DNA of 64,000 nucleotides from an uncultured Roseburia sp. (GTDB lineage Bacteria > Bacillota_A > Clostridia > Lachnospirales > Lachnospiraceae). Made by a program: the position numbers and the translations under genes. Shown here piece by piece: positions 1-64,000 of the stretch (within the stretch, counting starts at the first letter, position 1; the number at the start of each line of letters is the position of its first letter). Below the pieces are notes generated by a model, which saw only the letters and a program-made list of their open reading frames with translations, made no database searches and was not told where the DNA came from. The stretch lies in assembly GCA_900753715.1 (NCBI GenBank), contig CAAEAE010000112.1, forward strand, positions 14,578-78,577, given 5' to 3'.

Positions 1-750
1 ACTGCATCTGCGGGAACGGCACTTGGAAGTGAGGAATCCGTCAACGGATTTACCGAGCTGACTGACTTATTTACGATTTATAACCTGCCGGTAAATATTG
101 ATAACTTCTATCAGCATTTCAGAAACGGAGATTTACCGATTGGTATTGCAGATTATGCAGCATACAACCTTTTGTCCAATGCGGCACCGGAGCTTTCCGG
201 TTCCTGGGAAATCTCGGTGATTCCGGGAACGGTACAGGAGGACGGAACGATTGACCGTTCGGTCTGCGGATGTGCAGAGAGCAGCGTTATCTTTAAGAGC
301 GATTCCGAGCGGGAAGCAAAGGCATGGGAGTTTATCAAATGGTGGTCCTCCACTGACGTGCAGGCAGAATTTGGTCAGACCTTACAGATTACATACGGAG
401 ATGAATACCTCTGGCCGACTGCAAATATGGAAGCATTTGAACAGCTTCCGATTGAAAGCTCTGCAAGAGAAGTGATTTCAGAGACTGCGAAAAATGTAGT
501 TGATATTGCAAGAGTACCGGGTACTTACCTGTTAGAGCGTGAAATGAGCAACACCTTTAATGATATTACCGTAAACGGAGACAATGAGCAGACGCGAATT
601 GATAAAGCGGTAAAGAGTATTAACCGTGAGTTTGAACGAAAGCTTGAGGAGTTTGGCTACAACAACAGTGAAGGCGATGTCGTGGAGGAATACGGGATTC
701 CGACCATCGACACGGTGCGTAAACTTCTTGGACGGACAGCAGAAGACTAA
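1..750 (+). CDS. Extracellular solute-binding protein of a sugar ABC transporter, C-terminal part
   Basis: The reading frame is open from base 1 to a TAA at 748-750, so the gene starts upstream of the window; 249 residues are visible. Features such as WEFIKWW and the closing helices fit the C-terminal lobe of family 1 extracellular binding proteins, and two sugar permease genes follow directly (17-bp gap). The partial protein would be anchored outside the cell and deliver an oligosaccharide to the permeases. The substrate is inferred from the surrounding arabinose-enzyme genes. The tail after residue ~190 is longer than in minimal binding proteins. The N-terminal lipobox cannot be seen. Confidence 0.8.
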
Positions 751-767
751 GGGAATGGGGTGAAGAA

Positions 768-1688
768 ATGGAAAAAAAGAAGAAAAACGGAATCGCAAGG
801 CGTGAGAATAACAACAAGAGCGGTTACCTTTTCATGGCACCGTATGCAATCGTATTCGTGATTTTCATTCTGGTTCCGGTTCTGTTGGCGGTTGTGTTAT
901 CCTTTACGAATTTTAATGCAATCGAGTGGCCGTCCTGGGTCGGATTTTTAAACTATATCACATTGATTACAAGTGATGAAGTATTCATGCAGTACGTTCT
1001 GCCGAACACCGTTATCTACGCAGTGGTGGTCGGTATAGGAGGCTATATCTTATCCTTCGTGCTGGCATGGGCGCTCTGTAACCTGACAAAGGTTCCGAGA
1101 ACCATCTTTGCATTGATTTTATACTCACCGAGTATGACAACCGGTGTGGCGATGACAGTGCTCTGGAAGGTTATCTTTTCCGGAGATCAGACCGGACTGT
1201 TAAATAGCTGGCTGATGAGCCTTGGAATTATCAATGAGCCGATTATCTGGCTGGTAAGCACCAAATATCTGCTTCCAATCGTCATCATCATTGGCTTGTG
1301 GTCCTCGATGGGTGTCGGCTTTCTCTCCATGATAGCCGGTATCTTGAACTCGGATGAATCCTTATATGAAGCGGCTGCCATCGACGGCGTCAAAAACCGT
1401 TTCCAGGAAATGATTTATATCACGATTCCGCAGATGAAACCGCAGATGTTATTTGCAGCGGTTATGGCAATTGTAGGAGCATTCCAGAACGGTCTGGTTT
1501 CAACGCTCCTCACCGGAAATCCATCCCCGGGTTATGCGGCACAGCTCATTGTAAACCATATCGAAGATTACGGTTTCCTCCGTTACGAGATGGGTTATGC
1601 GGCAGCAGTGTCCGTGGTACTGTTACTCATTGTCCAGTTGTTCTCCAAAGCGGCAAATTCCCTGCTTGCGGAGAAGGATGACTTTTAA
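768..1688 (+). CDS. Carbohydrate ABC transporter permease, MalF/UgpA type
   Basis: A 306-residue membrane protein with about six hydrophobic segments. The EAA loop that contacts the ATPase is visible as [18 protein letters not shown] near residues 205-222. This fits the first permease of CUT1 sugar importers. ATG at 768 follows a GGGGTGAAGAA stretch. It lies between the binding protein gene and the MalG-type permease, with gaps of 17 and 15 bp, so co-transcription is expected. No ATPase gene is present in this cluster; a shared MsmK-type ATPase elsewhere is the usual arrangement in Firmicutes (inference). Confidence 0.9.
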
Positions 1689-1703
1689 AAGGGGGTAGAG
1701 GAG

Positions 1704-2573
1704 ATGGCATATAAAGGAAAAAGAATCAATCCCCAGAAATTTGAACGGGGTCAGATAAAAATTATATTAATCATTCTTCCACTGGTAATTTTTATGGCAA
1801 TGCCGATTATCTTCATTGCCAATCACGCATTCAAACCGATGGAAGAGCTGTTCGCATTTCCACCGACATTTTTTGTAAGAAATGCAACTTTGGAGAACTT
1901 CACAAAACTGATTAAGTTCAGCCGTACGGCAGGAATCCCGTTAAGCCGTTATGTGTTTAACAGTATTGCAGTTACGGTGCTGACCGTCGGATTATCCCTT
2001 CTGTTTACGACCTGCGCAGCATTTGCTCTTGCAAAGTTAAAATTTAAGGGCAGAAACCTCATGATGCAGATTAACCAGATTGCCCTCATGTTTGTTGCAA
2101 CAGCGGTGCTGATTCCAAGATACCTGGTAGTCTGCAAGTTTGGCATGATTGATACCATCTGGGCACATGTACTTCCGCTTGTGGCAATGCCGGTCGCACT
2201 GTTTTTGGTAAAGCAGTTCGTAGAGCAGGTTCCGGATTCTTTGATTGAAGCGGCATATATGGACGGTGCAACGGATATGCAGGTGTACCGCAAGGTCATC
2301 ATTCCGATGATTAAGCCGGCAATCGCAACTGCCGCCATCTTAGTGTTCCAGCAGGTATGGACGAACATGGAGACGTCAAACTACTATATCAATGACGACA
2401 GCATGAAGACCTTAACGTTTTACATGAACTCTCTGGTAAATGCAAACAACAGCGTTTCCGGACAGGGTATTGCAGCAGCGGCAACATTGATTATGTTTAT
2501 ACCGAACCTGGTATTATTCATCATTTTGCAGAACAACGTTATGAATACCATGGCACATTCCGGTATCAAGTAA
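1704..2573 (+). CDS. Carbohydrate ABC transporter permease, MalG/UgpE type
   Basis: A 289-residue inner-membrane protein with six predicted membrane spans and an EAA loop (EAAYMDGATDMQVYRKVIIP, about residues 180-199). It pairs with the preceding MalF-type subunit as the second half of the translocation channel. ATG at 1704 is preceded by AGAGGAG. It ends 20 bp before the NHL/Yip1 gene. Family assignment is secure; the transported sugar is not determined by sequence. Confidence 0.9.
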   Translation: MAYKGKRINPQKFERGQIKIILIILPLVIFMAMPIIFIANHAFKPMEELFAFPPTFFVRNATLENFTKLIKFSRTAGIPLSRYVFNSIAVTVLTVGLSLLFTTCAAFALAKLKFKGRNLMMQINQIALMFVATAVLIPRYLVVCKFGMIDTIWAHVLPLVAMPVALFLVKQFVEQVPDSLIEAAYMDGATDMQVYRKVIIPMIKPAIATAAILVFQQVWTNMETSNYYINDDSMKTLTFYMNSLVNANNSVSGQGIAAAATLIMFIPNLVLFIILQNNVMNTMAHSGIK

Positions 2574-2593
2574 TTGAGGAAGGACAGACAATA

Positions 2594-4651
2594 ATGAAGA
2601 AAAGAACAAATCTTTTTAAAAGAATAACGGTTGTCTTCCTGACCGCACTGGTTCTCTTTTCCGGGCTTGGCAGCATCAGTGCCCTGGCAGAGACCCCGTA
2701 CAGAACCTATACCGTAGATGGCTATGGCTATGCTCAGGAGACACAGACAGCATATTTAGCATATGAGACTGTTGTGAAATTCGGCGATGAATTTATGAAA
2801 AATCCAAGCGATATGTACATTACCGATGACGGTGAAATCTATGTGGCTGACACCGGAAATGCAAGAATCCTTGTCGGAAATGAGCAGGGCGAGCTGCTTA
2901 GGACAATCGGCGAGGGAACGCTTGTAACACCAAAGGGTGTGTTCGTCACCGAAGACAAACATATTTATGTGGCAGACCGTGATGCACAGGCAGTGTTCGA
3001 ATTTGATGCGGACGGAACGGTTTTAAATACCTACACAAAACCAAACAGCCCGCTTTACGGCGACAGCTTAAGCTTTCTTCCGATGAAACTGGTGGTCAAT
3101 GACGCAGGCGTTATGTATATCATCTGCGAATCCAACACCAACGGTATTGTAGAGATTTCACCGACAGACGGCGGAACCTTCTTGGGATATTTTGGAACAA
3201 ACTATGCGTCCACCGATATCCGCACGATTATCTACCGTGCCATTCTTACGGACGCACAGCGCGCCAAGATGGTGAGCAATATCCCTTCCACGCCGGGAAA
3301 TCTTGCGATTGACCAGAAAGGCTTGATTTATACCGTAACCCGCGGCGATGGAATGGATACCTTAAAACGTTTAAACATCGCAGGAACGAACCTGATTGAG
3401 CCGGACAGCTATGACCAGGTACCGGCAGCAGTGGCAGCCGGAAATCACGACAACGTGTATGTGGCATCCCAGCAGGGATATATTTACGAATATAATAATG
3501 AGGGCGAGCTGCTGTATGTGTTCGGCGGTCTTGATGACGGAACACAGCGTGTCGGACTTTCCACGATGGTAACAAGCATCCAGGTAGATACAAACGACAA
3601 CATTTACATTCTTGACTCCGATAAGAGCCAGATTCAGGTGTATGAACCATCCGAGTTTACCAGACTGCTTCACGAAGCACTTTACCTTTACTCCAAGGGA
3701 CGTTATACCGAGAGTAAGGAGCCACTTACGAAGGTTCTTGAGATGAACAGTATGTTTGACTACGCAAACAAGGCGATGGGCAGGGCATACTTCCAGGAGG
3801 AGAATTATGAGCAGGCACTCCACTATGCAAGACTGGCAAAGGACTACGAGGGTTATTCTGATGCGTTCTGGGAAATCCGTAATCAGTGGTTAAAGCACAA
3901 CATTGTGGCAGCGATTCTTCTGATTGTAGCAATCTTTGTAATTTGGAAACTTATAAAATACTTTGACAAAAAGAAAAACATTCTTGCAAAACCGAAAGCG
4001 TTCTGGGAGGAGCGCAAAAAGAACCGTGTCTTTTCCAGTCTGCTTTATGCAAAATATTTTATGAAGCACCCGATTGACGGTTCCTACGGAATCGCAAGAG
4101 AGGGGAGAGCTTCCTTTGCAGCCCCGAGTATTTTGCTGTTCTTATTCACACTCGAATTTGTCATTGACAAATATCTGTGCGGATTCTTACAGAAGACAGT
4201 CCGGGAAGGAAGATACGAAATCTTTTCTGATGTGGGCGGCATTTTGTTAGTGATTGTGGCACTGACGGTGTGCAACTACTTAGTCTGCACGATTAATGAA
4301 GGAGAAGGTACGGTGAAGAAAATTTACACCTACTTCTGCTACAGCTTAATGCCATATATCCTTTTAACCCCGTTAAAATTCATTCTGTCCCATGTGCTGA
4401 CAGACAACGAGCAGTTCTTAATCACATTGGTTCAGATTGTAACTTTCGGATGGATTGCGGTGCTTGTGGTACTGGCAATCAAGGAAGTCAACAACTACAC
4501 GGCGGGTGAGACGTTTAAGATTATCTGCCTGACTATTTTTACGATTTTGATTCTGGCACTGTTGATTTTCATCGTATACGTTCTGTGGGCTCAGGTATTT
4601 GAGTTCATCAGCGCAGTCTTTGGAGAGGTGGTGTATCGGCTTGGCTACTAG
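2594..4651 (+). CDS. Secreted NHL-repeat protein with C-terminal Yip1-type membrane domain
   Basis: A 685-residue protein. Residues 1-32 form a signal peptide ending SALA. Residues ~60-350 contain NHL-type beta-propeller repeats, seen as recurring PSDMYITDDGEIYVADTG and GNHDNVYVAS-like units. Residues ~355-430 look TPR-like (ALYLYSKGRYTESKEPL). A membrane span follows at about 437-455, then a C-terminal five-span Yip1-like domain (~500-685). This architecture recurs next to DUF5696 and sugar ABC genes in Firmicutes (knowledge of the family). Its place between two permease pairs suggests an accessory role in polysaccharide sensing or uptake, but function is unproven. Its 3' end overlaps the next gene. 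Confidence 0.8.
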   Translation: MKKRTNLFKRITVVFLTALVLFSGLGSISALAETPYRTYTVDGYGYAQETQTAYLAYETVVKFGDEFMKNPSDMYITDDGEIYVADTGNARILVGNEQGELLRTIGEGTLVTPKGVFVTEDKHIYVADRDAQAVFEFDADGTVLNTYTKPNSPLYGDSLSFLPMKLVVNDAGVMYIICESNTNGIVEISPTDGGTFLGYFGTNYASTDIRTIIYRAILTDAQRAKMVSNIPSTPGNLAIDQKGLIYTVTRGDGMDTLKRLNIAGTNLIEPDSYDQVPAAVAAGNHDNVYVASQQGYIYEYNNEGELLYVFGGLDDGTQRVGLSTMVTSIQVDTNDNIYILDSDKSQIQVYEPSEFTRLLHEALYLYSKGRYTESKEPLTKVLEMNSMFDYANKAMGRAYFQEENYEQALHYARLAKDYEGYSDAFWEIRNQWLKHNIVAAILLIVAIFVIWKLIKYFDKKKNILAKPKAFWEERKKNRVFSSLLYAKYFMKHPIDGSYGIAREGRASFAAPSILLFLFTLEFVIDKYLCGFLQKTVREGRYEIFSDVGGILLVIVALTVCNYLVCTINEGEGTVKKIYTYFCYSLMPYILLTPLKFILSHVLTDNEQFLITLVQIVTFGWIAVLVVLAIKEVNNYTAGETFKIICLTIFTILILALLIFIVYVLWAQVFEFISAVFGEVVYRLGY

Positions 4652-6983
4652 AAAGAAAAAAACAGGTGCTTCGCTCGCAGCAATTCTTATGGCGGCGATG
4701 ATGGTTACGTCCGTTCCACACACTACGATGTATGCGGCGGAGGTGTCGGATGAGACGAAGACGGAGAGCACGGAATCTTCTGCGGAAAGCACAGGTGATT
4801 CTGCGGAGGACAACGGAGAGACCGTTTTAGAGGACGGAGAGGTTGTCATGGAAGGGGCTGTCGGCAAGGTTGATAAATCCGAGTGGATTACACTTGATGA
4901 TTATGAGCTTGTGGCAGAAAATGATTCCTATAAGATGTATCTGTACGCACCGCGCCTTTCCGTGATACTGGAAAATAAAGCAACCGGCGTGCTCACGGAA
5001 TCCACCTTAAGCGATGAGATGGACGACGGAAACAGTAACACTTCCTGGAATGCTTACATGAAGTCCGGAATCGTCATCCAGGCGATTATCGGAACCACAA
5101 ACACCTATCAGGTAGATATGATTACCTGTGAAAATACGGTGGATGTGACAAAGCTTGACAATGGATTTTCTGCTAAGATTTTCTTTAAAGATTATGGCTT
5201 CGGACTGACGGTAAACGTTACGTTAGAGGATGACGATCTGGTGGTAAATGTGCCGGATGACTCGATTCTTGAGCAGAAGGAAAACAATTATATTTCCGCC
5301 ATCAGCCTGTTCCCGTTCATGGGCTACACTTTCCTTGATGACAAGGAAGGCTATATGTTAATCCCGGACGGAAACGGTGCACTCATTTATCTTGACAATA
5401 AGGAAGGACGTTACTCCACCGGATTTTCCCAGATGATTTACGGAAAAGATTACGGATTTACGGATTCTTCCAAGCAGACACTCTTAAACGACAAGCTTGA
5501 GATGGTAAAAAGTGCAAATCAGGTGCTTGCGCCGGTATTCGGAATGGCACACACCGATGAGCAGACCGGATATCTTGCAGTTGTGGAAAAAGGGGAAAAG
5601 CGTGCCAGCATTGAGGCACATCCAAACGGCGTAATGGTAAACTACAACCGCTGTTTTGCAAAATTTTTACTCCGCGATATCTACACCCAGCCGCTGAACA
5701 ATTCCAATTCCGGAACAGTGACAAGTGTAGAAAATGACCGCACACACACCGATTTACAGGTGCGTTACATGATGCTGTCAGGGGATGAGGCAAATTACTC
5801 AAGCATGGCAGTGCGCTACCGCAATTATCTGCTTGACAACGGGCTTGTGGAGAAAAAGGATGTCTCCTACAACACAAGAGTGGATTTCCTTGGAACAGAC
5901 CGCGAGGAGTTCTTAATGGGAACCAAGGCGGTAACGGTTACAACGACAGACGATATTGATGCAATTTATGCAGAGTTAGACGATGCGGGCGTTGACAGCT
6001 TAATTTCGGTATACAAGGGATGGCAGAAGGGTGGAATTTATAATCTTCCGATTTCTAAGTATAAGGCAGACAGCCACATCGGAGGAACGAAGGCGTTGAC
6101 CGAGCTGATTTCCGATTCCGCAGAGAAAGGCTATCAGCTTTACCTTTACAACGATGCACTGCGGATTAATCCATCCACGAATGCAGCAACCTTTAACACA
6201 ATTAAAAAAGTAAACAAACGTACCTTTACGGAAGAAGAGGCATCGGCACAGGTTTATGATACCTTCTACTTCCTGACACCGGAGCGCAGTGCAAACATGC
6301 TTGAAAAATTTGTAAGCTCCTATACGAAAAAGGGTGTCAATAATCTGGCACTGGCAGGAATTTCCAACAGCCTGTATTCCTACAGCTACAAAGGAAATTA
6401 CTACACCAGATATGATGTTGCAGATACTTACAGCAGCCAGATTGACAGCGTGAGTGAAGAGACGAACCTGCTGTTGGAGCAGCCGTTTGCATACCTGTGG
6501 GACGACACGGACGCATTCCTTGATATGCCGCTTGGCTCCTCCGATTATATGTACATTGACGAGGAGGTTCCGTTCCTTTCCATCGTATTAAAGGGTGTGC
6601 TTCCGATGTATTCCGATTATGTCAACTTTGAAGCAAACAAGACAGAGTTTTTCTTACAGATGGTGGAATCCGGTGTGTATCCGTCCTTCTACATCACGAG
6701 TGAAAATTCTTCCGCACTGATTTATACGAATTCCTCGGATTTATACAGCACGGAGTACAGTACCTATCGTGACACGATTATAGAATATGACGCGGCACTT
6801 CGAGAAGTAGCAGATGCGGTAGGGGATGCGTGCATTGTAGGACACGAGAAACTTGAGAACGATGTGACGGTTGTAACTTACGACAATGGGACTGCCGTTT
6901 ATGTCAACTATTCGGACGCAGAGCAGACTGTAAACGGGGTTACCGTGGATGCCATGTCCTATAAGGTAGGTGAGGCGAAATGA
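4641..6983 (+). CDS. DUF5696-type secreted protein
   Basis: Best start is TTG at 4641, 12 bases after GGAGAGG (4622-4628). It gives a normal signal peptide (MATRKKKTGASLAAILMAAM, cleavage near MYAAE) and 780 residues; it overlaps the upstream stop by 11 bp. An in-frame TTG at 4599 would add 14 residues and spoil the signal sequence. After an acidic Glu/Ser/Thr linker the body is a large domain I recognise as DUF5696, found beside sugar transporter genes. Motifs such as LFPFMGYTFLDDKEGYMLIP and a TIM-barrel-like C-terminal half suggest glycoside-hydrolase ancestry, without proof of catalysis. It overlaps the next gene by four bases (ATGA). Confidence 0.75.
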   Translation: MATRKKKTGASLAAILMAAMMVTSVPHTTMYAAEVSDETKTESTESSAESTGDSAEDNGETVLEDGEVVMEGAVGKVDKSEWITLDDYELVAENDSYKMYLYAPRLSVILENKATGVLTESTLSDEMDDGNSNTSWNAYMKSGIVIQAIIGTTNTYQVDMITCENTVDVTKLDNGFSAKIFFKDYGFGLTVNVTLEDDDLVVNVPDDSILEQKENNYISAISLFPFMGYTFLDDKEGYMLIPDGNGALIYLDNKEGRYSTGFSQMIYGKDYGFTDSSKQTLLNDKLEMVKSANQVLAPVFGMAHTDEQTGYLAVVEKGEKRASIEAHPNGVMVNYNRCFAKFLLRDIYTQPLNNSNSGTVTSVENDRTHTDLQVRYMMLSGDEANYSSMAVRYRNYLLDNGLVEKKDVSYNTRVDFLGTDREEFLMGTKAVTVTTTDDIDAIYAELDDAGVDSLISVYKGWQKGGIYNLPISKYKADSHIGGTKALTELISDSAEKGYQLYLYNDALRINPSTNAATFNTIKKVNKRTFTEEEASAQVYDTFYFLTPERSANMLEKFVSSYTKKGVNNLALAGISNSLYSYSYKGNYYTRYDVADTYSSQIDSVSEETNLLLEQPFAYLWDDTDAFLDMPLGSSDYMYIDEEVPFLSIVLKGVLPMYSDYVNFEANKTEFFLQMVESGVYPSFYITSENSSALIYTNSSDLYSTEYSTYRDTIIEYDAALREVADAVGDACIVGHEKLENDVTVVTYDNGTAVYVNYSDAEQTVNGVTVDAMSYKVGEAK

Positions 6984-8041
6984 GTAAAAAACTGAGCAAA
7001 GAAGAAAAGAAGAATAAAAAGAAGGTGAAGCCGGGGCGTCTTGCAAAACGCGAGGCGCTTACGGGATTGTTATTCGTATCGCCGTGGATTGTAGGAGCAG
7101 TGATATTTTTGGCATATCCGCTCATTACCTCCTTCTGGTATGCGTTAAATAATATCCGTATCACCCCGCTCGGAAAAAATTTTACATTCTTAGGGTATGG
7201 GAACTTTACACAGATTCTTCTGTCGGATGCAGATTTCCCGACGCAGCTAATCGACTACCTGGTATCGACGATTATCTCCGTTCCGGTCATCGTGGTGTTT
7301 GCCTTAATTATCGCGATGATGCTCAACGAAAACATCAAGGCGAAGGGTTTCTTCCGGTTGATTTTCTTCCTTCCGGTAATTATCGTCAGTGGACCGATTC
7401 TTGGAATGTTAAACCAGCAGGGAGCCGGAAGTATTACCGCAATCGACACACAGGCAATTTCAAGTGCGATTACAACTTTCCTGCCGAGTGCGATTGGCGA
7501 GCCGATTGCCGAAATTTTTGAAAACATGGTTACGATTTTATGGTACTCCGGTGTACAGATTTTAATTTTCCTCTCCGGACTACAGAAAATTGACCGTTCC
7601 ATGTACGAAGCGGCAAAAATTGACGGTGGTTCCGGTTGGGAATGTTTCTGGAAGATTACACTTCCAACCATCAAACCGCTCATTTTATTAAACTGTGTAT
7701 ACACGATTGTATTTATTTCCAACAACGATCAGAACTCGATTATTGAGTTGATTAAAAATGCGATGTTCTCAGGAACCGCAGAAAAAGGTTATGGATATGC
7801 CTCCGCAATGGCATGGCTGTATTCCATCGTAGTGCTTTTGATTGTCGGACTCTTCGCACTGTTATTTGTGGCAAAGAAGGATGTCTATGAGAAACAGGTC
7901 AAGAAAGCAAAGAAAGCGATGAAGAGGGAACAGCGCCTTACAAGAAAAATCGAAAGGAGAAGTGCGAGAAATGCCAAGAAGATTCAGAAAGCAAGAACAA
8001 AACGGAACTATTCCACCTACGACGGCAACGGCGACTATTAA
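6980..8041 (+). CDS. Sugar ABC transporter permease, MalF/UgpA type (second pair)
   Basis: A 353-residue permease, translationally coupled to the preceding DUF5696 gene through ATGA. A basic N-terminus (KEEKKNKKKVK) precedes six membrane spans. The EAA loop EAAKIDGGSGWECFWKITLP lies near residue 213. A long Lys/Arg-rich C-terminal tail of about 60 residues (from ~290) is unusual for the family and overlaps the start of the next gene by 71 bp. It belongs to the second permease pair of this cluster. Confidence 0.88.
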   Translation: MSKKLSKEEKKNKKKVKPGRLAKREALTGLLFVSPWIVGAVIFLAYPLITSFWYALNNIRITPLGKNFTFLGYGNFTQILLSDADFPTQLIDYLVSTIISVPVIVVFALIIAMMLNENIKAKGFFRLIFFLPVIIVSGPILGMLNQQGAGSITAIDTQAISSAITTFLPSAIGEPIAEIFENMVTILWYSGVQILIFLSGLQKIDRSMYEAAKIDGGSGWECFWKITLPTIKPLILLNCVYTIVFISNNDQNSIIELIKNAMFSGTAEKGYGYASAMAWLYSIVVLLIVGLFALLFVAKKDVYEKQVKKAKKAMKREQRLTRKIERRSARNAKKIQKARTKRNYSTYDGNGDY

Positions 8042-9020
8042 AAAGCAGAGCGGATTGCCGCGGCACAATACATTGTCGCTCCGTGACCTGAACAAGGACA
8101 AAGTCCGCAAGTTCATGCTTGGGTCAAAAGACCGCGAAGGTTTTCTTAAGATGTTTGTTATCTATGCACTGCTCATCTGTATCGGATTTATCTATCTCTA
8201 TCCGATCCTTTATATGATAAGCAACAGTTTTATGTCTCTTGACGATTTGCTGGATTCCTCTATCAACTGGATTCCAAGCTCACTGTCGTTTTCAAATTAC
8301 GCGCAGGCAGCAAGTAGTATGGATTTCTGGAAATCACTGGGGCAGAGCATTTTAATTGCGGGAATCCCCACACTCTGTAACGTTGTCTCCTGTTCCCTGA
8401 TTGGGTACGGACTGGCACGTTTCGAGTTTCCCGGCAAGAAAGTAATCCTTGGAATCATTATTTTCTCCTTTGTGCTTCCAAGCCAGATTACCATGATACC
8501 AACCTATGTGCTCTACTCCAACATGGGAATTCTTGGAACCTTATGGTCCTTTATCCTCCCGTCCATCCTTGGAATGGGAATCAACGGTCCGATATTTATT
8601 CTGATATTCTATCAGTTCTTTAAACAGGTGCCAAAGGTATTGATAGAGGCGGCGCAGATTGACGGAGCCGGATACTTAAAATCCTTCATCCGCATTTCCC
8701 TGCCGTCTGCAACACCGGCACTTATTACCGTGTCACTGTTTTCTTTCGTGTGGTACTGGAATGAATCTTACCTCACTGAAATGTATGTGTCCGGTGTTAT
8801 GACAAAGTCCGGCTGGACGTCCCTTGTTATCCAGCTTGACAATTTTGCAAGCAACTACAGTGCATATGCACAGACTGCGACAAATGCAGTTACAAGCATC
8901 AACGAATCCATCAATATGGCTGGTACGATGTTGTCTATCCTTCCGTTACTGTTAATGTACTTCGTTCTGCAAAGATATTTTGTAGAAAGCATTGACCGCA
9001 CGGGTATTACAGGTGAATAA
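7971..9020 (+). CDS. Carbohydrate ABC transporter permease, MalG/UgpE type (second pair)
   Basis: A 349-residue permease. Start ATG 7971 is chosen because AAAGGAGA (7953-7960) sits ten bases upstream; an in-frame GTG at 7962 is too close to it. An N-terminal hydrophilic extension of about 60 residues precedes six membrane spans and an EAA loop (EAAQIDGAGYLKSFIRISLP). The gene start lies inside the 3' end of the partner permease gene, a strong sign of coupled translation. It is followed by the GH27 gene after 30 bp. Confidence 0.88.
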   Translation: MPRRFRKQEQNGTIPPTTATATIKKQSGLPRHNTLSLRDLNKDKVRKFMLGSKDREGFLKMFVIYALLICIGFIYLYPILYMISNSFMSLDDLLDSSINWIPSSLSFSNYAQAASSMDFWKSLGQSILIAGIPTLCNVVSCSLIGYGLARFEFPGKKVILGIIIFSFVLPSQITMIPTYVLYSNMGILGTLWSFILPSILGMGINGPIFILIFYQFFKQVPKVLIEAAQIDGAGYLKSFIRISLPSATPALITVSLFSFVWYWNESYLTEMYVSGVMTKSGWTSLVIQLDNFASNYSAYAQTATNAVTSINESINMAGTMLSILPLLLMYFVLQRYFVESIDRTGITGE

Positions 9021-9050
9021 TGTAAAAAAAGCCGAAAGGATGGAAGGTTT

Positions 9051-10355
9051 ATGAAGACAATGAGAAACAAGGCGCCCATGGGATGGAACAGTTATGATTA
9101 CTATGACACATCCGTCAATGAGGCGCAGGTGAAAGCGAATGCCGATTACATGGCACAGCACATGAAGGAATACGGCTGGGAGTACATTGTGGTGGATATC
9201 CAGTGGTACGCCTATGACACCGGGAGCAGACGGGAGACCTATCAGTACATTCCGTTTGGAAAAGTGGAGATGGACGAATACGGAAGACTGCTTCCGTGTC
9301 CGCAGAAGTTCCCTTCCGCAAAGGCCGGTGCCGGATTTAAACCGCTTGCGGATTATATTCACAGTCTTGGACTTAAATTCGGAATCCATATCATGCGCGG
9401 CATTCCGCGTGGCGCCGCAGAAGCACATCTAAAAATTTACGGATGTGAGGCTAATGCAGCAGACGTGGCAGATCCGTCCTCCATCTGCAGATGGAATCCT
9501 GATATGTACGGTGTGCGTGCCGGAGTTCCCGGAGCACAGGAATATTACGATTCCATCATCGCACTCTATGCACAATGGGGGGTAGACTTCATTAAGTGCG
9601 ACGATATCTGTAATACAAATATGTATGTGGAAAATCCATATTCTGCCGCACACGAAATCGAGATGCTGCACCATGCCATTGAAAAATGCGGCAGGGAAAT
9701 CATCTTAAGCCTTTCCCCGGGACCGGCATTGATTGAGAAGGCATGGCATTATGAAAAGAATGCAAACATGTGGCGCATCACAGACGATTTGTGGGACAAA
9801 TGGGAGCTTCTTTATGATATGTTCCGCCGCTGTGAGCTCTGGCAGAATCATGTGGCACCGGGAAGCTATCCGGACTGCGATATGCTTCCGCTCGGAAGAC
9901 TTGGCAAGGGCTTCGGACATGAGTGGGAGACCAATTTTACCAAGGAAGAGCAGATTACGATGATGACGCTCTGGTGCATGTTTGGTTCACCGCTTATGAT
10001 TGGCGCAGAGCTGACGCTGTTAGACGACTGGACGCTGTCACTTCTGACAAGACCGGAGGTCTTAAGGCTTCTGTCTAATGACTATGTCGGAAGACAGGTG
10101 GAGCGGGATGACGAGCATGCGGTGTGGAGCTGCTATAACAGCAAAACCGGCGAGCGTTACCTGGCGTTATTTAACTTCAAAGAGAGCGAGCAGAGAGTTA
10201 GCACGGATTTAAAGGAAGTGGAGCAGTTTTTGGGGACATCGGAAGGAAAGAAGGCATCCGAACTCTGGTCAGGCGAGACGGAGACGATAACGGATGCGAT
10301 ACTTAGCGCAGCCGTTCCTGCCCACGGTGCCAAATTATACCGCATCGAGGCATAA
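9051..10355 (+). CDS. Glycoside hydrolase family 27 (alpha-galactosidase / beta-L-arabinopyranosidase)
   Basis: A 434-residue GH27 enzyme with the N-terminal MGWNSYDYYD signature. The nucleophile Asp lies in FIKCDD (D184) and the acid/base Asp in RITDDLWDKW (D245/D246). A beta-sandwich C-terminal domain follows from about 340. No signal peptide is seen, so it acts in the cytoplasm on imported oligosaccharides. GH27 includes alpha-galactosidases and beta-L-arabinopyranosidases; D-galactose and L-arabinopyranose share stereochemistry, and the neighbouring GH43, GH51 and GH127 genes make the second activity plausible. That is inference from context only. It ends the first transcription unit, with a terminator just downstream. 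Confidence 0.88.
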   Translation: MKTMRNKAPMGWNSYDYYDTSVNEAQVKANADYMAQHMKEYGWEYIVVDIQWYAYDTGSRRETYQYIPFGKVEMDEYGRLLPCPQKFPSAKAGAGFKPLADYIHSLGLKFGIHIMRGIPRGAAEAHLKIYGCEANAADVADPSSICRWNPDMYGVRAGVPGAQEYYDSIIALYAQWGVDFIKCDDICNTNMYVENPYSAAHEIEMLHHAIEKCGREIILSLSPGPALIEKAWHYEKNANMWRITDDLWDKWELLYDMFRRCELWQNHVAPGSYPDCDMLPLGRLGKGFGHEWETNFTKEEQITMMTLWCMFGSPLMIGAELTLLDDWTLSLLTRPEVLRLLSNDYVGRQVERDDEHAVWSCYNSKTGERYLALFNFKESEQRVSTDLKEVEQFLGTSEGKKASELWSGETETITDAILSAAVPAHGAKLYRIEA

Positions 10356-10375
10356 AAAGAACATAAGAACAGGAT

Positions 10376-10416
10376 GAGAATGGGAAAGAACTTTGCTTCT
10401 TTCTCATTCTTTTTAT
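10376..10416 (+). terminator. Intrinsic terminator after GH27
   Basis: AGAATGGGAAAGAA (10377-10390) pairs with TTCTTTCTCATTCT (10397-10410) around a six-base loop with one G:T pair, followed by a short T run. It closes the permease/GH27 transcription unit. Confidence 0.7.
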
Positions 10417-10537
10417 GTAAAAATAAACGTTATGGAGAATATGCACAAAATAAAGTGGCAATATGCACGATTTTAAGACACATTTATTGTGAAAAACAGA
10501 AATATTTTAAGTTTAGCTATATTATTTTACAAAAAGG

Positions 10538-10567
10538 TATACAAATAAAAAGAGTTTGTGCTATAAT
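10538..10567 (+). promoter_or_regulatory. Candidate sigma-A promoter of the second binding-protein operon
   Basis: TATAAT at 10562-10567 is preceded by TGC, an extended -10. A -35-like TATACA lies 18 bases upstream (10538-10543). It stands 47 bases before the lipoprotein start and after the GH27 terminator. Confidence 0.55.
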
Positions 10568-10613
10568 ACATTCATCAGGGAGATGACACATATCTCAACA
10601 AGGAGGGTAAAAC

Positions 10614-12200
10614 ATGAAGAAGAAATTTTTATCAGCGATGCTTGCTCTTTCCATGGTGCTTGGACTTACCGCATGTGGAAGCAACGGTGGCTCGGGAAAG
10701 GGTTCCGAGGCTACGACCGTATCGGGGGAGACGGAAGCAGTAGAAATCAATGGAATTACATATAATAAGGCGACAGACCTTACAACGGACGAGATTGAAC
10801 TGACGTATTTCCATTTTGACCAGGATGAAACCGTACAGTATCTTGCAGACCGTTTTATGGAGCTTTATCCGAATATCAAGGTAAACGCAGTCTATGAAAA
10901 CGTTGCAACCTATAATGATACGTTATTGACCTTGGTAAACAACCAGCAGACACCGGATGTGGTAATGTTCTCCGATGCAGACTTCGCACTGAGCAATATG
11001 TTAGTCAGAGATATTTCCGGTTACTGGGATTCAGACCCGGAGACACAGAATCTTGCAGATACCGTAAATGACTGTGGATTGGGATGTTACGAGACCAGCG
11101 CAAGATACGCAGTCCCAGTAAAATTCTTCCCGGGTGTTATGTACGTGGACTTAAACGTACTTGAGGCGTTAAACGTGGAAGTACCGAGCCGCAACTGGAC
11201 CTGGGATGAAATGATTCAGCTCATCAAGGACTGTACCGTACTCGATTCCCCGGACGGAATGGCTTATTACGGATGTGGCTATTATAACAGACTGGATTCT
11301 TACTACGGAATCGCAGCAGCCCAGACTATCAAGGGTGAGTTCGGATTTGACGGAACAGACTTTGACTTAGGCATCTGGGCAGTTGGAGAGCAGCAGTTCT
11401 CAGACTTAAAGCTTGGCGGATACATTGCACCGACAACCGAGACCCAGGAGATGGAAGACTGGATGGGTGACTGGGAAGCATGGTGCGGAGCATCCGGACA
11501 CGTTGCATTATTTACCGAAGCATTCTGGACCTATCAGGGAACCTGGGCAACCGAGGCATTTGACCAGTATGACTTAGACATCGTTCCTTATGTTGTACCG
11601 GCTGTAAGTGAAGAGGATGCAGTAAAAGACCATCATACCATTGCAACCATCGACTTTGGTGGAGTTACTACTTCCTGCCAGTATCCGCGTGAAGCATATG
11701 AGCTGTTAAAATTCATGAGCTTTGGCGTAGACGGATGGAAGACAAGAATCGAAGCATATAATGACGAGTCCATCACAAATGCATCCGGACTTGCACTTAA
11801 ATACGACGTAATGCCGGCACCAATCACCAAGAATGAAGAAGTATGGGATGCCTACATTGATATGTACTGCGCAGGCATGGACGATACCCATAAGGATTAC
11901 TGGAAAGAGTACTTTGCAAGCTGTATGCAGCCGATTCCTTACGGCTGGACCAGCATCGCAGGCTACTGGAACTATTGCAATGAGTACTTCAACAGCATCG
12001 GTATCCATGACCTCTGCGACAAGGGTGAGGCACAGGCTGCTGACTATGCAGTAGAGGCAACAGAGAAGGCAAATTATTTCCATGCAACTGCCATGTTAAA
12101 ATACTTCGGACCGTCCGGTTACAACGTACTGTCTGATGAGGAGATTGCTCTTTATGAGGGCATGGTAGCAGAAGACGGAGGAAGCAGCACCGAACAGTAG
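10614..12200 (+). CDS. Lipoprotein solute-binding protein of sugar ABC transporter
   Basis: A 528-residue extracellular binding protein. Signal peptide MKKKFLSAMLALSMVLGL ends in lipobox LTAC, giving lipid-anchored Cys21. The body matches family 1 solute-binding proteins (DEIELTYFHFDQDETVQYLA; TPDVVMFSDADFALSNML). Many Trp and Tyr residues fit oligosaccharide binding. AAGGAGGGT lies just upstream. It has its own promoter, so it may serve one of the permease pairs upstream. It is followed by a LamG-like lipoprotein and arabinofuranosidase genes, which suggests arabino-oligosaccharides as ligand (inference). Confidence 0.88.
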   Translation: MKKKFLSAMLALSMVLGLTACGSNGGSGKGSEATTVSGETEAVEINGITYNKATDLTTDEIELTYFHFDQDETVQYLADRFMELYPNIKVNAVYENVATYNDTLLTLVNNQQTPDVVMFSDADFALSNMLVRDISGYWDSDPETQNLADTVNDCGLGCYETSARYAVPVKFFPGVMYVDLNVLEALNVEVPSRNWTWDEMIQLIKDCTVLDSPDGMAYYGCGYYNRLDSYYGIAAAQTIKGEFGFDGTDFDLGIWAVGEQQFSDLKLGGYIAPTTETQEMEDWMGDWEAWCGASGHVALFTEAFWTYQGTWATEAFDQYDLDIVPYVVPAVSEEDAVKDHHTIATIDFGGVTTSCQYPREAYELLKFMSFGVDGWKTRIEAYNDESITNASGLALKYDVMPAPITKNEEVWDAYIDMYCAGMDDTHKDYWKEYFASCMQPIPYGWTSIAGYWNYCNEYFNSIGIHDLCDKGEAQAADYAVEATEKANYFHATAMLKYFGPSGYNVLSDEEIALYEGMVAEDGGSSTEQ

Positions 12201-12228
12201 GATATAAGCGAAAGCTGTATCATAGATC

Positions 12229-12252
12229 AGCCGGAAGCAGATTCTTCCGGCT
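12229..12252 (+). other. Stable intercistronic hairpin
   Basis: AGCCGGAAG (12229-12237) pairs perfectly with CTTCCGGCT (12244-12252). No T run follows, so it is more likely a processing or stability element between the binding-protein and LamG-like genes than a terminator. Confidence 0.6.
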
Positions 12253-12283
12253 GTATTCTGGAAGATTTTTAGGAGGGTAAGAG

Positions 12284-13879
12284 ATGAAGAAAAAAGTTTT
12301 GGCAGCACTGATGTGCGTAACCATGACAGCAACCATGTTTGCCGGATGTGGTGGAAATGACAGCAAGGATGCTGGCTCAAATGCAGCAGAGGGACAGCAG
12401 ACAGAGGCAAAGGAACAGGAACCGGAGACACAGGCAGCAGAAGAGCCTGCAACAGAGGAGGCATCTGCACCGGTTGCAGAGATGGCAGCACCGGAGGAAC
12501 TTCCGGCAGAGGCATTTGCACATATTACATTTGACGGCGATGATGAGGGATATAAGGCAGTAGCCCAGACCGACAATGTTGGGGACAATGACGGTGCAAC
12601 CTTCGGAATTGAAGAGACAGAGGCAAGTCTTGCATACGCCGACGGTGCAGTTGGAAAATGTCTGTACCTTGACGGAAACTATGGTCTTGACCTTGGTTTA
12701 CAGGCAACAAACACAGATACCTATACTGTATCTTTCTGGATGAACGCAGACAGACTTTCTACCTTTGGACCGACCTTACAGATGGGTTATAACATGGGAA
12801 AAGCAGCAGACGCAGGCAACGATGTTACATGGCTTAACGTAACACAGTCTGAGTGGGGCGCTGATTCCGCAAAGATTTTCCCAATCGTATGGAGCCGTAA
12901 CGAGGCATCTGATGCAGCAGACGGAACAGACTGCTGGCCATGGATGTACGCATTCGACAACGAGATTCACGGTAAGAGAGAATGGGTAATGGTAACTATC
13001 GTAAGCTCCGGTGAAGTACAAAACGGTGCAACCGGCGCAACAACCGTTGGTGCACAGTACTATGTAAACGGTGTGATGGTATATGATTCACAGGCAAACT
13101 ACTCAAGCAACGCGTACTTCGAATATACCTGGGATGCCAGCCTTGCTCCGAACATCATGCAGCCGGGCGACAATGAATTCAAGGCTTACTTCGGAATCAA
13201 CTACTGGGATACCGTATTCAAGGGCTATGTAGATGATTTATATGTATATGATACCGCATTGACCGCTGGTCAGGTTGCAACACTCTACCAGATGGGTGAC
13301 CCGAGTGTAACACCGGTTGCTCCGGAAGGTGACGCAGCAGAAGAAGAGACAGCAGAGACTTCGGCAATCACCATCACAGGAACAGCAGTAGGTGCTGAGG
13401 ACTGCACAACTGCTTTCTGGGGTGCACATTCTGAGACATGGGCAGTTGCAGAGGGTGAGTCCGTATCTAAGACATTTGTAAACTGGCATGGAGCAGAAGC
13501 TGCAAACTGGAACAACTTCGTTGTTGTATTACAGAACGTTGCAGATGCACATTCCGCTGATGATAATGCAGATTATGCTGAGTACGCAGTTGTCCGTTCC
13601 GACAACTATGGCTGGAAGGGTGAATTAAACACCGCTGCAAACGCAGATGAACTTGGCTGGGTACTTGAGAGCAACTGGAACTGGGATACATTTGCAGATG
13701 ATTTACAGGGTGCAACCGTTGTTGTAACTGTTACAAATAACGGAACAAACGCAGATGTAGTTGCAGATGTGACAACCGCTTCCGGTGCAACCTATCAGCA
13801 GAAATACGGCAACATTGCAGTAGACGGAGATTTATATTTCTGCCTTACCGTTGACAACTGCTGCCTGGATGTTCAGTAG
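12284..13879 (+). CDS. LamG-like carbohydrate-binding lipoprotein
   Basis: A 531-residue lipoprotein. The lipobox is AGC near residue 22, in FAGCGG. A Glu/Ala/Gln-rich linker (25-75) leads to a concanavalin A-like jelly-roll domain (~80-345; YTVSFWMNADRL, FKGYVDDLYVYD). A second acidic linker then joins a C-terminal beta-domain (~365-530; TTAFWGAHSETWAV, NWNNFVVVLQN) of the kind found in secreted carbohydrate-binding proteins. No catalytic signature is seen. It probably holds polysaccharide at the cell surface for the neighbouring importer. RBS AGGAGGG precedes ATG 12284. Confidence 0.75.
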   Translation: MKKKVLAALMCVTMTATMFAGCGGNDSKDAGSNAAEGQQTEAKEQEPETQAAEEPATEEASAPVAEMAAPEELPAEAFAHITFDGDDEGYKAVAQTDNVGDNDGATFGIEETEASLAYADGAVGKCLYLDGNYGLDLGLQATNTDTYTVSFWMNADRLSTFGPTLQMGYNMGKAADAGNDVTWLNVTQSEWGADSAKIFPIVWSRNEASDAADGTDCWPWMYAFDNEIHGKREWVMVTIVSSGEVQNGATGATTVGAQYYVNGVMVYDSQANYSSNAYFEYTWDASLAPNIMQPGDNEFKAYFGINYWDTVFKGYVDDLYVYDTALTAGQVATLYQMGDPSVTPVAPEGDAAEEETAETSAITITGTAVGAEDCTTAFWGAHSETWAVAEGESVSKTFVNWHGAEAANWNNFVVVLQNVADAHSADDNADYAEYAVVRSDNYGWKGELNTAANADELGWVLESNWNWDTFADDLQGATVVVTVTNNGTNADVVADVTTASGATYQQKYGNIAVDGDLYFCLTVDNCCLDVQ

Positions 13880-13897
13880 GATTTGAGCTTTTTACAT

Positions 13898-13928
13898 GGG
13901 GCTGCCGAATCTGGCGGCCCCAATTTTT
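13898..13928 (+). terminator. Intrinsic terminator after LamG-like lipoprotein gene
   Basis: GGGGCTGCC (13898-13906) pairs with GGCGGCCCC (13913-13921) around six bases, followed by AATTTTT. It may attenuate rather than end transcription, since the GH43 start follows within 20 bases. Confidence 0.8.
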
Positions 13929-13945
13929 ACCTGGGAGGACGAATT

Positions 13946-14899
13946 ATGCCGCAGACACTTGAATATAATGAACCATGGATTTTACAGAGAGCGGATCCTT
14001 ACGTATATCTGCACACGGATGGCTGGTATTATTTTACTGCATCAGTGCCGGCATATGATGCAATTATTTTAAGAAGGGCAAAGACACTGGCTGGTCTTGC
14101 AGATGCCGAGGAAAAGGTTATCTGGACAAAGCATAAAAGCGGTCCGATGAGCAAACATATCTGGGCACCGGAGCTTCATTATCTGTTTGGAAAATGGTAT
14201 GTTTATTTTGCAGGCGGAGAAGAGGAGGATATCTGGAAAATACGCCCGTATGTGCTCGAATGTCAGGGACAGGACCCGTATGAGGATTCCTGGATTGAAA
14301 AAGGAAAAATGAGACGTGCGTCGGAGGATGAATTTTCATTTGAAGCATTTTCACTGGATGCAACGGTCTTTGAAAATAAGGGCGAATGGTATTACGTCTG
14401 GGCAGAGAAGGTTGGTGTCGGAAAACAGATTTCCAATCTCTACATTGCAAAGATGGAGAACGGTTATACCTTAAAGACTGTTCAGGTACTGCTGACCACA
14501 CCGGATTATGACTGGGAGCGCATCGGCTTCTGGGTAAACGAGGGACCTTCGGTAATCCATCACGATGGCAGGCTGTTTTTGACCTATTCGGCAAGTGAGA
14601 CTGGAACTGCCTACTGCGTGGGAATGTTGACCGCAGACGAGGACAGCGATTTGTTGGACCCGCGTTCCTGGAGCAAAGAGCGCTATCCGGTCTTAAAGAG
14701 CTTCCCGGACAAAGAGATTTACGGACCGGGACACAATTCCTTTACGAAGGATGAGAATGGAAACGATATCATGGTTTACCATGCAAGAAAGGAATCCGTG
14801 ATTGAGGGAGATCCGCTGTATAACCCGAACCGCCATGCCATGTTGATGAAGTTTGGCTGGAACGAAGAGGGAAGACCGGTATTTTCCTATGATAATTAA
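13946..14899 (+). CDS. Glycoside hydrolase family 43, exo-alpha-L-arabinofuranosidase-like
   Basis: Start ATG 13946 follows GGGAGG (13933-13938) and gives 317 residues; an earlier in-frame start at 13883 would translate the terminator. The five-bladed propeller fold of GH43 is indicated by the catalytic trio: base Asp17 (RADPYV), pKa-tuning Asp138 (SLDATV) and acid Glu199 (NEGPSV). Motifs [15 protein letters not shown] and IWAPELH resemble the subfamily of exo-1,5-alpha-L-arabinofuranosidases. There is no signal peptide, so it is cytoplasmic. The GH51 gene follows after 14 bp in the same operon. Confidence 0.85.
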
Positions 14900-14913
14900 A
14901 AAAGGAGCATCGC

Positions 14914-16425
14914 ATGGCAAAATTAATCATAAATGAAGAGAAAAAGCAGGCACATATCGAGCCGGAAATTTACGGCCATTTTTCGGAACATCTGGGAAGA
15001 TGTATCTACGAGGGAATTTATGTGGGAGAAAATTCCGAAATCCCGAATGTCAACGGGATGCGTACCGATGTTGTGGAAGCGTTAAAGGAACTGAAAGTTC
15101 CGGTACTGCGCTGGCCGGGCGGCTGTTTTGCGGACGAATACCACTGGAAGGACGGAATCGGCCCCAAAGAAGGCAGAAAGAAAATGATTAACACCCACTG
15201 GGGCGGCGTGGTGGAGGACAACAGCTTCGGAACTCACGAATATATGGAACTCTGTCGTCAGCTTGGCTGTAAGACTTATGTAAATGGAAATCTCGGAAGC
15301 GGAACCGTACAGGAAATGTCCGAGTGGGTCGAGTATATGACTTTTCACGGTGTATCTCCGATGGCGGATTTGCGTGCGAAAAACGGACACGAAGAGCCTT
15401 GGACCGTCGATTATTTTGGCGTCGGCAACGAAAACTGGGGCTGCGGCGGAAACATGACACCGGAATATTATGGAAATGAGTACCGCAGATATCAGACCTA
15501 CGTGCGTAATTATAATCCAGAGAAGCCAGTCAAAAAAATCTGCTGTGGTGCAAATGTGGACGATTATCACTGGACGAAGGGTGTCCTTTCCACAACCTAT
15601 GACCATGCAGAAGGAGCGCACGGATTTATGGACGGACTTTCCCTGCATTATTATGTGCATCCGGAAGGCTGGGAGATAAAGGGAAGCGCGACGGATTTTG
15701 ATGAGGAAGTCTGGTATAAGACGTTAAATAAAGCACTTTATATGGATACGTTAATTACACGTCATGGACATATCATGGATGAGTATGACCCGGATAAAAA
15801 AGTGGGCATGGTTGTAGATGAGTGGGGAACCTGGTATACTTGTGAACCGGGCACCAACCCTGGATTCTTATATCAGCAGAACACAGTAAGAGACGCACTG
15901 GTTGCCGGAATTACGTTAAATATCTTTAACAAGCATGCAGACCGCGTGAAAATGGCAGCATTGGCGCAGATGGTCAATGTATTACAGGCAGTGCTTTTGA
16001 CCGAAGGCGATAAGATGATTAAAACGCCAACCTATCATGTGATGCACATGTACCGCCATCATCAGGATGCTGATTTGTTAGAGAGTACGCTCACCGGCAC
16101 AGGCGAAATCGGAATCGGTGAGTGGAAGGTGCCGAATGTGACAGAGTCCGTGTCCATGGACAAAGAGGGTATCATCACAATTACCTTGAACAATCTGTCT
16201 GTGGAAGCAGCAGAGATGGTGGAGATACAGTTTGCAGGAAGCGGCTACCGTGTGACGGAAGCCAATATCGTAACCGGAAAGAATATGCGCGACCACAATA
16301 CCTTTGAGGCACCGGAGACGGTGGTGGAGCAGGCATTTTCCGATTATAAGGAGACGTCTGAGACAATCGCAGTGACCCTTCCGGTAAACAGCGTTGTGGA
16401 GCTTCGTGTCTCCAAAGTAAAATAA
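14914..16425 (+). CDS. abfA: Alpha-N-arabinofuranosidase, GH51
   Basis: A 503-residue cytoplasmic enzyme removing non-reducing alpha-L-arabinofuranosyl units from arabinan or arabinoxylan oligosaccharides. Family marks: [17 protein letters not shown] at the N-terminus, [13 protein letters not shown], acid/base Glu173 in GVGNENWG, nucleophile Glu303 in [11 protein letters not shown]-terminal beta-sandwich starts near 385. Length is typical for the family. AAAGGAG lies just before ATG 14914. It completes the binding protein / LamG / GH43 / GH51 unit. Confidence 0.95.
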
Positions 16426-16454
16426 ATGTGTCAACCTCTATAAAATGAATATAC

Positions 16455-16493
16455 CCAGGGGAACGGGGGCTGCTTGTCAGCTCCCGTTTCCTG
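16455..16493 (+). repeat. Long imperfect inverted repeat after abfA (terminator-like or operator)
   Basis: CAGGGGAACGGGGGCTG pairs with CAGCTCCCGTTTCCTG around a five-base loop; mismatches are only G:T type. No T run follows. The repeat also contains the -35 hexamer of the next promoter, so it could act on DNA, RNA, or both. Confidence 0.7.
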
Positions 16494-16502
16494 CTCTATA
16501 AT
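16474..16502 (+). promoter_or_regulatory. Sigma-A promoter upstream of the DUF6171 gene
   Basis: TTGTCA (16474-16479), 17-base spacer, consensus TATAAT (16497-16502). The predicted start would lie very close to the ribosome-binding site of the gene at 16521. Confidence 0.65.
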
Positions 16503-16520
16503 AAATTGCGGGAGAGAAAC

Positions 16521-16763
16521 ATGGCTCAGATTTGTAAAAAATGCCTTCTGCGGGAAATGGCGGAGGCAGACCAGAAAATGATTCAAAAATATAAGGACGC
16601 CATCAGATTAGAAGACCAGGTGGACGAAGAGACTTACGAAAAGCGTCTTAACAGATGCAGGGAGTGTGATTTGTTAAATGCTGGAACCTGCGGTGCGTGT
16701 GGCTGCTATGTGGAGCTGCGTGCGGCTGCGAAAGTCGGAACCTGTCCCCATAAGCACTGGTGA
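16521..16763 (+). CDS. DUF6171-type small zinc-ribbon-like protein
   Basis: 80 residues from ATG 16521, preceded by GGGAGAG. Cysteines occur as CKKC (residues 5-8), CREC (~46-49), then CGACGC (~57-62) and a final CPH, a pattern fitting two metal-binding knuckles. This matches DUF6171, a small Clostridia/Firmicutes protein of unknown role. An earlier in-frame TTG at 16506 lacks a proper ribosome-binding site. The thyX promoter overlaps its stop codon. Confidence 0.75.
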   Translation: MAQICKKCLLREMAEADQKMIQKYKDAIRLEDQVDEETYEKRLNRCRECDLLNAGTCGACGCYVELRAAAKVGTCPHKHW

Positions 16764-16788
16764 CAAGAAGCGGGAACTGTGTTATAAT
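16760..16788 (+). promoter_or_regulatory. Sigma-A promoter of thyX
   Basis: GTGACA (16760-16765), 17-base spacer, TATAAT (16783-16788). It overlaps the TGA stop of the preceding gene; ATG of thyX is 30 bases downstream behind AAAGGA. Confidence 0.7.
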
Positions 16789-16817
16789 GTTGAAATTGCA
16801 ATAAGAAAGGAAACATT

Positions 16818-17495
16818 ATGGGCACAGTTACAATTTTAGAGGAAACAACGAAGAATCCAATCTCGCTGATGGGACAGCGCGCCGGTGTATGCTGGGGTGC
16901 AGATGTGAGCAATCAGGATAAAAACTATAAACGTGGTTTGGACTGCATGAAATCCGGACACGGCAGAGTATTAGAATATGTCAATGTGGAAATGATTATT
17001 GATGGCTATTCTGCCCGTGTGATAAGAGAGTGGTATACGCATATCGGTGGGGCACCGACAAGACTTCAGGCAAGCACCCGTTACATCAATTACAATGACT
17101 TTTCCTATACCATGCCGGCATCAGTGGCAAAGAACGATGCCGCACGCGAGCGCTATGAGAAGCTGATGAAGGAAATCGGCGAGACCTGCCGCTACTTAAA
17201 CGAAGAGTGCGGGATTCCGCGTGAGGATGCGGCACTGCTTCTTCCACTCGGAATGTCTACAAAAATAGTTGATAAGCGAAACCTCAGAAACCTCATGGAT
17301 ATGAGCCGTCAGCGCATGTGCAACCGCGCAAACTGGGAATACCGCAACCTTTATCATGATATCTGCGAGGCATTATCCGCAGTTTCCGAGGAGTGGAGCT
17401 ATGTGGTAGACAATTATTTCATGCCAAAATGCAAGGAATTAGGCTACTGTCCGGAGAAATTTTCCTGCGGAATGATGCCAAAGAAAGAGGACTAG
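16818..17495 (+). CDS. thyX: FAD-dependent thymidylate synthase ThyX, divergent
   Basis: 225 residues. ThyX makes dTMP from dUMP using FAD and methylene-THF. The helix-loop region REWYTHIGGAPTRLQASTRY (about 71-90) aligns with the classic RQWFRHR...SxR signature. The His and the final Ser/Arg are kept, but the flanking arginines of RHR are replaced and two residues are inserted. The C-terminal part (CEALSAVSEEWSYVVDNYFMPKC) carries the usual dUMP-side helices. This variant form is seen in related Clostridia. It is convergent with the MATE gene. Function is likely but the altered flavin-binding motif deserves note. Confidence 0.8.
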   Translation: MGTVTILEETTKNPISLMGQRAGVCWGADVSNQDKNYKRGLDCMKSGHGRVLEYVNVEMIIDGYSARVIREWYTHIGGAPTRLQASTRYINYNDFSYTMPASVAKNDAARERYEKLMKEIGETCRYLNEECGIPREDAALLLPLGMSTKIVDKRNLRNLMDMSRQRMCNRANWEYRNLYHDICEALSAVSEEWSYVVDNYFMPKCKELGYCPEKFSCGMMPKKED

Positions 17496-17505
17496 AAGCA
17501 AACAG

Positions 17506-18900
17506 CTATTTTCGGAGGGCTTCTTCCCGCTTCCGAAAAATCCGTGGGAAGGAGCTAAAGATTGCAATGGCGGTGATGATTCCAGCCACCAAATCAGCGA
17601 TTCCCTCTGATAAGTAAACACCCTTAAAGCCAAGGTAATGGGTCAGAAGAAAACAGAGCGGAATTAAGATGATGACCTTTCTGGTCACTGCAAGAATCAG
17701 CGCTAGTTTTGCCTGCCCCAGGGCGATATTGACATTCTGGAGGGTCATCTGCACAAAAAACATGATGGAGCCCATTAAAAACAGCGGACAATACTCTTTT
17801 ACAATCGCCGTGACGGATTCGCTGGCTGAAAACAGATGCGCGTAGAGTTCCGGCATCATAAGTGAAAACGACCAGATGGAAATACAGAAAACAAAGGCAA
17901 TCACAGTGACGTATGTGATGCCTTTTTTTAAACGGTAAGTGTCCCCTTTTCCGTAATTGTAGCTGACAAAGGGCTGCACACCGTTTCCAAGCCCGTTAAG
18001 CGGCAGAGAGATTAGCTGAAGGGCACTTAACATGACGGTTAAGGCGGCCGTGTAATCTTTATTGCCTCCGGTTGCGCGGTTTAGGTTGATATTAAACACA
18101 ACCTGAATTGCACATTCGGTAATTGTCATCACAAATGGTGTAATGCCAAGAGAGAGGATGCCAAGACACCTTTCATGGGAAAGCCGCATTTCCGGAATCC
18201 GGAAATGGAAGATGCTCTTTTTGGTGAGGAAAAAGAGTATCACACACACGCAGGAGCAGAGCTGGGAAATAACAGTTGCAAGGCTTGACCCCTGGACACC
18301 CATGTGGAGGGAAAAGATAAAAATTGGGTCTAACAGAATGTTGATGAACGCGCCAAGCAGAACCGAGCTCATGGCAAACATGGAGTAGCCCTGCGTTAAA
18401 ATAAATGGATTTAAGCCCTGTGCTAACATAACAAATACGGTTCCGCAGGCGTAAATTTTCAGGTAAGAAACGGCGAGTTCTATTGCGCTTTGCGGACAGC
18501 CAAACAGCGTCACAATTTCTCTGGAAAAGAGAAATGTCACGACGCCGATGAAAATTCCAAGCAACACAAGTAAGGAGAAGGCGGTATTGAAAATCCGGTT
18601 TGCTTCCGGATGGTCGCCTTCTCCTAATTTTATGCCGGCTCTCGGCGCACCGCCGAGACCGACAAGATTTGCAAAAGCCTGAATAATCAGTGTGATGGGG
18701 AGTACAATTCCAAGAGCCGCTAACGCATCCATTCCGGAATTTTCAATCCGGGAAACATACATTCTGTCTACGATATTGTAGAGAAAGGTGATGAGCTGTG
18801 CGATGACAGCCGGGATGGAGAGTCGTACGATGAGCGGAAGGATGCTGCCACTCCCTAATTGTGTCGTAATATCCTGTTGTGTTTTCTTCGCGTGTAACAT
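17506..18900 (-). CDS. MATE family multidrug efflux transporter
   Basis: 464 residues with twelve predicted membrane spans in two MatE halves (N half from PLIVRLSIPAVIAQLITFLY; C half from LSLGITPFVMTITECAIQ). MATE proteins export cationic drugs or metabolites in exchange for Na+ or H+. Start ATG at 18900-18898 gives MLHAKKTQQDITTQLGSGS, typical for the family. Its 3' end contains a hairpin facing thyX. The substrate cannot be inferred from sequence. Confidence 0.93.
   Translation of the reverse strand: MLHAKKTQQDITTQLGSGSILPLIVRLSIPAVIAQLITFLYNIVDRMYVSRIENSGMDALAALGIVLPITLIIQAFANLVGLGGAPRAGIKLGEGDHPEANRIFNTAFSLLVLLGIFIGVVTFLFSREIVTLFGCPQSAIELAVSYLKIYACGTVFVMLAQGLNPFILTQGYSMFAMSSVLLGAFINILLDPIFIFSLHMGVQGSSLATVISQLCSCVCVILFFLTKKSIFHFRIPEMRLSHERCLGILSLGITPFVMTITECAIQVVFNINLNRATGGNKDYTAALTVMLSALQLISLPLNGLGNGVQPFVSYNYGKGDTYRLKKGITYVTVIAFVFCISIWSFSLMMPELYAHLFSASESVTAIVKEYCPLFLMGSIMFFVQMTLQNVNIALGQAKLALILAVTRKVIILIPLCFLLTHYLGFKGVYLSEGIADLVAGIITAIAIFSSFPRIFRKREEALRK
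17509..17539. terminator. Candidate terminator between thyX and the MATE gene
   Basis: TTTTCGGA (17509-17516) and TCCGAAAA (17532-17539) form a stem with flanking A/T runs, so it could work in both directions. It lies within the last codons of the MATE gene. Confidence 0.5.
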
Positions 18901-18929
18901 TTCTTATTTTACCAAAATCATTTTCTTTT

Positions 18930-19856
18930 TTATTCTGCTACCTCAATCGGAGCATAATTTAAGCTGACACGGATGTCCTGACCGTAGTTTCCGAAGGATT
19001 TGCCAAACAACGTCAGACCGCCTACATGTGCCGCATCGTCTTCAACTGCCATGCGGAAACGGATTCCACTGCGGTAATCTAAGTCAAAGCTGTCAATCGT
19101 CACATCCGAAATCTTAAGACCGTCAATGTAGGTTCCCTTCTTATTAATTACAAGTAATTTTAAAAGACCATACTGGTTCCAGTTCTGCGGCCACCAGTCC
19201 GGGGTAAATAAGCCCTTTACATCGCCGAAATCGCCAGGGGAAGTCCAGGTGCCGACGCAGACGTCATTTAAATAGAAGCTGATATCACTCGGCCAGACAT
19301 TGTTGATGCCGGGAGCCTCGGAGCTTAACTCTGCGGAAATTGTAATCTGGGTAATCCGCTGGGAGCTTGGGATAAAATTCGGGATGACATACTCGACATA
19401 TCCTTTGGTGAACCAGAGGATATCTGCATTGTAGCGGTCCGGGTGCTCAAAATATCTCGCGTCGTCAACCTCGCCGATTAACGCTTTGCTTGAAGCAAGT
19501 CCACAGGTAGGGCAGATATTGTAGCTGGAATAGTGACCGACTTTTAACTCGGTGTTGTAAACATTCTGGAAATCCTCCGGCTTTTCCAGATCAATCAGAA
19601 TTTTATCAAGATGCACGGAGCAGATTTTCTGATTGCCGTGTCCGGCGGACTCACTCGATGTGCTGATAAGTCCACTGCTTTCGAGCTTTTTGATGTGTCC
19701 GGTCAGAGCGCCGTTTGTGATGTTTAAGCGGGAAGCAAGCTCATTCATGCTCATATTATTGTTTTCTAAAAGAATATTCAGGATCTGAACGCGGACGTCA
19801 GAACCGAGAGCTTTAAAAATTTCTAATCCATCGTTAAGAGAAGTAATGTGTAACAA
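18930..19856 (-). CDS. ArsR-type transcriptional regulator with beta-rich C-terminal ligand domain
   Basis: 308 residues. The first ~85 form an ArsR winged helix (IFKALGSDVRVQILNILLE; MNELASRLNITNGALTGHIKKLE). A CPTC motif at ~116 may bind metal or structure a linker. The remaining ~190 residues are Trp- and Asp-rich beta strands (TQITISAELSSEAPG, SDISFYLNDVCVGTW) resembling a galactose-binding-like jelly roll, a plausible sugar sensor. It is much longer than metal-sensing ArsR proteins (~100 residues). It faces the GH43/GH127 operon across 282 bp, so control of that operon by an arabinose-containing ligand is inferred. Confidence 0.8.
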   Translation of the reverse strand: MLHITSLNDGLEIFKALGSDVRVQILNILLENNNMSMNELASRLNITNGALTGHIKKLESSGLISTSSESAGHGNQKICSVHLDKILIDLEKPEDFQNVYNTELKVGHYSSYNICPTCGLASSKALIGEVDDARYFEHPDRYNADILWFTKGYVEYVIPNFIPSSQRITQITISAELSSEAPGINNVWPSDISFYLNDVCVGTWTSPGDFGDVKGLFTPDWWPQNWNQYGLLKLLVINKKGTYIDGLKISDVTIDSFDLDYRSGIRFRMAVEDDAAHVGGLTLFGKSFGNYGQDIRVSLNYAPIEVAE

Positions 19857-19931
19857 GGCAGAAACCCTCCATTTGTATCATGCGGACAACAGCCAGAAGT
19901 CCGTGTTTTCGTCATTTTTTTCTTAAAAAAT

Positions 19932-19960
19932 ATTATAAGAAAAATCCGCTTTTTCGTCAA
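19932..19960 (-). promoter_or_regulatory. Sigma-A promoter of the ArsR-type regulator
   Basis: On the minus strand TTGACG (complement of 19955-19960), 17-base spacer, TATAAT (complement of 19932-19937). TTTTCGTCA, which includes part of this -35, is repeated at 19906-19914 and, with one inserted base, near 20009-20018. These may be operator copies. Confidence 0.7.
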
Positions 19961-20046
19961 TTTAATTCTGTCTTAATAATTTGGATTCCGCTAAAAAGAA
20001 GTCCTAAATTTTCCGTCAAAATCGGTCAGAAGAAAAGATAAAATAC

Positions 20047-20075
20047 TTGCAGTCTCGGAATAAAAAGGATATAAT
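20047..20075 (+). promoter_or_regulatory. Sigma-A promoter of the GH43/GH127 operon
   Basis: TTGCAG (20047-20052), 17-base spacer, TATAAT (20070-20075). Directly downstream lies the inverted repeat TAATAAA (20077-20083) / TTTATTA (20095-20101) with an 11-base gap, well placed to be a repressor operator near the transcription start. Confidence 0.65.
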
Positions 20076-20138
20076 TTAATAAAATATAAAATAGTTTATT
20101 ATTGATTAAATTACTTCTGAAAAGGCGGGGGAAATGAG

Positions 20139-21590
20139 ATGAAAAAAGGGGGCTTCCATACTGGAACACCAGTGCATGACCCGGCGGTTTTTGTAGACAA
20201 AGACGGAAAATATTATATTTTTGGAACGCATATGTCGGCGGCAGTTTCGACCGACCTGCGCTACTGGAACTGTTTTGCAGAGGGGGTAACGGAGGAGAAT
20301 CCGCTGTTTACCAACCTGTTTGATGAAAAAAAAGAAGCGTTTGCCTTCTGCGGCAAATTTGACGGAAAAGATTATGCGGTCTGGGCGCCGGATGTGTCCT
20401 ATAATCCGGTGATGGGAAAATATGTGATGTATTTTTGTACCTCCGGTTCCTATGTAAAATCAAGTATCTGTATGGCAGTGGCGGATGAGGCGAAGGGACC
20501 TTACACCTACGTGGGTGCAATCCTTCATTCCGGCTTTGATGCACAGACTGTTGAAAAAACAAATGTAGAGGACGTATTGGGAGAGGGAGCGGATATTTCC
20601 CGCTACTTAAAAAAGAACGGGCATTACAATAACCTGGCGTGGCCGAACTGTATCGACCCAAATACGGTCAAAGACCGTGAAGGACGGCTCTGGCTGGTAT
20701 ACGGTTCGTGGTCCGGCGGAATCTTTCTTATTGAGTTGGACGTGGAGACCGGACTTCCGATTCATCCGAAGCAGGATGTGAAGAATCAGGTAGACCCGTA
20801 TTTTGGGAAAAAGCTTTTGGGCGGCGGACATAAGTCGATTGAGGGACCGTATATTCTGTACGACCCACAGGCAGATTATTACTATCTGTTTGTATCGTTT
20901 GGATGGCTGGCGCGTGACGGCGGTTATCAGATTCGTCTGTTCCGCTCCAAAAAGGTGGATGGACCGTATGTGGATATGGACGGACGCACATTTCGCAGAG
21001 TCAATCACCATGACCCATATGGCTTAAAATTAATTGGAAATTATATTTTCCCAAGTCTTGAGTGCGGTTATAAATCGCCGGGACATAACTCGGCGTTTAT
21101 GGACCAGGATGGAAAAATTTACATGGTTTACCATCAGAGGTTTGACATGGACACCGAGATGCACGAGCCGAGGGTACACCAGTTGTTCCGCACGAGAAAC
21201 GGGTGGCTTACGGCGGCACCGTTTGCAACCGAGGGCGAGATGCTTTGCCCGAAGTCTTATCATGAATCGGAAATCTGCGGAACGTATTATGTAGTGGAAC
21301 ATGGACTTGATATTTCCAATGAGATTCATAAGCCCGTCAAAGCGGAATTTATGATGAATGGGGAAATCTTAAAATACCGCGATCAGAGCGCAGAGAGCGT
21401 TTCAAAGGAAACTTATGCAAAACCAATCGGAAGTTTTACCCTGAGTGATGAGAGCTGTATCACCTTAAATATCGGCGAAAACAGCTATGAGGGGGTCATT
21501 GTCCAGCTTAACGATGAGGCGGGCAATCCGACCATGTGCATTACCGGCGTAGGTGCCAATCAGAGTGCCTGGGCAGTGCGTTATTTATAA
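20139..21590 (+). CDS. Glycoside hydrolase family 43, endo-arabinanase-like
   Basis: 483 residues, no signal peptide. Catalytic trio: base Asp14 (HDPAVF), Asp173 (CIDPNTV), acid Glu235 (SIEGPYI). GHNSAF near residue 318 supplies the His that binds the central calcium in arabinanases. A C-terminal beta domain (~390-483) is of the type appended to bacterial GH43 arabinanases. Likely activity is cutting alpha-1,5-L-arabinan chains, here inside the cell on imported oligosaccharides. GGCGGGGG sits before the chosen ATG. It is the first gene of the operon facing the ArsR-type regulator; GH127 follows after 20 bp. Confidence 0.87.
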   Translation: MKKGGFHTGTPVHDPAVFVDKDGKYYIFGTHMSAAVSTDLRYWNCFAEGVTEENPLFTNLFDEKKEAFAFCGKFDGKDYAVWAPDVSYNPVMGKYVMYFCTSGSYVKSSICMAVADEAKGPYTYVGAILHSGFDAQTVEKTNVEDVLGEGADISRYLKKNGHYNNLAWPNCIDPNTVKDREGRLWLVYGSWSGGIFLIELDVETGLPIHPKQDVKNQVDPYFGKKLLGGGHKSIEGPYILYDPQADYYYLFVSFGWLARDGGYQIRLFRSKKVDGPYVDMDGRTFRRVNHHDPYGLKLIGNYIFPSLECGYKSPGHNSAFMDQDGKIYMVYHQRFDMDTEMHEPRVHQLFRTRNGWLTAAPFATEGEMLCPKSYHESEICGTYYVVEHGLDISNEIHKPVKAEFMMNGEILKYRDQSAESVSKETYAKPIGSFTLSDESCITLNIGENSYEGVIVQLNDEAGNPTMCITGVGANQSAWAVRYL

Positions 21591-21610
21591 GAAAATGACA
21601 GGAGAAGGAT

Positions 21611-23566
21611 ATGAGAAAAGAAAGATTAAAAAGTGTTTCATTAAACGATGTGCGGATTGAGGATGCTTTCTGGAGCAAGTACACGAAGCTGGTGACAAAG
21701 GAAATCATTCCGTACCAGTGGCGTGCATTAAACGATGAGGTGGCGGATGCCGAGGCAAGCCACTGCATCGAGAACTTTAAGGTGGCAGCGGGACTCTCCG
21801 ACGGAACCTTCCACGGCTTTGTATTTCAGGACAGCGACCTCGCAAAGTGGTTGGAAGCGGTGGCATATTCGCTTTCCTATGAAAAAAATGAGGCACTCGA
21901 GGCGCTTGCAGATGAGGCAATCGAGCTTGTGAGCAAGGCACAGGAGGAAAACGGATACCTTGATACCTATTTTTCGATTTTAGAGCCGGGAAAACAGTTC
22001 TGCAACTTAAAAGAGGGGCATGAGCTTTACACCGCAGGACATTTCATGGAGGCAGCAGTTGCCTACTATAAAGTAACCGGCAAGGATAAGCTGCTAAAAA
22101 TCATGGAAAAAAATGCGGATTTAATCTGCGAAGTGTTCCATACACCGGAGTATGCAAATGCCGTGCCGGGACACGAGGAAGTGGAACTTGCACTTGTGAA
22201 AATGGCGGAGGCCACCGGAAAAGAGCAGTATTTGCAGATGGCAAAGGATTTTATCGACCGCAGGGGAACGGAACCAAACTATCTGTTTCATGAGCATGAG
22301 AAAAAGACGTTTGTTGATGTGTGGCATGTTCAGGATCCCTATGAGACGCGTTACGGGCAGGCACATCTGCCGGTCAGGGAGCAGACGACGGCAGAGGGAC
22401 ACGCGGTGCGCGCAGTTTATCTATACTGCGGCATGGCGGATATCGCAGGCATTTATCAGGACGAGGAACTGTTAGCGGCATGCGAACGCCTTTATGACAA
22501 TATCGTAGAAAAACGGATGTATTTAACCGGAGGAATCGGAAGCTCCGGAACGTTAGAGCGCTTTACTACCGATTATGACCTGCCGAATGATACGAACTAT
22601 TCCGAGAGCTGCGCTTCCATCGGATTGGCATTATTCTGCCGCCGGATGGCACAGATTACCGGGGATGCAAAATACATAGAGACGATGGAGCTTGCGCTGA
22701 TGAATACGGTGCTTGCCGGAATCGCAATGGATGGAAAAAGCTTCTTTTATGTAAACCCGCTTGAGGTTTGGCCGGCAAACTGTATTCCAAAGACCGACAA
22801 AAACCATATCAAACCGGTGCGTCAGAAGTGGTTTGGCTGTGCGTGCTGCCCGCCGAACATTGCAAGAACACTGGCATCCCTTGGCGAATACATCTATTTT
22901 ACGGGGGAAGATGGACTCTGGGTGAACCTGTTTGCAGGCGGAACATTGCATACGACACTTTCCGGCAGAACACTGCGACTTGAGACGAAGACAAGATTTC
23001 CGTTTGAGGGAAAGGTAACGTTTCAGTTTGAGGAAGAAAAAAATGCGGGTGCAGAGGGCAGGGAAGAGACCCTTCATATCAGAATCCCTTCCTATGCAAA
23101 AAATGTAAAGATCACCATGGATGGCACAGAGCAAAACGTATCGGCAGAGTGCGGTTACACATCTCTTACCGCGGACTGGAAAAATCAGACGGTGGAGCTT
23201 ACGTTTGAGATGCCGGCACACTTTGTCTATGCAAATCCGGCAGTGCGTGCGGATGTCGGCAAGGCTGCCATTGTGAAGGGACCGCTCGTGTACTGCATGG
23301 AGCAGCAGGATAATGACGAGAATCTTGCCGCATTTTTTGTGGATACGGCGGCACCGCTTGAGGAGACCTGGTGCGAAGACTTACTCGGCGGTGTGACAAA
23401 GATTACGGCGCATGGCGTGCGGGTAAAGACGGACGACTGGAAGCCCGGACGGCTTTATGGCGCAGTTCCGGTGGGCTTTGAGGATGCCACATTAACGCTC
23501 GTGCCGTACTGTAACTGGGGAAACCGCGTGCCGGGTGAAATGGCAGTCTGGATGAAGATGCGCTAA
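21611..23566 (+). CDS. Beta-L-arabinofuranosidase, GH127
   Basis: 651 residues of the GH127 fold: alpha/alpha-barrel then beta-sandwich. Zinc site and nucleophile residues are visible: Glu332 and Cys334 in ESCASIG, and Cys412/Cys413 in CACCPPN. These fit the Glu-Cys-Cys-Cys arrangement known from HypBA1, where a Cys attacks the sugar. It would release beta-L-arabinofuranose, for example from plant extensin-type or arabinan side chains. It is cytoplasmic and follows the GH43 gene. RBS is AGGAGAAGG. The enzyme broadens the operon from alpha- to beta-linked arabinose. Confidence 0.9.
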   Translation: MRKERLKSVSLNDVRIEDAFWSKYTKLVTKEIIPYQWRALNDEVADAEASHCIENFKVAAGLSDGTFHGFVFQDSDLAKWLEAVAYSLSYEKNEALEALADEAIELVSKAQEENGYLDTYFSILEPGKQFCNLKEGHELYTAGHFMEAAVAYYKVTGKDKLLKIMEKNADLICEVFHTPEYANAVPGHEEVELALVKMAEATGKEQYLQMAKDFIDRRGTEPNYLFHEHEKKTFVDVWHVQDPYETRYGQAHLPVREQTTAEGHAVRAVYLYCGMADIAGIYQDEELLAACERLYDNIVEKRMYLTGGIGSSGTLERFTTDYDLPNDTNYSESCASIGLALFCRRMAQITGDAKYIETMELALMNTVLAGIAMDGKSFFYVNPLEVWPANCIPKTDKNHIKPVRQKWFGCACCPPNIARTLASLGEYIYFTGEDGLWVNLFAGGTLHTTLSGRTLRLETKTRFPFEGKVTFQFEEEKNAGAEGREETLHIRIPSYAKNVKITMDGTEQNVSAECGYTSLTADWKNQTVELTFEMPAHFVYANPAVRADVGKAAIVKGPLVYCMEQQDNDENLAAFFVDTAAPLEETWCEDLLGGVTKITAHGVRVKTDDWKPGRLYGAVPVGFEDATLTLVPYCNWGNRVPGEMAVWMKMR

Positions 23567-23570
23567 AAGA

Positions 23571-23599
23571 TTGACAAGCGTCCTTTTGGTGGTTATAAT
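23571..23599 (+). promoter_or_regulatory. Consensus sigma-A promoter of the XRE regulator
   Basis: TTGACA (23571-23576), 17-base spacer, TATAAT (23594-23599); a near-perfect promoter that starts four bases after the GH127 stop. Confidence 0.85.
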
Positions 23600-23603
23600 C
23601 AGA

Positions 23604-23623
23604 ATGACAAGAAAAGTTGTCAT
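23604..23623. promoter_or_regulatory. Inverted-repeat operator at the XRE gene start
   Basis: ATGACAA (23604-23610) and TTGTCAT (23617-23623) form a perfect dyad with a six-base gap, directly over the transcription start. This suggests self-repression by the XRE protein encoded downstream (inference). Confidence 0.65.
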
Positions 23624-23640
23624 GAAACTGGAGGAAAAAG

Positions 23641-23853
23641 ATGCCATTATATAACCATCTTAAAGAATACCGGGCTAAGATTGAGGTCAATCAACAGGAA
23701 ATGGGACGGCTGGTAGGTGTTTCACGGCAGACAATCAGCCAGATTGAGCGGGGGGATTATTCCCCGTCGGTTACGCTTGCACTTAAGATTGCAAAAGTAT
23801 TTGAGGTTCCGGTTGAGGATATTTTCTGGTATGAGGAGGACGCAGATGAGTAA
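23641..23853 (+). CDS. Small XRE-family transcriptional regulator
   Basis: 70 residues, almost entirely one helix-turn-helix (NQQEMGRLVGVSRQTISQIE, about 17-36) followed by SPSVTLALKIAKVFEVPVED. This is the minimal one-domain type commonly paired with a membrane protein gene. ATG 23641 follows CTGGAGG. Its stop overlaps the start of the membrane protein gene by eight bases, indicating coupling. Confidence 0.92.
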   Translation: MPLYNHLKEYRAKIEVNQQEMGRLVGVSRQTISQIERGDYSPSVTLALKIAKVFEVPVEDIFWYEEDADE

Positions 23854-24649
23854 GAAAGCAAATCAGAACAGGAGAGAGGACAAAAAAGCCTTTAAAAAAT
23901 TTATGGTCATTCTGGTTGTTTGCTTTGTCCTGGGAGGAATCAGCGGATTTTTCAGTGCCCTTTTAGCGGAGAATGGGGCGGCACGCCCGATTGGGAATGT
24001 GCTGATAGACATCCTGACGGTGATTTCACCGTTTGCCAATATTGTGATTGCAACCGTACTCTGGATTGTCTGTGCGGCGGTATTTAAGCAGTGCAAAAAG
24101 CAGCTTGAAGGATGGACAGAAGAAGATGAGGAGACATTTAACAGGGTGGATCTCAGACTCAGCTACCTGATGTGGATGCTCTCAGTAGCGATGATTCTCA
24201 ATTATTTCTTTATCGGAGCGGGAATCTATTGTATGGAAAGGGCACCAATCGGAAAAACGTCGGCGATTTTGTATACCATTCTGCTGGTCGGAGGGGTATT
24301 TTACAGCCTTGCGGTTATCGCTTCCTATCAGAGGAGAATCGTCAATCTAGAGAAGGAGTTAAACCCGGAGAAACAGGGAAGCGTTTACGATACGAATTTT
24401 CAGAAGCAGTGGATGGAAAGCTGCGATGAGGCAGAGCGCATGGGAATCTATAAATGTGCCTATTATTCGTACCGGACAACCCAGATGGCATGCCTTGTGC
24501 TGTTTTTAGTCTGTCTGTTTGGAATGTTTTTGTTTGACTTCGGTTTGATGCCACTAACCATGGTAATCATTATATGGGGAATTTCCGCATGCAGTTATTT
24601 TCACAGTGCCATCCGCATTGCAAAGCATCCGGAGGAGCTGACGCGGTAA
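23846..24649 (+). CDS. DUF3169-type multi-spanning membrane protein
   Basis: 267 residues from ATG 23846, inside the end of the XRE gene. A Lys/Arg-rich start (MSKKANQNRREDKKAFKKF) precedes about six membrane spans arranged as one, two close, two, then a closing pair. The pattern and the partner XRE gene fit the DUF3169 family, whose role is unknown. The pair may sense a membrane stress or peptide (inference only). Confidence 0.75.
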   Translation: MSKKANQNRREDKKAFKKFMVILVVCFVLGGISGFFSALLAENGAARPIGNVLIDILTVISPFANIVIATVLWIVCAAVFKQCKKQLEGWTEEDEETFNRVDLRLSYLMWMLSVAMILNYFFIGAGIYCMERAPIGKTSAILYTILLVGGVFYSLAVIASYQRRIVNLEKELNPEKQGSVYDTNFQKQWMESCDEAERMGIYKCAYYSYRTTQMACLVLFLVCLFGMFLFDFGLMPLTMVIIIWGISACSYFHSAIRIAKHPEELTR

Positions 24650-24688
24650 AAACAAACCTGATTTTATAATTTTGGTAAAGAATACCTA

Positions 24689-24717
24689 TTGCAAAAACTA
24701 AAAAGTTATAGTATGAT
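24689..24717 (+). promoter_or_regulatory. Promoter upstream of the ZTP riboswitch
   Basis: TTGCAA (24689-24694), 17-base spacer, TATGAT (24712-24717), a few bases before the aptamer. Confidence 0.5.
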
Positions 24718-24723
24718 GACCAT

Positions 24724-24818
24724 GTTATATGACTGACGGATAAGTGGAATTACCACATGAAGTATAACGTACAAAAGCCGACCGTCTGGGCACAGGAACC
24801 CGGATTATCGGCTTTTTT
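24724..24818 (+). ncRNA. ZTP/ZMP riboswitch (pfl motif) with terminator
   Basis: P1 is GTTATAT (24724-24730) with GTATAAC (24762-24768). Between them lie TGACTGACGG and a small stem GTGG...CCAC (24744-24756), matching the pfl-motif core. The conserved GCCGACCGTCTGGGCA follows at 24777-24792. AAAGCCGA (24774-24781) pairs with TCGGCTTT (24808-24815), ending in a T run, so the expression platform is a terminator. The pfl motif senses ZTP/ZMP, the alarmone of 10-formyl-THF shortage, and is known upstream of pfl genes. Here it would raise PFL and thereby formate for purine synthesis. Confidence 0.85.
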
Positions 24819-24846
24819 GTTACCTTTTTTACTTTCGCAAAAGCCC

Positions 24847-24900
24847 TTGACAGTCTGGGGGAGATGATGGTATATTCATGGAGTTAGTGACAACTAACTC
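24847..24900 (+). promoter_or_regulatory. Second pflB promoter with downstream dyad
   Basis: TTGACA (24847-24852), 18-base spacer, TATATT (24871-24876) lies after the riboswitch terminator, so transcription from it bypasses ZTP control. GAGTTAGT (24881-24888) and ACTAACTC (24893-24900) form a perfect dyad at the start point, a likely operator for an unidentified repressor. Confidence 0.6.
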
Positions 24901-24942
24901 TCGTGAACAAAAATTGAGACAGAAGTGAGGAGGATAACACTG

Positions 24943-27171
24943 ATGCAAAACGAATGGAGAAACTTTAAAGGTGGTGCCTGGGAGACAGAGGTAAATGTAC
25001 GTGATTTTATCCAGAAAAACTATACCCCTTATGACGGAGATGAAAGTTTCCTTGAGGGACCGACTCAGGATACGAAAGATTTATGGGACGAAGTGTTAGA
25101 GCTTTCCAAAAAGGAACGGGAAGCAGGCGGAGTCCTTGATATGGATACAAAAATTATTTCCACGATTACTTCCCACGGACCGGGATACCTTGACAAAGAC
25201 AAGGAAAAAATCGTTGGTTTCCAGACCGACAAACCTTTTAAACGTTCCTTACAGCCTTACGGCGGTATCCGTATGGCAATGAAAGCCTGTGAGGATAACG
25301 GATATCAGGTAGATCCGGAGGTGGTAGAGTACTTTACTACACACAGAAAGACACACAATGCCGGCGTGTTTGATGCTTATACACCGGAGATGCGTGCCTG
25401 CCGTTCCGCACACATTATCACCGGACTTCCGGATGCGTATGGACGCGGACGTATTATCGGCGACTACAGAAGACCGGCACTTTACGGCGTAGACCGTCTG
25501 ATTGAGGATAAAGAAGAGCAGTTAAACAGCACACGCGTTATCATGTATTCTGATGTCATTCGTGAGCGCGAGGAGTTATCCGAGCAGATTCGTGCGCTTA
25601 AGATGTTAAAGAAATTAGCTGAGATTTACGGATGCGATATTTCAAAGCCGGCAACAAACGTAAAAGAGGCAACACAGGCATTATATTTTGCTTACCTTGC
25701 TGCTGTTAAGGAGCAGAACGGTGCGGCAATGAGCCTTGGACGTACCTCAACCTTCTTAGATATCTATGCAGAGCGTGACTTAAAAGAAGGAACCTTTACC
25801 GAGAAGGAAATCCAGGAGATAATTGACCAGTTCGTCATGAAACTGCGCTGTGTAAAATTTGCACGTACACCGGAGTATAATACCATTTTCGCCGGAGACC
25901 CGACCTGGGTAACCGAGTCTATCGCCGGAATTGGTGTAGATGGCAGACATATGGTTACGAAGATGTCGTACCGCTACCTGAATACATTAAACAACATCGG
26001 AGCTGCACCGGAGCCGAACATGACCGTTCTGTGGTCTGTAAAGCTGCCGGAGAACTTTAAGAAGTTCTGCGCAGAGATTTCCGTGAAACATTCTGCCATC
26101 CAGTATGAAAATGATGATATTATGCGCGTCGTACATGGGGATGATTACGGAATCGCCTGCTGTGTGTCTTCCATGCGTATCGGAAAAGAAATGCAGTTCT
26201 TCGGGGCAAGAGCAAACCTGGCAAAATGTCTGCTCTACGCAATCAACGGTGGTGTGGACGAGATGTCCGGCAAACAGGTAGGACCGAAATACCGCCTGAT
26301 TACTTCCGAGTACCTTGATTTTGATGAGGTGTGGGACAAATATAAGGATATGATGAAGTGGTTAGCAGGGGTTTATGTCAATGCGTTAAATATCATTCAT
26401 TACATGCACGACAAATACTGCTATGAGAAAATCCAGATGGCGCTTCATGACAAGCAGGTACGCCGCTGGTTTGCAACCGGTATTGCCGGAATGTCCGTAG
26501 TGGCAGATTCCCTTTCCGCAATCAAGTATGCGAAGGTAAAACCAATCCGCGATGAGAACGGAATTGCCATCGACTTTGAGATTGAGGGAGACTTCCCGAA
26601 ATACGGAAATGATGATGACCGCGTGGATGAGCTTGCAAAACAGGTGCTTCACGAATTTATCGGCTATATCAAAGGAAACCACACCTACCGCGGCGGAATC
26701 CAGACAACTTCCATTCTTACCATCACATCCAATGTGTCTTATGGTAAGAACACAGGTGCAACACCGGATGGAAGAAAGAGAGGAGAAGCGTTTGCTCCGG
26801 GTGCAAACCCGATGCACGGACGCGATTCCCACGGTGCAGTGGCATCTTTAGCATCCGTTGCAAAGCTTCCGTTTATGGATGCACAGGACGGTATCTCGAA
26901 TACCTTTACCATTGTGCCGGATGCACTTGGAAAGAACGATGAGAACGAGAAGAGTAACCTGGTTGCACTGCTTGACGGTTATGTGGAAAAAGGCGGACAT
27001 CATTTAAACGTCAACGTCTTAAACCGCGAGACATTATTAGATGCACAGAAGCATCCGGAGTTATATCCACAGCTTACAATCCGCGTTTCCGGATATGCGG
27101 TAAACTTTATCAAGCTGACCAAAGAGCAGCAGGATGAGGTAATTGCGCGTACATTCCATGAGAGAATGTAG
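24943..27171 (+). CDS. pflB: Pyruvate formate-lyase (formate C-acetyltransferase)
   Basis: 742 residues from ATG 24943, nine bases after GAGGAGG (24927-24933); an upstream GTG at 24925 overlaps that RBS. PFL converts pyruvate and CoA to acetyl-CoA and formate in anaerobes. Catalytic Cys406-Cys407 are in GIACCVSSM; the glycyl radical residue is Gly717 in RVSGYAV, followed by the usual NFIKLT and RTFHERM tail. Length agrees with E. coli PflB. It is followed 89 bp later by its activase gene. Expression is subject to a ZTP riboswitch plus a second promoter. Confidence 0.97.
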
Positions 27172-27260
27172 TGAGACGGCAGCCATAGGGATGCGATACG
27201 GATGTATAGAAGCGTGACAAGAAGCGCATTCTAAGAGAAAAGACATTTCAGGAGGCACGT

Positions 27261-28019
27261 ATGGGGAAAATTCATTCGATAGAGACATTTGGTACGGTAG
27301 ACGGACCGGGAGTACGGTTTGTCGTGTTCTTTCAGGGATGTCCCATGCGCTGCCTCTATTGTCATAATCCGGACACCTGGGTGATGGCGGACGGCAGCGA
27401 GATGCCGGCGGACGAGATTCTTGAGAAGATGGAACGCAACCGGAGTTTTTATACTACGGGCGGTCTGACTGCGACCGGTGGGGAGCCTATGATGCAGATA
27501 GAATTTCTGACGGAGCTTTTTGAAAAAGCAAAGGAGCATGGAATTCACACCTGTCTTGATACCTCTGGCATTATGTTTCCGGAGAACGAAGCAGATTTTT
27601 GTCTGAGAGAGGGAGAGACAAAAGAATCCCGCATGGCACAGATTGCGCACCTGATGGAGGTCACAGACCTTGTGATGTTGGACATCAAGCATATGGGTGA
27701 GGAGGCGCACCGCGTACTCACCGGACATTCCAATAAAAACAGTCTGGCGTTTGCAAAATATCTTGCCAAAATAGGAAAACCGGTGTGGATTCGTCATGTG
27801 GTAGTTCCTGGAATTACATTTGACGAAGAAGAATTGACAGAGCTTGGACGTTTCTTAAAGACACTTCCCAATCTGGAGAAACTGGAAGTTCTTCCGTATC
27901 ATTCTCTTGGCAAAGTAAAGTATGACAACCTTGGCATGGACTATGCGCTAAAGGACACGCCGCAGCTTACGAAGGCGGAGGCGGCAGAGGCGGAACGAAT
28001 CATTCGTGCGGCAATGTAA
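27261..28019 (+). CDS. pflA: Pyruvate formate-lyase-activating enzyme (radical SAM)
   Basis: 252 residues. The radical-SAM cluster motif CxxxCxxC is Cys27-Cys31-Cys34 in GCPMRCLYCHN. It also has the TFGTVDGPGVRFVVF start and GGEPMMQ typical of PflA. It uses SAM and a 4Fe-4S cluster to form the glycyl radical on PflB. ATG 27261 follows AGGAGG. It has no separate promoter that I can see and is probably read through from pflB. Confidence 0.96.
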   Translation: MGKIHSIETFGTVDGPGVRFVVFFQGCPMRCLYCHNPDTWVMADGSEMPADEILEKMERNRSFYTTGGLTATGGEPMMQIEFLTELFEKAKEHGIHTCLDTSGIMFPENEADFCLREGETKESRMAQIAHLMEVTDLVMLDIKHMGEEAHRVLTGHSNKNSLAFAKYLAKIGKPVWIRHVVVPGITFDEEELTELGRFLKTLPNLEKLEVLPYHSLGKVKYDNLGMDYALKDTPQLTKAEAAEAERIIRAAM

Positions 28020-28084
28020 ATCAGACATCTGCATAAACAAAATCTAATTTTTCTGAAAAAATTGTAAAAAATACACATATTTTC

Positions 28085-28112
28085 TTGCTATAATGTGAAA
28101 ATCTGGTATAAT
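28085..28112 (+). promoter_or_regulatory. Candidate promoter of hpf
   Basis: TGG-TATAAT, an extended -10 (hexamer 28107-28112), with TTGCTA (28085-28090) 16 bases upstream. Another TATAAT at 28089-28094 overlaps this -35, so tandem starts are possible. Confidence 0.5.
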
Positions 28113-28162
28113 ACAAGTATGATATATCTTGTATCAAATAAACGGCAAAGGGGTTGGACATC

Positions 28163-28693
28163 ATGAGAATTAAGATTACAGCAAGAAACATCGAATTAAC
28201 CGAGGGAATGAAAACGGCAGTTGAGAGCAAGTTATCCAAGCTGGAGAAATATTTTACTCCGGACACAGACGCTTACGTAACACTCAGTGTCGAGAAGGAA
28301 AGACAGAAGGTCGAAGTTACAATTCCAATGAAAGGCAATTATATCCGTTCCGAGCAGGTCAGCAACGATATGTATGTATCCATTGATCTTGTGGAGGAAG
28401 TACTTGAACGTCAGCTTAAGAAATACAGAACCAAGATTGTGACCAAGCAGCAGAATGCAGCATCCGTATTCAAACAGGAATTTATTGATGCGAATGACGA
28501 GGACGATGAAGAAATCAAGATTATCCGCAGCAAGAAGTTTGATATGAAGCCGATGTATCCGGAAGATGCCTGCGTACAGATGGAATTATTAGGACATGAC
28601 TTCTATGTATTTATTAATGCAGAGACAGAAGAAGTGAATGTTGTTTATAAGAGAAAAGGAAATACTTACGGTCTGATTGAGCCGGAGTGCTAA
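28163..28693 (+). CDS. hpf: Long-form ribosome hibernation-promoting factor
   Basis: 176 residues from ATG 28163, ten bases after AAAGGGG. The N-terminal HPF/RaiA domain (~1-100; MRIKITARNIELTEGM, KLEKYFT) binds the 30S A/P sites. A linker leads to the C-terminal dimerisation domain (~120-175; FDMKPMYPEDACVQMELLGH), which joins ribosomes into 100S dimers in slow growth. The two-domain length is that of long HPF in Firmicutes. A strong terminator follows. Confidence 0.95.
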   Translation: MRIKITARNIELTEGMKTAVESKLSKLEKYFTPDTDAYVTLSVEKERQKVEVTIPMKGNYIRSEQVSNDMYVSIDLVEEVLERQLKKYRTKIVTKQQNAASVFKQEFIDANDEDDEEIKIIRSKKFDMKPMYPEDACVQMELLGHDFYVFINAETEEVNVVYKRKGNTYGLIEPEC

Positions 28694-28732
28694 GAATTAG
28701 ATTGAGCCGGAATTTCATACGAAGAGAATGTA

Positions 28733-28770
28733 AAACTGCCGCAGCGGGGAATCGCTGCGGCAGTTTTTTT
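28733..28770 (+). terminator. Strong intrinsic terminator after hpf
   Basis: AAACTGCCGCAGCG (28733-28746) pairs perfectly with CGCTGCGGCAGTTT (28753-28766), followed by a T run to 28770. Confidence 0.95.
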
Positions 28771-28925
28771 GCACTAAAATACTGCATTTTCTTATTTAAT
28801 AGGAAAGCTTCAATTGAATTATCCGAAGTACGTAGAAAAAGTTGTAAAAAGAATACCTGCATATCATAATTGTAGTACGGCTTACGTGTGTCGGCTGAAT
28901 GAACGGAAAAAAGAGGAGAAGGAAA

Positions 28926-29210
28926 ATGTTAGCAAATGAAAATCAGATAAGTGCTGTATTGGGAAGCTTTCAGGAAAATATAGAATTATGGAATACGTTA
29001 AAAAGCAGGTTTTGCGTGGACGAAAAACGTGTGAATGTGTTACAGGAGATTGCAGCAGGACTTGCAATCTGGGAGAATGAAAAATTACGAAACGAAATTT
29101 ATTTATATGGAAGTATGTTAAAAGGTTCGGATCTGCTGGGAAGGCAGATTTTTTTATGGCTGTTATATATACTTGAGGAGCTTGAAACGAAGAACGAATC
29201 CATAGAATAA
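28926..29210 (+). CDS. Small protein of unknown function
   Basis: 94 residues from ATG 28926, behind GAGGAGAAGG; an in-frame ATG at 28899 lacks a good RBS. The protein is mostly alpha-helical by composition (QENIELWNTLKSRF; LQEIAAGLAIWENEKLRNEI; QIFLWLLYILEELE) and has no signal peptide. I do not recognise a family. It stands alone between the hpf terminator and ddl. The good RBS and composition support a real gene. Confidence 0.6.
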   Translation: MLANENQISAVLGSFQENIELWNTLKSRFCVDEKRVNVLQEIAAGLAIWENEKLRNEIYLYGSMLKGSDLLGRQIFLWLLYILEELETKNESIE

Positions 29211-29262
29211 CAAAGGGGAAAAGGGCTGATGCACGCAAGCTTTAGAATGTCAAAGGAATCTC

Positions 29263-29291
29263 TTGTCATTCACCAAAAAAAGGTATAAGAT
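29263..29291 (+). promoter_or_regulatory. Weak candidate promoter of ddl-murF
   Basis: TTGTCA (29263-29268), 17-base spacer, TAAGAT (29286-29291). The -10 is poor but position is suitable, 37 bases before the ddl start. Confidence 0.35.
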
Positions 29292-29327
29292 ATAGCAGAA
29301 AAGTTTTGAAATAGGAGAAATAAAACA

Positions 29328-30395
29328 ATGAAGATTGTGGTTTTAGCAGGTGGCCTCAGTACAGAAAGAGATGTTTCCTTTAAGACGGGAGATATGGTGG
29401 CAAAAGCATTGCGGGAGAATGGACATCAGGTTATTCTTCTGGATGTGTTTATGGGATATAGCGACAAGGAAGAAAACTTAGACGGTATTTTTGAGCGCGC
29501 CGAGGAAGTCAGCGTGAAGGTTTCCGGCATCCCGGAAATTGCCCCGGATTTGGCGAAGGTGAAGGCATCAAGAAAAGACCAGTCCGACAATTTCTTTGGA
29601 CCAAATGTAATTGCGCTTTGTCAGATGGCAGACGTCGTATTCATGGCACTTCACGGTGAGAATGGCGAGAACGGAAAAATTCAGGCTGCATTTGATTTAT
29701 TTGGCATCCGTTATACCGGAACCGGATATTTAAGCAGCGCGCTTGCGATGAATAAGGGTATGGCAAAACAGCTTTTCCTGGCAAACGGAATTCCGACACC
29801 AAAGGGACTTGCAGTCAAAAAGGCAGAGTGCGACAGAAGCATCGAGAAGTTGTCAGAGCATCTCGGACTCACCCTGCCGTGTGTGGTAAAACCATGCTGC
29901 GGTGGTTCAAGCATCGGTGTGTCCATTGTGCGCAGCGAGGAAGAATTTGGTGCAGCGCTTGAGGAAGCATTCCGCTGGGAAGAGGAGCTTGTCATTGAAG
30001 AGTATGTCGAGGGACGCGAATTTTCCGTTGGCGTGTTAGATGGAAAGGCACTTCCGGTTATTGAGATTGCCCCGGTACATGGATTTTATGACTACAAGAA
30101 TAAGTATAAAGCAGGAAGCGCAGTGGAAACCTGTCCGGCAGACCTTCCGGAAGAGGTTTCAGAGCAGATGAAGCGCTATGCGGAAAAAGTGGCAGAAGTG
30201 CTCGGATTAGATACCTATTCCCGTTCCGATTTCCTTTTAAATGGAAAGAATCAGATGTTCTGCCTCGAGGCAAATACGCTTCCGGGTATGACACCTACGA
30301 GTCTGCTTCCACAGGAGGCACAGGTGGTTGGAATGAACTTTAATCAGTTGTGTGAGAAAATCATAGAGCTTTCTCTGCGGAAATATAATAACTAA
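29328..30395 (+). CDS. ddl: D-alanine--D-alanine ligase
   Basis: 355 residues of the ATP-grasp family. It joins two D-Ala for the peptidoglycan precursor. Signs: GGLSTERDVS near the N-terminus, HGENGENGKIQA, the phosphate-binding CCGGSSIGVS loop (~187-196), and EANTLPGMTPTSL near 314-327 with metal-binding Glu and Asn. It is upstream of murF with a 32-bp gap, fitting a D-Ala-D-Ala synthesis and attachment operon. Confidence 0.95.
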   Translation: MKIVVLAGGLSTERDVSFKTGDMVAKALRENGHQVILLDVFMGYSDKEENLDGIFERAEEVSVKVSGIPEIAPDLAKVKASRKDQSDNFFGPNVIALCQMADVVFMALHGENGENGKIQAAFDLFGIRYTGTGYLSSALAMNKGMAKQLFLANGIPTPKGLAVKKAECDRSIEKLSEHLGLTLPCVVKPCCGGSSIGVSIVRSEEEFGAALEEAFRWEEELVIEEYVEGREFSVGVLDGKALPVIEIAPVHGFYDYKNKYKAGSAVETCPADLPEEVSEQMKRYAEKVAEVLGLDTYSRSDFLLNGKNQMFCLEANTLPGMTPTSLLPQEAQVVGMNFNQLCEKIIELSLRKYNN

Positions 30396-30427
30396 CAGAA
30401 GTAGAGGAAGAAGGAGCGGAGGCGCGT

Positions 30428-31834
30428 GTGAAAGACATGACATTAAGCCGTATTGCCACGGTGTGCGGCGGAACTTATTATGGAGACGAGAGCAAAAAGA
30501 ATGAAGAGATTGCAGGCGCTGTCATTGACAGCCGTCAGGTAGAACCGGGCTATCTGTTTATTCCAATTAAGGGAGAGCGCGTGGATGGACATACGTTTAT
30601 TCCGCAGGTTTTTACCAAAGGAGCCCTTGCAGTACTCTCAGAGCATACATTAGAGAATCCGGCAGGACCTTATATTCTTGTGGATTCCTGTGCGATGGCA
30701 ATGCAAAAGATTGCAGCAGCATACCGGAGAACGCTTGATGTGAAAGTGGTCGGGATTACCGGAAGTGTCGGAAAGACCAGCACCAAGGAAATGATTGCGT
30801 CTGTGTTGTCGCAGAAATACAATGTATTAAAGACAGAGGGAAATTTTAACAACGAAATCGGACTTCCGCTGACGATTTTTAAAATCAGAGAGGAACATGA
30901 GGTGGCAGTTCTTGAGATGGGAATTTCTCATTTTGACGAAATGCACCGCCTGGCGGAAATGGCGCAGCCGGATATCATGGTAATTACAAATATAGGATTA
31001 TGCCACCTTGAAAATCTGATTACCAGAGACGGAATCTTAAAGGCAAAGACGGAGAGTTTTGAACATCTGGCTGAGGATGGAATGGTCATTTTAAACGGAG
31101 ACGATGACAAACTTGCAACCGTATCCGAAGTCAATGGAAGAAGGCCGGTGTTCTACGGAATCGGAGCAGTTTCCGACGGAAGCATGGAGCATGGCTCCAC
31201 CGGAAATAAACGGGAAATTTTTGCAGAGAATGTGCGTACAGTTGGTCTGGAATCTACAGAATGTACGGTTCATCTTGGAAAAGAGGTATTTTCTGTGACA
31301 CTTCCGTTAGCGGGTGTGCATAATGTATACAATGCGCTGGCTGCGGCAGCGGTTGCAAGAGAACTCGGACTTACGGTGGAAGAGATGAAGCGTGGAATGG
31401 AGACAGTAAAGACCATCGGCGGCAGAAGTAATCTGATTGAGAAGGACGGTATGACAATTATTGATGACTGCTACAATGCAAATCCGGTTTCCATGCAGGC
31501 ATCTATCGAGGTGCTTTCCCATGCGGCTGGAAGAAAGATTGCAGTGCTCGGTGATATGGGAGAACTCGGAACAGAGGAGAAACATCTTCACTACAAAGTG
31601 GGCGCCTATTTCAAAGGAAAGAAGATTGATGCCCTGTTTGCAAGCGGCGCGCTTTCTGCTGAGACGGTACGAGGCGTAAAAGAAAACAGTCCTGCCACTG
31701 AAGTATTCTATTACGAAGACAAGGAAGCACTTGCGCAGGCGCTGAAAGATTACTGTAAGAAGGGCGATACGATTCTTGTAAAAGCCTCGCATTTTATGAA
31801 TTATCCAGAAATAGTAAAAGCATTGCTTTCCTAG
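30428..31834 (+). CDS. murF: UDP-N-acetylmuramoyl-tripeptide--D-alanyl-D-alanine ligase
   Basis: 468 residues from GTG 30428; GGAGG (30418-30422) and AAGGAG (30411-30416) precede it, while an internal ATG at 30437 is farther away. Mur ligase domains appear in order: N-terminal UDP-binding (IDSRQVEPGYLFIPI), central ATPase with P-loop GITGSVGKTSTK (~109-120), and C-terminal domain with DDCYNANP. It adds the D-Ala-D-Ala made by the adjacent ddl product to the UDP-MurNAc-tripeptide. Confidence 0.95.
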   Translation: MKDMTLSRIATVCGGTYYGDESKKNEEIAGAVIDSRQVEPGYLFIPIKGERVDGHTFIPQVFTKGALAVLSEHTLENPAGPYILVDSCAMAMQKIAAAYRRTLDVKVVGITGSVGKTSTKEMIASVLSQKYNVLKTEGNFNNEIGLPLTIFKIREEHEVAVLEMGISHFDEMHRLAEMAQPDIMVITNIGLCHLENLITRDGILKAKTESFEHLAEDGMVILNGDDDKLATVSEVNGRRPVFYGIGAVSDGSMEHGSTGNKREIFAENVRTVGLESTECTVHLGKEVFSVTLPLAGVHNVYNALAAAAVARELGLTVEEMKRGMETVKTIGGRSNLIEKDGMTIIDDCYNANPVSMQASIEVLSHAAGRKIAVLGDMGELGTEEKHLHYKVGAYFKGKKIDALFASGALSAETVRGVKENSPATEVFYYEDKEALAQALKDYCKKGDTILVKASHFMNYPEIVKALLS

Positions 31835-31860
31835 AAAAACGCGCCCGAGGGCGCGTTTTT
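31835..31860. terminator. Bidirectional terminator between murF and plsC
   Basis: AAAAACGCGCCC and GGGCGCGTTTTT form a perfect 12-bp stem with a two-base gap. It serves both convergent genes. Confidence 0.95.
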
Positions 31861-32595
31861 CTATACCAATTCCTTATTCTTAACAAGCATTTCCTCAATG
31901 ATTCCCTGACAATGTGCACCGATTTTTTTGCGGGTTTCCTTATCAAGGCTGCCCGGATAAATCGGAGTTCCGTATTCCACAATTACGTGTGTCTTTTTTA
32001 CCTTCGGAAAATGATTTTCAAGAATTTCGGCAGAGTTTGTGATTGCCATTGGAACGATGGCGCATCCAGTCTTTTCTGCCATTTTAAAGCTGCCCTCTTT
32101 AAAAGGAAGCATCAGGTCGTCTGTTTTATTCCGAGTACCTTCCGGGAAGATACATACGGAAATGCCGTTTTTGATATTTTCGATTCCGGCGAGAATCGTC
32201 TTTAAAGCTTCCTTTACATCCTTACGGTTGATAAACAGGCAATGAAGTCTGCGCATCCAGGTGGAGAGCAGCGGAATTTTCTCCATCGTGTTTTTTGCAA
32301 CATAGCCGGTCAGACCCGGACACCTTGCGTAGGTGATAATGATGTCAAAATAGCTTCTGTGATTTCCAATATAGAGAACCGCTTCATCTTTTGGAACATT
32401 TTCTTCACCGATGACGGTAACCTTGGTTCCACAGATAAAAAGAATCACGCGGAATGCCCACTGTACCATACGAAGCTGGCTGAGTTCCGCCGCCTTCGGA
32501 TTGATTTTGTGGATAATCCACTCGACTCCTAACACGGGAATACCGAGAATCAGATAAAGAATTGCAAAAAGTAGTGCCAAAATTGCTCGAATCAT
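31861..32595 (-). CDS. plsC: 1-acyl-sn-glycerol-3-phosphate acyltransferase
   Basis: 244 residues. An N-terminal hydrophobic anchor (ALLFAILYLILGIPVLGV) is followed by the acyltransferase motif HX4D (His79-Asp84 in NHRSYFD) and the substrate motif FPEGTR (150-155). It makes phosphatidic acid at the membrane. Start ATG at 32595-32593. It shares a terminator with murF. Confidence 0.93.
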   Translation of the reverse strand: MIRAILALLFAILYLILGIPVLGVEWIIHKINPKAAELSQLRMVQWAFRVILFICGTKVTVIGEENVPKDEAVLYIGNHRSYFDIIITYARCPGLTGYVAKNTMEKIPLLSTWMRRLHCLFINRKDVKEALKTILAGIENIKNGISVCIFPEGTRNKTDDLMLPFKEGSFKMAEKTGCAIVPMAITNSAEILENHFPKVKKTHVIVEYGTPIYPGSLDKETRKKIGAHCQGIIEEMLVKNKELV

Positions 32596-32634
32596 GGTAA
32601 AAATCCTTTCTGGTTATAAATCATGAAATTTCAA

Positions 32635-32810
32635 TGCGCAGTGCAAAGCTTCTGGCTCTGTTGCGTGATAATGCGCAGTGCCAGCCAGGAAACCCAAGGG
32701 GTTCCCTGGCTGTCGGGCGTTCGCCCTACCCATCCGTCAGCTTTTCACTTTTCCTGCGCAAGCGCAGAACCGTGCAAAGCCTCCGTCTGGCACTGCTCAT
32801 TGCTTATTCA
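32635..32810. repeat. Intergenic cluster of short repeats and a hairpin
   Basis: The roughly 315-base gap between plsC and the PrcB-like gene has no convincing gene. It holds GCGCAGTGC-type repeats (near 32636 and 32673), two copies of GTGCAAAGC, and a hairpin CAGCCAGGAAACCC / GGGGTTCCCTGGCTG (32682-32712). CCGTCTGGCACTGCTC (32783-32798) recurs as its exact reverse complement at 37239-37254, so this is probably a dispersed chromosomal repeat family. Confidence 0.6.
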
Positions 32811-32910
32811 CATTATATAAAGTATACCACGGAAAAACAACAAAGAAAAAGGCATATTTTTCATCTGTTTGGAATAAGATGATATAGAAGTGAATGAGTG
32901 GGTGGATGGC

Positions 32911-33360
32911 ATGGAGAAAGCAAGACGGGAAATTCCCGGCGGAATCTATGAAATGTGCATGATAGGTATTTTCGTGCTGCTCGTAATAATTTGCGGGGCG
33001 GTCGGCGGATGCAGCATTGAGGAAGGGAATCGCACGAAAGTCCGTGACCTTTCTTATGAGATACTGGAAGAAGCTGCGATACCGGAGGAACTGCTTGACC
33101 AGATTGAGGAAAAAAAGACAGCGGATTTTAAGATGAGTTATACGGATGATGAATATCTATACATTGTCCATGGATACGGCGAACAGGAGACAGGAGGCTA
33201 CAGTATCTGTGTGAAAGAGTTGTATCTGACCTCAAATGCAGTGATTTTTGATACAGAACTGATTGGTCCGAGAAAAGGGGAAAATGCCAGCGCAAGTCCA
33301 AGCTATCCGTACATTGTGATTCGGACAGAGCCGTTGGGGGAAAGTGTTATTTTTGAATAA
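32911..33360 (+). CDS. PrcB-like membrane-anchored protein
   Basis: 149 residues from ATG 32911; a GTG at 32890 is an alternative start. A single N-terminal hydrophobic segment (MCMIGIFVLLVIICGAVGGC) could be a signal anchor or lipoprotein signal with the Cys at its end. The C-terminal ~80 residues (GGYSICVKELYLTSNAVIF, SYPYIVIRT) match the PrcB C-terminal domain, named from a Treponema protease complex subunit. The domain is common in Clostridia surface proteins. No partner protease gene is adjacent. Confidence 0.65.
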   Translation: MEKARREIPGGIYEMCMIGIFVLLVIICGAVGGCSIEEGNRTKVRDLSYEILEEAAIPEELLDQIEEKKTADFKMSYTDDEYLYIVHGYGEQETGGYSICVKELYLTSNAVIFDTELIGPRKGENASASPSYPYIVIRTEPLGESVIFE

Positions 33361-33401
33361 AAATAAATTTTCTTAAAACTTATATTTGTAAAATATTTTG
33401 T

Positions 33402-33430
33402 TTGACAAAAATTTAACGCAGTGCTATACT
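33402..33430 (+). promoter_or_regulatory. Strong sigma-A promoter of veg
   Basis: TTGACA (33402-33407), 17-base spacer, TATACT (33425-33430) preceded by TGC. Strong promoters are typical of veg in Firmicutes. Confidence 0.85.
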
Positions 33431-33487
33431 AAAGCACAGAGAATTCGGTGACGAGGATGAGATAAAGCCGAATCAGGGAGGGGACAT

Positions 33488-33730
33488 ATGCAACAGACAG
33501 ATATCAGTAAAGTTCGGGCTTCCGTACATCAGCAGTGTGGCAGTAAAGTTATGATCCAGCTCGACAGAGGACGCAATAAGGTAGACATCCAGGAAGGCGT
33601 GATTCAGAAGGCATATCCCAGTGTTTTCACCGTTCTGGTGCGTGATGAGAGAGAGGAGAATCCACCACAGTTATTATCGTTCAGTTATTCAGACATTATT
33701 ACAAGAGATATCCGCATGAAACTTTGCTAG
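33488..33730 (+). CDS. veg: Veg family protein
   Basis: 80 residues matching the Veg family: DISKVRASVHQQCGSKVMIQ, GRNKVDIQEGVIQKAYPSVF, FSYSDIITRDI. Veg proteins form an SH3-like barrel and influence biofilm regulation in Bacillus. RBS GGGAGGGG precedes ATG 33488. Length is standard. The SPOCS-LysM gene follows. Confidence 0.93.
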   Translation: MQQTDISKVRASVHQQCGSKVMIQLDRGRNKVDIQEGVIQKAYPSVFTVLVRDEREENPPQLLSFSYSDIITRDIRMKLC

Positions 33731-33756
33731 TGCGGACAATTGAACAGAGACATATT

Positions 33757-33805
33757 TTCCCCCGGCGATGAATAAGATAGAGACAAAGATTCACGCACGG
33801 GGGAA
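33757..33805 (+). promoter_or_regulatory. Hairpin covering the RBS of the SPOCS-LysM gene
   Basis: TTCCCCC (33757-33763) can pair with GGGGGAA (33799-33805). The 3' arm is the only Shine-Dalgarno-like sequence before ATG 33811, so the stem would hide the RBS or end veg transcription at the following T run. Confidence 0.5.
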
Positions 33806-33810
33806 TTTTT

Positions 33811-35370
33811 ATGGAGTTAAAACGGATTATACTGCATAGAAGACAGGAAAAAGGAAATGCAGTCAGCCAGATTACGCTGGACGATGACTATAATGTGCCG
33901 GATTACCGGCCGGACATTGTAAAGGTACTGAAGGAAAAGGGAGAGCTTCGTTTTGACGAAGTAAAAGCCGGAAACAGTGCACTCTGGGTGAAGGGAAGTC
34001 TGAACTTTAAGGTGCTTTACCGAAGTGAACAGGAGAATGGAGGGATCAGCTGCCTGCGCGGAGAAATCCCTTTTCAGGAAAAACTGAATATGGATGGATT
34101 ACAGGACTATGAACCGGTTCGCGTGCAGGGAGAGGTCGAGGACATCACCATCGGCGTTATCAATTCCAGAAAACTGAATGTGCGTGCGGTCGTTGTCTTA
34201 CGTGCCGTAGCGGAGGAAGAGCGGACGGAGGAACTGACCTGCGGACTTGAGGACGGAGAGGAGTATGAGCAGAAATTTAAGGAGCGCGAGGTACTACAGT
34301 TATTGCTGGCAAAAAAAGATATTTGCAGGCAGAAAAATGAAATTGTGCTTCCTTCAAGCAAACCGAATGTCCGGGAAATCCTCTGGCGCAGCATTGAACT
34401 TCGCAACGTGGAAAGCCGTCTGGGAGACGGGCGTGCGGGTGTGACCGGAGAAATCCTTTTATCGGTGCTCTACAGCGATGAGGAGGACGGCGACAGACTT
34501 CAGTGGTATGAGACGACGGTTCCGCTTGATGCCGGCACGGAGTGTGAACTTGACGAGACAGATGTGGTACATCGAATCCGGGCGGTCCCGGCGTCTATGG
34601 AAGTGGAAGTAAAGCCGGATTATGACGGAGAGGAACGGATACTGGTGCTTGAGCTTGCCTTAGAGCTTGACATCCGTGTATGGCGGGAAGAGCGTGTAGA
34701 ACTGTTAGACGATTTGTATTCCCTGAAAAAAGAAGTTGTGCCAATTCGTAAAGAGCATAAAACAGAAAGACTTCTGGTTAAAAATTATGCCAAGAGCCGG
34801 CTTGCGGAGACGATTGAACTGACGGAGCAGCAGGAAAAAATATTGCAGATATGTGCCTGTGAAGGAAAGGCAGTGATTGAACGGGAAGAGCTGACACCGG
34901 AGGGCGTGCTTGCGGAAGGAATTGTTCAGGTGGAGCTGCTTTACATAACGACGGATGACCATATGCCGGTTGGCGTCGTAAAAGAAATCTTCCCGTTCCG
35001 GCAGGTTGTGGAGGTCTCCGATATGCCGGCACAGACGCGGGTGGAATTAGATGGCGGTATTGAGCAGTTGTCTGCCATTATGCTTGACCAGGAACATATT
35101 GAAATCAAAGCACTCATTCATCTGGACTTGATGGCATTTGCGGAGGAGACGGCAGACAACATCGAATCTATCGAGGAAAAAGCACTTGATATGGAGAAGC
35201 TGAAAAATAGTCCGGGACTTACCGGATATATTGCAAGGGAAGGGGATGAGCTGTGGAATATTGCAAAAGAAAATCATACTACGGTGCGTTCCATCATGAA
35301 TACAAATCCTATCAAGGGAGAGAGACTTTCTGCGGGAGAACGCATCCTGATTGTAAAACAGGTCGGATAA
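33811..35370 (+). CDS. SPOCS (DUF3794) and LysM protein
   Basis: 519 residues, no signal peptide. Repeated SPOCS/DUF3794 domains cover about 30-140, 170-290 and 330-430, seen as alternating hydrophobic strands such as LNMDGLQDYEPVRVQGEVED. A C-terminal LysM domain (~470-519; YIAREGDELWNIAKENHTT) binds peptidoglycan. DUF3794-LysM proteins are linked to spore coat/cortex in Clostridia (family knowledge), so this supports a sporulating host. It is followed by a hairpin terminator. Confidence 0.87.
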   Translation: MELKRIILHRRQEKGNAVSQITLDDDYNVPDYRPDIVKVLKEKGELRFDEVKAGNSALWVKGSLNFKVLYRSEQENGGISCLRGEIPFQEKLNMDGLQDYEPVRVQGEVEDITIGVINSRKLNVRAVVVLRAVAEEERTEELTCGLEDGEEYEQKFKEREVLQLLLAKKDICRQKNEIVLPSSKPNVREILWRSIELRNVESRLGDGRAGVTGEILLSVLYSDEEDGDRLQWYETTVPLDAGTECELDETDVVHRIRAVPASMEVEVKPDYDGEERILVLELALELDIRVWREERVELLDDLYSLKKEVVPIRKEHKTERLLVKNYAKSRLAETIELTEQQEKILQICACEGKAVIEREELTPEGVLAEGIVQVELLYITTDDHMPVGVVKEIFPFRQVVEVSDMPAQTRVELDGGIEQLSAIMLDQEHIEIKALIHLDLMAFAEETADNIESIEEKALDMEKLKNSPGLTGYIAREGDELWNIAKENHTTVRSIMNTNPIKGERLSAGERILIVKQVG

Positions 35371-35543
35371 AAAGCGTATTTGGGTGGAACAGGCATGATT
35401 TTGGTCGTGCCTGTTCTTTCATTTATTTCCCAGCCCCAAAAGTCCTCCTCGGAGCGCAGGTCACGTTCAAATTGCAAAACATCGGGAATGAGGTCTTTTG
35501 TGTATTGTTTGATATCTACTAAGGTTGTGTCCGTTGTCGCCAT
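35274..35543 (-). pseudogene. Remnant minus-strand gene (N-terminus of a possible GNAT protein)
   Basis: An 89-codon ORF starts with ATG at 35543-35541, seven bases from GAGGAGGT. Its first ~42 residues (VDIKQYTKDLIPDVLQF, SEEDFWGWEINE) look like a true N-terminus and tentatively recall GNAT acetyltransferases. The rest is antisense to the SPOCS-LysM terminator and 3' end, so it is unlikely to be native. It appears to be a gene truncated by rearrangement while keeping its promoter and RBS. If translated it yields a chimeric short protein. Confidence 0.45.
35387..35428 (+). terminator. Intrinsic terminator after the SPOCS-LysM gene
   Basis: GAACAGGCA (35387-35395) pairs with TGCCTGTTC (35408-35416), followed by TTTCATTTATTT. 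It lies inside the antisense remnant ORF described next. Confidence 0.7.
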
Positions 35544-35570
35544 AATTGTTACCTCCTCAAAATAGCAGCT

Positions 35571-35612
35571 AATTGCTATATGCTATGATAGCAATTAATT
35601 TTTTTATGTCAA
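35571..35612 (-). promoter_or_regulatory. Promoter and dyad of the remnant minus-strand gene
   Basis: Minus-strand TTGACA (complement of 35607-35612), 16-base spacer, TATCAT (complement of 35585-35590). AATTGCTA (35571-35578) and TAGCAATT (35589-35596) form a perfect dyad over the -10, a typical repressor site. Confidence 0.6.
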
Positions 35613-35768
35613 CGGATTCTTCGCGATATTTCAACAGACGTATAAGTGCACTGCTAAATAGTGGAATTTTTTCAAGTAAAATAATGGAAAAACTAACAAT
35701 TTCACAAGGTATATGCTAAAATAGGGATGGCAATACCGAAGGAAAGATGTTAGAAAGGATTACGCTTG

Positions 35769-37181
35769 ATGAAATTTACAGAAGCGATGAAACGTTATAA
35801 AAGACAACTGGCCGCAGCATTAGCGGTAACTCTTGGACTTGGATGCTATTATCCGGTACAGGCATCAAAAGTGTCTGATAAGACCGAGACAAAGCAGAAT
35901 GTCCAGAACAAAAAAGAAGATGCAGAGAACAAAAGAGATGAGGCGGCGGAAAACCTCGACAGCATCAATCAGGAGATTGAAGACATTCAGGGTGTGCAGA
36001 GCGGACTGTACGAAGAAATGGAAACCTATGACCAGGAACTGATTACACTTTTGACGGATATGGATTTGCTCAAGCAGGATATCAGCAACAAAGAGGATGA
36101 CATTGCACAGGCAGCGGAAGACCTTGAACAGGCAAAAGAAGAGGAACAGACGCAATATGAGGCAATGAAGGTCCGCATCCAGTATATGTATGAGAATGGA
36201 AATCAGGATTTCTGGACGGCATTAATCGGTTCAAAGAGCATCACAGAACTTTTAAACCGTGCAGAATATGCCTCGGAGGTTTACAATTACGATAGAAAGC
36301 TGTTAGAGGAGTATCAGGATGCGGTCGCGCAGGTGGAGGAATTGCAGGAACAGTATGCGTCAGAGCTGTCTGAAATGGAAGAACTGCAGATAAGTTTTGA
36401 GGAACAGCAGACCGAGCTGGAGGGAATGATTGCAAAGAAACGTGCACAGATTGCCGATTTTGATACACAGCTTGCCAATGCAAAGACGCTCGCTGCGCAG
36501 TATGCCCAGACGGTGCGTAAGCAGAACCAGATTATTGCAAAACAGGAGACAAAACTGGCACAGATTGCAGAAGAGGAACGCCAGGCGAAGTTAGAGGAAG
36601 AACGCCGTAAGGCAGAGGCACAGCAGAATACCGAGACTGGCAGCACAGAGGCAGGAAGCACAGAAAGCAGCAATACCGAGACCGGCAGTACCGAGAGTGG
36701 CGGAAGCAGTACATCCGATGGAACAGGTTCGAGTGGCAGTACTTCAAACGGCAGTGGCTCAAGCGGAAGCAGTTCGGATAGTAACTCCGGCGGAAATGGT
36801 CTTACCAACAGTGACTTAGACCCAGGATACGCGACAAATGTAAGCGGAACGGAAGTTGTAAACTATGCGAGCAAGTTCGTGGGAAACCCATATGTCTATG
36901 GCGGAAACAGTCTGACAGAAGGAACGGACTGCTCCGGATTTGTCAATCTGGTGTATGCACATTTTGGAATTTCAGTGCCGCGTGATTCGTATTCCCTTCG
37001 CAGTGCCGGAAAGACTGTCAGCTATGAAAATGCAAAGGCAGGAGATATCATTTGTTATGCGGGACATGTGGCAATCTATATGGGAAACGGCAAGATTGTC
37101 CATGCGTCCACTCCGTCGACCGGAATTAAATACGGTACGGCAACTTATCGTACCATTTTGTCTGTGCGGCGTGTACTCTGA
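35769..37181 (+). CDS. Secreted NlpC/P60 peptidoglycan endopeptidase with coiled coil
   Basis: 470 residues from ATG 35769 (AAAGGA upstream). A signal peptide (~1-31, ending PVQA) is followed by a long coiled coil (~40-290) of the PcsB/CwlO type. Next comes a low-complexity Ser/Thr/Gly/Asn linker (~295-355) and a C-terminal NlpC/P60 domain with catalytic Cys388 (TDCSGF), His433 (GHVAIY) and His445 (KIVHAS). It would cleave stem peptides during growth or division, with the coiled coil giving control, as in CwlO/PcsB proteins regulated by FtsEX (family knowledge). Confidence 0.93.
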   Translation: MKFTEAMKRYKRQLAAALAVTLGLGCYYPVQASKVSDKTETKQNVQNKKEDAENKRDEAAENLDSINQEIEDIQGVQSGLYEEMETYDQELITLLTDMDLLKQDISNKEDDIAQAAEDLEQAKEEEQTQYEAMKVRIQYMYENGNQDFWTALIGSKSITELLNRAEYASEVYNYDRKLLEEYQDAVAQVEELQEQYASELSEMEELQISFEEQQTELEGMIAKKRAQIADFDTQLANAKTLAAQYAQTVRKQNQIIAKQETKLAQIAEEERQAKLEEERRKAEAQQNTETGSTEAGSTESSNTETGSTESGGSSTSDGTGSSGSTSNGSGSSGSSSDSNSGGNGLTNSDLDPGYATNVSGTEVVNYASKFVGNPYVYGGNSLTEGTDCSGFVNLVYAHFGISVPRDSYSLRSAGKTVSYENAKAGDIICYAGHVAIYMGNGKIVHASTPSTGIKYGTATYRTILSVRRVL

Positions 37182-37197
37182 TATGCGTGCGTTGTAT

Positions 37198-37226
37198 TTG
37201 TAATTTCTGGAAAAAAGTGGTATCAT
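37198..37226 (+). promoter_or_regulatory. Promoter of the yqeY-type gene
   Basis: TTGTAA (37198-37203), 17-base spacer, TATCAT (37221-37226) with TGG before it. It leaves a leader of about 150 bases filled by repeats. Confidence 0.6.
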
Positions 37227-37298
37227 GTGTGTAGCAACGAGCAGTGCCAGACGGGAAGGCGAAGCATTTTCGAGATGCACTGCCCAGATAGATGGAAA

Positions 37299-37375
37299 TT
37301 TTGCTTCGCAAAACAAGGAGGCAAATCCTCTCCTCGTCCAACGGGACTCGGATTTTGCTTCGCAAAACAAGGAGG
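37299..37375 (+). repeat. 54-bp RBS-carrying tandem repeat, locus 1 (two copies)
   Basis: Hairpin TTTTGCTTCGCAAAA occurs at 37299-37313 and 37353-37367, each followed by CAAGGAGG (37314-37321 and 37368-37375); the period is 54 bases. Between them is CAAATCCTCTCCTCGT, whose CCTCTCC is complementary to GGAGG. The second GGAGG is the RBS of the gene starting at 37381. The same unit occurs at 41764 and 58726. Confidence 0.9.
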
Positions 37376-37380
37376 ATTTT

Positions 37381-37818
37381 ATGCAGTTTGAACAGTTACA
37401 AAAAGATATGATTGCAGCAATGAAGGCAAGAGATAAAGTGCGTAAGGACGCAATTTCCACGCTGGTTTCAGCAGCAAAAAAGGCAGCGATTGATGAGGGC
37501 TGCAGGGATGACATCAAGGAAGAATTGGTAGACCGTGTCATCTTAAAGGAAATCAAATCCGTAAAGGAGCAGATTGATACCTGTCCGGATTCCAGAGAGG
37601 ACTTAAAGGAAGAGTATCAGACACGCTATGACATCTTTATGGAATATGCGCCGAAAATGATGTCCGCAGAGGAAGTAGAGGCGTTTATCAAAGAAAAATT
37701 TGCGGATGTTCTTGCAGGAAAAAACAAAGGCATGATTATGAAAAATGTAATGCCGGAATTAAAGGGAAAGGCTGACGGAAGCGTCATTAACCAGGTGGTG
37801 GCAAAACTTTGTCAGTAA
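37381..37818 (+). CDS. GatB/YqeY domain protein
   Basis: 145 residues from ATG 37381, five bases after the repeat-borne CAAGGAGG. An in-frame start far upstream (37225) would translate the repeat and is rejected. The protein is the stand-alone YqeY form: helical N-domain (MQFEQLQKDMIAAMKARDK, ISTLVSAAKKAAID) and small tail domain (KNKGMIMKNVMPELKGKADG). The tail domain is shared with GatB of the tRNA amidotransferase, where it contacts tRNA. Function of stand-alone YqeY is unclear. It overlaps the next gene by ten bases. Confidence 0.93.
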   Translation: MQFEQLQKDMIAAMKARDKVRKDAISTLVSAAKKAAIDEGCRDDIKEELVDRVILKEIKSVKEQIDTCPDSREDLKEEYQTRYDIFMEYAPKMMSAEEVEAFIKEKFADVLAGKNKGMIMKNVMPELKGKADGSVINQVVAKLCQ

Positions 37819-38486
37819 ATAAAAAAAAGGATAAAAGACTTCCACTCAGATTCACATCCATTGTGTTGTTGTGTGTGACGATTGCGGTTGCAGTATCGTT
37901 GCGCTCCGGTGGCAGGAAAACGTACTATACGATGCCGGAGGCACTTGACAAAACAGTTATCGTGGTGGATGGAACAGAACTTACGGTGCAGGATGTGGCA
38001 TTTTATATTGCCTATCAGGAACAGCAGGTGGAAAAAGAAGCTTATACGTATAACCCGAAAGACACCGGGGAATACTGGCGTTCTTATACCAACGGTACAT
38101 ATATCCGCACTGAGGCAAAGCGGGCAGTTGTTCAGATGGTGGTTCATGATGAGATTTTTTATCAGTTTGCCAAAGAAGAGGGACTGACCCTTGAGGAGGC
38201 GGATGAGACATATCTTGCAAACGCACAGTATGATTTTTTAAGTGACCTCGGAGAAGAGGGTGTTGCAGCGCTTGGCGTGAGCGAGGATGTCTTAAAGAAA
38301 TCCATGGAGAAAATCGCACTGGCGGAAAAGGGGCAGCAGCTTTATGCAAAAGAACATGCACTCGAATACGACGATTATTCCGTAGGCAGTCCGGCTTACA
38401 CACAACTGTTAGAGGAACATGATTACAGCGTCGTGGATGAAAACTGGAATCGGGTGCATTTTGGAAGTATTACGGTGAATCACTAG
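37809..38486 (+). CDS. Membrane-anchored protein of unknown function, SurA-N-like
   Basis: 225 residues from TTG 37809, overlapping the YqeY stop. One N-terminal membrane anchor (FTSIVLLCVTIAVAVSL, ~16-32) precedes an extracellular helical domain. VIVVDGTELTVQDVAFYIAYQEQQVEK followed by long helices weakly recalls the SurA/PrsA chaperone N-domain, but no PPIase domain follows. Hence a folding role is only a guess. It is translationally coupled to yqeY and followed 31 bp later by map. Confidence 0.6.
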   Translation: MSVNKKKDKRLPLRFTSIVLLCVTIAVAVSLRSGGRKTYYTMPEALDKTVIVVDGTELTVQDVAFYIAYQEQQVEKEAYTYNPKDTGEYWRSYTNGTYIRTEAKRAVVQMVVHDEIFYQFAKEEGLTLEEADETYLANAQYDFLSDLGEEGVAALGVSEDVLKKSMEKIALAEKGQQLYAKEHALEYDDYSVGSPAYTQLLEEHDYSVVDENWNRVHFGSITVNH

Positions 38487-38516
38487 GGAAAGCCGTAGGA
38501 AAGGCAGAATAAGAAA

Positions 38517-39392
38517 ATGACTGGAAAGATAGGAAGAAATGATCCGTGCTGGTGCAAAAGCGGCAGAAAATACAAAGCATGTCATCAGGCGTTTGATGAA
38601 CGGATTGCAAAAATTGCGTCGGAGGGACATATTGTTCCGACCCATGACTTAATTAAGACACCGGATCAGATTGCAGGCATCAAGGAAAGCTGTAAAATCA
38701 ACATTGCAGTACTTGACTATATCGAAAAACATATTCATGAGGGAATGAATACCGCAGAGATTGACAAGATTGTCTATGACATGACGACAAGCATGGGCGG
38801 AATTCCCGCACCGCTTCACTATGAAGGATATCCTTACAGCGTGTGTACTTCCGTGAACGACCAGGTGTGTCACGGATTTCCGTCTAAGGATGTCGTTTTA
38901 AAAGAAGGAGATATTATAAACGTAGACGCATCTACGATTTTAAACGGTTATTTTTCGGATTCTTCGAGAATGTTCTGTATCGGAGAGGTAAGTCCGGAGA
39001 AAAAACGTCTGGTGCAGGTGACCAAAGAATGTGTGGAGAAAGGCTTAGAGCAGGTAAAACCATGGGGCTTCCTTGGAGACATGGGACAGGCGGTGCACGA
39101 CCATGCATTTGCAAATGGTTATACGGTTGTCCGTGAAATCGGCGGACACGGTGTCGGACTGGAATTTCATGAGGAACCATGGGTTGGCTATAACAGCAAG
39201 AGAGGGCAGGAGATGCTCTTAGTCCCTGGAATGATTTTTACAATTGAGCCGATGGTCAACATGGGCGCGCCGGATATCTATATCGATTCCAAGAACGACT
39301 GGGAAGTATACACGGACGACGGAATGCCTTCCGCGCAGTGGGAAATCATGGTTTTGGTAACCGAAACCGGTCATGAAGTGCTTTGCTGGTAA
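38517..39392 (+). CDS. map: Methionine aminopeptidase with N-terminal SEC-C motif
   Basis: 291 residues. The N-terminus carries a SEC-C zinc motif (GRNDPCWCKSGRKYKACH, ~6-23), which may aid ribosome or protein binding. The type I methionine aminopeptidase domain follows from ~45. Metal ligands are visible: Asp in INVDAS and in FSDSSR, His in GHGVGLEFHEE, Glu in FTIEPMV, and a final Glu near VLVTETGHE. It removes initiator Met from new proteins. SEC-C-fused MetAP is common in Clostridia. Confidence 0.95.
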   Translation: MTGKIGRNDPCWCKSGRKYKACHQAFDERIAKIASEGHIVPTHDLIKTPDQIAGIKESCKINIAVLDYIEKHIHEGMNTAEIDKIVYDMTTSMGGIPAPLHYEGYPYSVCTSVNDQVCHGFPSKDVVLKEGDIINVDASTILNGYFSDSSRMFCIGEVSPEKKRLVQVTKECVEKGLEQVKPWGFLGDMGQAVHDHAFANGYTVVREIGGHGVGLEFHEEPWVGYNSKRGQEMLLVPGMIFTIEPMVNMGAPDIYIDSKNDWEVYTDDGMPSAQWEIMVLVTETGHEVLCW

Positions 39393-39524
39393 ATTGTGTA
39401 CAAAAATTCACATTTTCTTCAAAGAGAGTTCAAAATTTATACAACAGTATTTCACAAATGGGGGTTATATTAATATCATCACATAAGAGTGATGAAACTT
39501 TTTCATAAATTCTCCCCCTTTTTT

Positions 39525-39556
39525 AAATCCACCATTCCCCAATGGTGGATTTTTTG
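39525..39556 (+). terminator. Strong intrinsic terminator downstream of map
   Basis: AAATCCACCATT (39525-39536) pairs perfectly with AATGGTGGATTT (39541-39552) around CCCC, then more T. It lies 130 bases after map. The space between shows no clear gene; a short RNA ending here cannot be excluded. Confidence 0.9.
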
Positions 39557-39611
39557 TTGGAAATGTAGTATTGTAAAAAATAGGAAATGTATGTCAGGGA
39601 GGAGAAGGAGC

Positions 39612-40793
39612 ATGGAAGAATTAAGCCGGAAATTAGAAGGGCTGTTAGCACAGGCATCGGAAGCAGGGCAGATTGCAGGCGGAAATGTGCTGATTTTACA
39701 GGATGGAAAGGAAGCTGCCTATGCGCAGGCGGGATATGCAGACAAAGAAGCAGGCATTTTTTATCAGAGGGATGCTATCGTGAGGCTATATTCCATGACA
39801 AAACCTGTTACGGCAGCAGCGGCGGCATTGCTTGTGGAGCGCGGAGTACTTGATTTGGCAGAAAATGTAGAAAACTATCTGCCCGGCTTTCATAATGCAG
39901 TGGTAGCCGAGGAGGGCGGACTTGTGCCGGCAAAGCGTCCGGTACGCATTTATGATCTGCTTCATATGACTTCAGGGCTTTCCTATGGCGGGGACGAGAC
40001 GAGTCCAAGCTCGGTGGAAACGCAGAAATTATTTGACCGCATGGGAGAAGCGCTTGGAACGGAACACGAGATGGGAACGATAGAAGTGGCAAACCGGATG
40101 GGGCTTTGCCCGCTGGCATTTCATCCTGGGGAAAAATGGCTTTATGGAACCTCGGCGGATGTGATGGGAGCGGTTATCGAGGCGGCATCCGGGATGCGTT
40201 TTGGGGAATTTTTACAGAAAGAATTTTTTGAACCGCTCGGGATGAAAGATACGGATTTTTATGTACCAAAGGAAAAGCAGGGACGGCTTGTCAAGGTATA
40301 TGAAAAGACGCCGGAGGGGCTGGTGTGCTACTGTGGAAATCATCTGGCAATCAAAAACAGCGGAGATACGCTGCCGGCATTTGAATCCGGTGGAGCAGGA
40401 CTTTTCTCTACACTTGACGATTATGCAAAGTTCGCAGAAATGCTCTTAGGGCAGGGCAGTTATAAGGGAAAACAGATTTTGAACCCGCAGACGGTGCGCA
40501 GTCTTACCGGCGGAAAACTGATGCCATGGCAGCAGAAGGTTTTAGAGAGCACATGGGATGGACTTTCCGGTTATACATATGGAAACTTTATGCGTGTGGC
40601 AGCAGAGCCGGCGTGGACGTTGATGCGGACTTCCGTTGGGGAGTACGGCTGGGATGGCTGGCTTGGTGCATATTTTTGCAACAGCCCGTCAGACAGACTG
40701 ACGATGCTTCTCACCATCCAGTTAAAGGATGCCGGGACAACGGAGCTTACCCGCAGAATCAAAAATGTGGTATGGAGCAGCCTGTGTAAATAA
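39612..40793 (+). CDS. Serine hydrolase, beta-lactamase / class C-like
   Basis: 393 residues from ATG 39612, behind GGGAGGAGAAGGAG. The catalytic SxxK is Ser61-Lys64 (SMTKP). The Tyr motif is probably WLYGTS (~176) and MTSGLSYGG is typical of the family. There is no signal peptide, which argues for a cytoplasmic esterase or family VIII carboxylesterase-like enzyme rather than a secreted lactamase. The substrate is unknown. The next gene follows after 29 bp. Confidence 0.85.
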   Translation: MEELSRKLEGLLAQASEAGQIAGGNVLILQDGKEAAYAQAGYADKEAGIFYQRDAIVRLYSMTKPVTAAAAALLVERGVLDLAENVENYLPGFHNAVVAEEGGLVPAKRPVRIYDLLHMTSGLSYGGDETSPSSVETQKLFDRMGEALGTEHEMGTIEVANRMGLCPLAFHPGEKWLYGTSADVMGAVIEAASGMRFGEFLQKEFFEPLGMKDTDFYVPKEKQGRLVKVYEKTPEGLVCYCGNHLAIKNSGDTLPAFESGGAGLFSTLDDYAKFAEMLLGQGSYKGKQILNPQTVRSLTGGKLMPWQQKVLESTWDGLSGYTYGNFMRVAAEPAWTLMRTSVGEYGWDGWLGAYFCNSPSDRLTMLLTIQLKDAGTTELTRRIKNVVWSSLCK

Positions 40794-40822
40794 ATGTGAG
40801 GGTAAAGAGAAGGTAAAACGGT

Positions 40823-41395
40823 ATGAATTTTGATTTTATTCTGGAATGTGAGACGAGTGACGAGAAGCGAAAAAAGCAGTATGAGGAAATTTACCGGCTG
40901 ATTGATGAGGCAGAGCACATTTACTGGGTAGATAAAAGCGGCTGTGCAGAGCTTTTGTGTAAGGCGGCAGAGCAGATTTGTTTTGCCTACAATGACCGCT
41001 ATGAGGTCGGATTTGGACCGGATACGAAACTGGAAAATTTTTTGTGCTATTCGGGCGGCGAGGCGGACAATGTGATGGTAAGCCGTTTCTTAAGTGTTGT
41101 GCGAAAGGAACAGAGAGACCGGTTAAATAAACTGCGTGTACTAGGCGAGGACTGTGCACTCGGTGAGGCAGCACCGGATAAGGGCATGACCCTAGAGGAG
41201 CGCATGGAGCAGAATGTCAGGCGCATGATGGAAACCATGATGATTGTGGCAGCAGATATGTGCAATCGTCTGGAAAATAAAGAAACGTTGAAGTTAGATA
41301 AGCTTGAATTCAGCGAAGAGGCACTTCCGGTTGCAAAACCGCAGCCCCCAAAGAAAAAATTCTGGCAGAGGATATTTCAAAAACCGCGACAATAG
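40823..41395 (+). CDS. Protein of unknown function, helical, DUF4145-like
   Basis: 190 residues. The middle (LLCKAAEQICFAYNDRYEVGF; KLENFLCYSGGE; VSRFLSVVRKEQRDRLNKLR) weakly resembles DUF4145-type helical domains that occur alone or in defence proteins. The C-terminus is basic and Pro-rich (PQPPKKKFWQRIFQ). No signal peptide. I do not recognise it firmly. Its stop codon lies in the loop of the terminator at 41379-41407. Confidence 0.6.
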   Translation: MNFDFILECETSDEKRKKQYEEIYRLIDEAEHIYWVDKSGCAELLCKAAEQICFAYNDRYEVGFGPDTKLENFLCYSGGEADNVMVSRFLSVVRKEQRDRLNKLRVLGEDCALGEAAPDKGMTLEERMEQNVRRMMETMMIVAADMCNRLENKETLKLDKLEFSEEALPVAKPQPPKKKFWQRIFQKPRQ

Positions 41396-41407
41396 TCGCG
41401 GTTTTTT
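41379..41407. terminator. Bidirectional terminator between the 190-residue gene and the tautomerase gene
   Basis: AAAAACCGCGAC pairs with GTCGCGGTTTTT around AATA; T and A runs flank both sides. It serves convergent genes. Confidence 0.92.
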
Positions 41408-41414
41408 GTAGATG

Positions 41415-41756
41415 TTAAAAGTTGCTTCCGTTCCAGCCCCAGTGGTCGGTAGGGAAGTAGGCAACGTAAATGTGGTCGGAAGGAATCCCAAGTTCGCGCT
41501 CAAAGAGGGCGCAAAGCTTTGTGGTCATCTGTTTGCACTCTGCGGCAGCAGGTGTGCCGAAGGTCTTGATTTCCACATATGCGACACCTGCAGTGTTACC
41601 CTGATAAGACAGGTACACATTGTCCTCAAATCCAATCATGACCCAGTTCTCGCCTTTTCCGAGGCAGTCACTTGTAATGCTGCACAATTCCTTTGTGAGT
41701 GCAGACTTTTTCTCATCGCTTAAATGTTCCGTAGTTTTTGTATTGACAAATGGCAT
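41415..41756 (-). CDS. MIF-type tautomerase
   Basis: 113 residues from ATG at 41756-41754, giving MPFVNTKT so that Pro becomes the N-terminal catalytic base after Met removal. A start two codons earlier would bury this Pro. The body (CLGKGENWVMIGFEDN; AECKQMTTKLCALFERELGI; HIYVAYFPTDHWGWNGSNF) matches macrophage migration inhibitory factor / phenylpyruvate tautomerase proteins, whose C-terminal W/N-F tail is conserved. Bacterial role uncertain. The RBS comes from the 54-bp repeat upstream. Confidence 0.88.
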   Translation of the reverse strand: MPFVNTKTTEHLSDEKKSALTKELCSITSDCLGKGENWVMIGFEDNVYLSYQGNTAGVAYVEIKTFGTPAAAECKQMTTKLCALFERELGIPSDHIYVAYFPTDHWGWNGSNF

Positions 41757-41763
41757 AGACAAT

Positions 41764-41833
41764 CCTCCTTGTTTTGCGAAGCAAAATCCGAGTCCCCATG
41801 GACGAGGAGAGGATTTGCCTCCTTGTTTTGCGG
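41764..41833 (-). repeat. 54-bp RBS-carrying tandem repeat, locus 2
   Basis: Read on the minus strand: one full hairpin (41772-41786) and CAAGGAGG (complement of 41764-41771), and 54 bases upstream another CAAGGAGG (complement of 41818-41825) with a truncated hairpin arm. The promoter-proximal copy is decayed, the gene-proximal one is intact. CAAGGAGG serves the tautomerase gene. Confidence 0.88.
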
Positions 41834-41999
41834 TATTTTATACTTCTATTATATACAAAGACAGGGGAATTGAAAAGTTCTTTTGAATGTTAAAAGATGT
41901 CGAAATATTTTGTGGCAGGAGAGTAGAAATTCGTCGAAAAAAATGCTATAATCAGCATAGAATAGCAATCTGTTTTTCACATTAAGGAGGACAAAGAAC

Positions 42000-43493
42000 T
42001 TGGACGAGAAGAAGGACTACCGTTATAATGACATTTCGGAACGATACAGGAAGATGAACAGCGTGTTTGTTGTATCGGCCACTTTTTTGTGGGCAATGTT
42101 TTTGCTGTATCTGTTATTTAAACTTGGAGTAAAAAGTATTGCGCGGATTACGGCAGTTTCTAATATTGTATTGATTCTTGCATTTTTAATATCTGATATT
42201 GTGATGTATTTTCGAGACAAGAGCAGCACAGGATTAAAAAGGGTCGTTGCAATTGAAATGGCAGTGGAAGTGCTGTTACTGGGGTTACAGACAGATGCAG
42301 AATTTATATTCTTTGGTGTAATCGGTATGCTTGCATTGCAGATACCGTATTATGACCGGAAAGCTTTCAAAAAATTTACAATTACATATGTGATTTTAAG
42401 TGTGCTGATTGTAATCGTGCACACGGTAAAAGGAATCGGAATGGGAAGCGTAGACGATATGAGCCGTACCCTGTGTATCTTCCTGTTATATTATGTTGTT
42501 TACCGGGTCGGCAGTATCAGCAAGACGTTCAGCGACCATGCACTTAGTTCTGTGGAGGAACAAAGCAGCAGGCAGCAGGAAATCATAGATGATATTATTG
42601 ATGTTTCAAGAACCGTGCAGGATGAGACGCAAAAGAGCAGTGGACTGGTGGATGAGCTGGTTCGTACCACAGAGTCGGTTGCCCAGAGCATGCGTGAGAT
42701 TTCATCCGCAACGACTACGACAGCGCGCAATATCGAGGAACAAAATGGCATGACGCAGAGTATCCAGGATGCTATTGGACAGACCGGAGACCGCTCGAAG
42801 AAGATGGTTGCGATTGCGACAGACTCCAACGAAAGTATTCAGGAAAATATGCAGATTATGGAGCAGCTTAAAATGCAGTCTGAGCGGATTGCGGCGACAA
42901 ACGGCGCTGTGACGGAATCAATGGGACGTTTGCAGAGCAAGACAAAAGAGGTAGAGGAAATTGCCGGTATGATTTTAAATATTTCCGGACAGACAAATCT
43001 TCTGGCGCTGAATGCTTCTATTGAAAGTGCACGTGCAGGAGAAGCCGGAAGAGGATTTGCGGTTGTAGCAGAACAGATCCGCCAGCTTGCGGAGCAGACA
43101 AAGGATTCTACCGAACAGATTACCAGAATTATCAATGAACTGAATGAAAATGCAAGTGAAGTAGTGTGTTCCGTGGAAAATTCAGTGGATGAGACACGCA
43201 ATCAGAATGAAAAGATTCTTGCCGCAGCAGAATCCTTTGAGCGTCTTAACAACAATATGACAGAACTGATTGACGGCATCAATGTGATTGACAGCCAGAT
43301 TAACGGTCTGTCAGATTCCAACAACCGTATCGTGGAGAATATTTCACAGCTTTCCGCAGCTACAGAAGAGGTGACTGCCAGTGCAGAGCAGGTGCGTGAA
43401 ATGAGTGAGCAGAACCTGACTTATGCAGAGGATGTAAAGAATGCCATGGGTCATATTCAGGAGAAGACAGAGGGAATGCAGCAATATCTCTAA
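42000..43493 (+). CDS. Methyl-accepting chemotaxis protein with multi-span N-terminus
   Basis: 497 residues from TTG 42000, nine bases after AAGGAGG. The N-terminal ~170 residues are about five or six membrane spans with little extracellular loop, so the input is probably within the membrane. The cytoplasmic signalling hairpin occupies ~190-497, with the conserved tip [20 protein letters not shown] and [20 protein letters not shown] (~325-360) that binds CheA/CheW. A candidate extended -10 (GCTATAAT, ends 41952) lies upstream. A terminator with a promoter module follows. Confidence 0.93.
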
Positions 43494-43544
43494 TTTTGTA
43501 GATGCATACGAAAAAGATCGCAGGAAGCGAAACAAAATAATGTG

Positions 43545-43583
43545 CACTCTCAGGTGGAAATCTGGGAGTGTTTTTGTTATGAT
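43545..43583 (+). terminator. Terminator fused to an extended -10 promoter, copy 1
   Basis: CACTCTCAG (43545-43553) pairs with CTGGGAGTG (43562-43570), followed by TTTTT and TGT-TATGAT (hexamer 43578-43583). It ends the chemoreceptor transcript and starts the Nudix one. A close copy is at 46484-46523. Confidence 0.7.
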
Positions 43584-43618
43584 AGTTGAAAAATATCATA
43601 CATTTGGGGGAAAAATAA

Positions 43619-44113
43619 ATGGCATCAGATTGTACCGTAAAAATTGACGAAGGATTCATTAATCTTCGTGTGGGCGCGATTATCATGAAGGGAAATAAAT
43701 TCCTGATGGCAGGCAACGAAAAGAGCAACTATCTGTATTCGGTAGGTGGCAGAATTAAGTTCGGGGAGACGGCCGAGGAAGCTGTAATCCGGGAGGTTTA
43801 TGAAGAGACCGGCATTCAGATGGAAGTGGACCGGTTGGGTTTTATTCATGAAAACTACTTTTATGGAGATTGTGAAAAGAAGAAAGATAAGTTGATATAT
43901 GAAGTGTCTTTTTTCTTTTTCATGAAAGTGCCGGAGGATTTTACGCCTGTTTGTGACAGCTTTACGGAGGATGATCATAAGGAGTCTCTGGTGTGGGTTA
44001 CGGCGGACAGTGATATTACCTATTATCCGGAGTTTTTCCGGACAGAGCTTTCCTACCCGAAACCGTATGTGCAGCATATTGTTACGGATGAGCGGGGGAA
44101 AAAGAGCGAGTGA
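43619..44113 (+). CDS. Nudix hydrolase
   Basis: 164 residues. The Nudix box spans ~44-66: GGRIKFGETAEEA then IREVYEETGI, matching GX5EX7REUXEEXGU. These enzymes hydrolyse nucleoside diphosphates linked to X with Mg2+. ATG 43619 follows GGGGGAA. The sequence around it is AT-richer than that upstream. Substrate unknown. Confidence 0.9.
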   Translation: MASDCTVKIDEGFINLRVGAIIMKGNKFLMAGNEKSNYLYSVGGRIKFGETAEEAVIREVYEETGIQMEVDRLGFIHENYFYGDCEKKKDKLIYEVSFFFFMKVPEDFTPVCDSFTEDDHKESLVWVTADSDITYYPEFFRTELSYPKPYVQHIVTDERGKKSE

Positions 44114-44174
44114 GACTGACATACTTGACAATAATAAAAAAGTATGATATTTTTTCACTAACATAAGAAAAGCG

Positions 44175-44412
44175 AAGACGGAAAAGAGTAGTTTAGTTGG
44201 AAACATCCAGAGAGAATAACATTTGGTGGAAGTTATTTATGCGGAAAGCAGACGAAAACCATTCCAGAGCTGTAATGCCGAAATGATGTAAGTGTTACCG
44301 TATGCCTGCGTTAAAGGATAGGATTTGATAGAATCTGAAGTGAAAAGTTAAGGTGGAACCGTGCTAAATGCACCCTTAAGACGATGCGATGATTGTCTTA
44401 TGGGTGCTTTTC
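44175..44412 (+). ncRNA. T-box leader, threonine-specific
   Basis: The 352-base gap upstream of thrS holds a T-box riboswitch. The T-box sequence AAGGTGGAACCGTGC is at 44350-44364. The specifier is most likely ACC (44297-44299), a Thr codon, in GTGTTACCGTATGCC. The terminator pairs GCACCCTTAAGAC (from 44370) with GTCTTATGGGTGC (to 44407), then TTTT. Uncharged tRNA-Thr would open the terminator and allow thrS expression. The 5' boundary is approximate. Confidence 0.88.
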
Positions 44413-44465
44413 TTATGTTGTTTCAAAAAATGGCAGAAGACCAAAAAAGAAAGGAGCAACAGATT

Positions 44466-46232
44466 ATGAAGGTTCTACGAAAAAACGGAGAAATTGTAGA
44501 AGCAGGTTTTGAAGAACAGGAGGGAAAGAAAGCATTTTGGCATACGAGTGCGCATGTATTTGCACAGGCGGTAAAACGTCTGTACCCGGAAACGAAATGT
44601 GCGATTGGACCGGCAATTGAAAATGGATTCTATTATGATTTTCAGTTTGCGTTTCCTTTTTCAGAAGCAAACCTAAAGGAAATTGAAGAAGAGATGAGAA
44701 AGATTGTAAAAGAGTCGCTTTCAGTGCAGGTCTGTGAAAAGTCAAAGGAAGAAGCGCTTCGTTTCATGGAGAAGGCAGATGAAAAGTACAAAATGGAATT
44801 GATTGAAGAGTTGGATGACGCAGAACAAATCAGTTTTTATAAGCAGGGGGAATATGAAGAATTTTGTGCAGGTCCGCACATTACAAATGTCTGCCATATT
44901 AAGGCTGTCAAATTACTGTCGGTTGCAGGTGCATACTGGAGAGGAAATGAGCAGAATCAGATGCTTACGAGAATCTATGGGATATCTTTTCCAAAGGCAT
45001 CGCAGTTGGAAGAATATCTGCATATGCTGGAAGAAGCAAAGGCAAGAGACCATAGAAAATTAGGAAAGGAACTGGGAATATTTACGATTTTTGATGAGGG
45101 ACCGGAATTACCGGTATTTTTGCCGAAGGGGATGGTACTGAAAAATCTGCTCATTGATTATTGGAGAAAGATTCATCATAGAGAAGGATATGTGGAAGTT
45201 TCTACGCCGATTATGTTAGAGAGAAGTCTCTGGGAGACGTCAGGACACTGGGATTTTTATAGGGATAGCATGTATTCCCTTAAGGTAGAGGGCGATGATT
45301 ATGCAATTAAGCCGATGAGCTGTCCGGGTGGAATGTTAGTGTATAAACTGGAGCCAAAATCTTATAAGGAGCTTCCTATAAGAATGGCAGAACTTGGGCT
45401 TGTGCATCGTAATGAAAAATCAGGAACACTGCATGGCCTTATGCGGGTACGTGCGTTTACGCAGGATGACGCGCACATTTTTATGAGAGAAGATCAGGTA
45501 GTGGACGAAATAAAAGGAGTGATGCGTCTTATTGATGAGGTTTACCAGAAATTTGGTTTTTCTTATGAAATAGAATTGTCAACGAGGCCGGAACATTCCA
45601 TAGGAAGTGATGAGGATTGGGAACTTGCTACAAATGCCCTGGCTCAAGCGGTTTGCGGGATGGGAAAATCTTATGTGGTAAATGAAGGAGATGGTGCATT
45701 TTATGGGCCAAAGCTGGATTTCCATTTAAAAGATTCAATCGGCAGAACGTGGCAGTGCGGAACGATTCAGCTCGATTTCCAGCTTCCGCAGAGGTTTGAT
45801 ATTGATTATGTTGGGGCAGACGGAGAAAAGCATCGCCCGATTATGCTGCACAGGGTTGTATTTGGTTCCATTGAACGTTTTATCGGTATTCTGATAGAGC
45901 ATTATGCAGGAAAATTTCCTGTGTGGATTGCACCGGTACAGGTCAAGATTCTTCCTGTTTCGGATAAATACAATGATTATGCAAAGAAAGTTGTTGCGAA
46001 TCTGGAGGAGATGGATATCCGGGTGGAACTGGATTCCAGAAATGAAAAATTGGGATATAAGATTCGAGAGGCGCGGATGGAAAAAGTTCCTTATATGATT
46101 ATTATTGGCGAGAATGAACAAAATAAAGCTCTGGTATCCGTAAGAAAAAGAGATGGGGAGGCTGATAAACAGGACTTAGGCGAAATGCGATTAGAAGATT
46201 TTGTGGAACTGGTGAAGAGAGATGAAGAATAA
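44466..46232 (+). CDS. thrS: Threonyl-tRNA synthetase lacking the TGS domain
   Basis: 588 residues from ATG 44466, after AAAGGAG. An in-frame start at 44361 would translate the T-box terminator. The usual ~60-residue N-terminal TGS domain is absent. The editing domain begins at once (His26/His30 in HTSAH; FCAGPH). The catalytic core has SCPGGM, RMAELGLVHRNEKSG, and LHRVVFGSIERF; the anticodon-binding domain is at ~490-588. It charges tRNA-Thr. The short form may be a second ThrRS, as often found with T-box control or antibiotic resistance (inference). It ends just before the spoIIID 5' half. Confidence 0.93.
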   Translation: MKVLRKNGEIVEAGFEEQEGKKAFWHTSAHVFAQAVKRLYPETKCAIGPAIENGFYYDFQFAFPFSEANLKEIEEEMRKIVKESLSVQVCEKSKEEALRFMEKADEKYKMELIEELDDAEQISFYKQGEYEEFCAGPHITNVCHIKAVKLLSVAGAYWRGNEQNQMLTRIYGISFPKASQLEEYLHMLEEAKARDHRKLGKELGIFTIFDEGPELPVFLPKGMVLKNLLIDYWRKIHHREGYVEVSTPIMLERSLWETSGHWDFYRDSMYSLKVEGDDYAIKPMSCPGGMLVYKLEPKSYKELPIRMAELGLVHRNEKSGTLHGLMRVRAFTQDDAHIFMREDQVVDEIKGVMRLIDEVYQKFGFSYEIELSTRPEHSIGSDEDWELATNALAQAVCGMGKSYVVNEGDGAFYGPKLDFHLKDSIGRTWQCGTIQLDFQLPQRFDIDYVGADGEKHRPIMLHRVVFGSIERFIGILIEHYAGKFPVWIAPVQVKILPVSDKYNDYAKKVVANLEEMDIRVELDSRNEKLGYKIREARMEKVPYMIIIGENEQNKALVSVRKRDGEADKQDLGEMRLEDFVELVKRDEE

Positions 46233-46246
46233 TTATAGCTGATAGT

Positions 46247-46272
46247 ATAAACGAAAATCCCCTGCATACAAT
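46247..46272 (+). promoter_or_regulatory. Candidate sigma-E promoter of spoIIID
   Basis: CATACAAT (46265-46272) equals the mother-cell sigma-E -10 consensus. ATAAA (46247-46251), 13 bases upstream, is a fair -35. The start would lie about 20 bases before the TTG start codon. B. subtilis spoIIID is sigma-E dependent, which supports the assignment. Confidence 0.5.
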
Positions 46273-46302
46273 GTAACAACAAGCATTGCAGGGGATTTTT
46301 TT
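46254..46302 (+). terminator. thrS terminator
   Basis: AAATCCCCTGCA pairs with TGCAGGGGATTT followed by T to about 46302, with a 20-base loop. The loop contains CATACAAT, which looks like a sigma-E -10 element for spoIIID. Confidence 0.9.
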
Positions 46303-46522
46303 GAAAAGTTATATTGAAGAAAGAGCCATGGAGATTGCCCGATATATTATTGACAATAACACCACTGTGCGTCAGGCTGCGAAACATTTTGGGATTAGCA
46401 AGAGTACGGTACATGCGGTTGTAACAATAAAGAACGATATAAAAACAAAATCATATGGAGAATTGAATAGAACTGAAACAAGGGCACTCTCGGGTAGATA
46501 TCAGGGAGTGCTTTTGCTATAA
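46301..46522 (+). CDS. spoIIID: Interrupted spoIIID, 5' half (sporulation regulator SpoIIID, N-terminus)
   Basis: From TTG 46301 (AGGGGA six bases upstream) the first 38 codons, to 46414, encode SpoIIID: KSYIEERAMEIARYII, then TVRQAAKHFGISKSTVH. Homology stops at codon CAT 46412-46414; from there the frame reads unrelated residues (AVVTIKNDIK) and stops at 46522. The rest of the gene is at 54447-54590. SpoIIID is a mother-cell DNA-binding protein acting after sigma-E. The break falls in the recognition helix, so the integrated form cannot make active protein. No mutation is seen before the break. Confidence 0.88.
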   Translation: MKSYIEERAMEIARYIIDNNTTVRQAAKHFGISKSTVHAVVTIKNDIKTKSYGELNRTETRALSGRYQGVLLL

Positions 46523-46523
46523 T
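46484..46523 (+). terminator. Terminator fused to an extended -10 promoter, copy 2
   Basis: GCACTCTC (46484-46491) pairs with GGGAGTGC (46504-46511), followed by TTTT and TGC-TATAAT (hexamer 46518-46523). It resembles the module at 43545-43583 over about 40 bases. It insulates the element's first gene from spoIIID/thrS transcription and supplies a promoter. Confidence 0.65.
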
Positions 46524-46564
46524 GAAATCAGGTAACCTTGAGTATTGGTGAGGGGAGGTGCAAA

Positions 46565-47344
46565 ATGACAGGAATATATGATTGCTTTGGTTATGGCCCG
46601 GGATATGATATCTCTTTTGAAGAAAGGTACAAATTGATTAGAAAAGCGGGATTTGATTGTGTAATGTTATGGTGGAGCAATCAGTTTGGGAGAGGAGACG
46701 GTTATCAAGAGGATGTAAGACTAGCCAGAAGTGCAGGTTTATTTGTAGAAAATATCCATGCGCCTGTGCATGAACAGAATAATCTTTCACTGGACAATTT
46801 GAGTGGAGAAAGCGTATTTCAAAGTTATCTACAATGTGTAGCGGATTGCTGTGAATATGATATACCAACCATGGTAATACATTTGCCAAATGATAATAAT
46901 CCTTTAAATCAAACAGGAATCAGACGGTTGGCAGAACTTATAAACAAGGCAGAACAAAAGAATATTCAGATTGCTTTTGAAAATTTAAGTAACATTAAAA
47001 ATTTGAAAGTGGTGTTAAATAAATTCACTTCAAATAATGTAGGCTATTGTTATGATAGTTGTCATCATATAAATTATGCACCGGATGAAGATTTGTTAGG
47101 AATGTATGGAAACCGACTGATGGCAATTCATTTACAAGATAACAGCGGTAGCCATAATCAACATCAATTACCATTCGATGGCAATATTAACTGGGATACA
47201 GTTATGGAAAAAATTGCCTGTACAGGATACCGGGGAGCTACAACTTTAGAACCAATGAATTGGGATTATTCTCATTTAAATATCTGTCAGTTTTTGGAAT
47301 TGGCTTATGAAAGGGCAAAAAGACTTGATTACTTGCGAAAATAA
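46565..47344 (+). CDS. Sugar phosphate isomerase/epimerase-like TIM barrel protein
   Basis: 259 residues from ATG 46565, behind GGGGAGGTG. The AP-endonuclease-2/xylose-isomerase-like barrel is shown by GFDCVMLWWS, VENIHAPVH, MVIHLPND, IQIAFENL (metal Glu), VGYCYDSCHHI (Asp, His), MAIHLQDNSG and TTLEPMNWD. These include the metal-binding Glu, Asp and His positions. The real substrate is unknown. It lies inside the spoIIID element, first gene from the left end, and its codons are AT-rich. Confidence 0.85.
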   Translation: MTGIYDCFGYGPGYDISFEERYKLIRKAGFDCVMLWWSNQFGRGDGYQEDVRLARSAGLFVENIHAPVHEQNNLSLDNLSGESVFQSYLQCVADCCEYDIPTMVIHLPNDNNPLNQTGIRRLAELINKAEQKNIQIAFENLSNIKNLKVVLNKFTSNNVGYCYDSCHHINYAPDEDLLGMYGNRLMAIHLQDNSGSHNQHQLPFDGNINWDTVMEKIACTGYRGATTLEPMNWDYSHLNICQFLELAYERAKRLDYLRK

Positions 47345-47829
47345 TGTAGGTGATGAAAGGATGAAAACAGACGGGGAGTTCAATCAGATTTCTGATTGAT
47401 TCTGAGGGTTTGGGAGATAACTCCCAACAAGCAAAACTGCATTTTGTGTGTACAAATGCACTGCTTGCTAAGTTGTGAATATAGAAATGAAATTAAATTT
47501 GAATTTAGAAAGAAGGCAAAGGAGAGGATGCCGATTATAAAATTGTATACGGGATTGGCATTGAGACGCTTGAAGAAGATTAGTAACATAAAAGATTTTT
47601 CAAGCGTTTCTTTTTATTTTGCGACTTTGAATGGAATATGGTGTAGCTAGGAGCAGTTCATTTTTGAAAAAGTACGGTGGGAATGGACAAAAAGTCCAGT
47701 ATTTGGGGAACGTAATTTGATTTCAAGTAGGTTATGCTTAACTTAGATTAAAAGGTCTGGTCTAATCTAAGAATCTTTCTCATAGTATGGGAGAGAAGGA
47801 CAGGCAAGGTAAGGGGGTGTAGCTTTCGC
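47345..47829. other. Non-coding stretch in the element with two hairpins
   Basis: No convincing gene is seen here. ACGCTTGAA (47566-47574) pairs with TTCAAGCGT (47599-47607) followed by TTCTTTTT, a likely terminator. CTTAGATTA (47742-47750) pairs perfectly with TAATCTAAG (47763-47771). Short ORFs on either strand lack RBS and family likeness. Confidence 0.5.
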
Positions 47830-48030
47830 TTGAAACGGACGAAATTAAATTATCGTTTTCATAATCCAAATTCAGCGGAAGATACTGCAGATTTCCTGTG
47901 CAAACTTTTAATAGAAGTAAATGCCGGGAAGGTAGAGCGGGCAATAGAGGATGCTGCATTGTATGCAGAGAGTGAGGGTTACATACTAGAAAATTTATCG
48001 GAAAACACGGAAAAGTTATGTGTGGGATAA
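47830..48030 (+). CDS. Small conserved mobile-element protein
   Basis: 66 residues from TTG 47830, ten bases after AAGGGGGTG. The sequence KRTKLNYRFHNPNSAEDTAD and KLLIEVNAGKVERAIEDA matches a short hypothetical protein I know as frequent in Clostridia integrative elements near recombinases. Function unknown. Helical composition, acidic C-terminus. A weak hairpin CAAGG/CCTTG with T run (48037-48057) follows. Confidence 0.65.
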   Translation: MKRTKLNYRFHNPNSAEDTADFLCKLLIEVNAGKVERAIEDAALYAESEGYILENLSENTEKLCVG

Positions 48031-48190
48031 GAGGAGCAAGGTGAGAGCCTTGTTTTTCTTATTATGATAGTAGATGAAACGCAATCAGGTACAGTTCTAT
48101 AAATGTTATGAGGTTATAGACTATAATCAACAGAAATTTACAAAATGTGATACTACAAACTGATATATGAGATAAAAACTCAAATATTGC

Positions 48191-48218
48191 TTGCAAATAT
48201 TTGCATCAGAGATATAAT
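48191..48218 (+). promoter_or_regulatory. Promoter of the defence operon with palindrome at -35
   Basis: TTGCAA (48191-48196), 16-base spacer, TATAAT (48213-48218). TGCAAATATTTGCA (48192-48205) is a perfect 14-base palindrome over the -35, likely a repressor site. Confidence 0.65.
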
Positions 48219-48243
48219 AAAGGTATAACGGAGGGTAAAAGAT

Positions 48244-49467
48244 ATGTTATGCCAGTTTACAGTAAAAAATTTCAAAAGTATAAGAGATGAAGTGACATTT
48301 GATATGCAGGCGGCTGCAATATCGGAGCATGAGGATAGAATTATTATAGATAAAGATGAGGAAAAATATTTACCGGTGTCAGTTATTTATGGGCCAAATG
48401 GCGGGGGAAAGTCCAATGTTTTGGCTGCATTGCATACCTTGGTGGCAAAAGTGTTACGTCCTCTTTTTGCCACAGAGGATAGCGAGGAAAAGGTTTTACT
48501 TCAAAAGAAAATAATTGTGGAACCGTTTGCGTTTTCAGTGAGTAAGGATGAGCCTACAGAATTTGAATTATTCTTCCGAACCACAGTTTCAGAGTACAGA
48601 TACATTTTGCACGTAAAGCGTGATATCGTTTTATATGAGAGTTTGGATAGAGTAAAACTCGAAACAGGTAGAAAATCTGCTCTTTTTACCAGAGATGAAA
48701 ACGGCATCGTTTTAAAGGGAGCTTTTGCAAAACTGAAAGTTAGTGATGAATTATCTAAAACACTTACGCTACTTTCTTATTTAGGAATTGCTTATAAGGG
48801 AAATGTGGTGGTTAAGGATGTATTGAGTTGGTTTGAATATGGAATTGAATTCTTGAATTATGGAAATCCAATACAGGAACTTAAAATGGCTGTGTCCACA
48901 TCGGAAGAGGTGAAACAGTTAATGCTTCAGATGATTCAGGAGATGGACTTAGACATTGTAGATTTCAGAGTGGAAGAAAAAGAAAATGACAGAATAGATA
49001 TATTCACGAAGCATTGCGTAGATGATGTGGAAACAGAAATCAATTTGTTTGATGAATCCAGTGGAACACAGAAATTATTTGGATTACTTCCGTTTATTGC
49101 AGAAAGCCTGATTACCGGAACCGTGCTTGTGATTGATGAGTTGGACGCAAAAATCCATCCAGTTTTACTTCGTCATATTATTATGATGTTCAATAATATG
49201 AGTATCAATAGACATAAAGCCCAGTTGATTTTCACATCCCACGATCTGTCAACGATGAACAGCGAAGTATTCCGCAGAGATGAAATCTGGTTTGTGGCAA
49301 AAGGAAATGCACAGAATTCTAAACTTTATTCTTTGGTAGAGTTCAAGAATGAAAAAGGGGAATCTGTCAGAAAGGATGCCAAGTTCGACAAGCAATATCT
49401 GGAAGGTAAGTACGGCGCTGATCCGTACCTCAGAAGAATTATAGATTGGGGGAAAGTGAATGCCTAA
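48244..49467 (+). CDS. AAA family ATPase, RloA/AbiLi-like
   Basis: 407 residues. ABC/SMC-type ATPase: FTVKNFKSIRDEVTFDM start, Walker A GPNGGGKS (50-57), signature-like DESSGTQKLFGLLPF, Walker B LVIDELD (Asp298/Glu299), and the H-loop FTSHDLSTMN. Such single-gene OLD/AAA_15-type ATPases form the first subunit of the AbiL abortive-infection pair with RloB. RBS GGAGGG before ATG 48244. Its stop overlaps the RloB gene by eight bases. Phage-defence role is inferred from family and pairing. Confidence 0.88.
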   Translation: MLCQFTVKNFKSIRDEVTFDMQAAAISEHEDRIIIDKDEEKYLPVSVIYGPNGGGKSNVLAALHTLVAKVLRPLFATEDSEEKVLLQKKIIVEPFAFSVSKDEPTEFELFFRTTVSEYRYILHVKRDIVLYESLDRVKLETGRKSALFTRDENGIVLKGAFAKLKVSDELSKTLTLLSYLGIAYKGNVVVKDVLSWFEYGIEFLNYGNPIQELKMAVSTSEEVKQLMLQMIQEMDLDIVDFRVEEKENDRIDIFTKHCVDDVETEINLFDESSGTQKLFGLLPFIAESLITGTVLVIDELDAKIHPVLLRHIIMMFNNMSINRHKAQLIFTSHDLSTMNSEVFRRDEIWFVAKGNAQNSKLYSLVEFKNEKGESVRKDAKFDKQYLEGKYGADPYLRRIIDWGKVNA

Positions 49468-50158
49468 AAAAGCCGGAACTGAAAAATGGAAGAAGAAGCG
49501 TCGCCAGGAATATTTGGAGATGAAACAGTATAGGTACTATATCTTTTGTGAAGGACAGCAGACGGAACCCAATTACTTTTTAGGGTTTAAGAAGCTGATA
49601 GAGGAAAATCCGATTTACAAAGATATGGTATTGATTGAAATTGAACCATGCCAGGCAGAAACTATGCGAGTGATTGGAATGGCTGAGGACTATGTTAAGA
49701 AGAACGAGATTCAGAAGGGACAAGTTTGGTGTGTGTATGATAAGGATAGCTTTCCTGCAGAACATTTCAACGGTGTTGAGGAACGAGCCAATAGCCTGAA
49801 TAGAATTAATCCGGAATTACAGTATCATGCAGCGTGGAGTAATGAATGTATTGAGTTCTGGTTTCTGCTTCATTTTGCGTATTATACAGCGAATAACCAC
49901 AGGACAGAGTATATTTCATTCTTGAATGATAAATTCAAAGAACTGGGAATCGGAAAATATCAGAAGAATATGAATGATATTTTTACGATACTGATGGAAT
50001 ACGGGAATCCTAAGCTGGCGATCCGATACGCGAAGAGGATTATGAAAGATGGAGAGGGAAAGACACCAACGGAAATCGCACCGGGAACAAAGGTGTATGA
50101 GTTGGTGGAGGAACTGGCGAAGTATTTGCCGGAGGAAGTACAAAAAGTTATGAGATAA
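49460..50158 (+). CDS. RloB family protein (AbiLii-like), TOPRIM-like nuclease candidate
   Basis: 232 residues. Basic start (MPKKAGTEKWKKKRRQEYLE) then YYIFCEGQQTEPNYFLGF and VWCVYDKDSF: a Glu followed by DxD in the order expected for TOPRIM-like folds. SNECIEFWFLLHF is a hallmark of RloB. It is coupled to the ATPase gene by overlap. In AbiL systems the ATPase and RloB-like subunits act together to stop phage. Catalysis is inferred. Confidence 0.88.
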   Translation: MPKKAGTEKWKKKRRQEYLEMKQYRYYIFCEGQQTEPNYFLGFKKLIEENPIYKDMVLIEIEPCQAETMRVIGMAEDYVKKNEIQKGQVWCVYDKDSFPAEHFNGVEERANSLNRINPELQYHAAWSNECIEFWFLLHFAYYTANNHRTEYISFLNDKFKELGIGKYQKNMNDIFTILMEYGNPKLAIRYAKRIMKDGEGKTPTEIAPGTKVYELVEELAKYLPEEVQKVMR

Positions 50159-50173
50159 AGAAAGGGTAAAATA

Positions 50174-52702
50174 ATGATTGATTTTTCTAAAAAAATAAAA
50201 AAAGCAGTTGTGGAAAAAAGCGATAATCCGGTCGATATTTATAATGGGTTGGATCGTACAAGCGTAGCTGGACCATTGCGTGCTTCGCAAGAAATGGTAT
50301 TAAGCAAATGGTATAGCGAAAGAATAGATGATAAAGATGTAATTATTAAGTTGCATACAGGCGAAGGAAAGACATTAATTGGTCTTTTGGCATTGATGAC
50401 AAATTTAAATAGAGGAAATAGTCCGTGTATTTATGTTTGCCCCAATAAATATTTAGTGGAGCAAGTATGCAAAGAAGCAAGTAAGTTTGGAATACCAGTT
50501 TGTACAATAGGTGAAAATAATCAGCTACCAAATGATTTTGTATCTGGAAATAGAATTTTAGTTACACATGTGCAAAAGATGTTTAATGGAAAAACTATAT
50601 TCGGTACAGGTAATGCTTCCGAAAAGGTGGGAGCAATCGTACTTGATGATGCACATGCGTGTTTGGATGCTATAAGGGAATCTTTTGTGATTAGTATCAA
50701 ACGCAATTCTAATAAAGAACTGTATGAGAGTTTATTGGCAATATTTGAAGATGATTTAAAAGAACAAGGTGAAGGCACATTTTGGGATGTAAAAAATAAT
50801 GCGGATTATGAAAGCTTGATGATGATTCCTTATTGGGCATGGATTGACAAAAAATCTCAAGTGCTTAAAACGTTAGCAATGAATGAATCAAATAGTTGTG
50901 TTACATATGTTTGGCCATTGATAAAGGACAGTTTGGATAAATGCCAAGCTTTTGTGAATGGTAGTGAAATACAGATTATGCCAGTCGTTTCCCCTATTAG
51001 CTTTTTTGGAAGCTTTGCGAATGCAAAGCATAGGATATTAATGTCTGCAACGACTCAGGATGACAGCTTTTTTGTAAAAACATTGGGAATATCAATAAAT
51101 GCAATAAAGACTCCCATTGTGAATGAAAAAATGAAATGGTCTGGAGAGAAAATGCTACTCATTCCAGAATTGATAGCAGATGATTTAACAAGAGATGCAT
51201 TTATAGAAACATTTGGTAAATTTGAATATAAATTTGGGGTGGTATCTTTGACTCCGACTTTGAAAAAACAAGATTCCTATAGAGAGTTTGGATGTACATT
51301 GATTGACAAAAACAATATTGTTTTTGAAATTAATAATTTGCAACACGGTGTATACGGTAAAATGAAAGTTTTGGCAAATCGGTATGATGGAATAGATTTG
51401 CCGGATAATGCATGCAGAATACTTGTTTTGGACTCGTTACCTTTCTTCACGAATATGAATGACAAATATGAAGAAAAAGCGAGAAGAGAGTGTGAATTAA
51501 TTCAAAAGAAATTGGCTCAAAAGATTGAACAGGGATTGGGGAGAAGTGTCCGAGGAGAAAAGGATTATAGTTGTATTGTAATTATAGGATCAGAGTTGGT
51601 TAGCTTCGTGAGAAGTATAACAACAAGGAAATTGTTTTCAAAACAGACGCAAAAACAGATAGAAATAGGATTACAGATGGCTGAATGGGCTAATGAAGGG
51701 CGAGAAGAGATTTCCTTTGCGGATTTAATTTCTTTAATAAATCAATGCTTAAAACGTGACCTCGGATGGAAGAAATTCTATGAAAGTGAAATGGACAGTA
51801 TCGATGATGAAGAAGAGAATAGGGATGAAGAGTTGGGAATACTGTCATTAGAACAGAAAGCTGATAATTTCTTTATCTGTGAGAGGTATGATGATGCTAC
51901 GAAGGTGTATCAAGATATTCTGGATAAGACCAAACATGATGATAGTGAAAGAGGATGGTATTTACAGAAAATGGCGCACTGTAAATACTTTGGCAGTAAA
52001 CTTGAATCACAGAAATTGCAAAGAGGCGCTTTTGAAAAGAATTTTGAGCTGTTAAAACCAATAGAAGGAGTCTACTATAAAAAGATAGAAAATATCAATT
52101 TAAACAGGACTCAGAATATTATCAAATATATACAACAATTTCCCTCATATGAAGAACTAATGCTAGAAATAAATACTTTATGTGAACGATTGAGTTTTGG
52201 AACAGAGGCAGATGCATTTGAAAAAAACCTGGAAGAAATAGGACAGGCATTAGGATATTTAAGTCAGCGCCCAGATAAGACAATAAGAAAAGGTCCAGAC
52301 AATCTTTGGGGAATTGGTAATAATACATTTATAATGTTTGAATGCAAAAGTGAAGTTTCGCAAGGAAGAAAAGAGATTCATAAATCAGAAGTTGGACAGA
52401 TGAACAATCATTGTGGCTGGTTTGAAAAAGAGTATTTAGATGCAAAAGTTTGTAGAGTGATGATTATTCCAACGTCATACTTGGCTTATGATGCGGATTT
52501 TACACATGATGTGAAAATAATGCGAAAAAATGAAATGCAGTTATTAAGAAAAAATTTTTTAGCGTTTTTCAAGGAGTTTAAAGGATATGATATAATGTGT
52601 TTAGAGGATAAGTTTATACATGATTGCCTTGAAATGCATAGTCTGGATAATGAAAGTATAATGACGAAATATGCTGAGGATGTTAAGATTAAAGAACAAT
52701 AA
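50174..52702 (+). CDS. Superfamily 2 helicase (XPD/DinG-like) with C-terminal PD-(D/E)xK nuclease domain
   Basis: 842 residues, 15 bp after rloB, so in the same operon. Walker A is HTGEGKT (61-67) and motif II DDAH (158-161). Motif VI is seen as EQGLGRSVRGEKDYS (~450). A helical TPR-like segment is at ~555-640. The C-terminal domain has GPDNLWG (Asp709) and FECKSE (Glu723, Lys725), fitting a D...ExK nuclease centre. Stand-alone helicase-nuclease fusions are typical of anti-phage islands. I cannot match it to a named system; it may be an added module of the AbiL-like pair or act alone. Confidence 0.8.
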   Translation: MIDFSKKIKKAVVEKSDNPVDIYNGLDRTSVAGPLRASQEMVLSKWYSERIDDKDVIIKLHTGEGKTLIGLLALMTNLNRGNSPCIYVCPNKYLVEQVCKEASKFGIPVCTIGENNQLPNDFVSGNRILVTHVQKMFNGKTIFGTGNASEKVGAIVLDDAHACLDAIRESFVISIKRNSNKELYESLLAIFEDDLKEQGEGTFWDVKNNADYESLMMIPYWAWIDKKSQVLKTLAMNESNSCVTYVWPLIKDSLDKCQAFVNGSEIQIMPVVSPISFFGSFANAKHRILMSATTQDDSFFVKTLGISINAIKTPIVNEKMKWSGEKMLLIPELIADDLTRDAFIETFGKFEYKFGVVSLTPTLKKQDSYREFGCTLIDKNNIVFEINNLQHGVYGKMKVLANRYDGIDLPDNACRILVLDSLPFFTNMNDKYEEKARRECELIQKKLAQKIEQGLGRSVRGEKDYSCIVIIGSELVSFVRSITTRKLFSKQTQKQIEIGLQMAEWANEGREEISFADLISLINQCLKRDLGWKKFYESEMDSIDDEEENRDEELGILSLEQKADNFFICERYDDATKVYQDILDKTKHDDSERGWYLQKMAHCKYFGSKLESQKLQRGAFEKNFELLKPIEGVYYKKIENINLNRTQNIIKYIQQFPSYEELMLEINTLCERLSFGTEADAFEKNLEEIGQALGYLSQRPDKTIRKGPDNLWGIGNNTFIMFECKSEVSQGRKEIHKSEVGQMNNHCGWFEKEYLDAKVCRVMIIPTSYLAYDADFTHDVKIMRKNEMQLLRKNFLAFFKEFKGYDIMCLEDKFIHDCLEMHSLDNESIMTKYAEDVKIKEQ

Positions 52703-52709
52703 TTTAGAA

Positions 52710-52745
52710 AAAAAGGACTACCATTGAAAGATGGAGTCCTTTTTG
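52710..52745 (+). terminator. Terminator of the defence operon
   Basis: AAAAGGACT-A-CCAT pairs with ATGG-AGTCCTTTT, followed by more T; it separates the operon from the recombinase gene. Confidence 0.85.
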
Positions 52746-52822
52746 GTTGTAAGTGACTTAGAAATATGATATTTTAATAGATGTAACAGAATGATTTTAC
52801 AATAACAGAAAGGCCTGAAGAC

Positions 52823-54448
52823 ATGAACATCGCCGCATACTGTCGTGTATCCACAGATAAATCCGACCAACTCAACAGTCTAGAAACTCAAAAAGAGTTC
52901 TTCTTAGAATATACCAAGCGAACCGGGGACAACCTTATAAAATTATATGCAGACGAGGGTATTTCCGGAACCAAAATCAAAAATCGTAAAGAATTTCAGC
53001 GTATGCTTGCAGATGCGGAAAAGGGCTTATTCGATATGGTTGTAGTTAAGGATATTTCCCGTTTTGCCAGGAACACGGTTGACCTTTTACAAAGTGTTCG
53101 CAAACTGAAATCTCTCGGTATCGAAACACAATTCTTAACTGCCAACATGACCAGTATGGGCAACAGCGAATTTGTCTTAACTATCTTCGGTGCATTAGCC
53201 CAGGAGGAAAGCGCCAATACTTCTAAACGTATTAAATTTGGTAAAAAGATGAATGCGGAAAAGGGTCGTGTTCCGAACATCGTTTTTGGCTATGATAAGA
53301 CGATTGGAGACTATTTTAACCTTTCTATCAATGAGAACGAGGCAATGGCAATCCGGCAGATTTTTCAGTGGTATACAGAGGAAGGCTATGGCGGATCAAA
53401 GATTGCGAATATGCTCAATGAACGAGGCATCAAGACCAAGCGTGGCAACAACTGGAGCCAGAACTCCGTTTGCCGAATCTTGACTAATGAGATATACACC
53501 GGGAAAATTATCAACGGCAAAGAAGAGATTGCAGATTTTCTGACCGGTCAGAGAAAAGAAAAGGATGAATCAGAATGGCTTGTTACGCTTCGACCGGAAC
53601 TTCGGATTATTGAAGATGAAGTCTTTGATAAAGCACAGGATATTTTAAAAGGTCGTCATGATTCCTTCAAAATTACTCATGAGCGACAGAGTAACAAATA
53701 TTTATTCTCTACATTGATTAAATGCAAGGAGTGTGGTTGGTCTTTTCGCAGAACGGTTCGCCAATACAAGAATACCTATGTGCGCTGGGTGTGTTCCGGG
53801 CATAATGGGAAAGGGGCAGATAGCTGCCCGAATGCTGTGACGGTAGATGAGGAAGAACTGATCCAGGCGCTGCAGGATTATTTTCAGGAGATTCTTAGTA
53901 AGAAGAAAAAAGTAATCAATTATGTGATTAAAGAATTTCAGCGAGTATACAAAGCAAAAGATGAAAATATTGAGTACGAAAAGCAGCTAAATACAGAATT
54001 GGACAGGCTTCGCAAATCTCGTGAAAAATACATGGATATGTATACCGATGATTTGATTTCCAGAGAGGAATTGAATAAGAAAATCGGTGGGATGCGAAAA
54101 GAGATTGAACGGTTGGAGAATGAACTGAAAATGGTCTCTTATCATCTGACCAAGGGAGAACAACTGGAAGCAATTTTGAACAGCACATTCAAGCAACTGG
54201 AGGATATCACAGATGTTCATGAAATGACAAATGCACAGTTGAAGCGCCTGATTCAGAAAATCGAAGTGGACAAGGAAGGGAATGTTGATATTTACCTTCG
54301 GCTAATTGGTGATTTAGGACTGGATGAAGCTGTGTTGATTGAAAGAACAGAGAATTCCCAAGAAAACAATGATTTGGCAAGCAAATTAAACGGAAACAAC
54401 ATGAGCAGTAACATAAAAACAGCTCCAATTCGTCATGACCATACATAA
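52823..54448 (+). CDS. Large serine recombinase of the spoIIID element
   Basis: 541 residues. Resolvase domain at 1-150 with catalytic Ser10 in YCRVSTDK and the Arg pair in DISRFARN. Recombinase domain follows (GYGGSKIANMLNERGIKTKRG). A zinc ribbon (CKECGWSF...CSGHNGKGADSCPN, ~298-333) and a coiled coil (~370-450) are standard for large serine integrases. The last codons and the TAA stop lie across the right attachment site TACAT, so the C-terminus differs between integrated and excised forms. No start signal is strong; ATG 52823 follows AAAGG. It presumably excises the element. Confidence 0.95.
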   Translation: MNIAAYCRVSTDKSDQLNSLETQKEFFLEYTKRTGDNLIKLYADEGISGTKIKNRKEFQRMLADAEKGLFDMVVVKDISRFARNTVDLLQSVRKLKSLGIETQFLTANMTSMGNSEFVLTIFGALAQEESANTSKRIKFGKKMNAEKGRVPNIVFGYDKTIGDYFNLSINENEAMAIRQIFQWYTEEGYGGSKIANMLNERGIKTKRGNNWSQNSVCRILTNEIYTGKIINGKEEIADFLTGQRKEKDESEWLVTLRPELRIIEDEVFDKAQDILKGRHDSFKITHERQSNKYLFSTLIKCKECGWSFRRTVRQYKNTYVRWVCSGHNGKGADSCPNAVTVDEEELIQALQDYFQEILSKKKKVINYVIKEFQRVYKAKDENIEYEKQLNTELDRLRKSREKYMDMYTDDLISREELNKKIGGMRKEIERLENELKMVSYHLTKGEQLEAILNSTFKQLEDITDVHEMTNAQLKRLIQKIEVDKEGNVDIYLRLIGDLGLDEAVLIERTENSQENNDLASKLNGNNMSSNIKTAPIRHDHT

Positions 54449-54590
54449 AGACGTCACCGAGCGCCTTGTGCAGGTGAATCCTGCGCTTGCCCAGGAGGCA
54501 AGGAAAATTCTTGATGTCAATAAGTCGGAGCGTCATATCCGCGGCGGACTTGCCACAAGAGAGAAATATGCACACCAGCATATGCACTAG
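54435..54590 (+). CDS. spoIIID: Interrupted spoIIID, 3' half (SpoIIID C-terminus)
   Basis: From 54447 the frame reads KDVTERLVQVNPALAQEARK then LDVNKSERHIRGGLATREKY to TAG 54588-54590: 47 residues equal to the SpoIIID C-terminal part. A local ATG at 54435 could start a 51-residue peptide but has no RBS. Fused to 46301-46414 at CAT|AAA it gives STVH-KDVTE, the conserved sequence, and 85 residues in total. A terminator follows. No frameshift or stop is present, which argues that the gene remains usable after excision. Confidence 0.88.
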   Translation: MTIHKDVTERLVQVNPALAQEARKILDVNKSERHIRGGLATREKYAHQHMH

Positions 54591-54597
54591 AAGGAAG

Positions 54598-54632
54598 AGT
54601 CATCATATGGAATCCATATGGTGGCTTTTTTA
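54598..54632 (+). terminator. Terminator after spoIIID
   Basis: GTCATCATATGGA pairs with TCCATATGGTGGC (two G:T pairs) and is followed by TTTTTT. It ends the reconstituted spoIIID transcript. Confidence 0.85.
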
Positions 54633-54784
54633 CTCTACGGGCAGAATGCGCAGCACACTTTTGTTCCTTTCCGGTGTTTGGTATCGAATAATTGCGGCTG
54701 ATGTGTTATCATAGAGAAAAATGAATGGAGTACTTTTGAACTACAAGAGAGATGACAGGCAAAAACCAGGCAGGAGGAAAATGA

Positions 54785-55489
54785 ATGAGTGCATTTGTGT
54801 CATTTGAGCAGGTGGGAAAGATATATAAGACGGGAGAACTCGAGATAGAGGCACTTCATGATGTGAATTTTGAGATAGAGCAGGGGGAATTCTGCGTTAT
54901 CGTCGGGGCATCCGGCGCCGGAAAAACAACGATTTTAAATATTTTAGGCGGGATGGATACGCTCACGAGCGGACGCGTATTTTTGGACGGACAGGAGATA
55001 TCCGGTTACGATAAAAGGCAGCTTACGGCGTACAGGCGCTACGAAATCGGATTTGTGTTTCAGTTTTATAACCTCGTGCCGAACCTGACCGCAGTGGAAA
55101 ATGTGGAGCTGGCGGCGCAGATATGCAAGGAGCCGCTTGATGCGGCGGAGGTGCTTTGTGAGGTGGGACTTTCCGAGCGTCTTACGAACTTCCCGGCACA
55201 GTTGTCGGGCGGCGAGCAGCAGCGCGTGGCAATCGCGCGGGCGCTTGCGAAGAACCCGAAGCTGCTTCTCTGTGATGAGCCGACAGGGGCACTCGACTAT
55301 CAGACCGGAAAGGCAGTTTTAAAACTTTTACAGGATACTTGCCGTAAAAAGGGAAAAACGGTAATCGTGATAACGCATAACCAGGCGTTGACGGCGATGG
55401 CAGACCGCATTATCACGGTCAAGAGCGGCACGGTTGTGGATATGGTCAAAAATGAGCACATTGTGGACATTTCAGAGATTGAGTGGTAG
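54785..55489 (+). CDS. ABC transporter ATP-binding protein, MacB/LolD type
   Basis: 234 residues. Walker [10 protein letters not shown] (~41-49), Q-loop [10 protein letters not shown], signature [15 protein letters not shown], Walker [13 protein letters not shown], and H-loop VITHN. This subgroup drives FtsX-type permeases (MacB, LolD, FtsE). The large permease gene starts seven bases after its stop. An extended -10 (TGT-TATCAT, 54707-54712) lies upstream. Confidence 0.94.
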
Positions 55490-55495
55490 GTTGGG

Positions 55496-58400
55496 ATGAA
55501 ATCAGAAATTTGGAAATCAACATTTCGGGAAATAGGACAAAGCCTTGGGCGCTTTTTGGCAATTTTAGCGATTGTAGCGCTCGGAGTGGGATTTTTTGCA
55601 GGACTTAAGGTGACACAGCCTGCGATGATAAAAACGACAGAGCAGTACTTGCGGAAAAATCATTTTTACGATTACCGGATTTTATCCACGGTAGGATATT
55701 CTAAGGAGCAAGTGCAGAAATTCCGGGAACAGGAGGATGTGTGGGCAGCAGAGGGAGGCATATCCTTTGATATTCTCTGTCAGGGAGACGGTGGAAATGA
55801 AAAGGTGTTAAAAGCCCTCAGCATTCCGTCGGAGGTCAACCAGATTGTGGTGGTGGAGGGAAGACTCCCGGAAAACGACAGCGAATGTGTCGTGGATGCC
55901 AACCTCTACGATGCGTCAAAGATTGGAAAAAAGATTGTGCTCTCGGAAGGAAACATAAAGGATGATTTGGCACGGTTTAAAAATGAAGAGTATACAATTG
56001 TAGGAACAGTGCAGTCGCCGCTTTACATACAGTTTGAGCGCGGAAATACCTCGCTTGGAAATGGAAGCGTGAACGGTTTCTTTTATCTGCTGCCGGAGGG
56101 CTTCGACGTAGATTATTACACGGAAGTGTATGTGAAGTTCGCAGCGGATTTCCCGATGTATAGTGATGATTACAAGGATTATATCGAGCGGAAAACAAAA
56201 GACTGGGAGACACTTTCAAAGACGCTTGCAGAGGAGCGCTATGAGACGGTTTTAGCGGATGCAGAAAAACAGCTTTCCGATGGGAAAAAGGAACTTTCCG
56301 AGAAGCAGCAGGAGGCGGATGAAAAATTTTCAGATGCCAGGCAACAGTTAGAAGATGCAAAAGAGCAGATTTCGGACGGGGAAAAACAGCTTTCTGAGGC
56401 AAAGAAACAGCTTGAGACGGCGCCGGACGAGCTTGCGGCAAAGGAACAGGAGCTTGCTGATGCGAAGACAAAGATTTCAGAAAAAGAAGCGCAGTTAGAC
56501 CAGGTGGAGATAGCAATGGGAGTACTTGTCTCCAAGGTACTTGCGGGCGAAAGCATCTCTGCGGAAAGTATTGCCGCGGATGGAACGTCCCTGGGCAGTG
56601 ATGCAGAAGGGATGGGAGCTTTCTTAGACGGGATTGATATGTCCAATCCGACGGCGGCACTCGCGCAAATCAGGGAACAGATTGCAGACGGCAGAAAGCA
56701 GATAGAAGCGGCAAAACAACAGGTCAAAGATGGCGAAGCGGCACTTGCGCAGGCAAAGAAACAGCTTGCCGATGGACAGAAGGAATTAAAGGAGAAGGAA
56801 GCCAAGCTTGCGGATGCAGAAGAAAAATATGAGAATGGAAAAAAAGAGTACGAGGAAGGCGTGACCGAGTATGAGACGGCGATTGCAGATGCCAGAGAAC
56901 AGATTTCGGATGGGGAAAAGGCGCTTGAGGAGTTAGAGGAGCCGACCGCGTATGTACTTGACAGATATACAAATGTAGGATATGTATGCTTTGAGAGCGA
57001 TTCCGGAATTGTGGACGGCATTGCAAACGTTTTTCCGGTGTTCTTTTTTCTGGTGGCGGCACTTGTGTGCATCACGACCATGAACCGGATGGTGGAGGAG
57101 CAGCGGACGCAGATAGGAGTGTTAAAGGCGCTCGGATACGGAGAGGGAAGCATCATGGCAAAATACCTTTTCTATTCCGGAGCGGCGGCTGTGACGGGCT
57201 GTGTGCTTGGATTTGCACTGGGAACCTGGTTTTTCCCGAAGGTCATCTGGTATGCGTACGGAATGATATACCGGGTGGATACGTTAGTCTACGTATTTGA
57301 TTGGAAAATGGCAGCAATTTCGCTGACCGTGTCGCTTCTCTGCTCGGTCGGAACCACGTATTTCTGCTGTCGAAAAGAACTTGCGGAGGTGGCGGCGGAG
57401 CTGATGCGTCCGAAAGCACCGAAAGCCGGAAAACGTGTGGTGCTCGAGCATATCCCTTTTATCTGGAAACGCCTTAAGTTTTTACAGAAGGTGTCGGTGC
57501 GGAATGTCTTCCGCTATAAAAAACGGTTTTTCATGATGGTTGTCGGAATCAGTGGATGTACGGCGCTTCTTGTGACCGGATTTGGAGTGCGAGATTCAAT
57601 TACAAATGTAGCAACACAGCAGTACACGGAAATCGAGACTTACGATATGTCTGTGCATACAAAGGATGCCGTGGATGCAGATTTCTGCACAGAATTAGAA
57701 AAAATCGAAGGGATTGCCGCGTATGCGCCGGTCATGGAAAAATCGGTGGATTTGAAGGCGGGTGGCAAGACCAAATCCATCAATCTGGAAATTATCGATA
57801 CGGAAATGGATGTTACCCCATTTTTAAATCTTCATACGGTGAAAAAGAAGCCGATAGCACTTCCGGGTGAAAAAGAGGCGGTCATTTCGCATAAGATTGC
57901 CGAGGATTATGATATCAGTGTCGGAGATACAATGACAATTGTAGACGGAAATCAGGAGGAGATGGAGCTTACGGTGAGCGGCATTTTCCAGAATTTTGTT
58001 TACAATTACGTTTTTATCAGCACGCAGACGTATGAACTGGAGACGGGGGAGCAGGCGGCGTGCAAAACCATCTGGCTGAACCGGGCAGAGGGTCAGGATG
58101 TGCACCTTTTGTCTACGGTATTAATGAATACCGACGGCGTGACAGCGGTGACGGTCAACGAGGATATGCTCGAGCGGTTTTCCAATATGATGAGAAGTAT
58201 GGATTTAATCGTAATCGTCATTATTCTGTGTGCGGCGGGGCTTGCCTTTATCGTGCTTTATAACCTGACGAACATCAACATCACGGAGCGCGTCAGGGAG
58301 GTTGCGACCATTAAGGTGCTGGGATTTTATGAAAAAGAAACCGCTTCTTATGTATTCCGGGAAAACACGGTGCTCACCTTTTTGGGGTCACTGCTTGGAC

Positions 58401-58600
58401 TGCTGCTCGGATACTTCCTGCACCGGTTTGTCATGAGCCAGATTCACATCGACCTTGTGGCATTTGATGTGCATGTGCGCCCGGTGAGTTACTGCTACAG
58501 TGTCCTTTTGACGCTGGCATTTGCATGGTTTGTAAACCGCGTCATGCGCAGAAAAATTGACAGCATCAGCATGACAGAATCCTTAAAAAGTGTGGACTGA
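55496..58600 (+). CDS. FtsX-type ABC permease with long extracellular coiled coil
   Basis: 1034 residues with two FtsX domains. An N-terminal span (~17-37) is followed by an extracellular region (38-500) whose second half is a heptad-rich coiled coil. It contains repeated QLSDGKKEL-like units (~258-330 and ~400-480). Three further spans lie at ~505-640, and a second FtsX half with four spans follows (~690-1034). This is the architecture of the large Firmicutes MacB-like permeases for peptide resistance or envelope lipoprotein export. Substrate unknown. Confidence 0.9.
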   Translation: MKSEIWKSTFREIGQSLGRFLAILAIVALGVGFFAGLKVTQPAMIKTTEQYLRKNHFYDYRILSTVGYSKEQVQKFREQEDVWAAEGGISFDILCQGDGGNEKVLKALSIPSEVNQIVVVEGRLPENDSECVVDANLYDASKIGKKIVLSEGNIKDDLARFKNEEYTIVGTVQSPLYIQFERGNTSLGNGSVNGFFYLLPEGFDVDYYTEVYVKFAADFPMYSDDYKDYIERKTKDWETLSKTLAEERYETVLADAEKQLSDGKKELSEKQQEADEKFSDARQQLEDAKEQISDGEKQLSEAKKQLETAPDELAAKEQELADAKTKISEKEAQLDQVEIAMGVLVSKVLAGESISAESIAADGTSLGSDAEGMGAFLDGIDMSNPTAALAQIREQIADGRKQIEAAKQQVKDGEAALAQAKKQLADGQKELKEKEAKLADAEEKYENGKKEYEEGVTEYETAIADAREQISDGEKALEELEEPTAYVLDRYTNVGYVCFESDSGIVDGIANVFPVFFFLVAALVCITTMNRMVEEQRTQIGVLKALGYGEGSIMAKYLFYSGAAAVTGCVLGFALGTWFFPKVIWYAYGMIYRVDTLVYVFDWKMAAISLTVSLLCSVGTTYFCCRKELAEVAAELMRPKAPKAGKRVVLEHIPFIWKRLKFLQKVSVRNVFRYKKRFFMMVVGISGCTALLVTGFGVRDSITNVATQQYTEIETYDMSVHTKDAVDADFCTELEKIEGIAAYAPVMEKSVDLKAGGKTKSINLEIIDTEMDVTPFLNLHTVKKKPIALPGEKEAVISHKIAEDYDISVGDTMTIVDGNQEEMELTVSGIFQNFVYNYVFISTQTYELETGEQAACKTIWLNRAEGQDVHLLSTVLMNTDGVTAVTVNEDMLERFSNMMRSMDLIVIVIILCAAGLAFIVLYNLTNINITERVREVATIKVLGFYEKETASYVFRENTVLTFLGSLLGLLLGYFLHRFVMSQIHIDLVAFDVHVRPVSYCYSVLLTLAFAWFVNRVMRRKIDSISMTESLKSVD

Positions 58601-58725
58601 CACAATATATAGATAAAAAACTAAAATATTATACTAAAAACTAAAAAAATATGGCGAAATGCAGATGAAAGGGTAGAAAAAACTGTAAAAAAATGGTAAA
58701 ATGACAGCAGAAAAACTTTTATTTT

Positions 58726-58858
58726 CAAGGAGGCAAATCCTCTCCTCGTTCAGAGGAAAAATTTTACTTTGTAAAATTGGATTTTGCTTCGCAAAACAAG
58801 GAGGCAAATCCTCTCCTCGTTCAAAGGAACTCGGATTTTGCTTCGCAAAACAAGGAGG
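58726..58858 (+). repeat. 54-bp RBS-carrying tandem repeat, locus 3 (three copies)
   Basis: CAAGGAGG occurs at 58726-58733, 58797-58804 and 58851-58858; spacings are 71 and 54 bases. Hairpin TTTTGCTTCGCAAAA is at 58782-58796 and 58836-58850, with a decayed version ATTTTACTTTGTAAAAT near 58760-58776. Two copies of ATCCTCTCCTCGTTCA follow the first two CAAGGAGG. The third GGAGG is the RBS of the chemoreceptor gene at 58866. Confidence 0.9.
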
Positions 58859-58865
58859 ATTGGAT

Positions 58866-60578
58866 ATGAAAAGTTTGAAAGGGAAGGTTGTGCTTCCACT
58901 GCTTTTGATTGCTGTCATTGGAATCGGCTCCTCTTTTCTGGGACTGTTTTCGTTGAGACAGCTCGGTGCACTGGGCAACCAGATTGCAGGGGAACAGGTG
59001 CCGGTCATTATTACACTCGATGCCATTTCGTCGAATGTACAGAAGCTGCAACAGCTTTTGCTGACACACAGCGTCATGGATACAAAAGAAGATAAAAAAG
59101 AAGTGGAAGAGCAGATTGCAGTTGCGGTGGCAACAACCAATGCTTATCTGGAGAATTATAATAAACTGACACAGGACAGTGCGGTTTATGAGGAATTGTC
59201 CAACTACTTCAATCAGTATATGGAGAATTATGATGCAACGTTAAGCCTCAGTGCAATGAACAATACCCGCGAGGTGACAGCGCAGGTAAACGGTGTTCTG
59301 ACAGAGATTTTTAACCAGCTCAACGATGAGATTGAAAAACTTGTGGAGCAGGAACAGACCAATCTTGGACTTGCCAAAGGACAGCAGACCAACATTTACC
59401 AGAATGCCGTGATTATCGCAGGCGGAATGCTTCTTATCATGGTAATCGTGTTTGCAGTCAGCGTCTTTGCAGTATTTATGACGATTGTGGTTCCTACAAA
59501 GCATTATGAGAAAAAACTTCGTGAGATTATCCGCAGAATCAACGATAAGGACGGAGACCTCACACAGAGAATTCCGGTACAGACGGCAGACGAGGTGGGA
59601 CATCTTGTGCAGGGTGTCAATTTGTTTATCCAGACATTACAGAATATCATGGGTCAGATTGTCAATTCGTCCGGCAACCTTGATAATGCATTTGGACAGG
59701 TAAATGAAAGCATTTCTCTGGCAAATGAGAACTCCGGTGATATTTCGGCTGCGATGGAAGAAATTGCAGCGACCATGGATACGGTGGCATCTACCATCAA
59801 CGGTATCAACGAGAGCACAGCTTCTGTTGGAAAAGATGTGACGGATGTAGCGGATGTGACAAATGATATTCACGAACATACCTTAGAGATGCGCAAGCGT
59901 GCGGAAGTCTTAGAGCAGACTGCGGCTGCCAACAAGACCGGAACGGGCGAAATGATGGAGAACAGCCTTGAGAAACTCAATCAGGCAATCGAAAACAGCA
60001 AGAGTGTGGAGAAGGTCAATGAGCTGACAAACGAAATTTTGAACATTTCAAGCCAGACGAACCTTTTGGCATTAAATGCTTCCATCGAGGCTGCGCGTGC
60101 GGGAGAAGTAGGACGCGGCTTTGCCGTTGTTGCAGATGAAATCAGACAGCTTGCGGACAGCAGCAGGGAGACCGCAAACAAGATTCAGAACATCAACGGA
60201 ATCGTGGTCAGCGCCGTAAACGAATTGAGCAGCAATGCAAACGAAATCATGCAGTATATTTCTTCTACAATTCTGCCGGATTATGACAATTACGCTGTTT
60301 CCGGAAAACAGTACCGGGAGGACGCAGAGGAAGTCAGCGCGGCAATGGATGACTGCCAGAAGAAGATGGAGGAGCTGACCGGACATATTTCACTGCTGAT
60401 GGATCAGATGAATGAAATTTCAAAATCAGTAGGCGAGTGCAGCCAGGGGGTTAATACTTCTGCGGACAGTACATCGAAACTTGTAGGCGAAATCAACAGC
60501 GTATATCAGAATGTGGAATCAAGTGTTCAGGTTGTTGCCAGCTTAAAGCAGCAGTCAGACGCATTTACCAATTTATAG
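58866..60578 (+). CDS. Methyl-accepting chemotaxis protein with periplasmic-type sensor loop
   Basis: 570 residues from ATG 58866, right after the repeat RBS. The longer frame from 58701 would translate the repeat and is rejected. TM1 is at ~8-30, then a helical 4HB-like sensor (31-175) and TM2 at ~180-205. A HAMP region (~215-265) precedes the signalling domain with tip [20 protein letters not shown] and [20 protein letters not shown]. It senses an external ligand and signals to CheA. The next gene follows 20 bp later and may be functionally linked. Confidence 0.94.
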
Positions 60579-60598
60579 GCAGGGAAGGAGAGATTGCG

Positions 60599-61588
60599 AT
60601 GAAAAAGAGATTACTGGCAGTATTGCTTGCAGGAGTGCTCACCGCTATAAGCGCAGCCCCTGTCTTTGCAACAGAGACGGAAAGTGTGGAAGGCGAAGAA
60701 GCCGTAGAAGAGGAAACCGAGGCAGAGAGCGCCGGAATTGAAATCCCGACCGGAAATATGGTGGATGTGGACGTTATCGACCTGTCGTTACATGCAGAAA
60801 CCAGCGGAGAATTTGGCCCGGTTTATGCGTACGAGAATCCATTCAAGGGAAAAGATACCTCAAAGGGCGTTGTGTTGGAGTTTTATGCAAAACCGACCTG
60901 GGAAGTTCATGAGTTAGGTGCTATCTTTGCATTTGTGGGAAGCGGAGACTATGATGGAAAATTCTATTTTTCTCCGGGCTCTTATCTTGGCTTTAACAGT
61001 GCCGGATTCGGCGGTTACTTTGATGCAAACCTGTTTAACTATACACTTGTCACCGACTATATCAAGGATGGCGCTAAGATGCGGATTGAGGTAAATCCTT
61101 CCGGTTTCGCGGTATATGCGGATGATGTGTTATGCTATGACCAGAGTATTCTTGACGACCCGAATGCCGGTGCAGGAGACTATACGGCAGAATCTGATTT
61201 CTCTCCGGTGCTTGAGTGGCTTTCCGGTGCGGATGCGCTGTATTTTGGATATGGTTCCTGGTGGAATTCAGTCGGAACAAACGAAGCAAATATTGACCTT
61301 TCGCAGGTAAATTTCCGTCTGGCTGACGGCACGGTAGTGATGGATCAGCTCACCGCCGATAAAGATTTGGTAGAGTCGTTAGGCGGCAGTGTTACTGCAG
61401 GGGAAGAGGAGGCGGCAGAGACCGTTGAAATCGGAACGGCAGATGTGGAAATTTTTGATATCAATTCCGTTTCGTATCAGGGAACATCCGTGCTTCCGGT
61501 GATGGCAGCAGTGGTAGTGCTTGTTGCGGTAGCGGGAGTAGTGGTTGTCATCCTTGTCATGAAAAAGCATCACTATAACGATGTTTAG
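60599..61588 (+). CDS. Secreted, C-terminally membrane-anchored beta-rich protein
   Basis: 329 residues. Signal peptide MKKRLLAVLLAGVLTAISAA with cleavage near VFA. An acidic stretch (25-50) is followed by a beta-rich domain with many aromatic residues (~55-250; LGAIFAFVGSGDYDGKFYF, DALYFGYGSWWN) resembling a concanavalin/LamG-type fold. One membrane span near the C-terminus (VLPVMAAVVVLVAVAGVVVV) has a short KKHH tail. No LPxTG. It could be a surface carbohydrate-binding receptor partner of the chemoreceptor upstream (inference from adjacency). Confidence 0.65.
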   Translation: MKKRLLAVLLAGVLTAISAAPVFATETESVEGEEAVEEETEAESAGIEIPTGNMVDVDVIDLSLHAETSGEFGPVYAYENPFKGKDTSKGVVLEFYAKPTWEVHELGAIFAFVGSGDYDGKFYFSPGSYLGFNSAGFGGYFDANLFNYTLVTDYIKDGAKMRIEVNPSGFAVYADDVLCYDQSILDDPNAGAGDYTAESDFSPVLEWLSGADALYFGYGSWWNSVGTNEANIDLSQVNFRLADGTVVMDQLTADKDLVESLGGSVTAGEEEAAETVEIGTADVEIFDINSVSYQGTSVLPVMAAVVVLVAVAGVVVVILVMKKHHYNDV

Positions 61589-61665
61589 AAATGAAACCAT
61601 TGCCTTTTGTAATAAGTAGGCATAAGTTGTAGAAATAGTTCGAAAAGTTTGTGAAATATAAACAA

Positions 61666-61694
61666 TTACATAATGTGCTATTCTTTGCTATGAT
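61666..61694 (+). promoter_or_regulatory. Promoter of the DUF2798 leader
   Basis: TTACAT (61666-61671), 17-base spacer, TATGAT (61689-61694). Confidence 0.5.
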
Positions 61695-61708
61695 AGTAAC
61701 ACGACGTG

Positions 61709-61755
61709 CAGCCGAAGAGCGATCGCAAGAAGCGATTGTCCTTCGGCTGTTTTTT
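61709..61755 (+). terminator. Strong terminator between promoter and DUF2798 gene (possible attenuator)
   Basis: CAGCCGAAG (61709-61717) pairs with CTTCGGCTG (61741-61749), then TTTTTT; an inner GCGATCGC is also present. It lies only ~10 bases after the predicted start of transcription and 32 bases before the gene start. Confidence 0.85.
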
Positions 61756-61786
61756 AATTTTATTTCATTCAAAGGAGAAAAATTGT

Positions 61787-62251
61787 ATGCCAAAAACAAA
61801 ATTTCAGGAAGTAGTTTTTACCATTCTTATGGTCTGTGTCATGGTGTATGTCATGATTGCCTACAACATTGCCTTAAACAAGGGCGGAATGACAAATGAG
61901 GTGTTTCTTTTAGTGTTCCACGAGTTTGTGATTATGGCACCGCTTGCATTTGTGCTGGATTTCTTTTTATTTGGCTGGCTGTCGAAAAAGCTGGCATTCC
62001 GTATCGTGACACCCGGTGAGGACAAGCCGATTATGGTCATTTTAGCAATCTCTGCCATCACCGTATGTCTGATGTGCCCGGCAATGAGCCTTGCTGCGAC
62101 AATTCTTTTTAAGAATCCGGGAGCGGAAGTGATTGCGGTGTGGTTTGAGACAACGGTTTTGAATTTCCCGATGGCGATGTGCTGGCAAATCTTTTTTGCA
62201 GGACCGCTTGTGCGAGGAATTTTCGGACTGCTGTTTAAAGAAAATCGCTAG
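61787..62251 (+). CDS. DUF2798-type membrane protein
   Basis: 154 residues from ATG 61787, nine bases after AAAGGAG. Four membrane spans: VVFTILMVCVMVYVMIAYNI, FHEFVIMAPLAFVLDFFLF, ILAISAITVCLMCPAMSLAA and FPMAMCWQIFFAGPLVRGIF. It matches the DUF2798 family; role unknown. Transcription must pass the terminator at 61709-61755. Confidence 0.8.
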   Translation: MPKTKFQEVVFTILMVCVMVYVMIAYNIALNKGGMTNEVFLLVFHEFVIMAPLAFVLDFFLFGWLSKKLAFRIVTPGEDKPIMVILAISAITVCLMCPAMSLAATILFKNPGAEVIAVWFETTVLNFPMAMCWQIFFAGPLVRGIFGLLFKENR

Positions 62252-62298
62252 AAAAACAGTGGTGACCGCTTATTTTGTACAATTTCATTAAAAACGCC

Positions 62299-62327
62299 TT
62301 GTAAACGCAGAAATCCTACATTATAAT
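62299..62327 (+). promoter_or_regulatory. Sigma-A promoter of guaA
   Basis: TTGTAA (62299-62304), 17-base spacer, TATAAT (62322-62327), 32 bases before the ATG. Confidence 0.75.
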
Positions 62328-62358
62328 AGGAACAAATGAATTGATACAGGAGGAAGCA

Positions 62359-63933
62359 ATGGATAACGAAAAAGTAATTGTCATTGACTTTGGCGGACAG
62401 TACAATCAGCTTGTTGCAAGGCGTGTCCGGGAATGCAATGTTTACTGTGAGATATATTCCTACAAAACAGACATTAACCAGATCAAGGCGATGAATCCAA
62501 AGGGAATCATTTTGACAGGTGGTCCGAACAGTTGTTACGAGCCGAACTCTCCGACCTATTCCAAGGAGTTGTTTGAACTGGGAATTCCGGTACTCGGTCT
62601 GTGCTACGGTGCGCAGCTTATGATGCATGTGCTTGGCGGCAAGGTGGAGAAAGCTCCGGTACGCGAGTACGGCAAGACAGAGGTGTTTGTAGACACAACT
62701 TCACCGCTGTTTGGCGATGTATCTCCGACAACCATCTGCTGGATGAGCCATTTTGATTATATTTCCCAAACAGCACCGGGATTTTCGATTGCAGCGCATA
62801 CGGCTGACTGCCCGGTTGCAGCGGCTGAAAACCGTGAGAAAAATCTGTATGCAATCCAGTTCCATCCGGAGGTGCTTCATACGCAGGAGGGAACCAAGAT
62901 GCTGCACAACTTTGTACGCGGTGTCTGCGGCTGTGCCGGCACCTGGCGTATGGATTCTTTTGTGGAGCATACAATTCAGGAAATCCGGGAAAAAGTTGGC
63001 GACGGCAAGGTGCTGCTTGCACTTTCCGGCGGCGTAGATTCTTCCGTTGCAGCAGGTCTTTTGTCCCGTGCAATCGGAAAGCAGCTCACCTGCGTTTTTG
63101 TTGACCACGGTCTTTTGCGAAAAGACGAGGGCGACGAGGTGGAAGCCGTATTTGGTCCAAACGGTCAGTTTGACCTGAATTTTATCCGCGTTAATGCGCA
63201 GGAGCGCTATTATAAGAAGCTTGCCGGTGTTACGGAACCGGAGAAGAAGCGTAAGATTATCGGCGAGGAGTTCATCCGTGTTTTCGAGGAAGAAGCAAAG
63301 AAAATCGGTGCGGTGGACTTCCTTGCACAGGGAACGATTTACCCAGATGTGGTAGAGAGCGGTCTTGGCGGCGAATCGGCTGTCATCAAGTCCCACCACA
63401 ACGTAGGCGGTCTGCCGGATTTCGTTGATTTCAAGGAGATCATCGAGCCGCTTCGCAACCTGTTCAAAGACGAGGTGCGCAAGGCAGGTCTTGAGCTTGG
63501 CATTCCGGAAAACCTTGTTTTCCGTCAGCCATTCCCGGGTCCGGGTCTTGGAATCCGTATCATCGGCGAGGTGACCGCTGAGAAGGTCCGCATCGTGCAG
63601 GATGCCGACTACATCTATCGTGATGAGGTGGACAAGGCAGTTGCAGCTTACAAGAAAGAGAACGGCGTGGCACCGTCCTGGATGCCAAACCAGTATTTTG
63701 CCGCCCTTACCAATATGCGCTCCGTCGGCGTTATGGGTGATGAGCGTACCTACGACTATGCTGTGGCACTGCGTGCCGTCAACACAGTCGACTTCATGAC
63801 AGCAGAGTCCGCTGAGATTCCGTTTGAAGTATTGCAGACGGTAATGAGCAGAATTATAAACGAGGTGCGCGGAGTCAATCGGGTATTCTACGATTTGACG
63901 AGTAAGCCACCTGGAACGATTGAGTTTGAATAA
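62359..63933 (+). CDS. guaA: GMP synthase (glutamine-hydrolysing)
   Basis: 524 residues from ATG 62359 behind AGGAGG. Class I amidotransferase domain (1-190) with nucleophile Cys82 (GLCYGAQ) and His/Glu of FHPEVLH. ATP-pyrophosphatase domain with PP-loop LSGGVDSS (~220), and C-terminal dimerisation domain ([14 protein letters not shown] ... [17 protein letters not shown]). It converts XMP to GMP. Length and ends are typical. Only 67 bases follow in the window and show nothing clear. Confidence 0.97.
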
Positions 63934-64000
63934 GTTGGAGTATCGTAAAAAGCCAGTGTTTATGCGGGTTTGCGGCACTTTCAAAAGTCTTTTGATAACA

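What the first reader, a model, noticed from the sequence alone, without database searches (positions are those of the whole stretch)
46301..54590. spoIIID is split in frame by an ~8.03-kb element that should restore the gene on excision
Seen: residues 1-38 of SpoIIID end at 46414 and residues 39-85 begin at 54447, both intact and in frame. The joints share TACAT, and the break is inside the recognition helix (STVH | KDVTER). A large serine recombinase gene abuts the right joint. Known: the skin element interrupts sigK in Bacillus and C. difficile and is excised in the mother cell by a serine recombinase; other sporulation genes have similar insertions. I do not recall a described case at spoIIID. 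Inference: SpoIIID production, and so late mother-cell expression, depends on excision.
Basis: partly seen in the sequence, partly recalled or inferred. Interest (0 to 1): 0.97.

Follow-up and report, generated by a model that had tools for sequence, protein, structure and literature searches.

The report
Mobile element splitting sporulation gene spoIIID
In what is likely a gut bacterium of the family Lachnospiraceae, an 8-kb mobile element carrying likely phage-defence genes sits inside spoIIID, a switch gene for building spores, and it is predicted to cut itself out during sporulation, which would make the gene whole again; the same kind of insertion recurs in many related bacteria.

Summary
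Confirmed. spoIIID is cut after codon 38 by an 8,032-bp element bounded by TACAT; joining the flanks gives a full SpoIIID (TIGR02844 128.7 bits, cut-off 111.5). The joined 85-aa protein exists uninterrupted on 92 public contigs.

It recurs. Of 397 sampled genomes of one relative's family, 20 have both halves and no full copy, 12 of them on one contig; all 12 have a related serine recombinase (46-91% identical) at the right joint.

A circular-type junction exists: P0126 equals P0125 plus a tail read across it.

Its stop codon is completed by spoIIID, and its conserved last codons sit at the element's other end. Insertion splits both genes; excision would restore both.

Split genomes keep spoIVA (23 of 23, against 5 of 20 without spoIIID).

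Mother-cell timing is inferred: a sigma-E-like promoter precedes a conserved small gene in some relatives, but the window's match is no better than shuffled DNA. No excision was observed in this host.

The parts
44361..46232 (+). thrS, left flanking host gene
   Evidence: TIGR00418 716.8 bits; no thrS match in the held stretches of L001-L080
46265..46278 (+). CATACAATGTAACA: predicted sigma-E -10 element followed by a SpoIIID-box-like sequence, 36 nt before the spoIIID start
   Evidence: CATACANTGTAAmA in 49 of 78 intact loci with at least 80 nt upstream; printed sigma-E -10 consensus KCATANANTN (passage of PMC3416734) and C. difficile SpoIIID box KRTAACARK (passages of PMC5025042); function untested
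46301..46414 (+). spoIIID 5' part, codons 1-38 (TTG start)
   Evidence: PF12116 61.9 bits for the open frame 46301-46522, 140.7 bits for the join
46410..46414 (+). left copy of the TACAT core
46414..46470 (+). detached 18-codon C-terminal tail of the recombinase plus stop (CGCNNKERYKNKIIWRIE), joined to the gene only in the circular form
   Evidence: W-x3-stop tail in 19 of 32 left or circular ends, 0 of 64 in the other two frames
46565..47344 (+). AP_endonuc_2 / TIM-barrel protein
   Evidence: PF01261 88.4 bits
47781..47788 (+). CATAGTAT, promoter-like box at a conserved place before the small ORF
   Evidence: TCATA 55-73 nt before the KLN codon in 15 of 17 family members; the window's own sigma-E match is not above shuffled
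47830..48030 (+). 66-aa small ORF (TTG start), candidate recombination directionality factor
   Evidence: family members in 17 of 31 sequences searched, window included (L132 weak, E 0.0067); 1,328 database proteins; no Pfam family
48244..49467 (+). AAA ATPase, AbiLi-like defence protein
   Evidence: PADLOC AbiLi 287.4 bits
49460..50158 (+). RloB-like, AbiLii-like defence protein
   Evidence: PF13707 140.8 bits; AbiLii 107.3 bits
50174..52702 (+). DEAD helicase, candidate defence protein PDC-S28
   Evidence: PADLOC PDC-S28 1000.3 bits
52823..54448 (+). large serine recombinase, 541 aa; stop codon TAA completed by spoIIID codon 39
   Evidence: PF00239, PF07508, PF13408 all above cut-off; stop at joint +2
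54442..54446 (+). right copy of the TACAT core
54447..54590 (+). spoIIID 3' part, codons 39-85 and stop
   Evidence: PF12116 78.4 bits for the stretch 54435-54587
62341..63933 (+). guaA, a common downstream neighbour of spoIIID in this family
   Evidence: NF000848 747.5 bits; guaA in the held stretch of 44 of L001-L080, downstream on the same strand in 43 (many stretches are short)

Best explanation
An 8,032-bp mobile element with its own large serine recombinase gene is inserted inside spoIIID of a likely Lachnospiraceae bacterium, and it is predicted to be excised in the sporulating mother cell, which would rejoin spoIIID in frame. Shown: the split, the exact joints, the uninterrupted form in near relatives, recurrent insertion at the same codon by related recombinases, circular-type junctions of relatives, and an attP site that lies inside the recombinase gene. 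Inferred: the recombinase with a small element-encoded directionality factor (the KLNYRFHNPN family) excises the element when that factor is made under a mother-cell sigma factor, most likely sigma-E, because sigma-E acts before SpoIIID. Excision would add a DNA-rearrangement step between sigma-E and SpoIIID in the mother cell, which dies, while the forespore keeps the element. Integration truncates the recombinase by using a spoIIID codon as its stop; excision would return its conserved tail. The tail probably serves the circular form, for example for integration in a new host.
For: (1) Joined halves make a complete SpoIIID, identical to a natural 85-aa protein on 92 contigs. (2) Same-codon splits: 20 of 397 family genomes have two halves and no full copy, 12 on one contig and strand; a recombinase relative lies at the right joint in 12 of 12. 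From the other side, 17 of the 21 genomes with a recombinase hit at E <= 1e-100 have it at a spoIIID 3' half. (3) In a class-wide draw of 391 genomes, 6 had a recombinase hit at E <= 1e-130; 3 of these 6 abut more divergent spoIIID 3' halves. (4) P0126 equals P0125 plus CGCNNTKVK, a read across the circular joint; L081 and L084 also read through an attP. (5) The recombinase stop is at joint +2 in the window and 8 of 11 one-contig relatives. The detached tail looks coding: W-x3-stop in 19 of 32, 0 of 64 in other frames; codon-position entropies 1.02, 0.56, 1.35. (6) SpoIVA is present in 23 of 23 genomes with a split copy against 5 of 20 genomes without spoIIID. (7) No stop codon in 14 left and 19 right split halves. 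(8) TCATA box 55-73 nt before the KLN codon of the small ORF in 15 of 17 family members against 4.3% of 45-nt stretches. (9) The host keeps a SipL-type gene at 33811-35370.
Against: No excision was seen in this host; its genome is not held, so a backup SpoIIID is possible, as in 3 relatives. The sigma-E consensus match before the small ORF is above shuffled DNA in only 5 of 17 family members and not in the window (9 of 14 positions, p 0.64). The recombinase's own upstream region looks vegetative, by eye. pN/pS of split halves (0.131 left, 0.207 right) is low, but that of the comparison halves is also low (0.12, 0.073), so it does not prove use after insertion; right halves look relaxed against intact genes (0.093). 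117 of the 120 closest recombinases end as the integrated form does. The circular reads could also be tandem arrays. Two pattern scans for attP and attL in viral contigs found nothing. The attP dyad is weak in the window (11 of 22, reached by 39 of 300 random pairs). One split genome, G180, has no strong sigK or sigE match. Some related recombinases are not at spoIIID: L200 (80% identical), L204, and those of G180, G264 and G399.
Confidence: 0.7

Rival explanations
1. The element is simply an integrative mobilizable element that uses a very conserved DNA stretch in spoIIID as attB. Insertion knocks out sporulation in that lineage and excision serves only transfer, not development.
For: Recombinases 96-100% identical are spread over many contigs, one cluster of 293 contigs named Waltera sp., so it moves often. 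Relatives carry Mob_Pre, MobA/MobL and RepA_N genes. The window's small-ORF promoter is not a clear sigma-E site. G180 lacks a strong sigK or sigE match.
Against: 23 of 23 genomes with a split copy keep SpoIVA against 5 of 20 without spoIIID; the 33 split halves tested are free of stops; in G231, G355 and G037 sigK is found in two halves as well (joints not read), as in species where such splits are known to be rejoined.
Confidence: 0.2
2. A second SpoIIID elsewhere in the genome does the job, so the interruption is harmless and need not be rejoined.
For: G192, G037 and G354 have a divergent full-length paralogue, 54-61% identical to the window's protein, besides the split copy.
Against: None of the 20 two-half genomes has a full copy; in another sample 13 of 13 genomes have exactly one full-length SpoIIID (G008 also a half, G004 also a 21-bit weak hit).
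Confidence: 0.08
3. Assembly artefact or chimera.
For: The source of the window is unknown and its genome is not held.
Against: Splits with the same architecture in 12 other genomes, one of them inside a 3.37-Mb contig; recombinases 99-100% identical occur on other contigs of up to 134 kb.
Confidence: 0.02

Closest known systems
skin element of C. difficile and B. subtilis (in sigK)
   Same: Mother-cell regulator gene split by an element with a large serine recombinase; in C. difficile the recombinase is constitutive and a small factor (CD1234, 72 aa) under sigma-E and SpoIIID restricts excision to the mother cell (passages of PMC5025042).
   Different: Target is spoIIID, one tier upstream of sigK; excision could not use SpoIIID itself; cargo is likely phage defence; the recombinase is split by integration (not checked for skin).
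gin element in gerE of B. cereus
   Same: Non-phage element in a small mother-cell regulator gene, serine recombinase plus small factor GirX (abstract and Discussion of PMC5595907).
   Different: gin has three recombinases; different gene, site and host class. A second spoIIID element type seen here (G089, L149) also has three recombinase-like genes.
yin (yabG), vfbin (spoVFB), SP-beta (spsM)
   Same: Sporulation genes interrupted by elements (Introduction of PMC10747680); yin is described there as excised, SP-beta as excised in the abstract start of PMC4191935.
   Different: Not the SpoIIID regulator; spoIIID is not in that list.
SCC cassettes (ccr recombinases)
   Same: Large serine recombinases, one fixed chromosomal docking gene, tandem copies (partly recalled, partly PMC5595907 Discussion); best NCBIfam hit is CcrB, far below cut-off (162.9 of 900).
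   Different: Docking gene is a sporulation regulator and is really interrupted; recombinase fails the Ccr cut-offs.
Elements whose attP lies in a gene of their own (archaeal SSV-type integrases; integration-dependent immunity of mycobacteriophages), recalled, not from a call
   Same: Integration changes an element protein because attP is inside its gene.
   Different: Here it is a bacterial large serine recombinase that loses a short conserved tail, and its new stop codon comes from the host gene that it splits.

Membership tests
Sporulation gene-intervening element (skin-like) | Sporulation gene split in frame at a short shared core | tested here: met
Sporulation gene-intervening element (skin-like) | Site-specific recombinase encoded in the element next to a joint | tested here: met
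Sporulation gene-intervening element (skin-like) | Uninterrupted gene exists in relatives | tested here: met
   P0001, 100% identical; L001-L080
Sporulation gene-intervening element (skin-like) | Excised circle can form | tested here: inconclusive
   Circular-type junctions in relatives P0126, L081, L084; tandem arrays not excluded; none for this exact element
Sporulation gene-intervening element (skin-like) | Excision restricted to the sporulating mother cell | not testable with these tools
   Only promoter-like hints, not met in the window
Sporulation gene-intervening element (skin-like) | Host sporulates | tested here: inconclusive
   SipL-type gene in the window; SpoIVA in 23 of 23 relatives with a split copy; host itself unknown
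SCC (ccr) cassette | CcrA, CcrB or CcrC recombinase | tested here: not met
   CcrB 162.9 of 900 bits, CcrC 141.6 of 900; no CcrA hit listed
Prophage | Phage structural or replication genes | tested here: not met
   No such gene among the 6 element proteins scanned with Pfam and NCBIfam; PHROGs, run on 3 of the 6, gave integrase-type families for the recombinase and only E >= 0.07 for the TIM barrel; recombinases in phage records at most 56% identical

The most novel reading that the evidence does not exclude
spoIIID is a general docking gene for defence-carrying integrative elements across Clostridia, and docking is a reciprocal gene swap: the element splits spoIIID while spoIIID supplies the stop codon that cuts the tail off the element's recombinase, and one recombination event in the mother cell restores both genes. 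The recombinase thus reads its own integration state in its C-terminus, and spore formation is gated by a DNA rearrangement between sigma-E and SpoIIID, upstream of the known sigK and gerE rearrangements.
Probability: 0.5. Interest if true: 0.92.

Novelty: new variant of a known kind. Interest (0 to 1): 0.86.

Why it matters
SpoIIID is the mother-cell regulator between sigma-E and sigma-K. With sigK and gerE already known to be split in some species, SpoIIID, SigK and GerE would each have a documented intervening element. The recurrence here (20 two-half genomes of 397 sampled) would mean that spore formation in many gut Clostridia hinges on a mobile element, which bears on how these hard-to-sporulate commensals spread. 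A terminal cell that can afford to lose DNA gives such elements, here carrying likely phage-defence genes, a harmless place to live. The reciprocal split gives a testable way for a recombinase to know whether it is integrated.

Tried and rejected
Considered and rejected: prophage (no phage genes found in the proteins scanned); SCC membership (cut-offs not met); a second spoIIID in the window (none); selection on the halves as proof of use (pN/pS of comparison halves is equally low); the window's own small-ORF promoter as a sigma-E site (not above shuffled); a structure of the candidate directionality factor (mean pLDDT 65.7; no fold search made). Pattern scans for attP and attL in viral contigs gave nothing. 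SpoIIID in viral contigs gave 4 loci (L151-L154), not studied. The recombinase in plasmids was at most 32% identical. A guaA search in the genus of G002 (8 genomes) gave 82% DNA identity at best for a full-length match and did not name the host.

Dropped before counting: G128 from the two-half set, because its hit is cut by a contig end. Seven single-half genomes were not counted as split; four (G016, G265, G367, G405) end in att-type joints, G209 and G181 were not resolved, G362 is divergent. Seven genomes with only weak hits (E above 1e-6) were left out. Class counts were made by hand from its listing, taking E below 1e-30 as full-length. In one search the 'redundant' comparison group (9 left, 4 right halves) includes L185 and L186, whose other copy is a divergent paralogue. 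Halves of odd length or outside the two groups were left out there.

Cargo was scanned for only part of the elements: 20 of the 75 ORFs listed (recombinases included in the 75) were given to PADLOC, of which 8 hit at E <= 1e-10 (in L131, L135, L138, L141); 10 were given to Pfam.

Papers: PMC5595907 abstract and Discussion; PMC10747680 Introduction; passages of PMC5025042, PMC3789822, PMC6957869, PMC11913394, PMC3416734, PMC3335513, PMC5027557; others only as search listings. PMC9210971 was not held.
Full report
OBSERVATION. Reading 45800-55200 and joining the flanks confirms every coordinate. SpoIIID codons 1-38 end at 46414, codons 39-85 begin at 54447, and TACAT is at 46410-46414 and 54442-54446, with 8,032 bp between joints. 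The join restores KSTVHKDVTER. TIGR02844 scores 54.9 and 72.4 bits for the halves and 128.7 for the join, cut-off 111.5. The gene is likely the family's usual spoIIID: guaA lies in the held stretch of 44 of the 80 best relatives, downstream on the same strand in 43 (many stretches are short), and at 62341 in the window; thrS, the left neighbour in the window, was found in none of them. A sigma-E type -10 (GCATACAATG against the printed KCATANANTN) followed by a SpoIIID-box-like sequence lies 36 nt upstream of the TTG start. That arrangement is found in 49 of 78 intact loci. So promoter and 5' half sit left of the element, the 3' half right of it.

THE EMPTY SITE. A 100% identical 85-aa SpoIIID is held on 92 contigs, the longest 372,649 bases (P0001). 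The nearest named protein among the 120 listed is of Roseburia intestinalis, 94%, so the host is likely a Lachnospiraceae; its own genome is not held.

CARGO. Between the joints lie a TIM-barrel protein, a 66-aa ORF, an AbiLi-like ATPase with an AbiLii/RloB-like partner, a helicase matching the candidate defence family PDC-S28 over its whole length (1000 bits), and a 541-aa large serine recombinase with three recombinase domains. GC is 0.364 against 0.438 and 0.465 outside.

RECURRENCE. PF12116 was sought in 397 genomes drawn from the family of G001, the genome of the best locus L001: 247 matched. By hand count of that listing, 212 have a match with E below 1e-30 (taken as full-length), 28 only half-strength matches and 7 only weak ones. 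Of the 28, 21 had two halves; one (G128) is a contig-end cut, leaving 20. In 12 the halves are on one contig, same strand, in order, with 3.5-75 kb between them. Sequence at the joints shows the same codon in these 12 and a relative of the window's recombinase at the right joint in all 12 (46-91% identical; stop codon from 85 bp before to 2 bp past the joint in the 11 measured). Three more genomes have a split copy plus a divergent full paralogue: G037 and G354 with both halves, G192 with the right half alone, next to guaA and behind a recombinase 97% identical to the window's. Seen from the recombinase, 21 of the 397 genomes have a hit at E <= 1e-100; in 17 it lies at a spoIIID 3' half. In G354 the half is 1.8 kb away, and in G180, G264 (contig end) and G399 none is near.

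L141 (G402) has a 90% identical recombinase and the same AbiLi/RloB pair plus a restriction-modification pair and AriAB; L138 has AbiH, L131 PD-T4-3. L134 and L135 carry relaxase genes and L135 and L138 RepA_N, so some of these are integrative mobilizable elements.

In a class-wide draw of 391 genomes 6 had a recombinase hit at E <= 1e-130. Three (L201-L203) abut spoIIID 3' halves only 46-60% identical to the window's; L205 has a spoIIID 5' half nearby in the opposite orientation; L200, whose recombinase is 80% identical, and L204 have no spoIIID part in the 1.5 kb or so held around them. A fecal record of 6.4 kb labelled as phage (L199) also runs from a 56% identical recombinase into a SpoIIID-like 3' half. 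Three genomes (G089, G145, G356) are split a few bases further on by a different system; L149 there has three recombinase-like genes (23-26% identical).

COPIES THAT ARE NOT INTERRUPTED. In 8 of the 80 loci a complete spoIIID has an extra half next door: left halves in L010 (two), L015, L026, L054, L060, L078, right halves in L025 and L046. The left ones end in the same kind of element left-end sequence, L010 and L060 with AbiL genes between. So some lineages keep the element and a whole gene. The window does not have this arrangement.

RECIPROCAL SPLIT. In the window and 8 of 11 one-contig relatives the recombinase stop codon is at joint +2: CAT ACA T|AA in the window, the AA belonging to spoIIID codon 39. 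Read in the same frame, the opposite end of the element continues with a peptide: CGCNNKERYKNKIIWRIE in the window, YGSNNIERFVWVIE in L136, YGSNKIERLIWRIK in L054. Of 32 distinct left or circular ends (30 left ends, L081, L084), 19 end in W-x-x-x-stop in that frame; 0 of 64 do so in the other two frames. Lengths are 14 (12 cases), 18 (6) or 13 codons (1), and the mean entropies at codon positions 1, 2, 3 of the last six codons are 1.02, 0.56, 1.35, the pattern of coding sequence. The ends are related to one another, which this test does not correct for. Thirteen ends do not have it: L132 and L137 (other recombinase subfamilies), L122, L126 and L129 (second site type), and L103, L104, L116, L120, L131, L133, L139, L140. 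The first part of the tail overlaps the inverted-repeat arm, so its conservation may be DNA-binding; the W-x3 part lies beyond. The joined form is seen in L081 and L084 and in P0126, which equals P0125 to its last residue and then adds CGCNNTKVK. Of 120 recombinases at least 96% identical, 117 end in a T residue as the integrated form does; the others are P0126, P0220 (ends HTYG, a possible second circular form) and P0160 (runs on in another frame). This shows that the circular-type junction exists for a very close relative; a tandem array could give the same junction.

IS IT DEVELOPMENTAL? The 23 genomes with a split copy (20 plus G192, G037, G354) all have SpoIVA (dropped G128 has it too); of the first 20 listed genomes without any spoIIID hit, 5 have it strongly and one (G075) only below the cut-off. 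So the split gene behaves like a present gene, not a lost one. In the sigK search most split genomes have a strong match, G180 has none, and G231, G355 and G037 show sigK in two halves. A small ORF of one family (KLNYRFHNPN) was found in 17 of 31 sequences searched, some of them only element ends; a TCATA box lies 55-73 nt before its KLN codon in 15 of 17. In L145, L139 and L084 the box with its -35 matches the sigma-E consensus (recalled form kmATATT/CATACAnT) at 12-13 of 14 positions; overall 5 of 17 exceed shuffled DNA at p <= 0.05, against 1 of 15 upstream regions of the recombinase; the window does not (9 of 14, p 0.64). In C. difficile the analogous small factor is the mother-cell switch and the recombinase is constitutive (PMC5025042 passages). 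That makes the small ORF the best candidate directionality factor, by analogy only. A factor that needed SpoIIID, as CD1234 does, could not work here, so sigma-E alone is the most economical guess.

WHAT ARGUES AGAINST. pN/pS of split halves (0.131, 0.207) is not separable from that of the comparison halves (0.12, 0.073), and right halves look relaxed against intact ones (0.093); insertions are probably recent. 0 of 33 split halves carry a stop, 1 of 9 comparison left halves does. The attP dyad stands out in 9 of 11 one-contig relatives (at most 3 of 300 random pairs as good), not in L131 or L139, nor in the window (39 of 300). No excision was observed in the host.

NOVELTY. Eight paper searches aimed at this question listed no report of an element in spoIIID; of the papers that they listed I opened only a few (named in Tried and rejected). 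The list in PMC10747680 names sigK, spsM, spoVFB and gerE, and adds yabG. The library is open-licence only. The kind (sporulation gene-intervening element) is known; the target tier, the spread over Clostridia, the defence cargo and the reciprocal split of recombinase and spoIIID are new to me. The SSV and mycobacteriophage parallels are recalled.

Noticed in passing
G231 C1 679202/659043; G355 C19/C68; G037 C62; G043 C32; G046 C14: sigK is in two halves in these genomes, in G231, G355 and G037 together with a split spoIIID; joints not read.
   Followed up: no
L149 (G089), L150 (G356), L126 (G145): A second element type splits spoIIID a few bases downstream of the first (left ..GATGATGGTGTCATAATA); L149 has three recombinase-like genes before the joint.
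   Followed up: partly
L178 (G192), L103 (G354), L104 (G037): A divergent SpoIIID paralogue, 54-61% identical to the window's, exists in three genomes with a split main copy.
   Followed up: partly
L010, L015, L025, L026, L046, L054, L060, L078: Complete spoIIID with an extra half copy and element remnants next door, as if elements accumulate beside a rebuilt gene.
   Followed up: partly
window 46259-46294: A terminator-like hairpin after thrS overlaps the predicted sigma-E -10 element and reaches the region before the spoIIID start; similar inverted repeats precede spoIIID in relatives (by eye).
   Followed up: no
window 33811-35370: SipL-type protein: three SPOCS stretches and a LysM domain, a spore coat morphogenesis type, suggesting a sporulating host.
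   Followed up: partly
upstream of the recombinase, window 52780-52822 and relatives: A GATGTAACAGAACG-like sequence resembling an att half-site lies between a promoter-like TATAAT and the recombinase start in many elements, perhaps for self-regulation (by eye).
   Followed up: no
PMC5027557, passage: Clostridial phages are reported to carry their own spoIIID and sigE genes.
   Followed up: no
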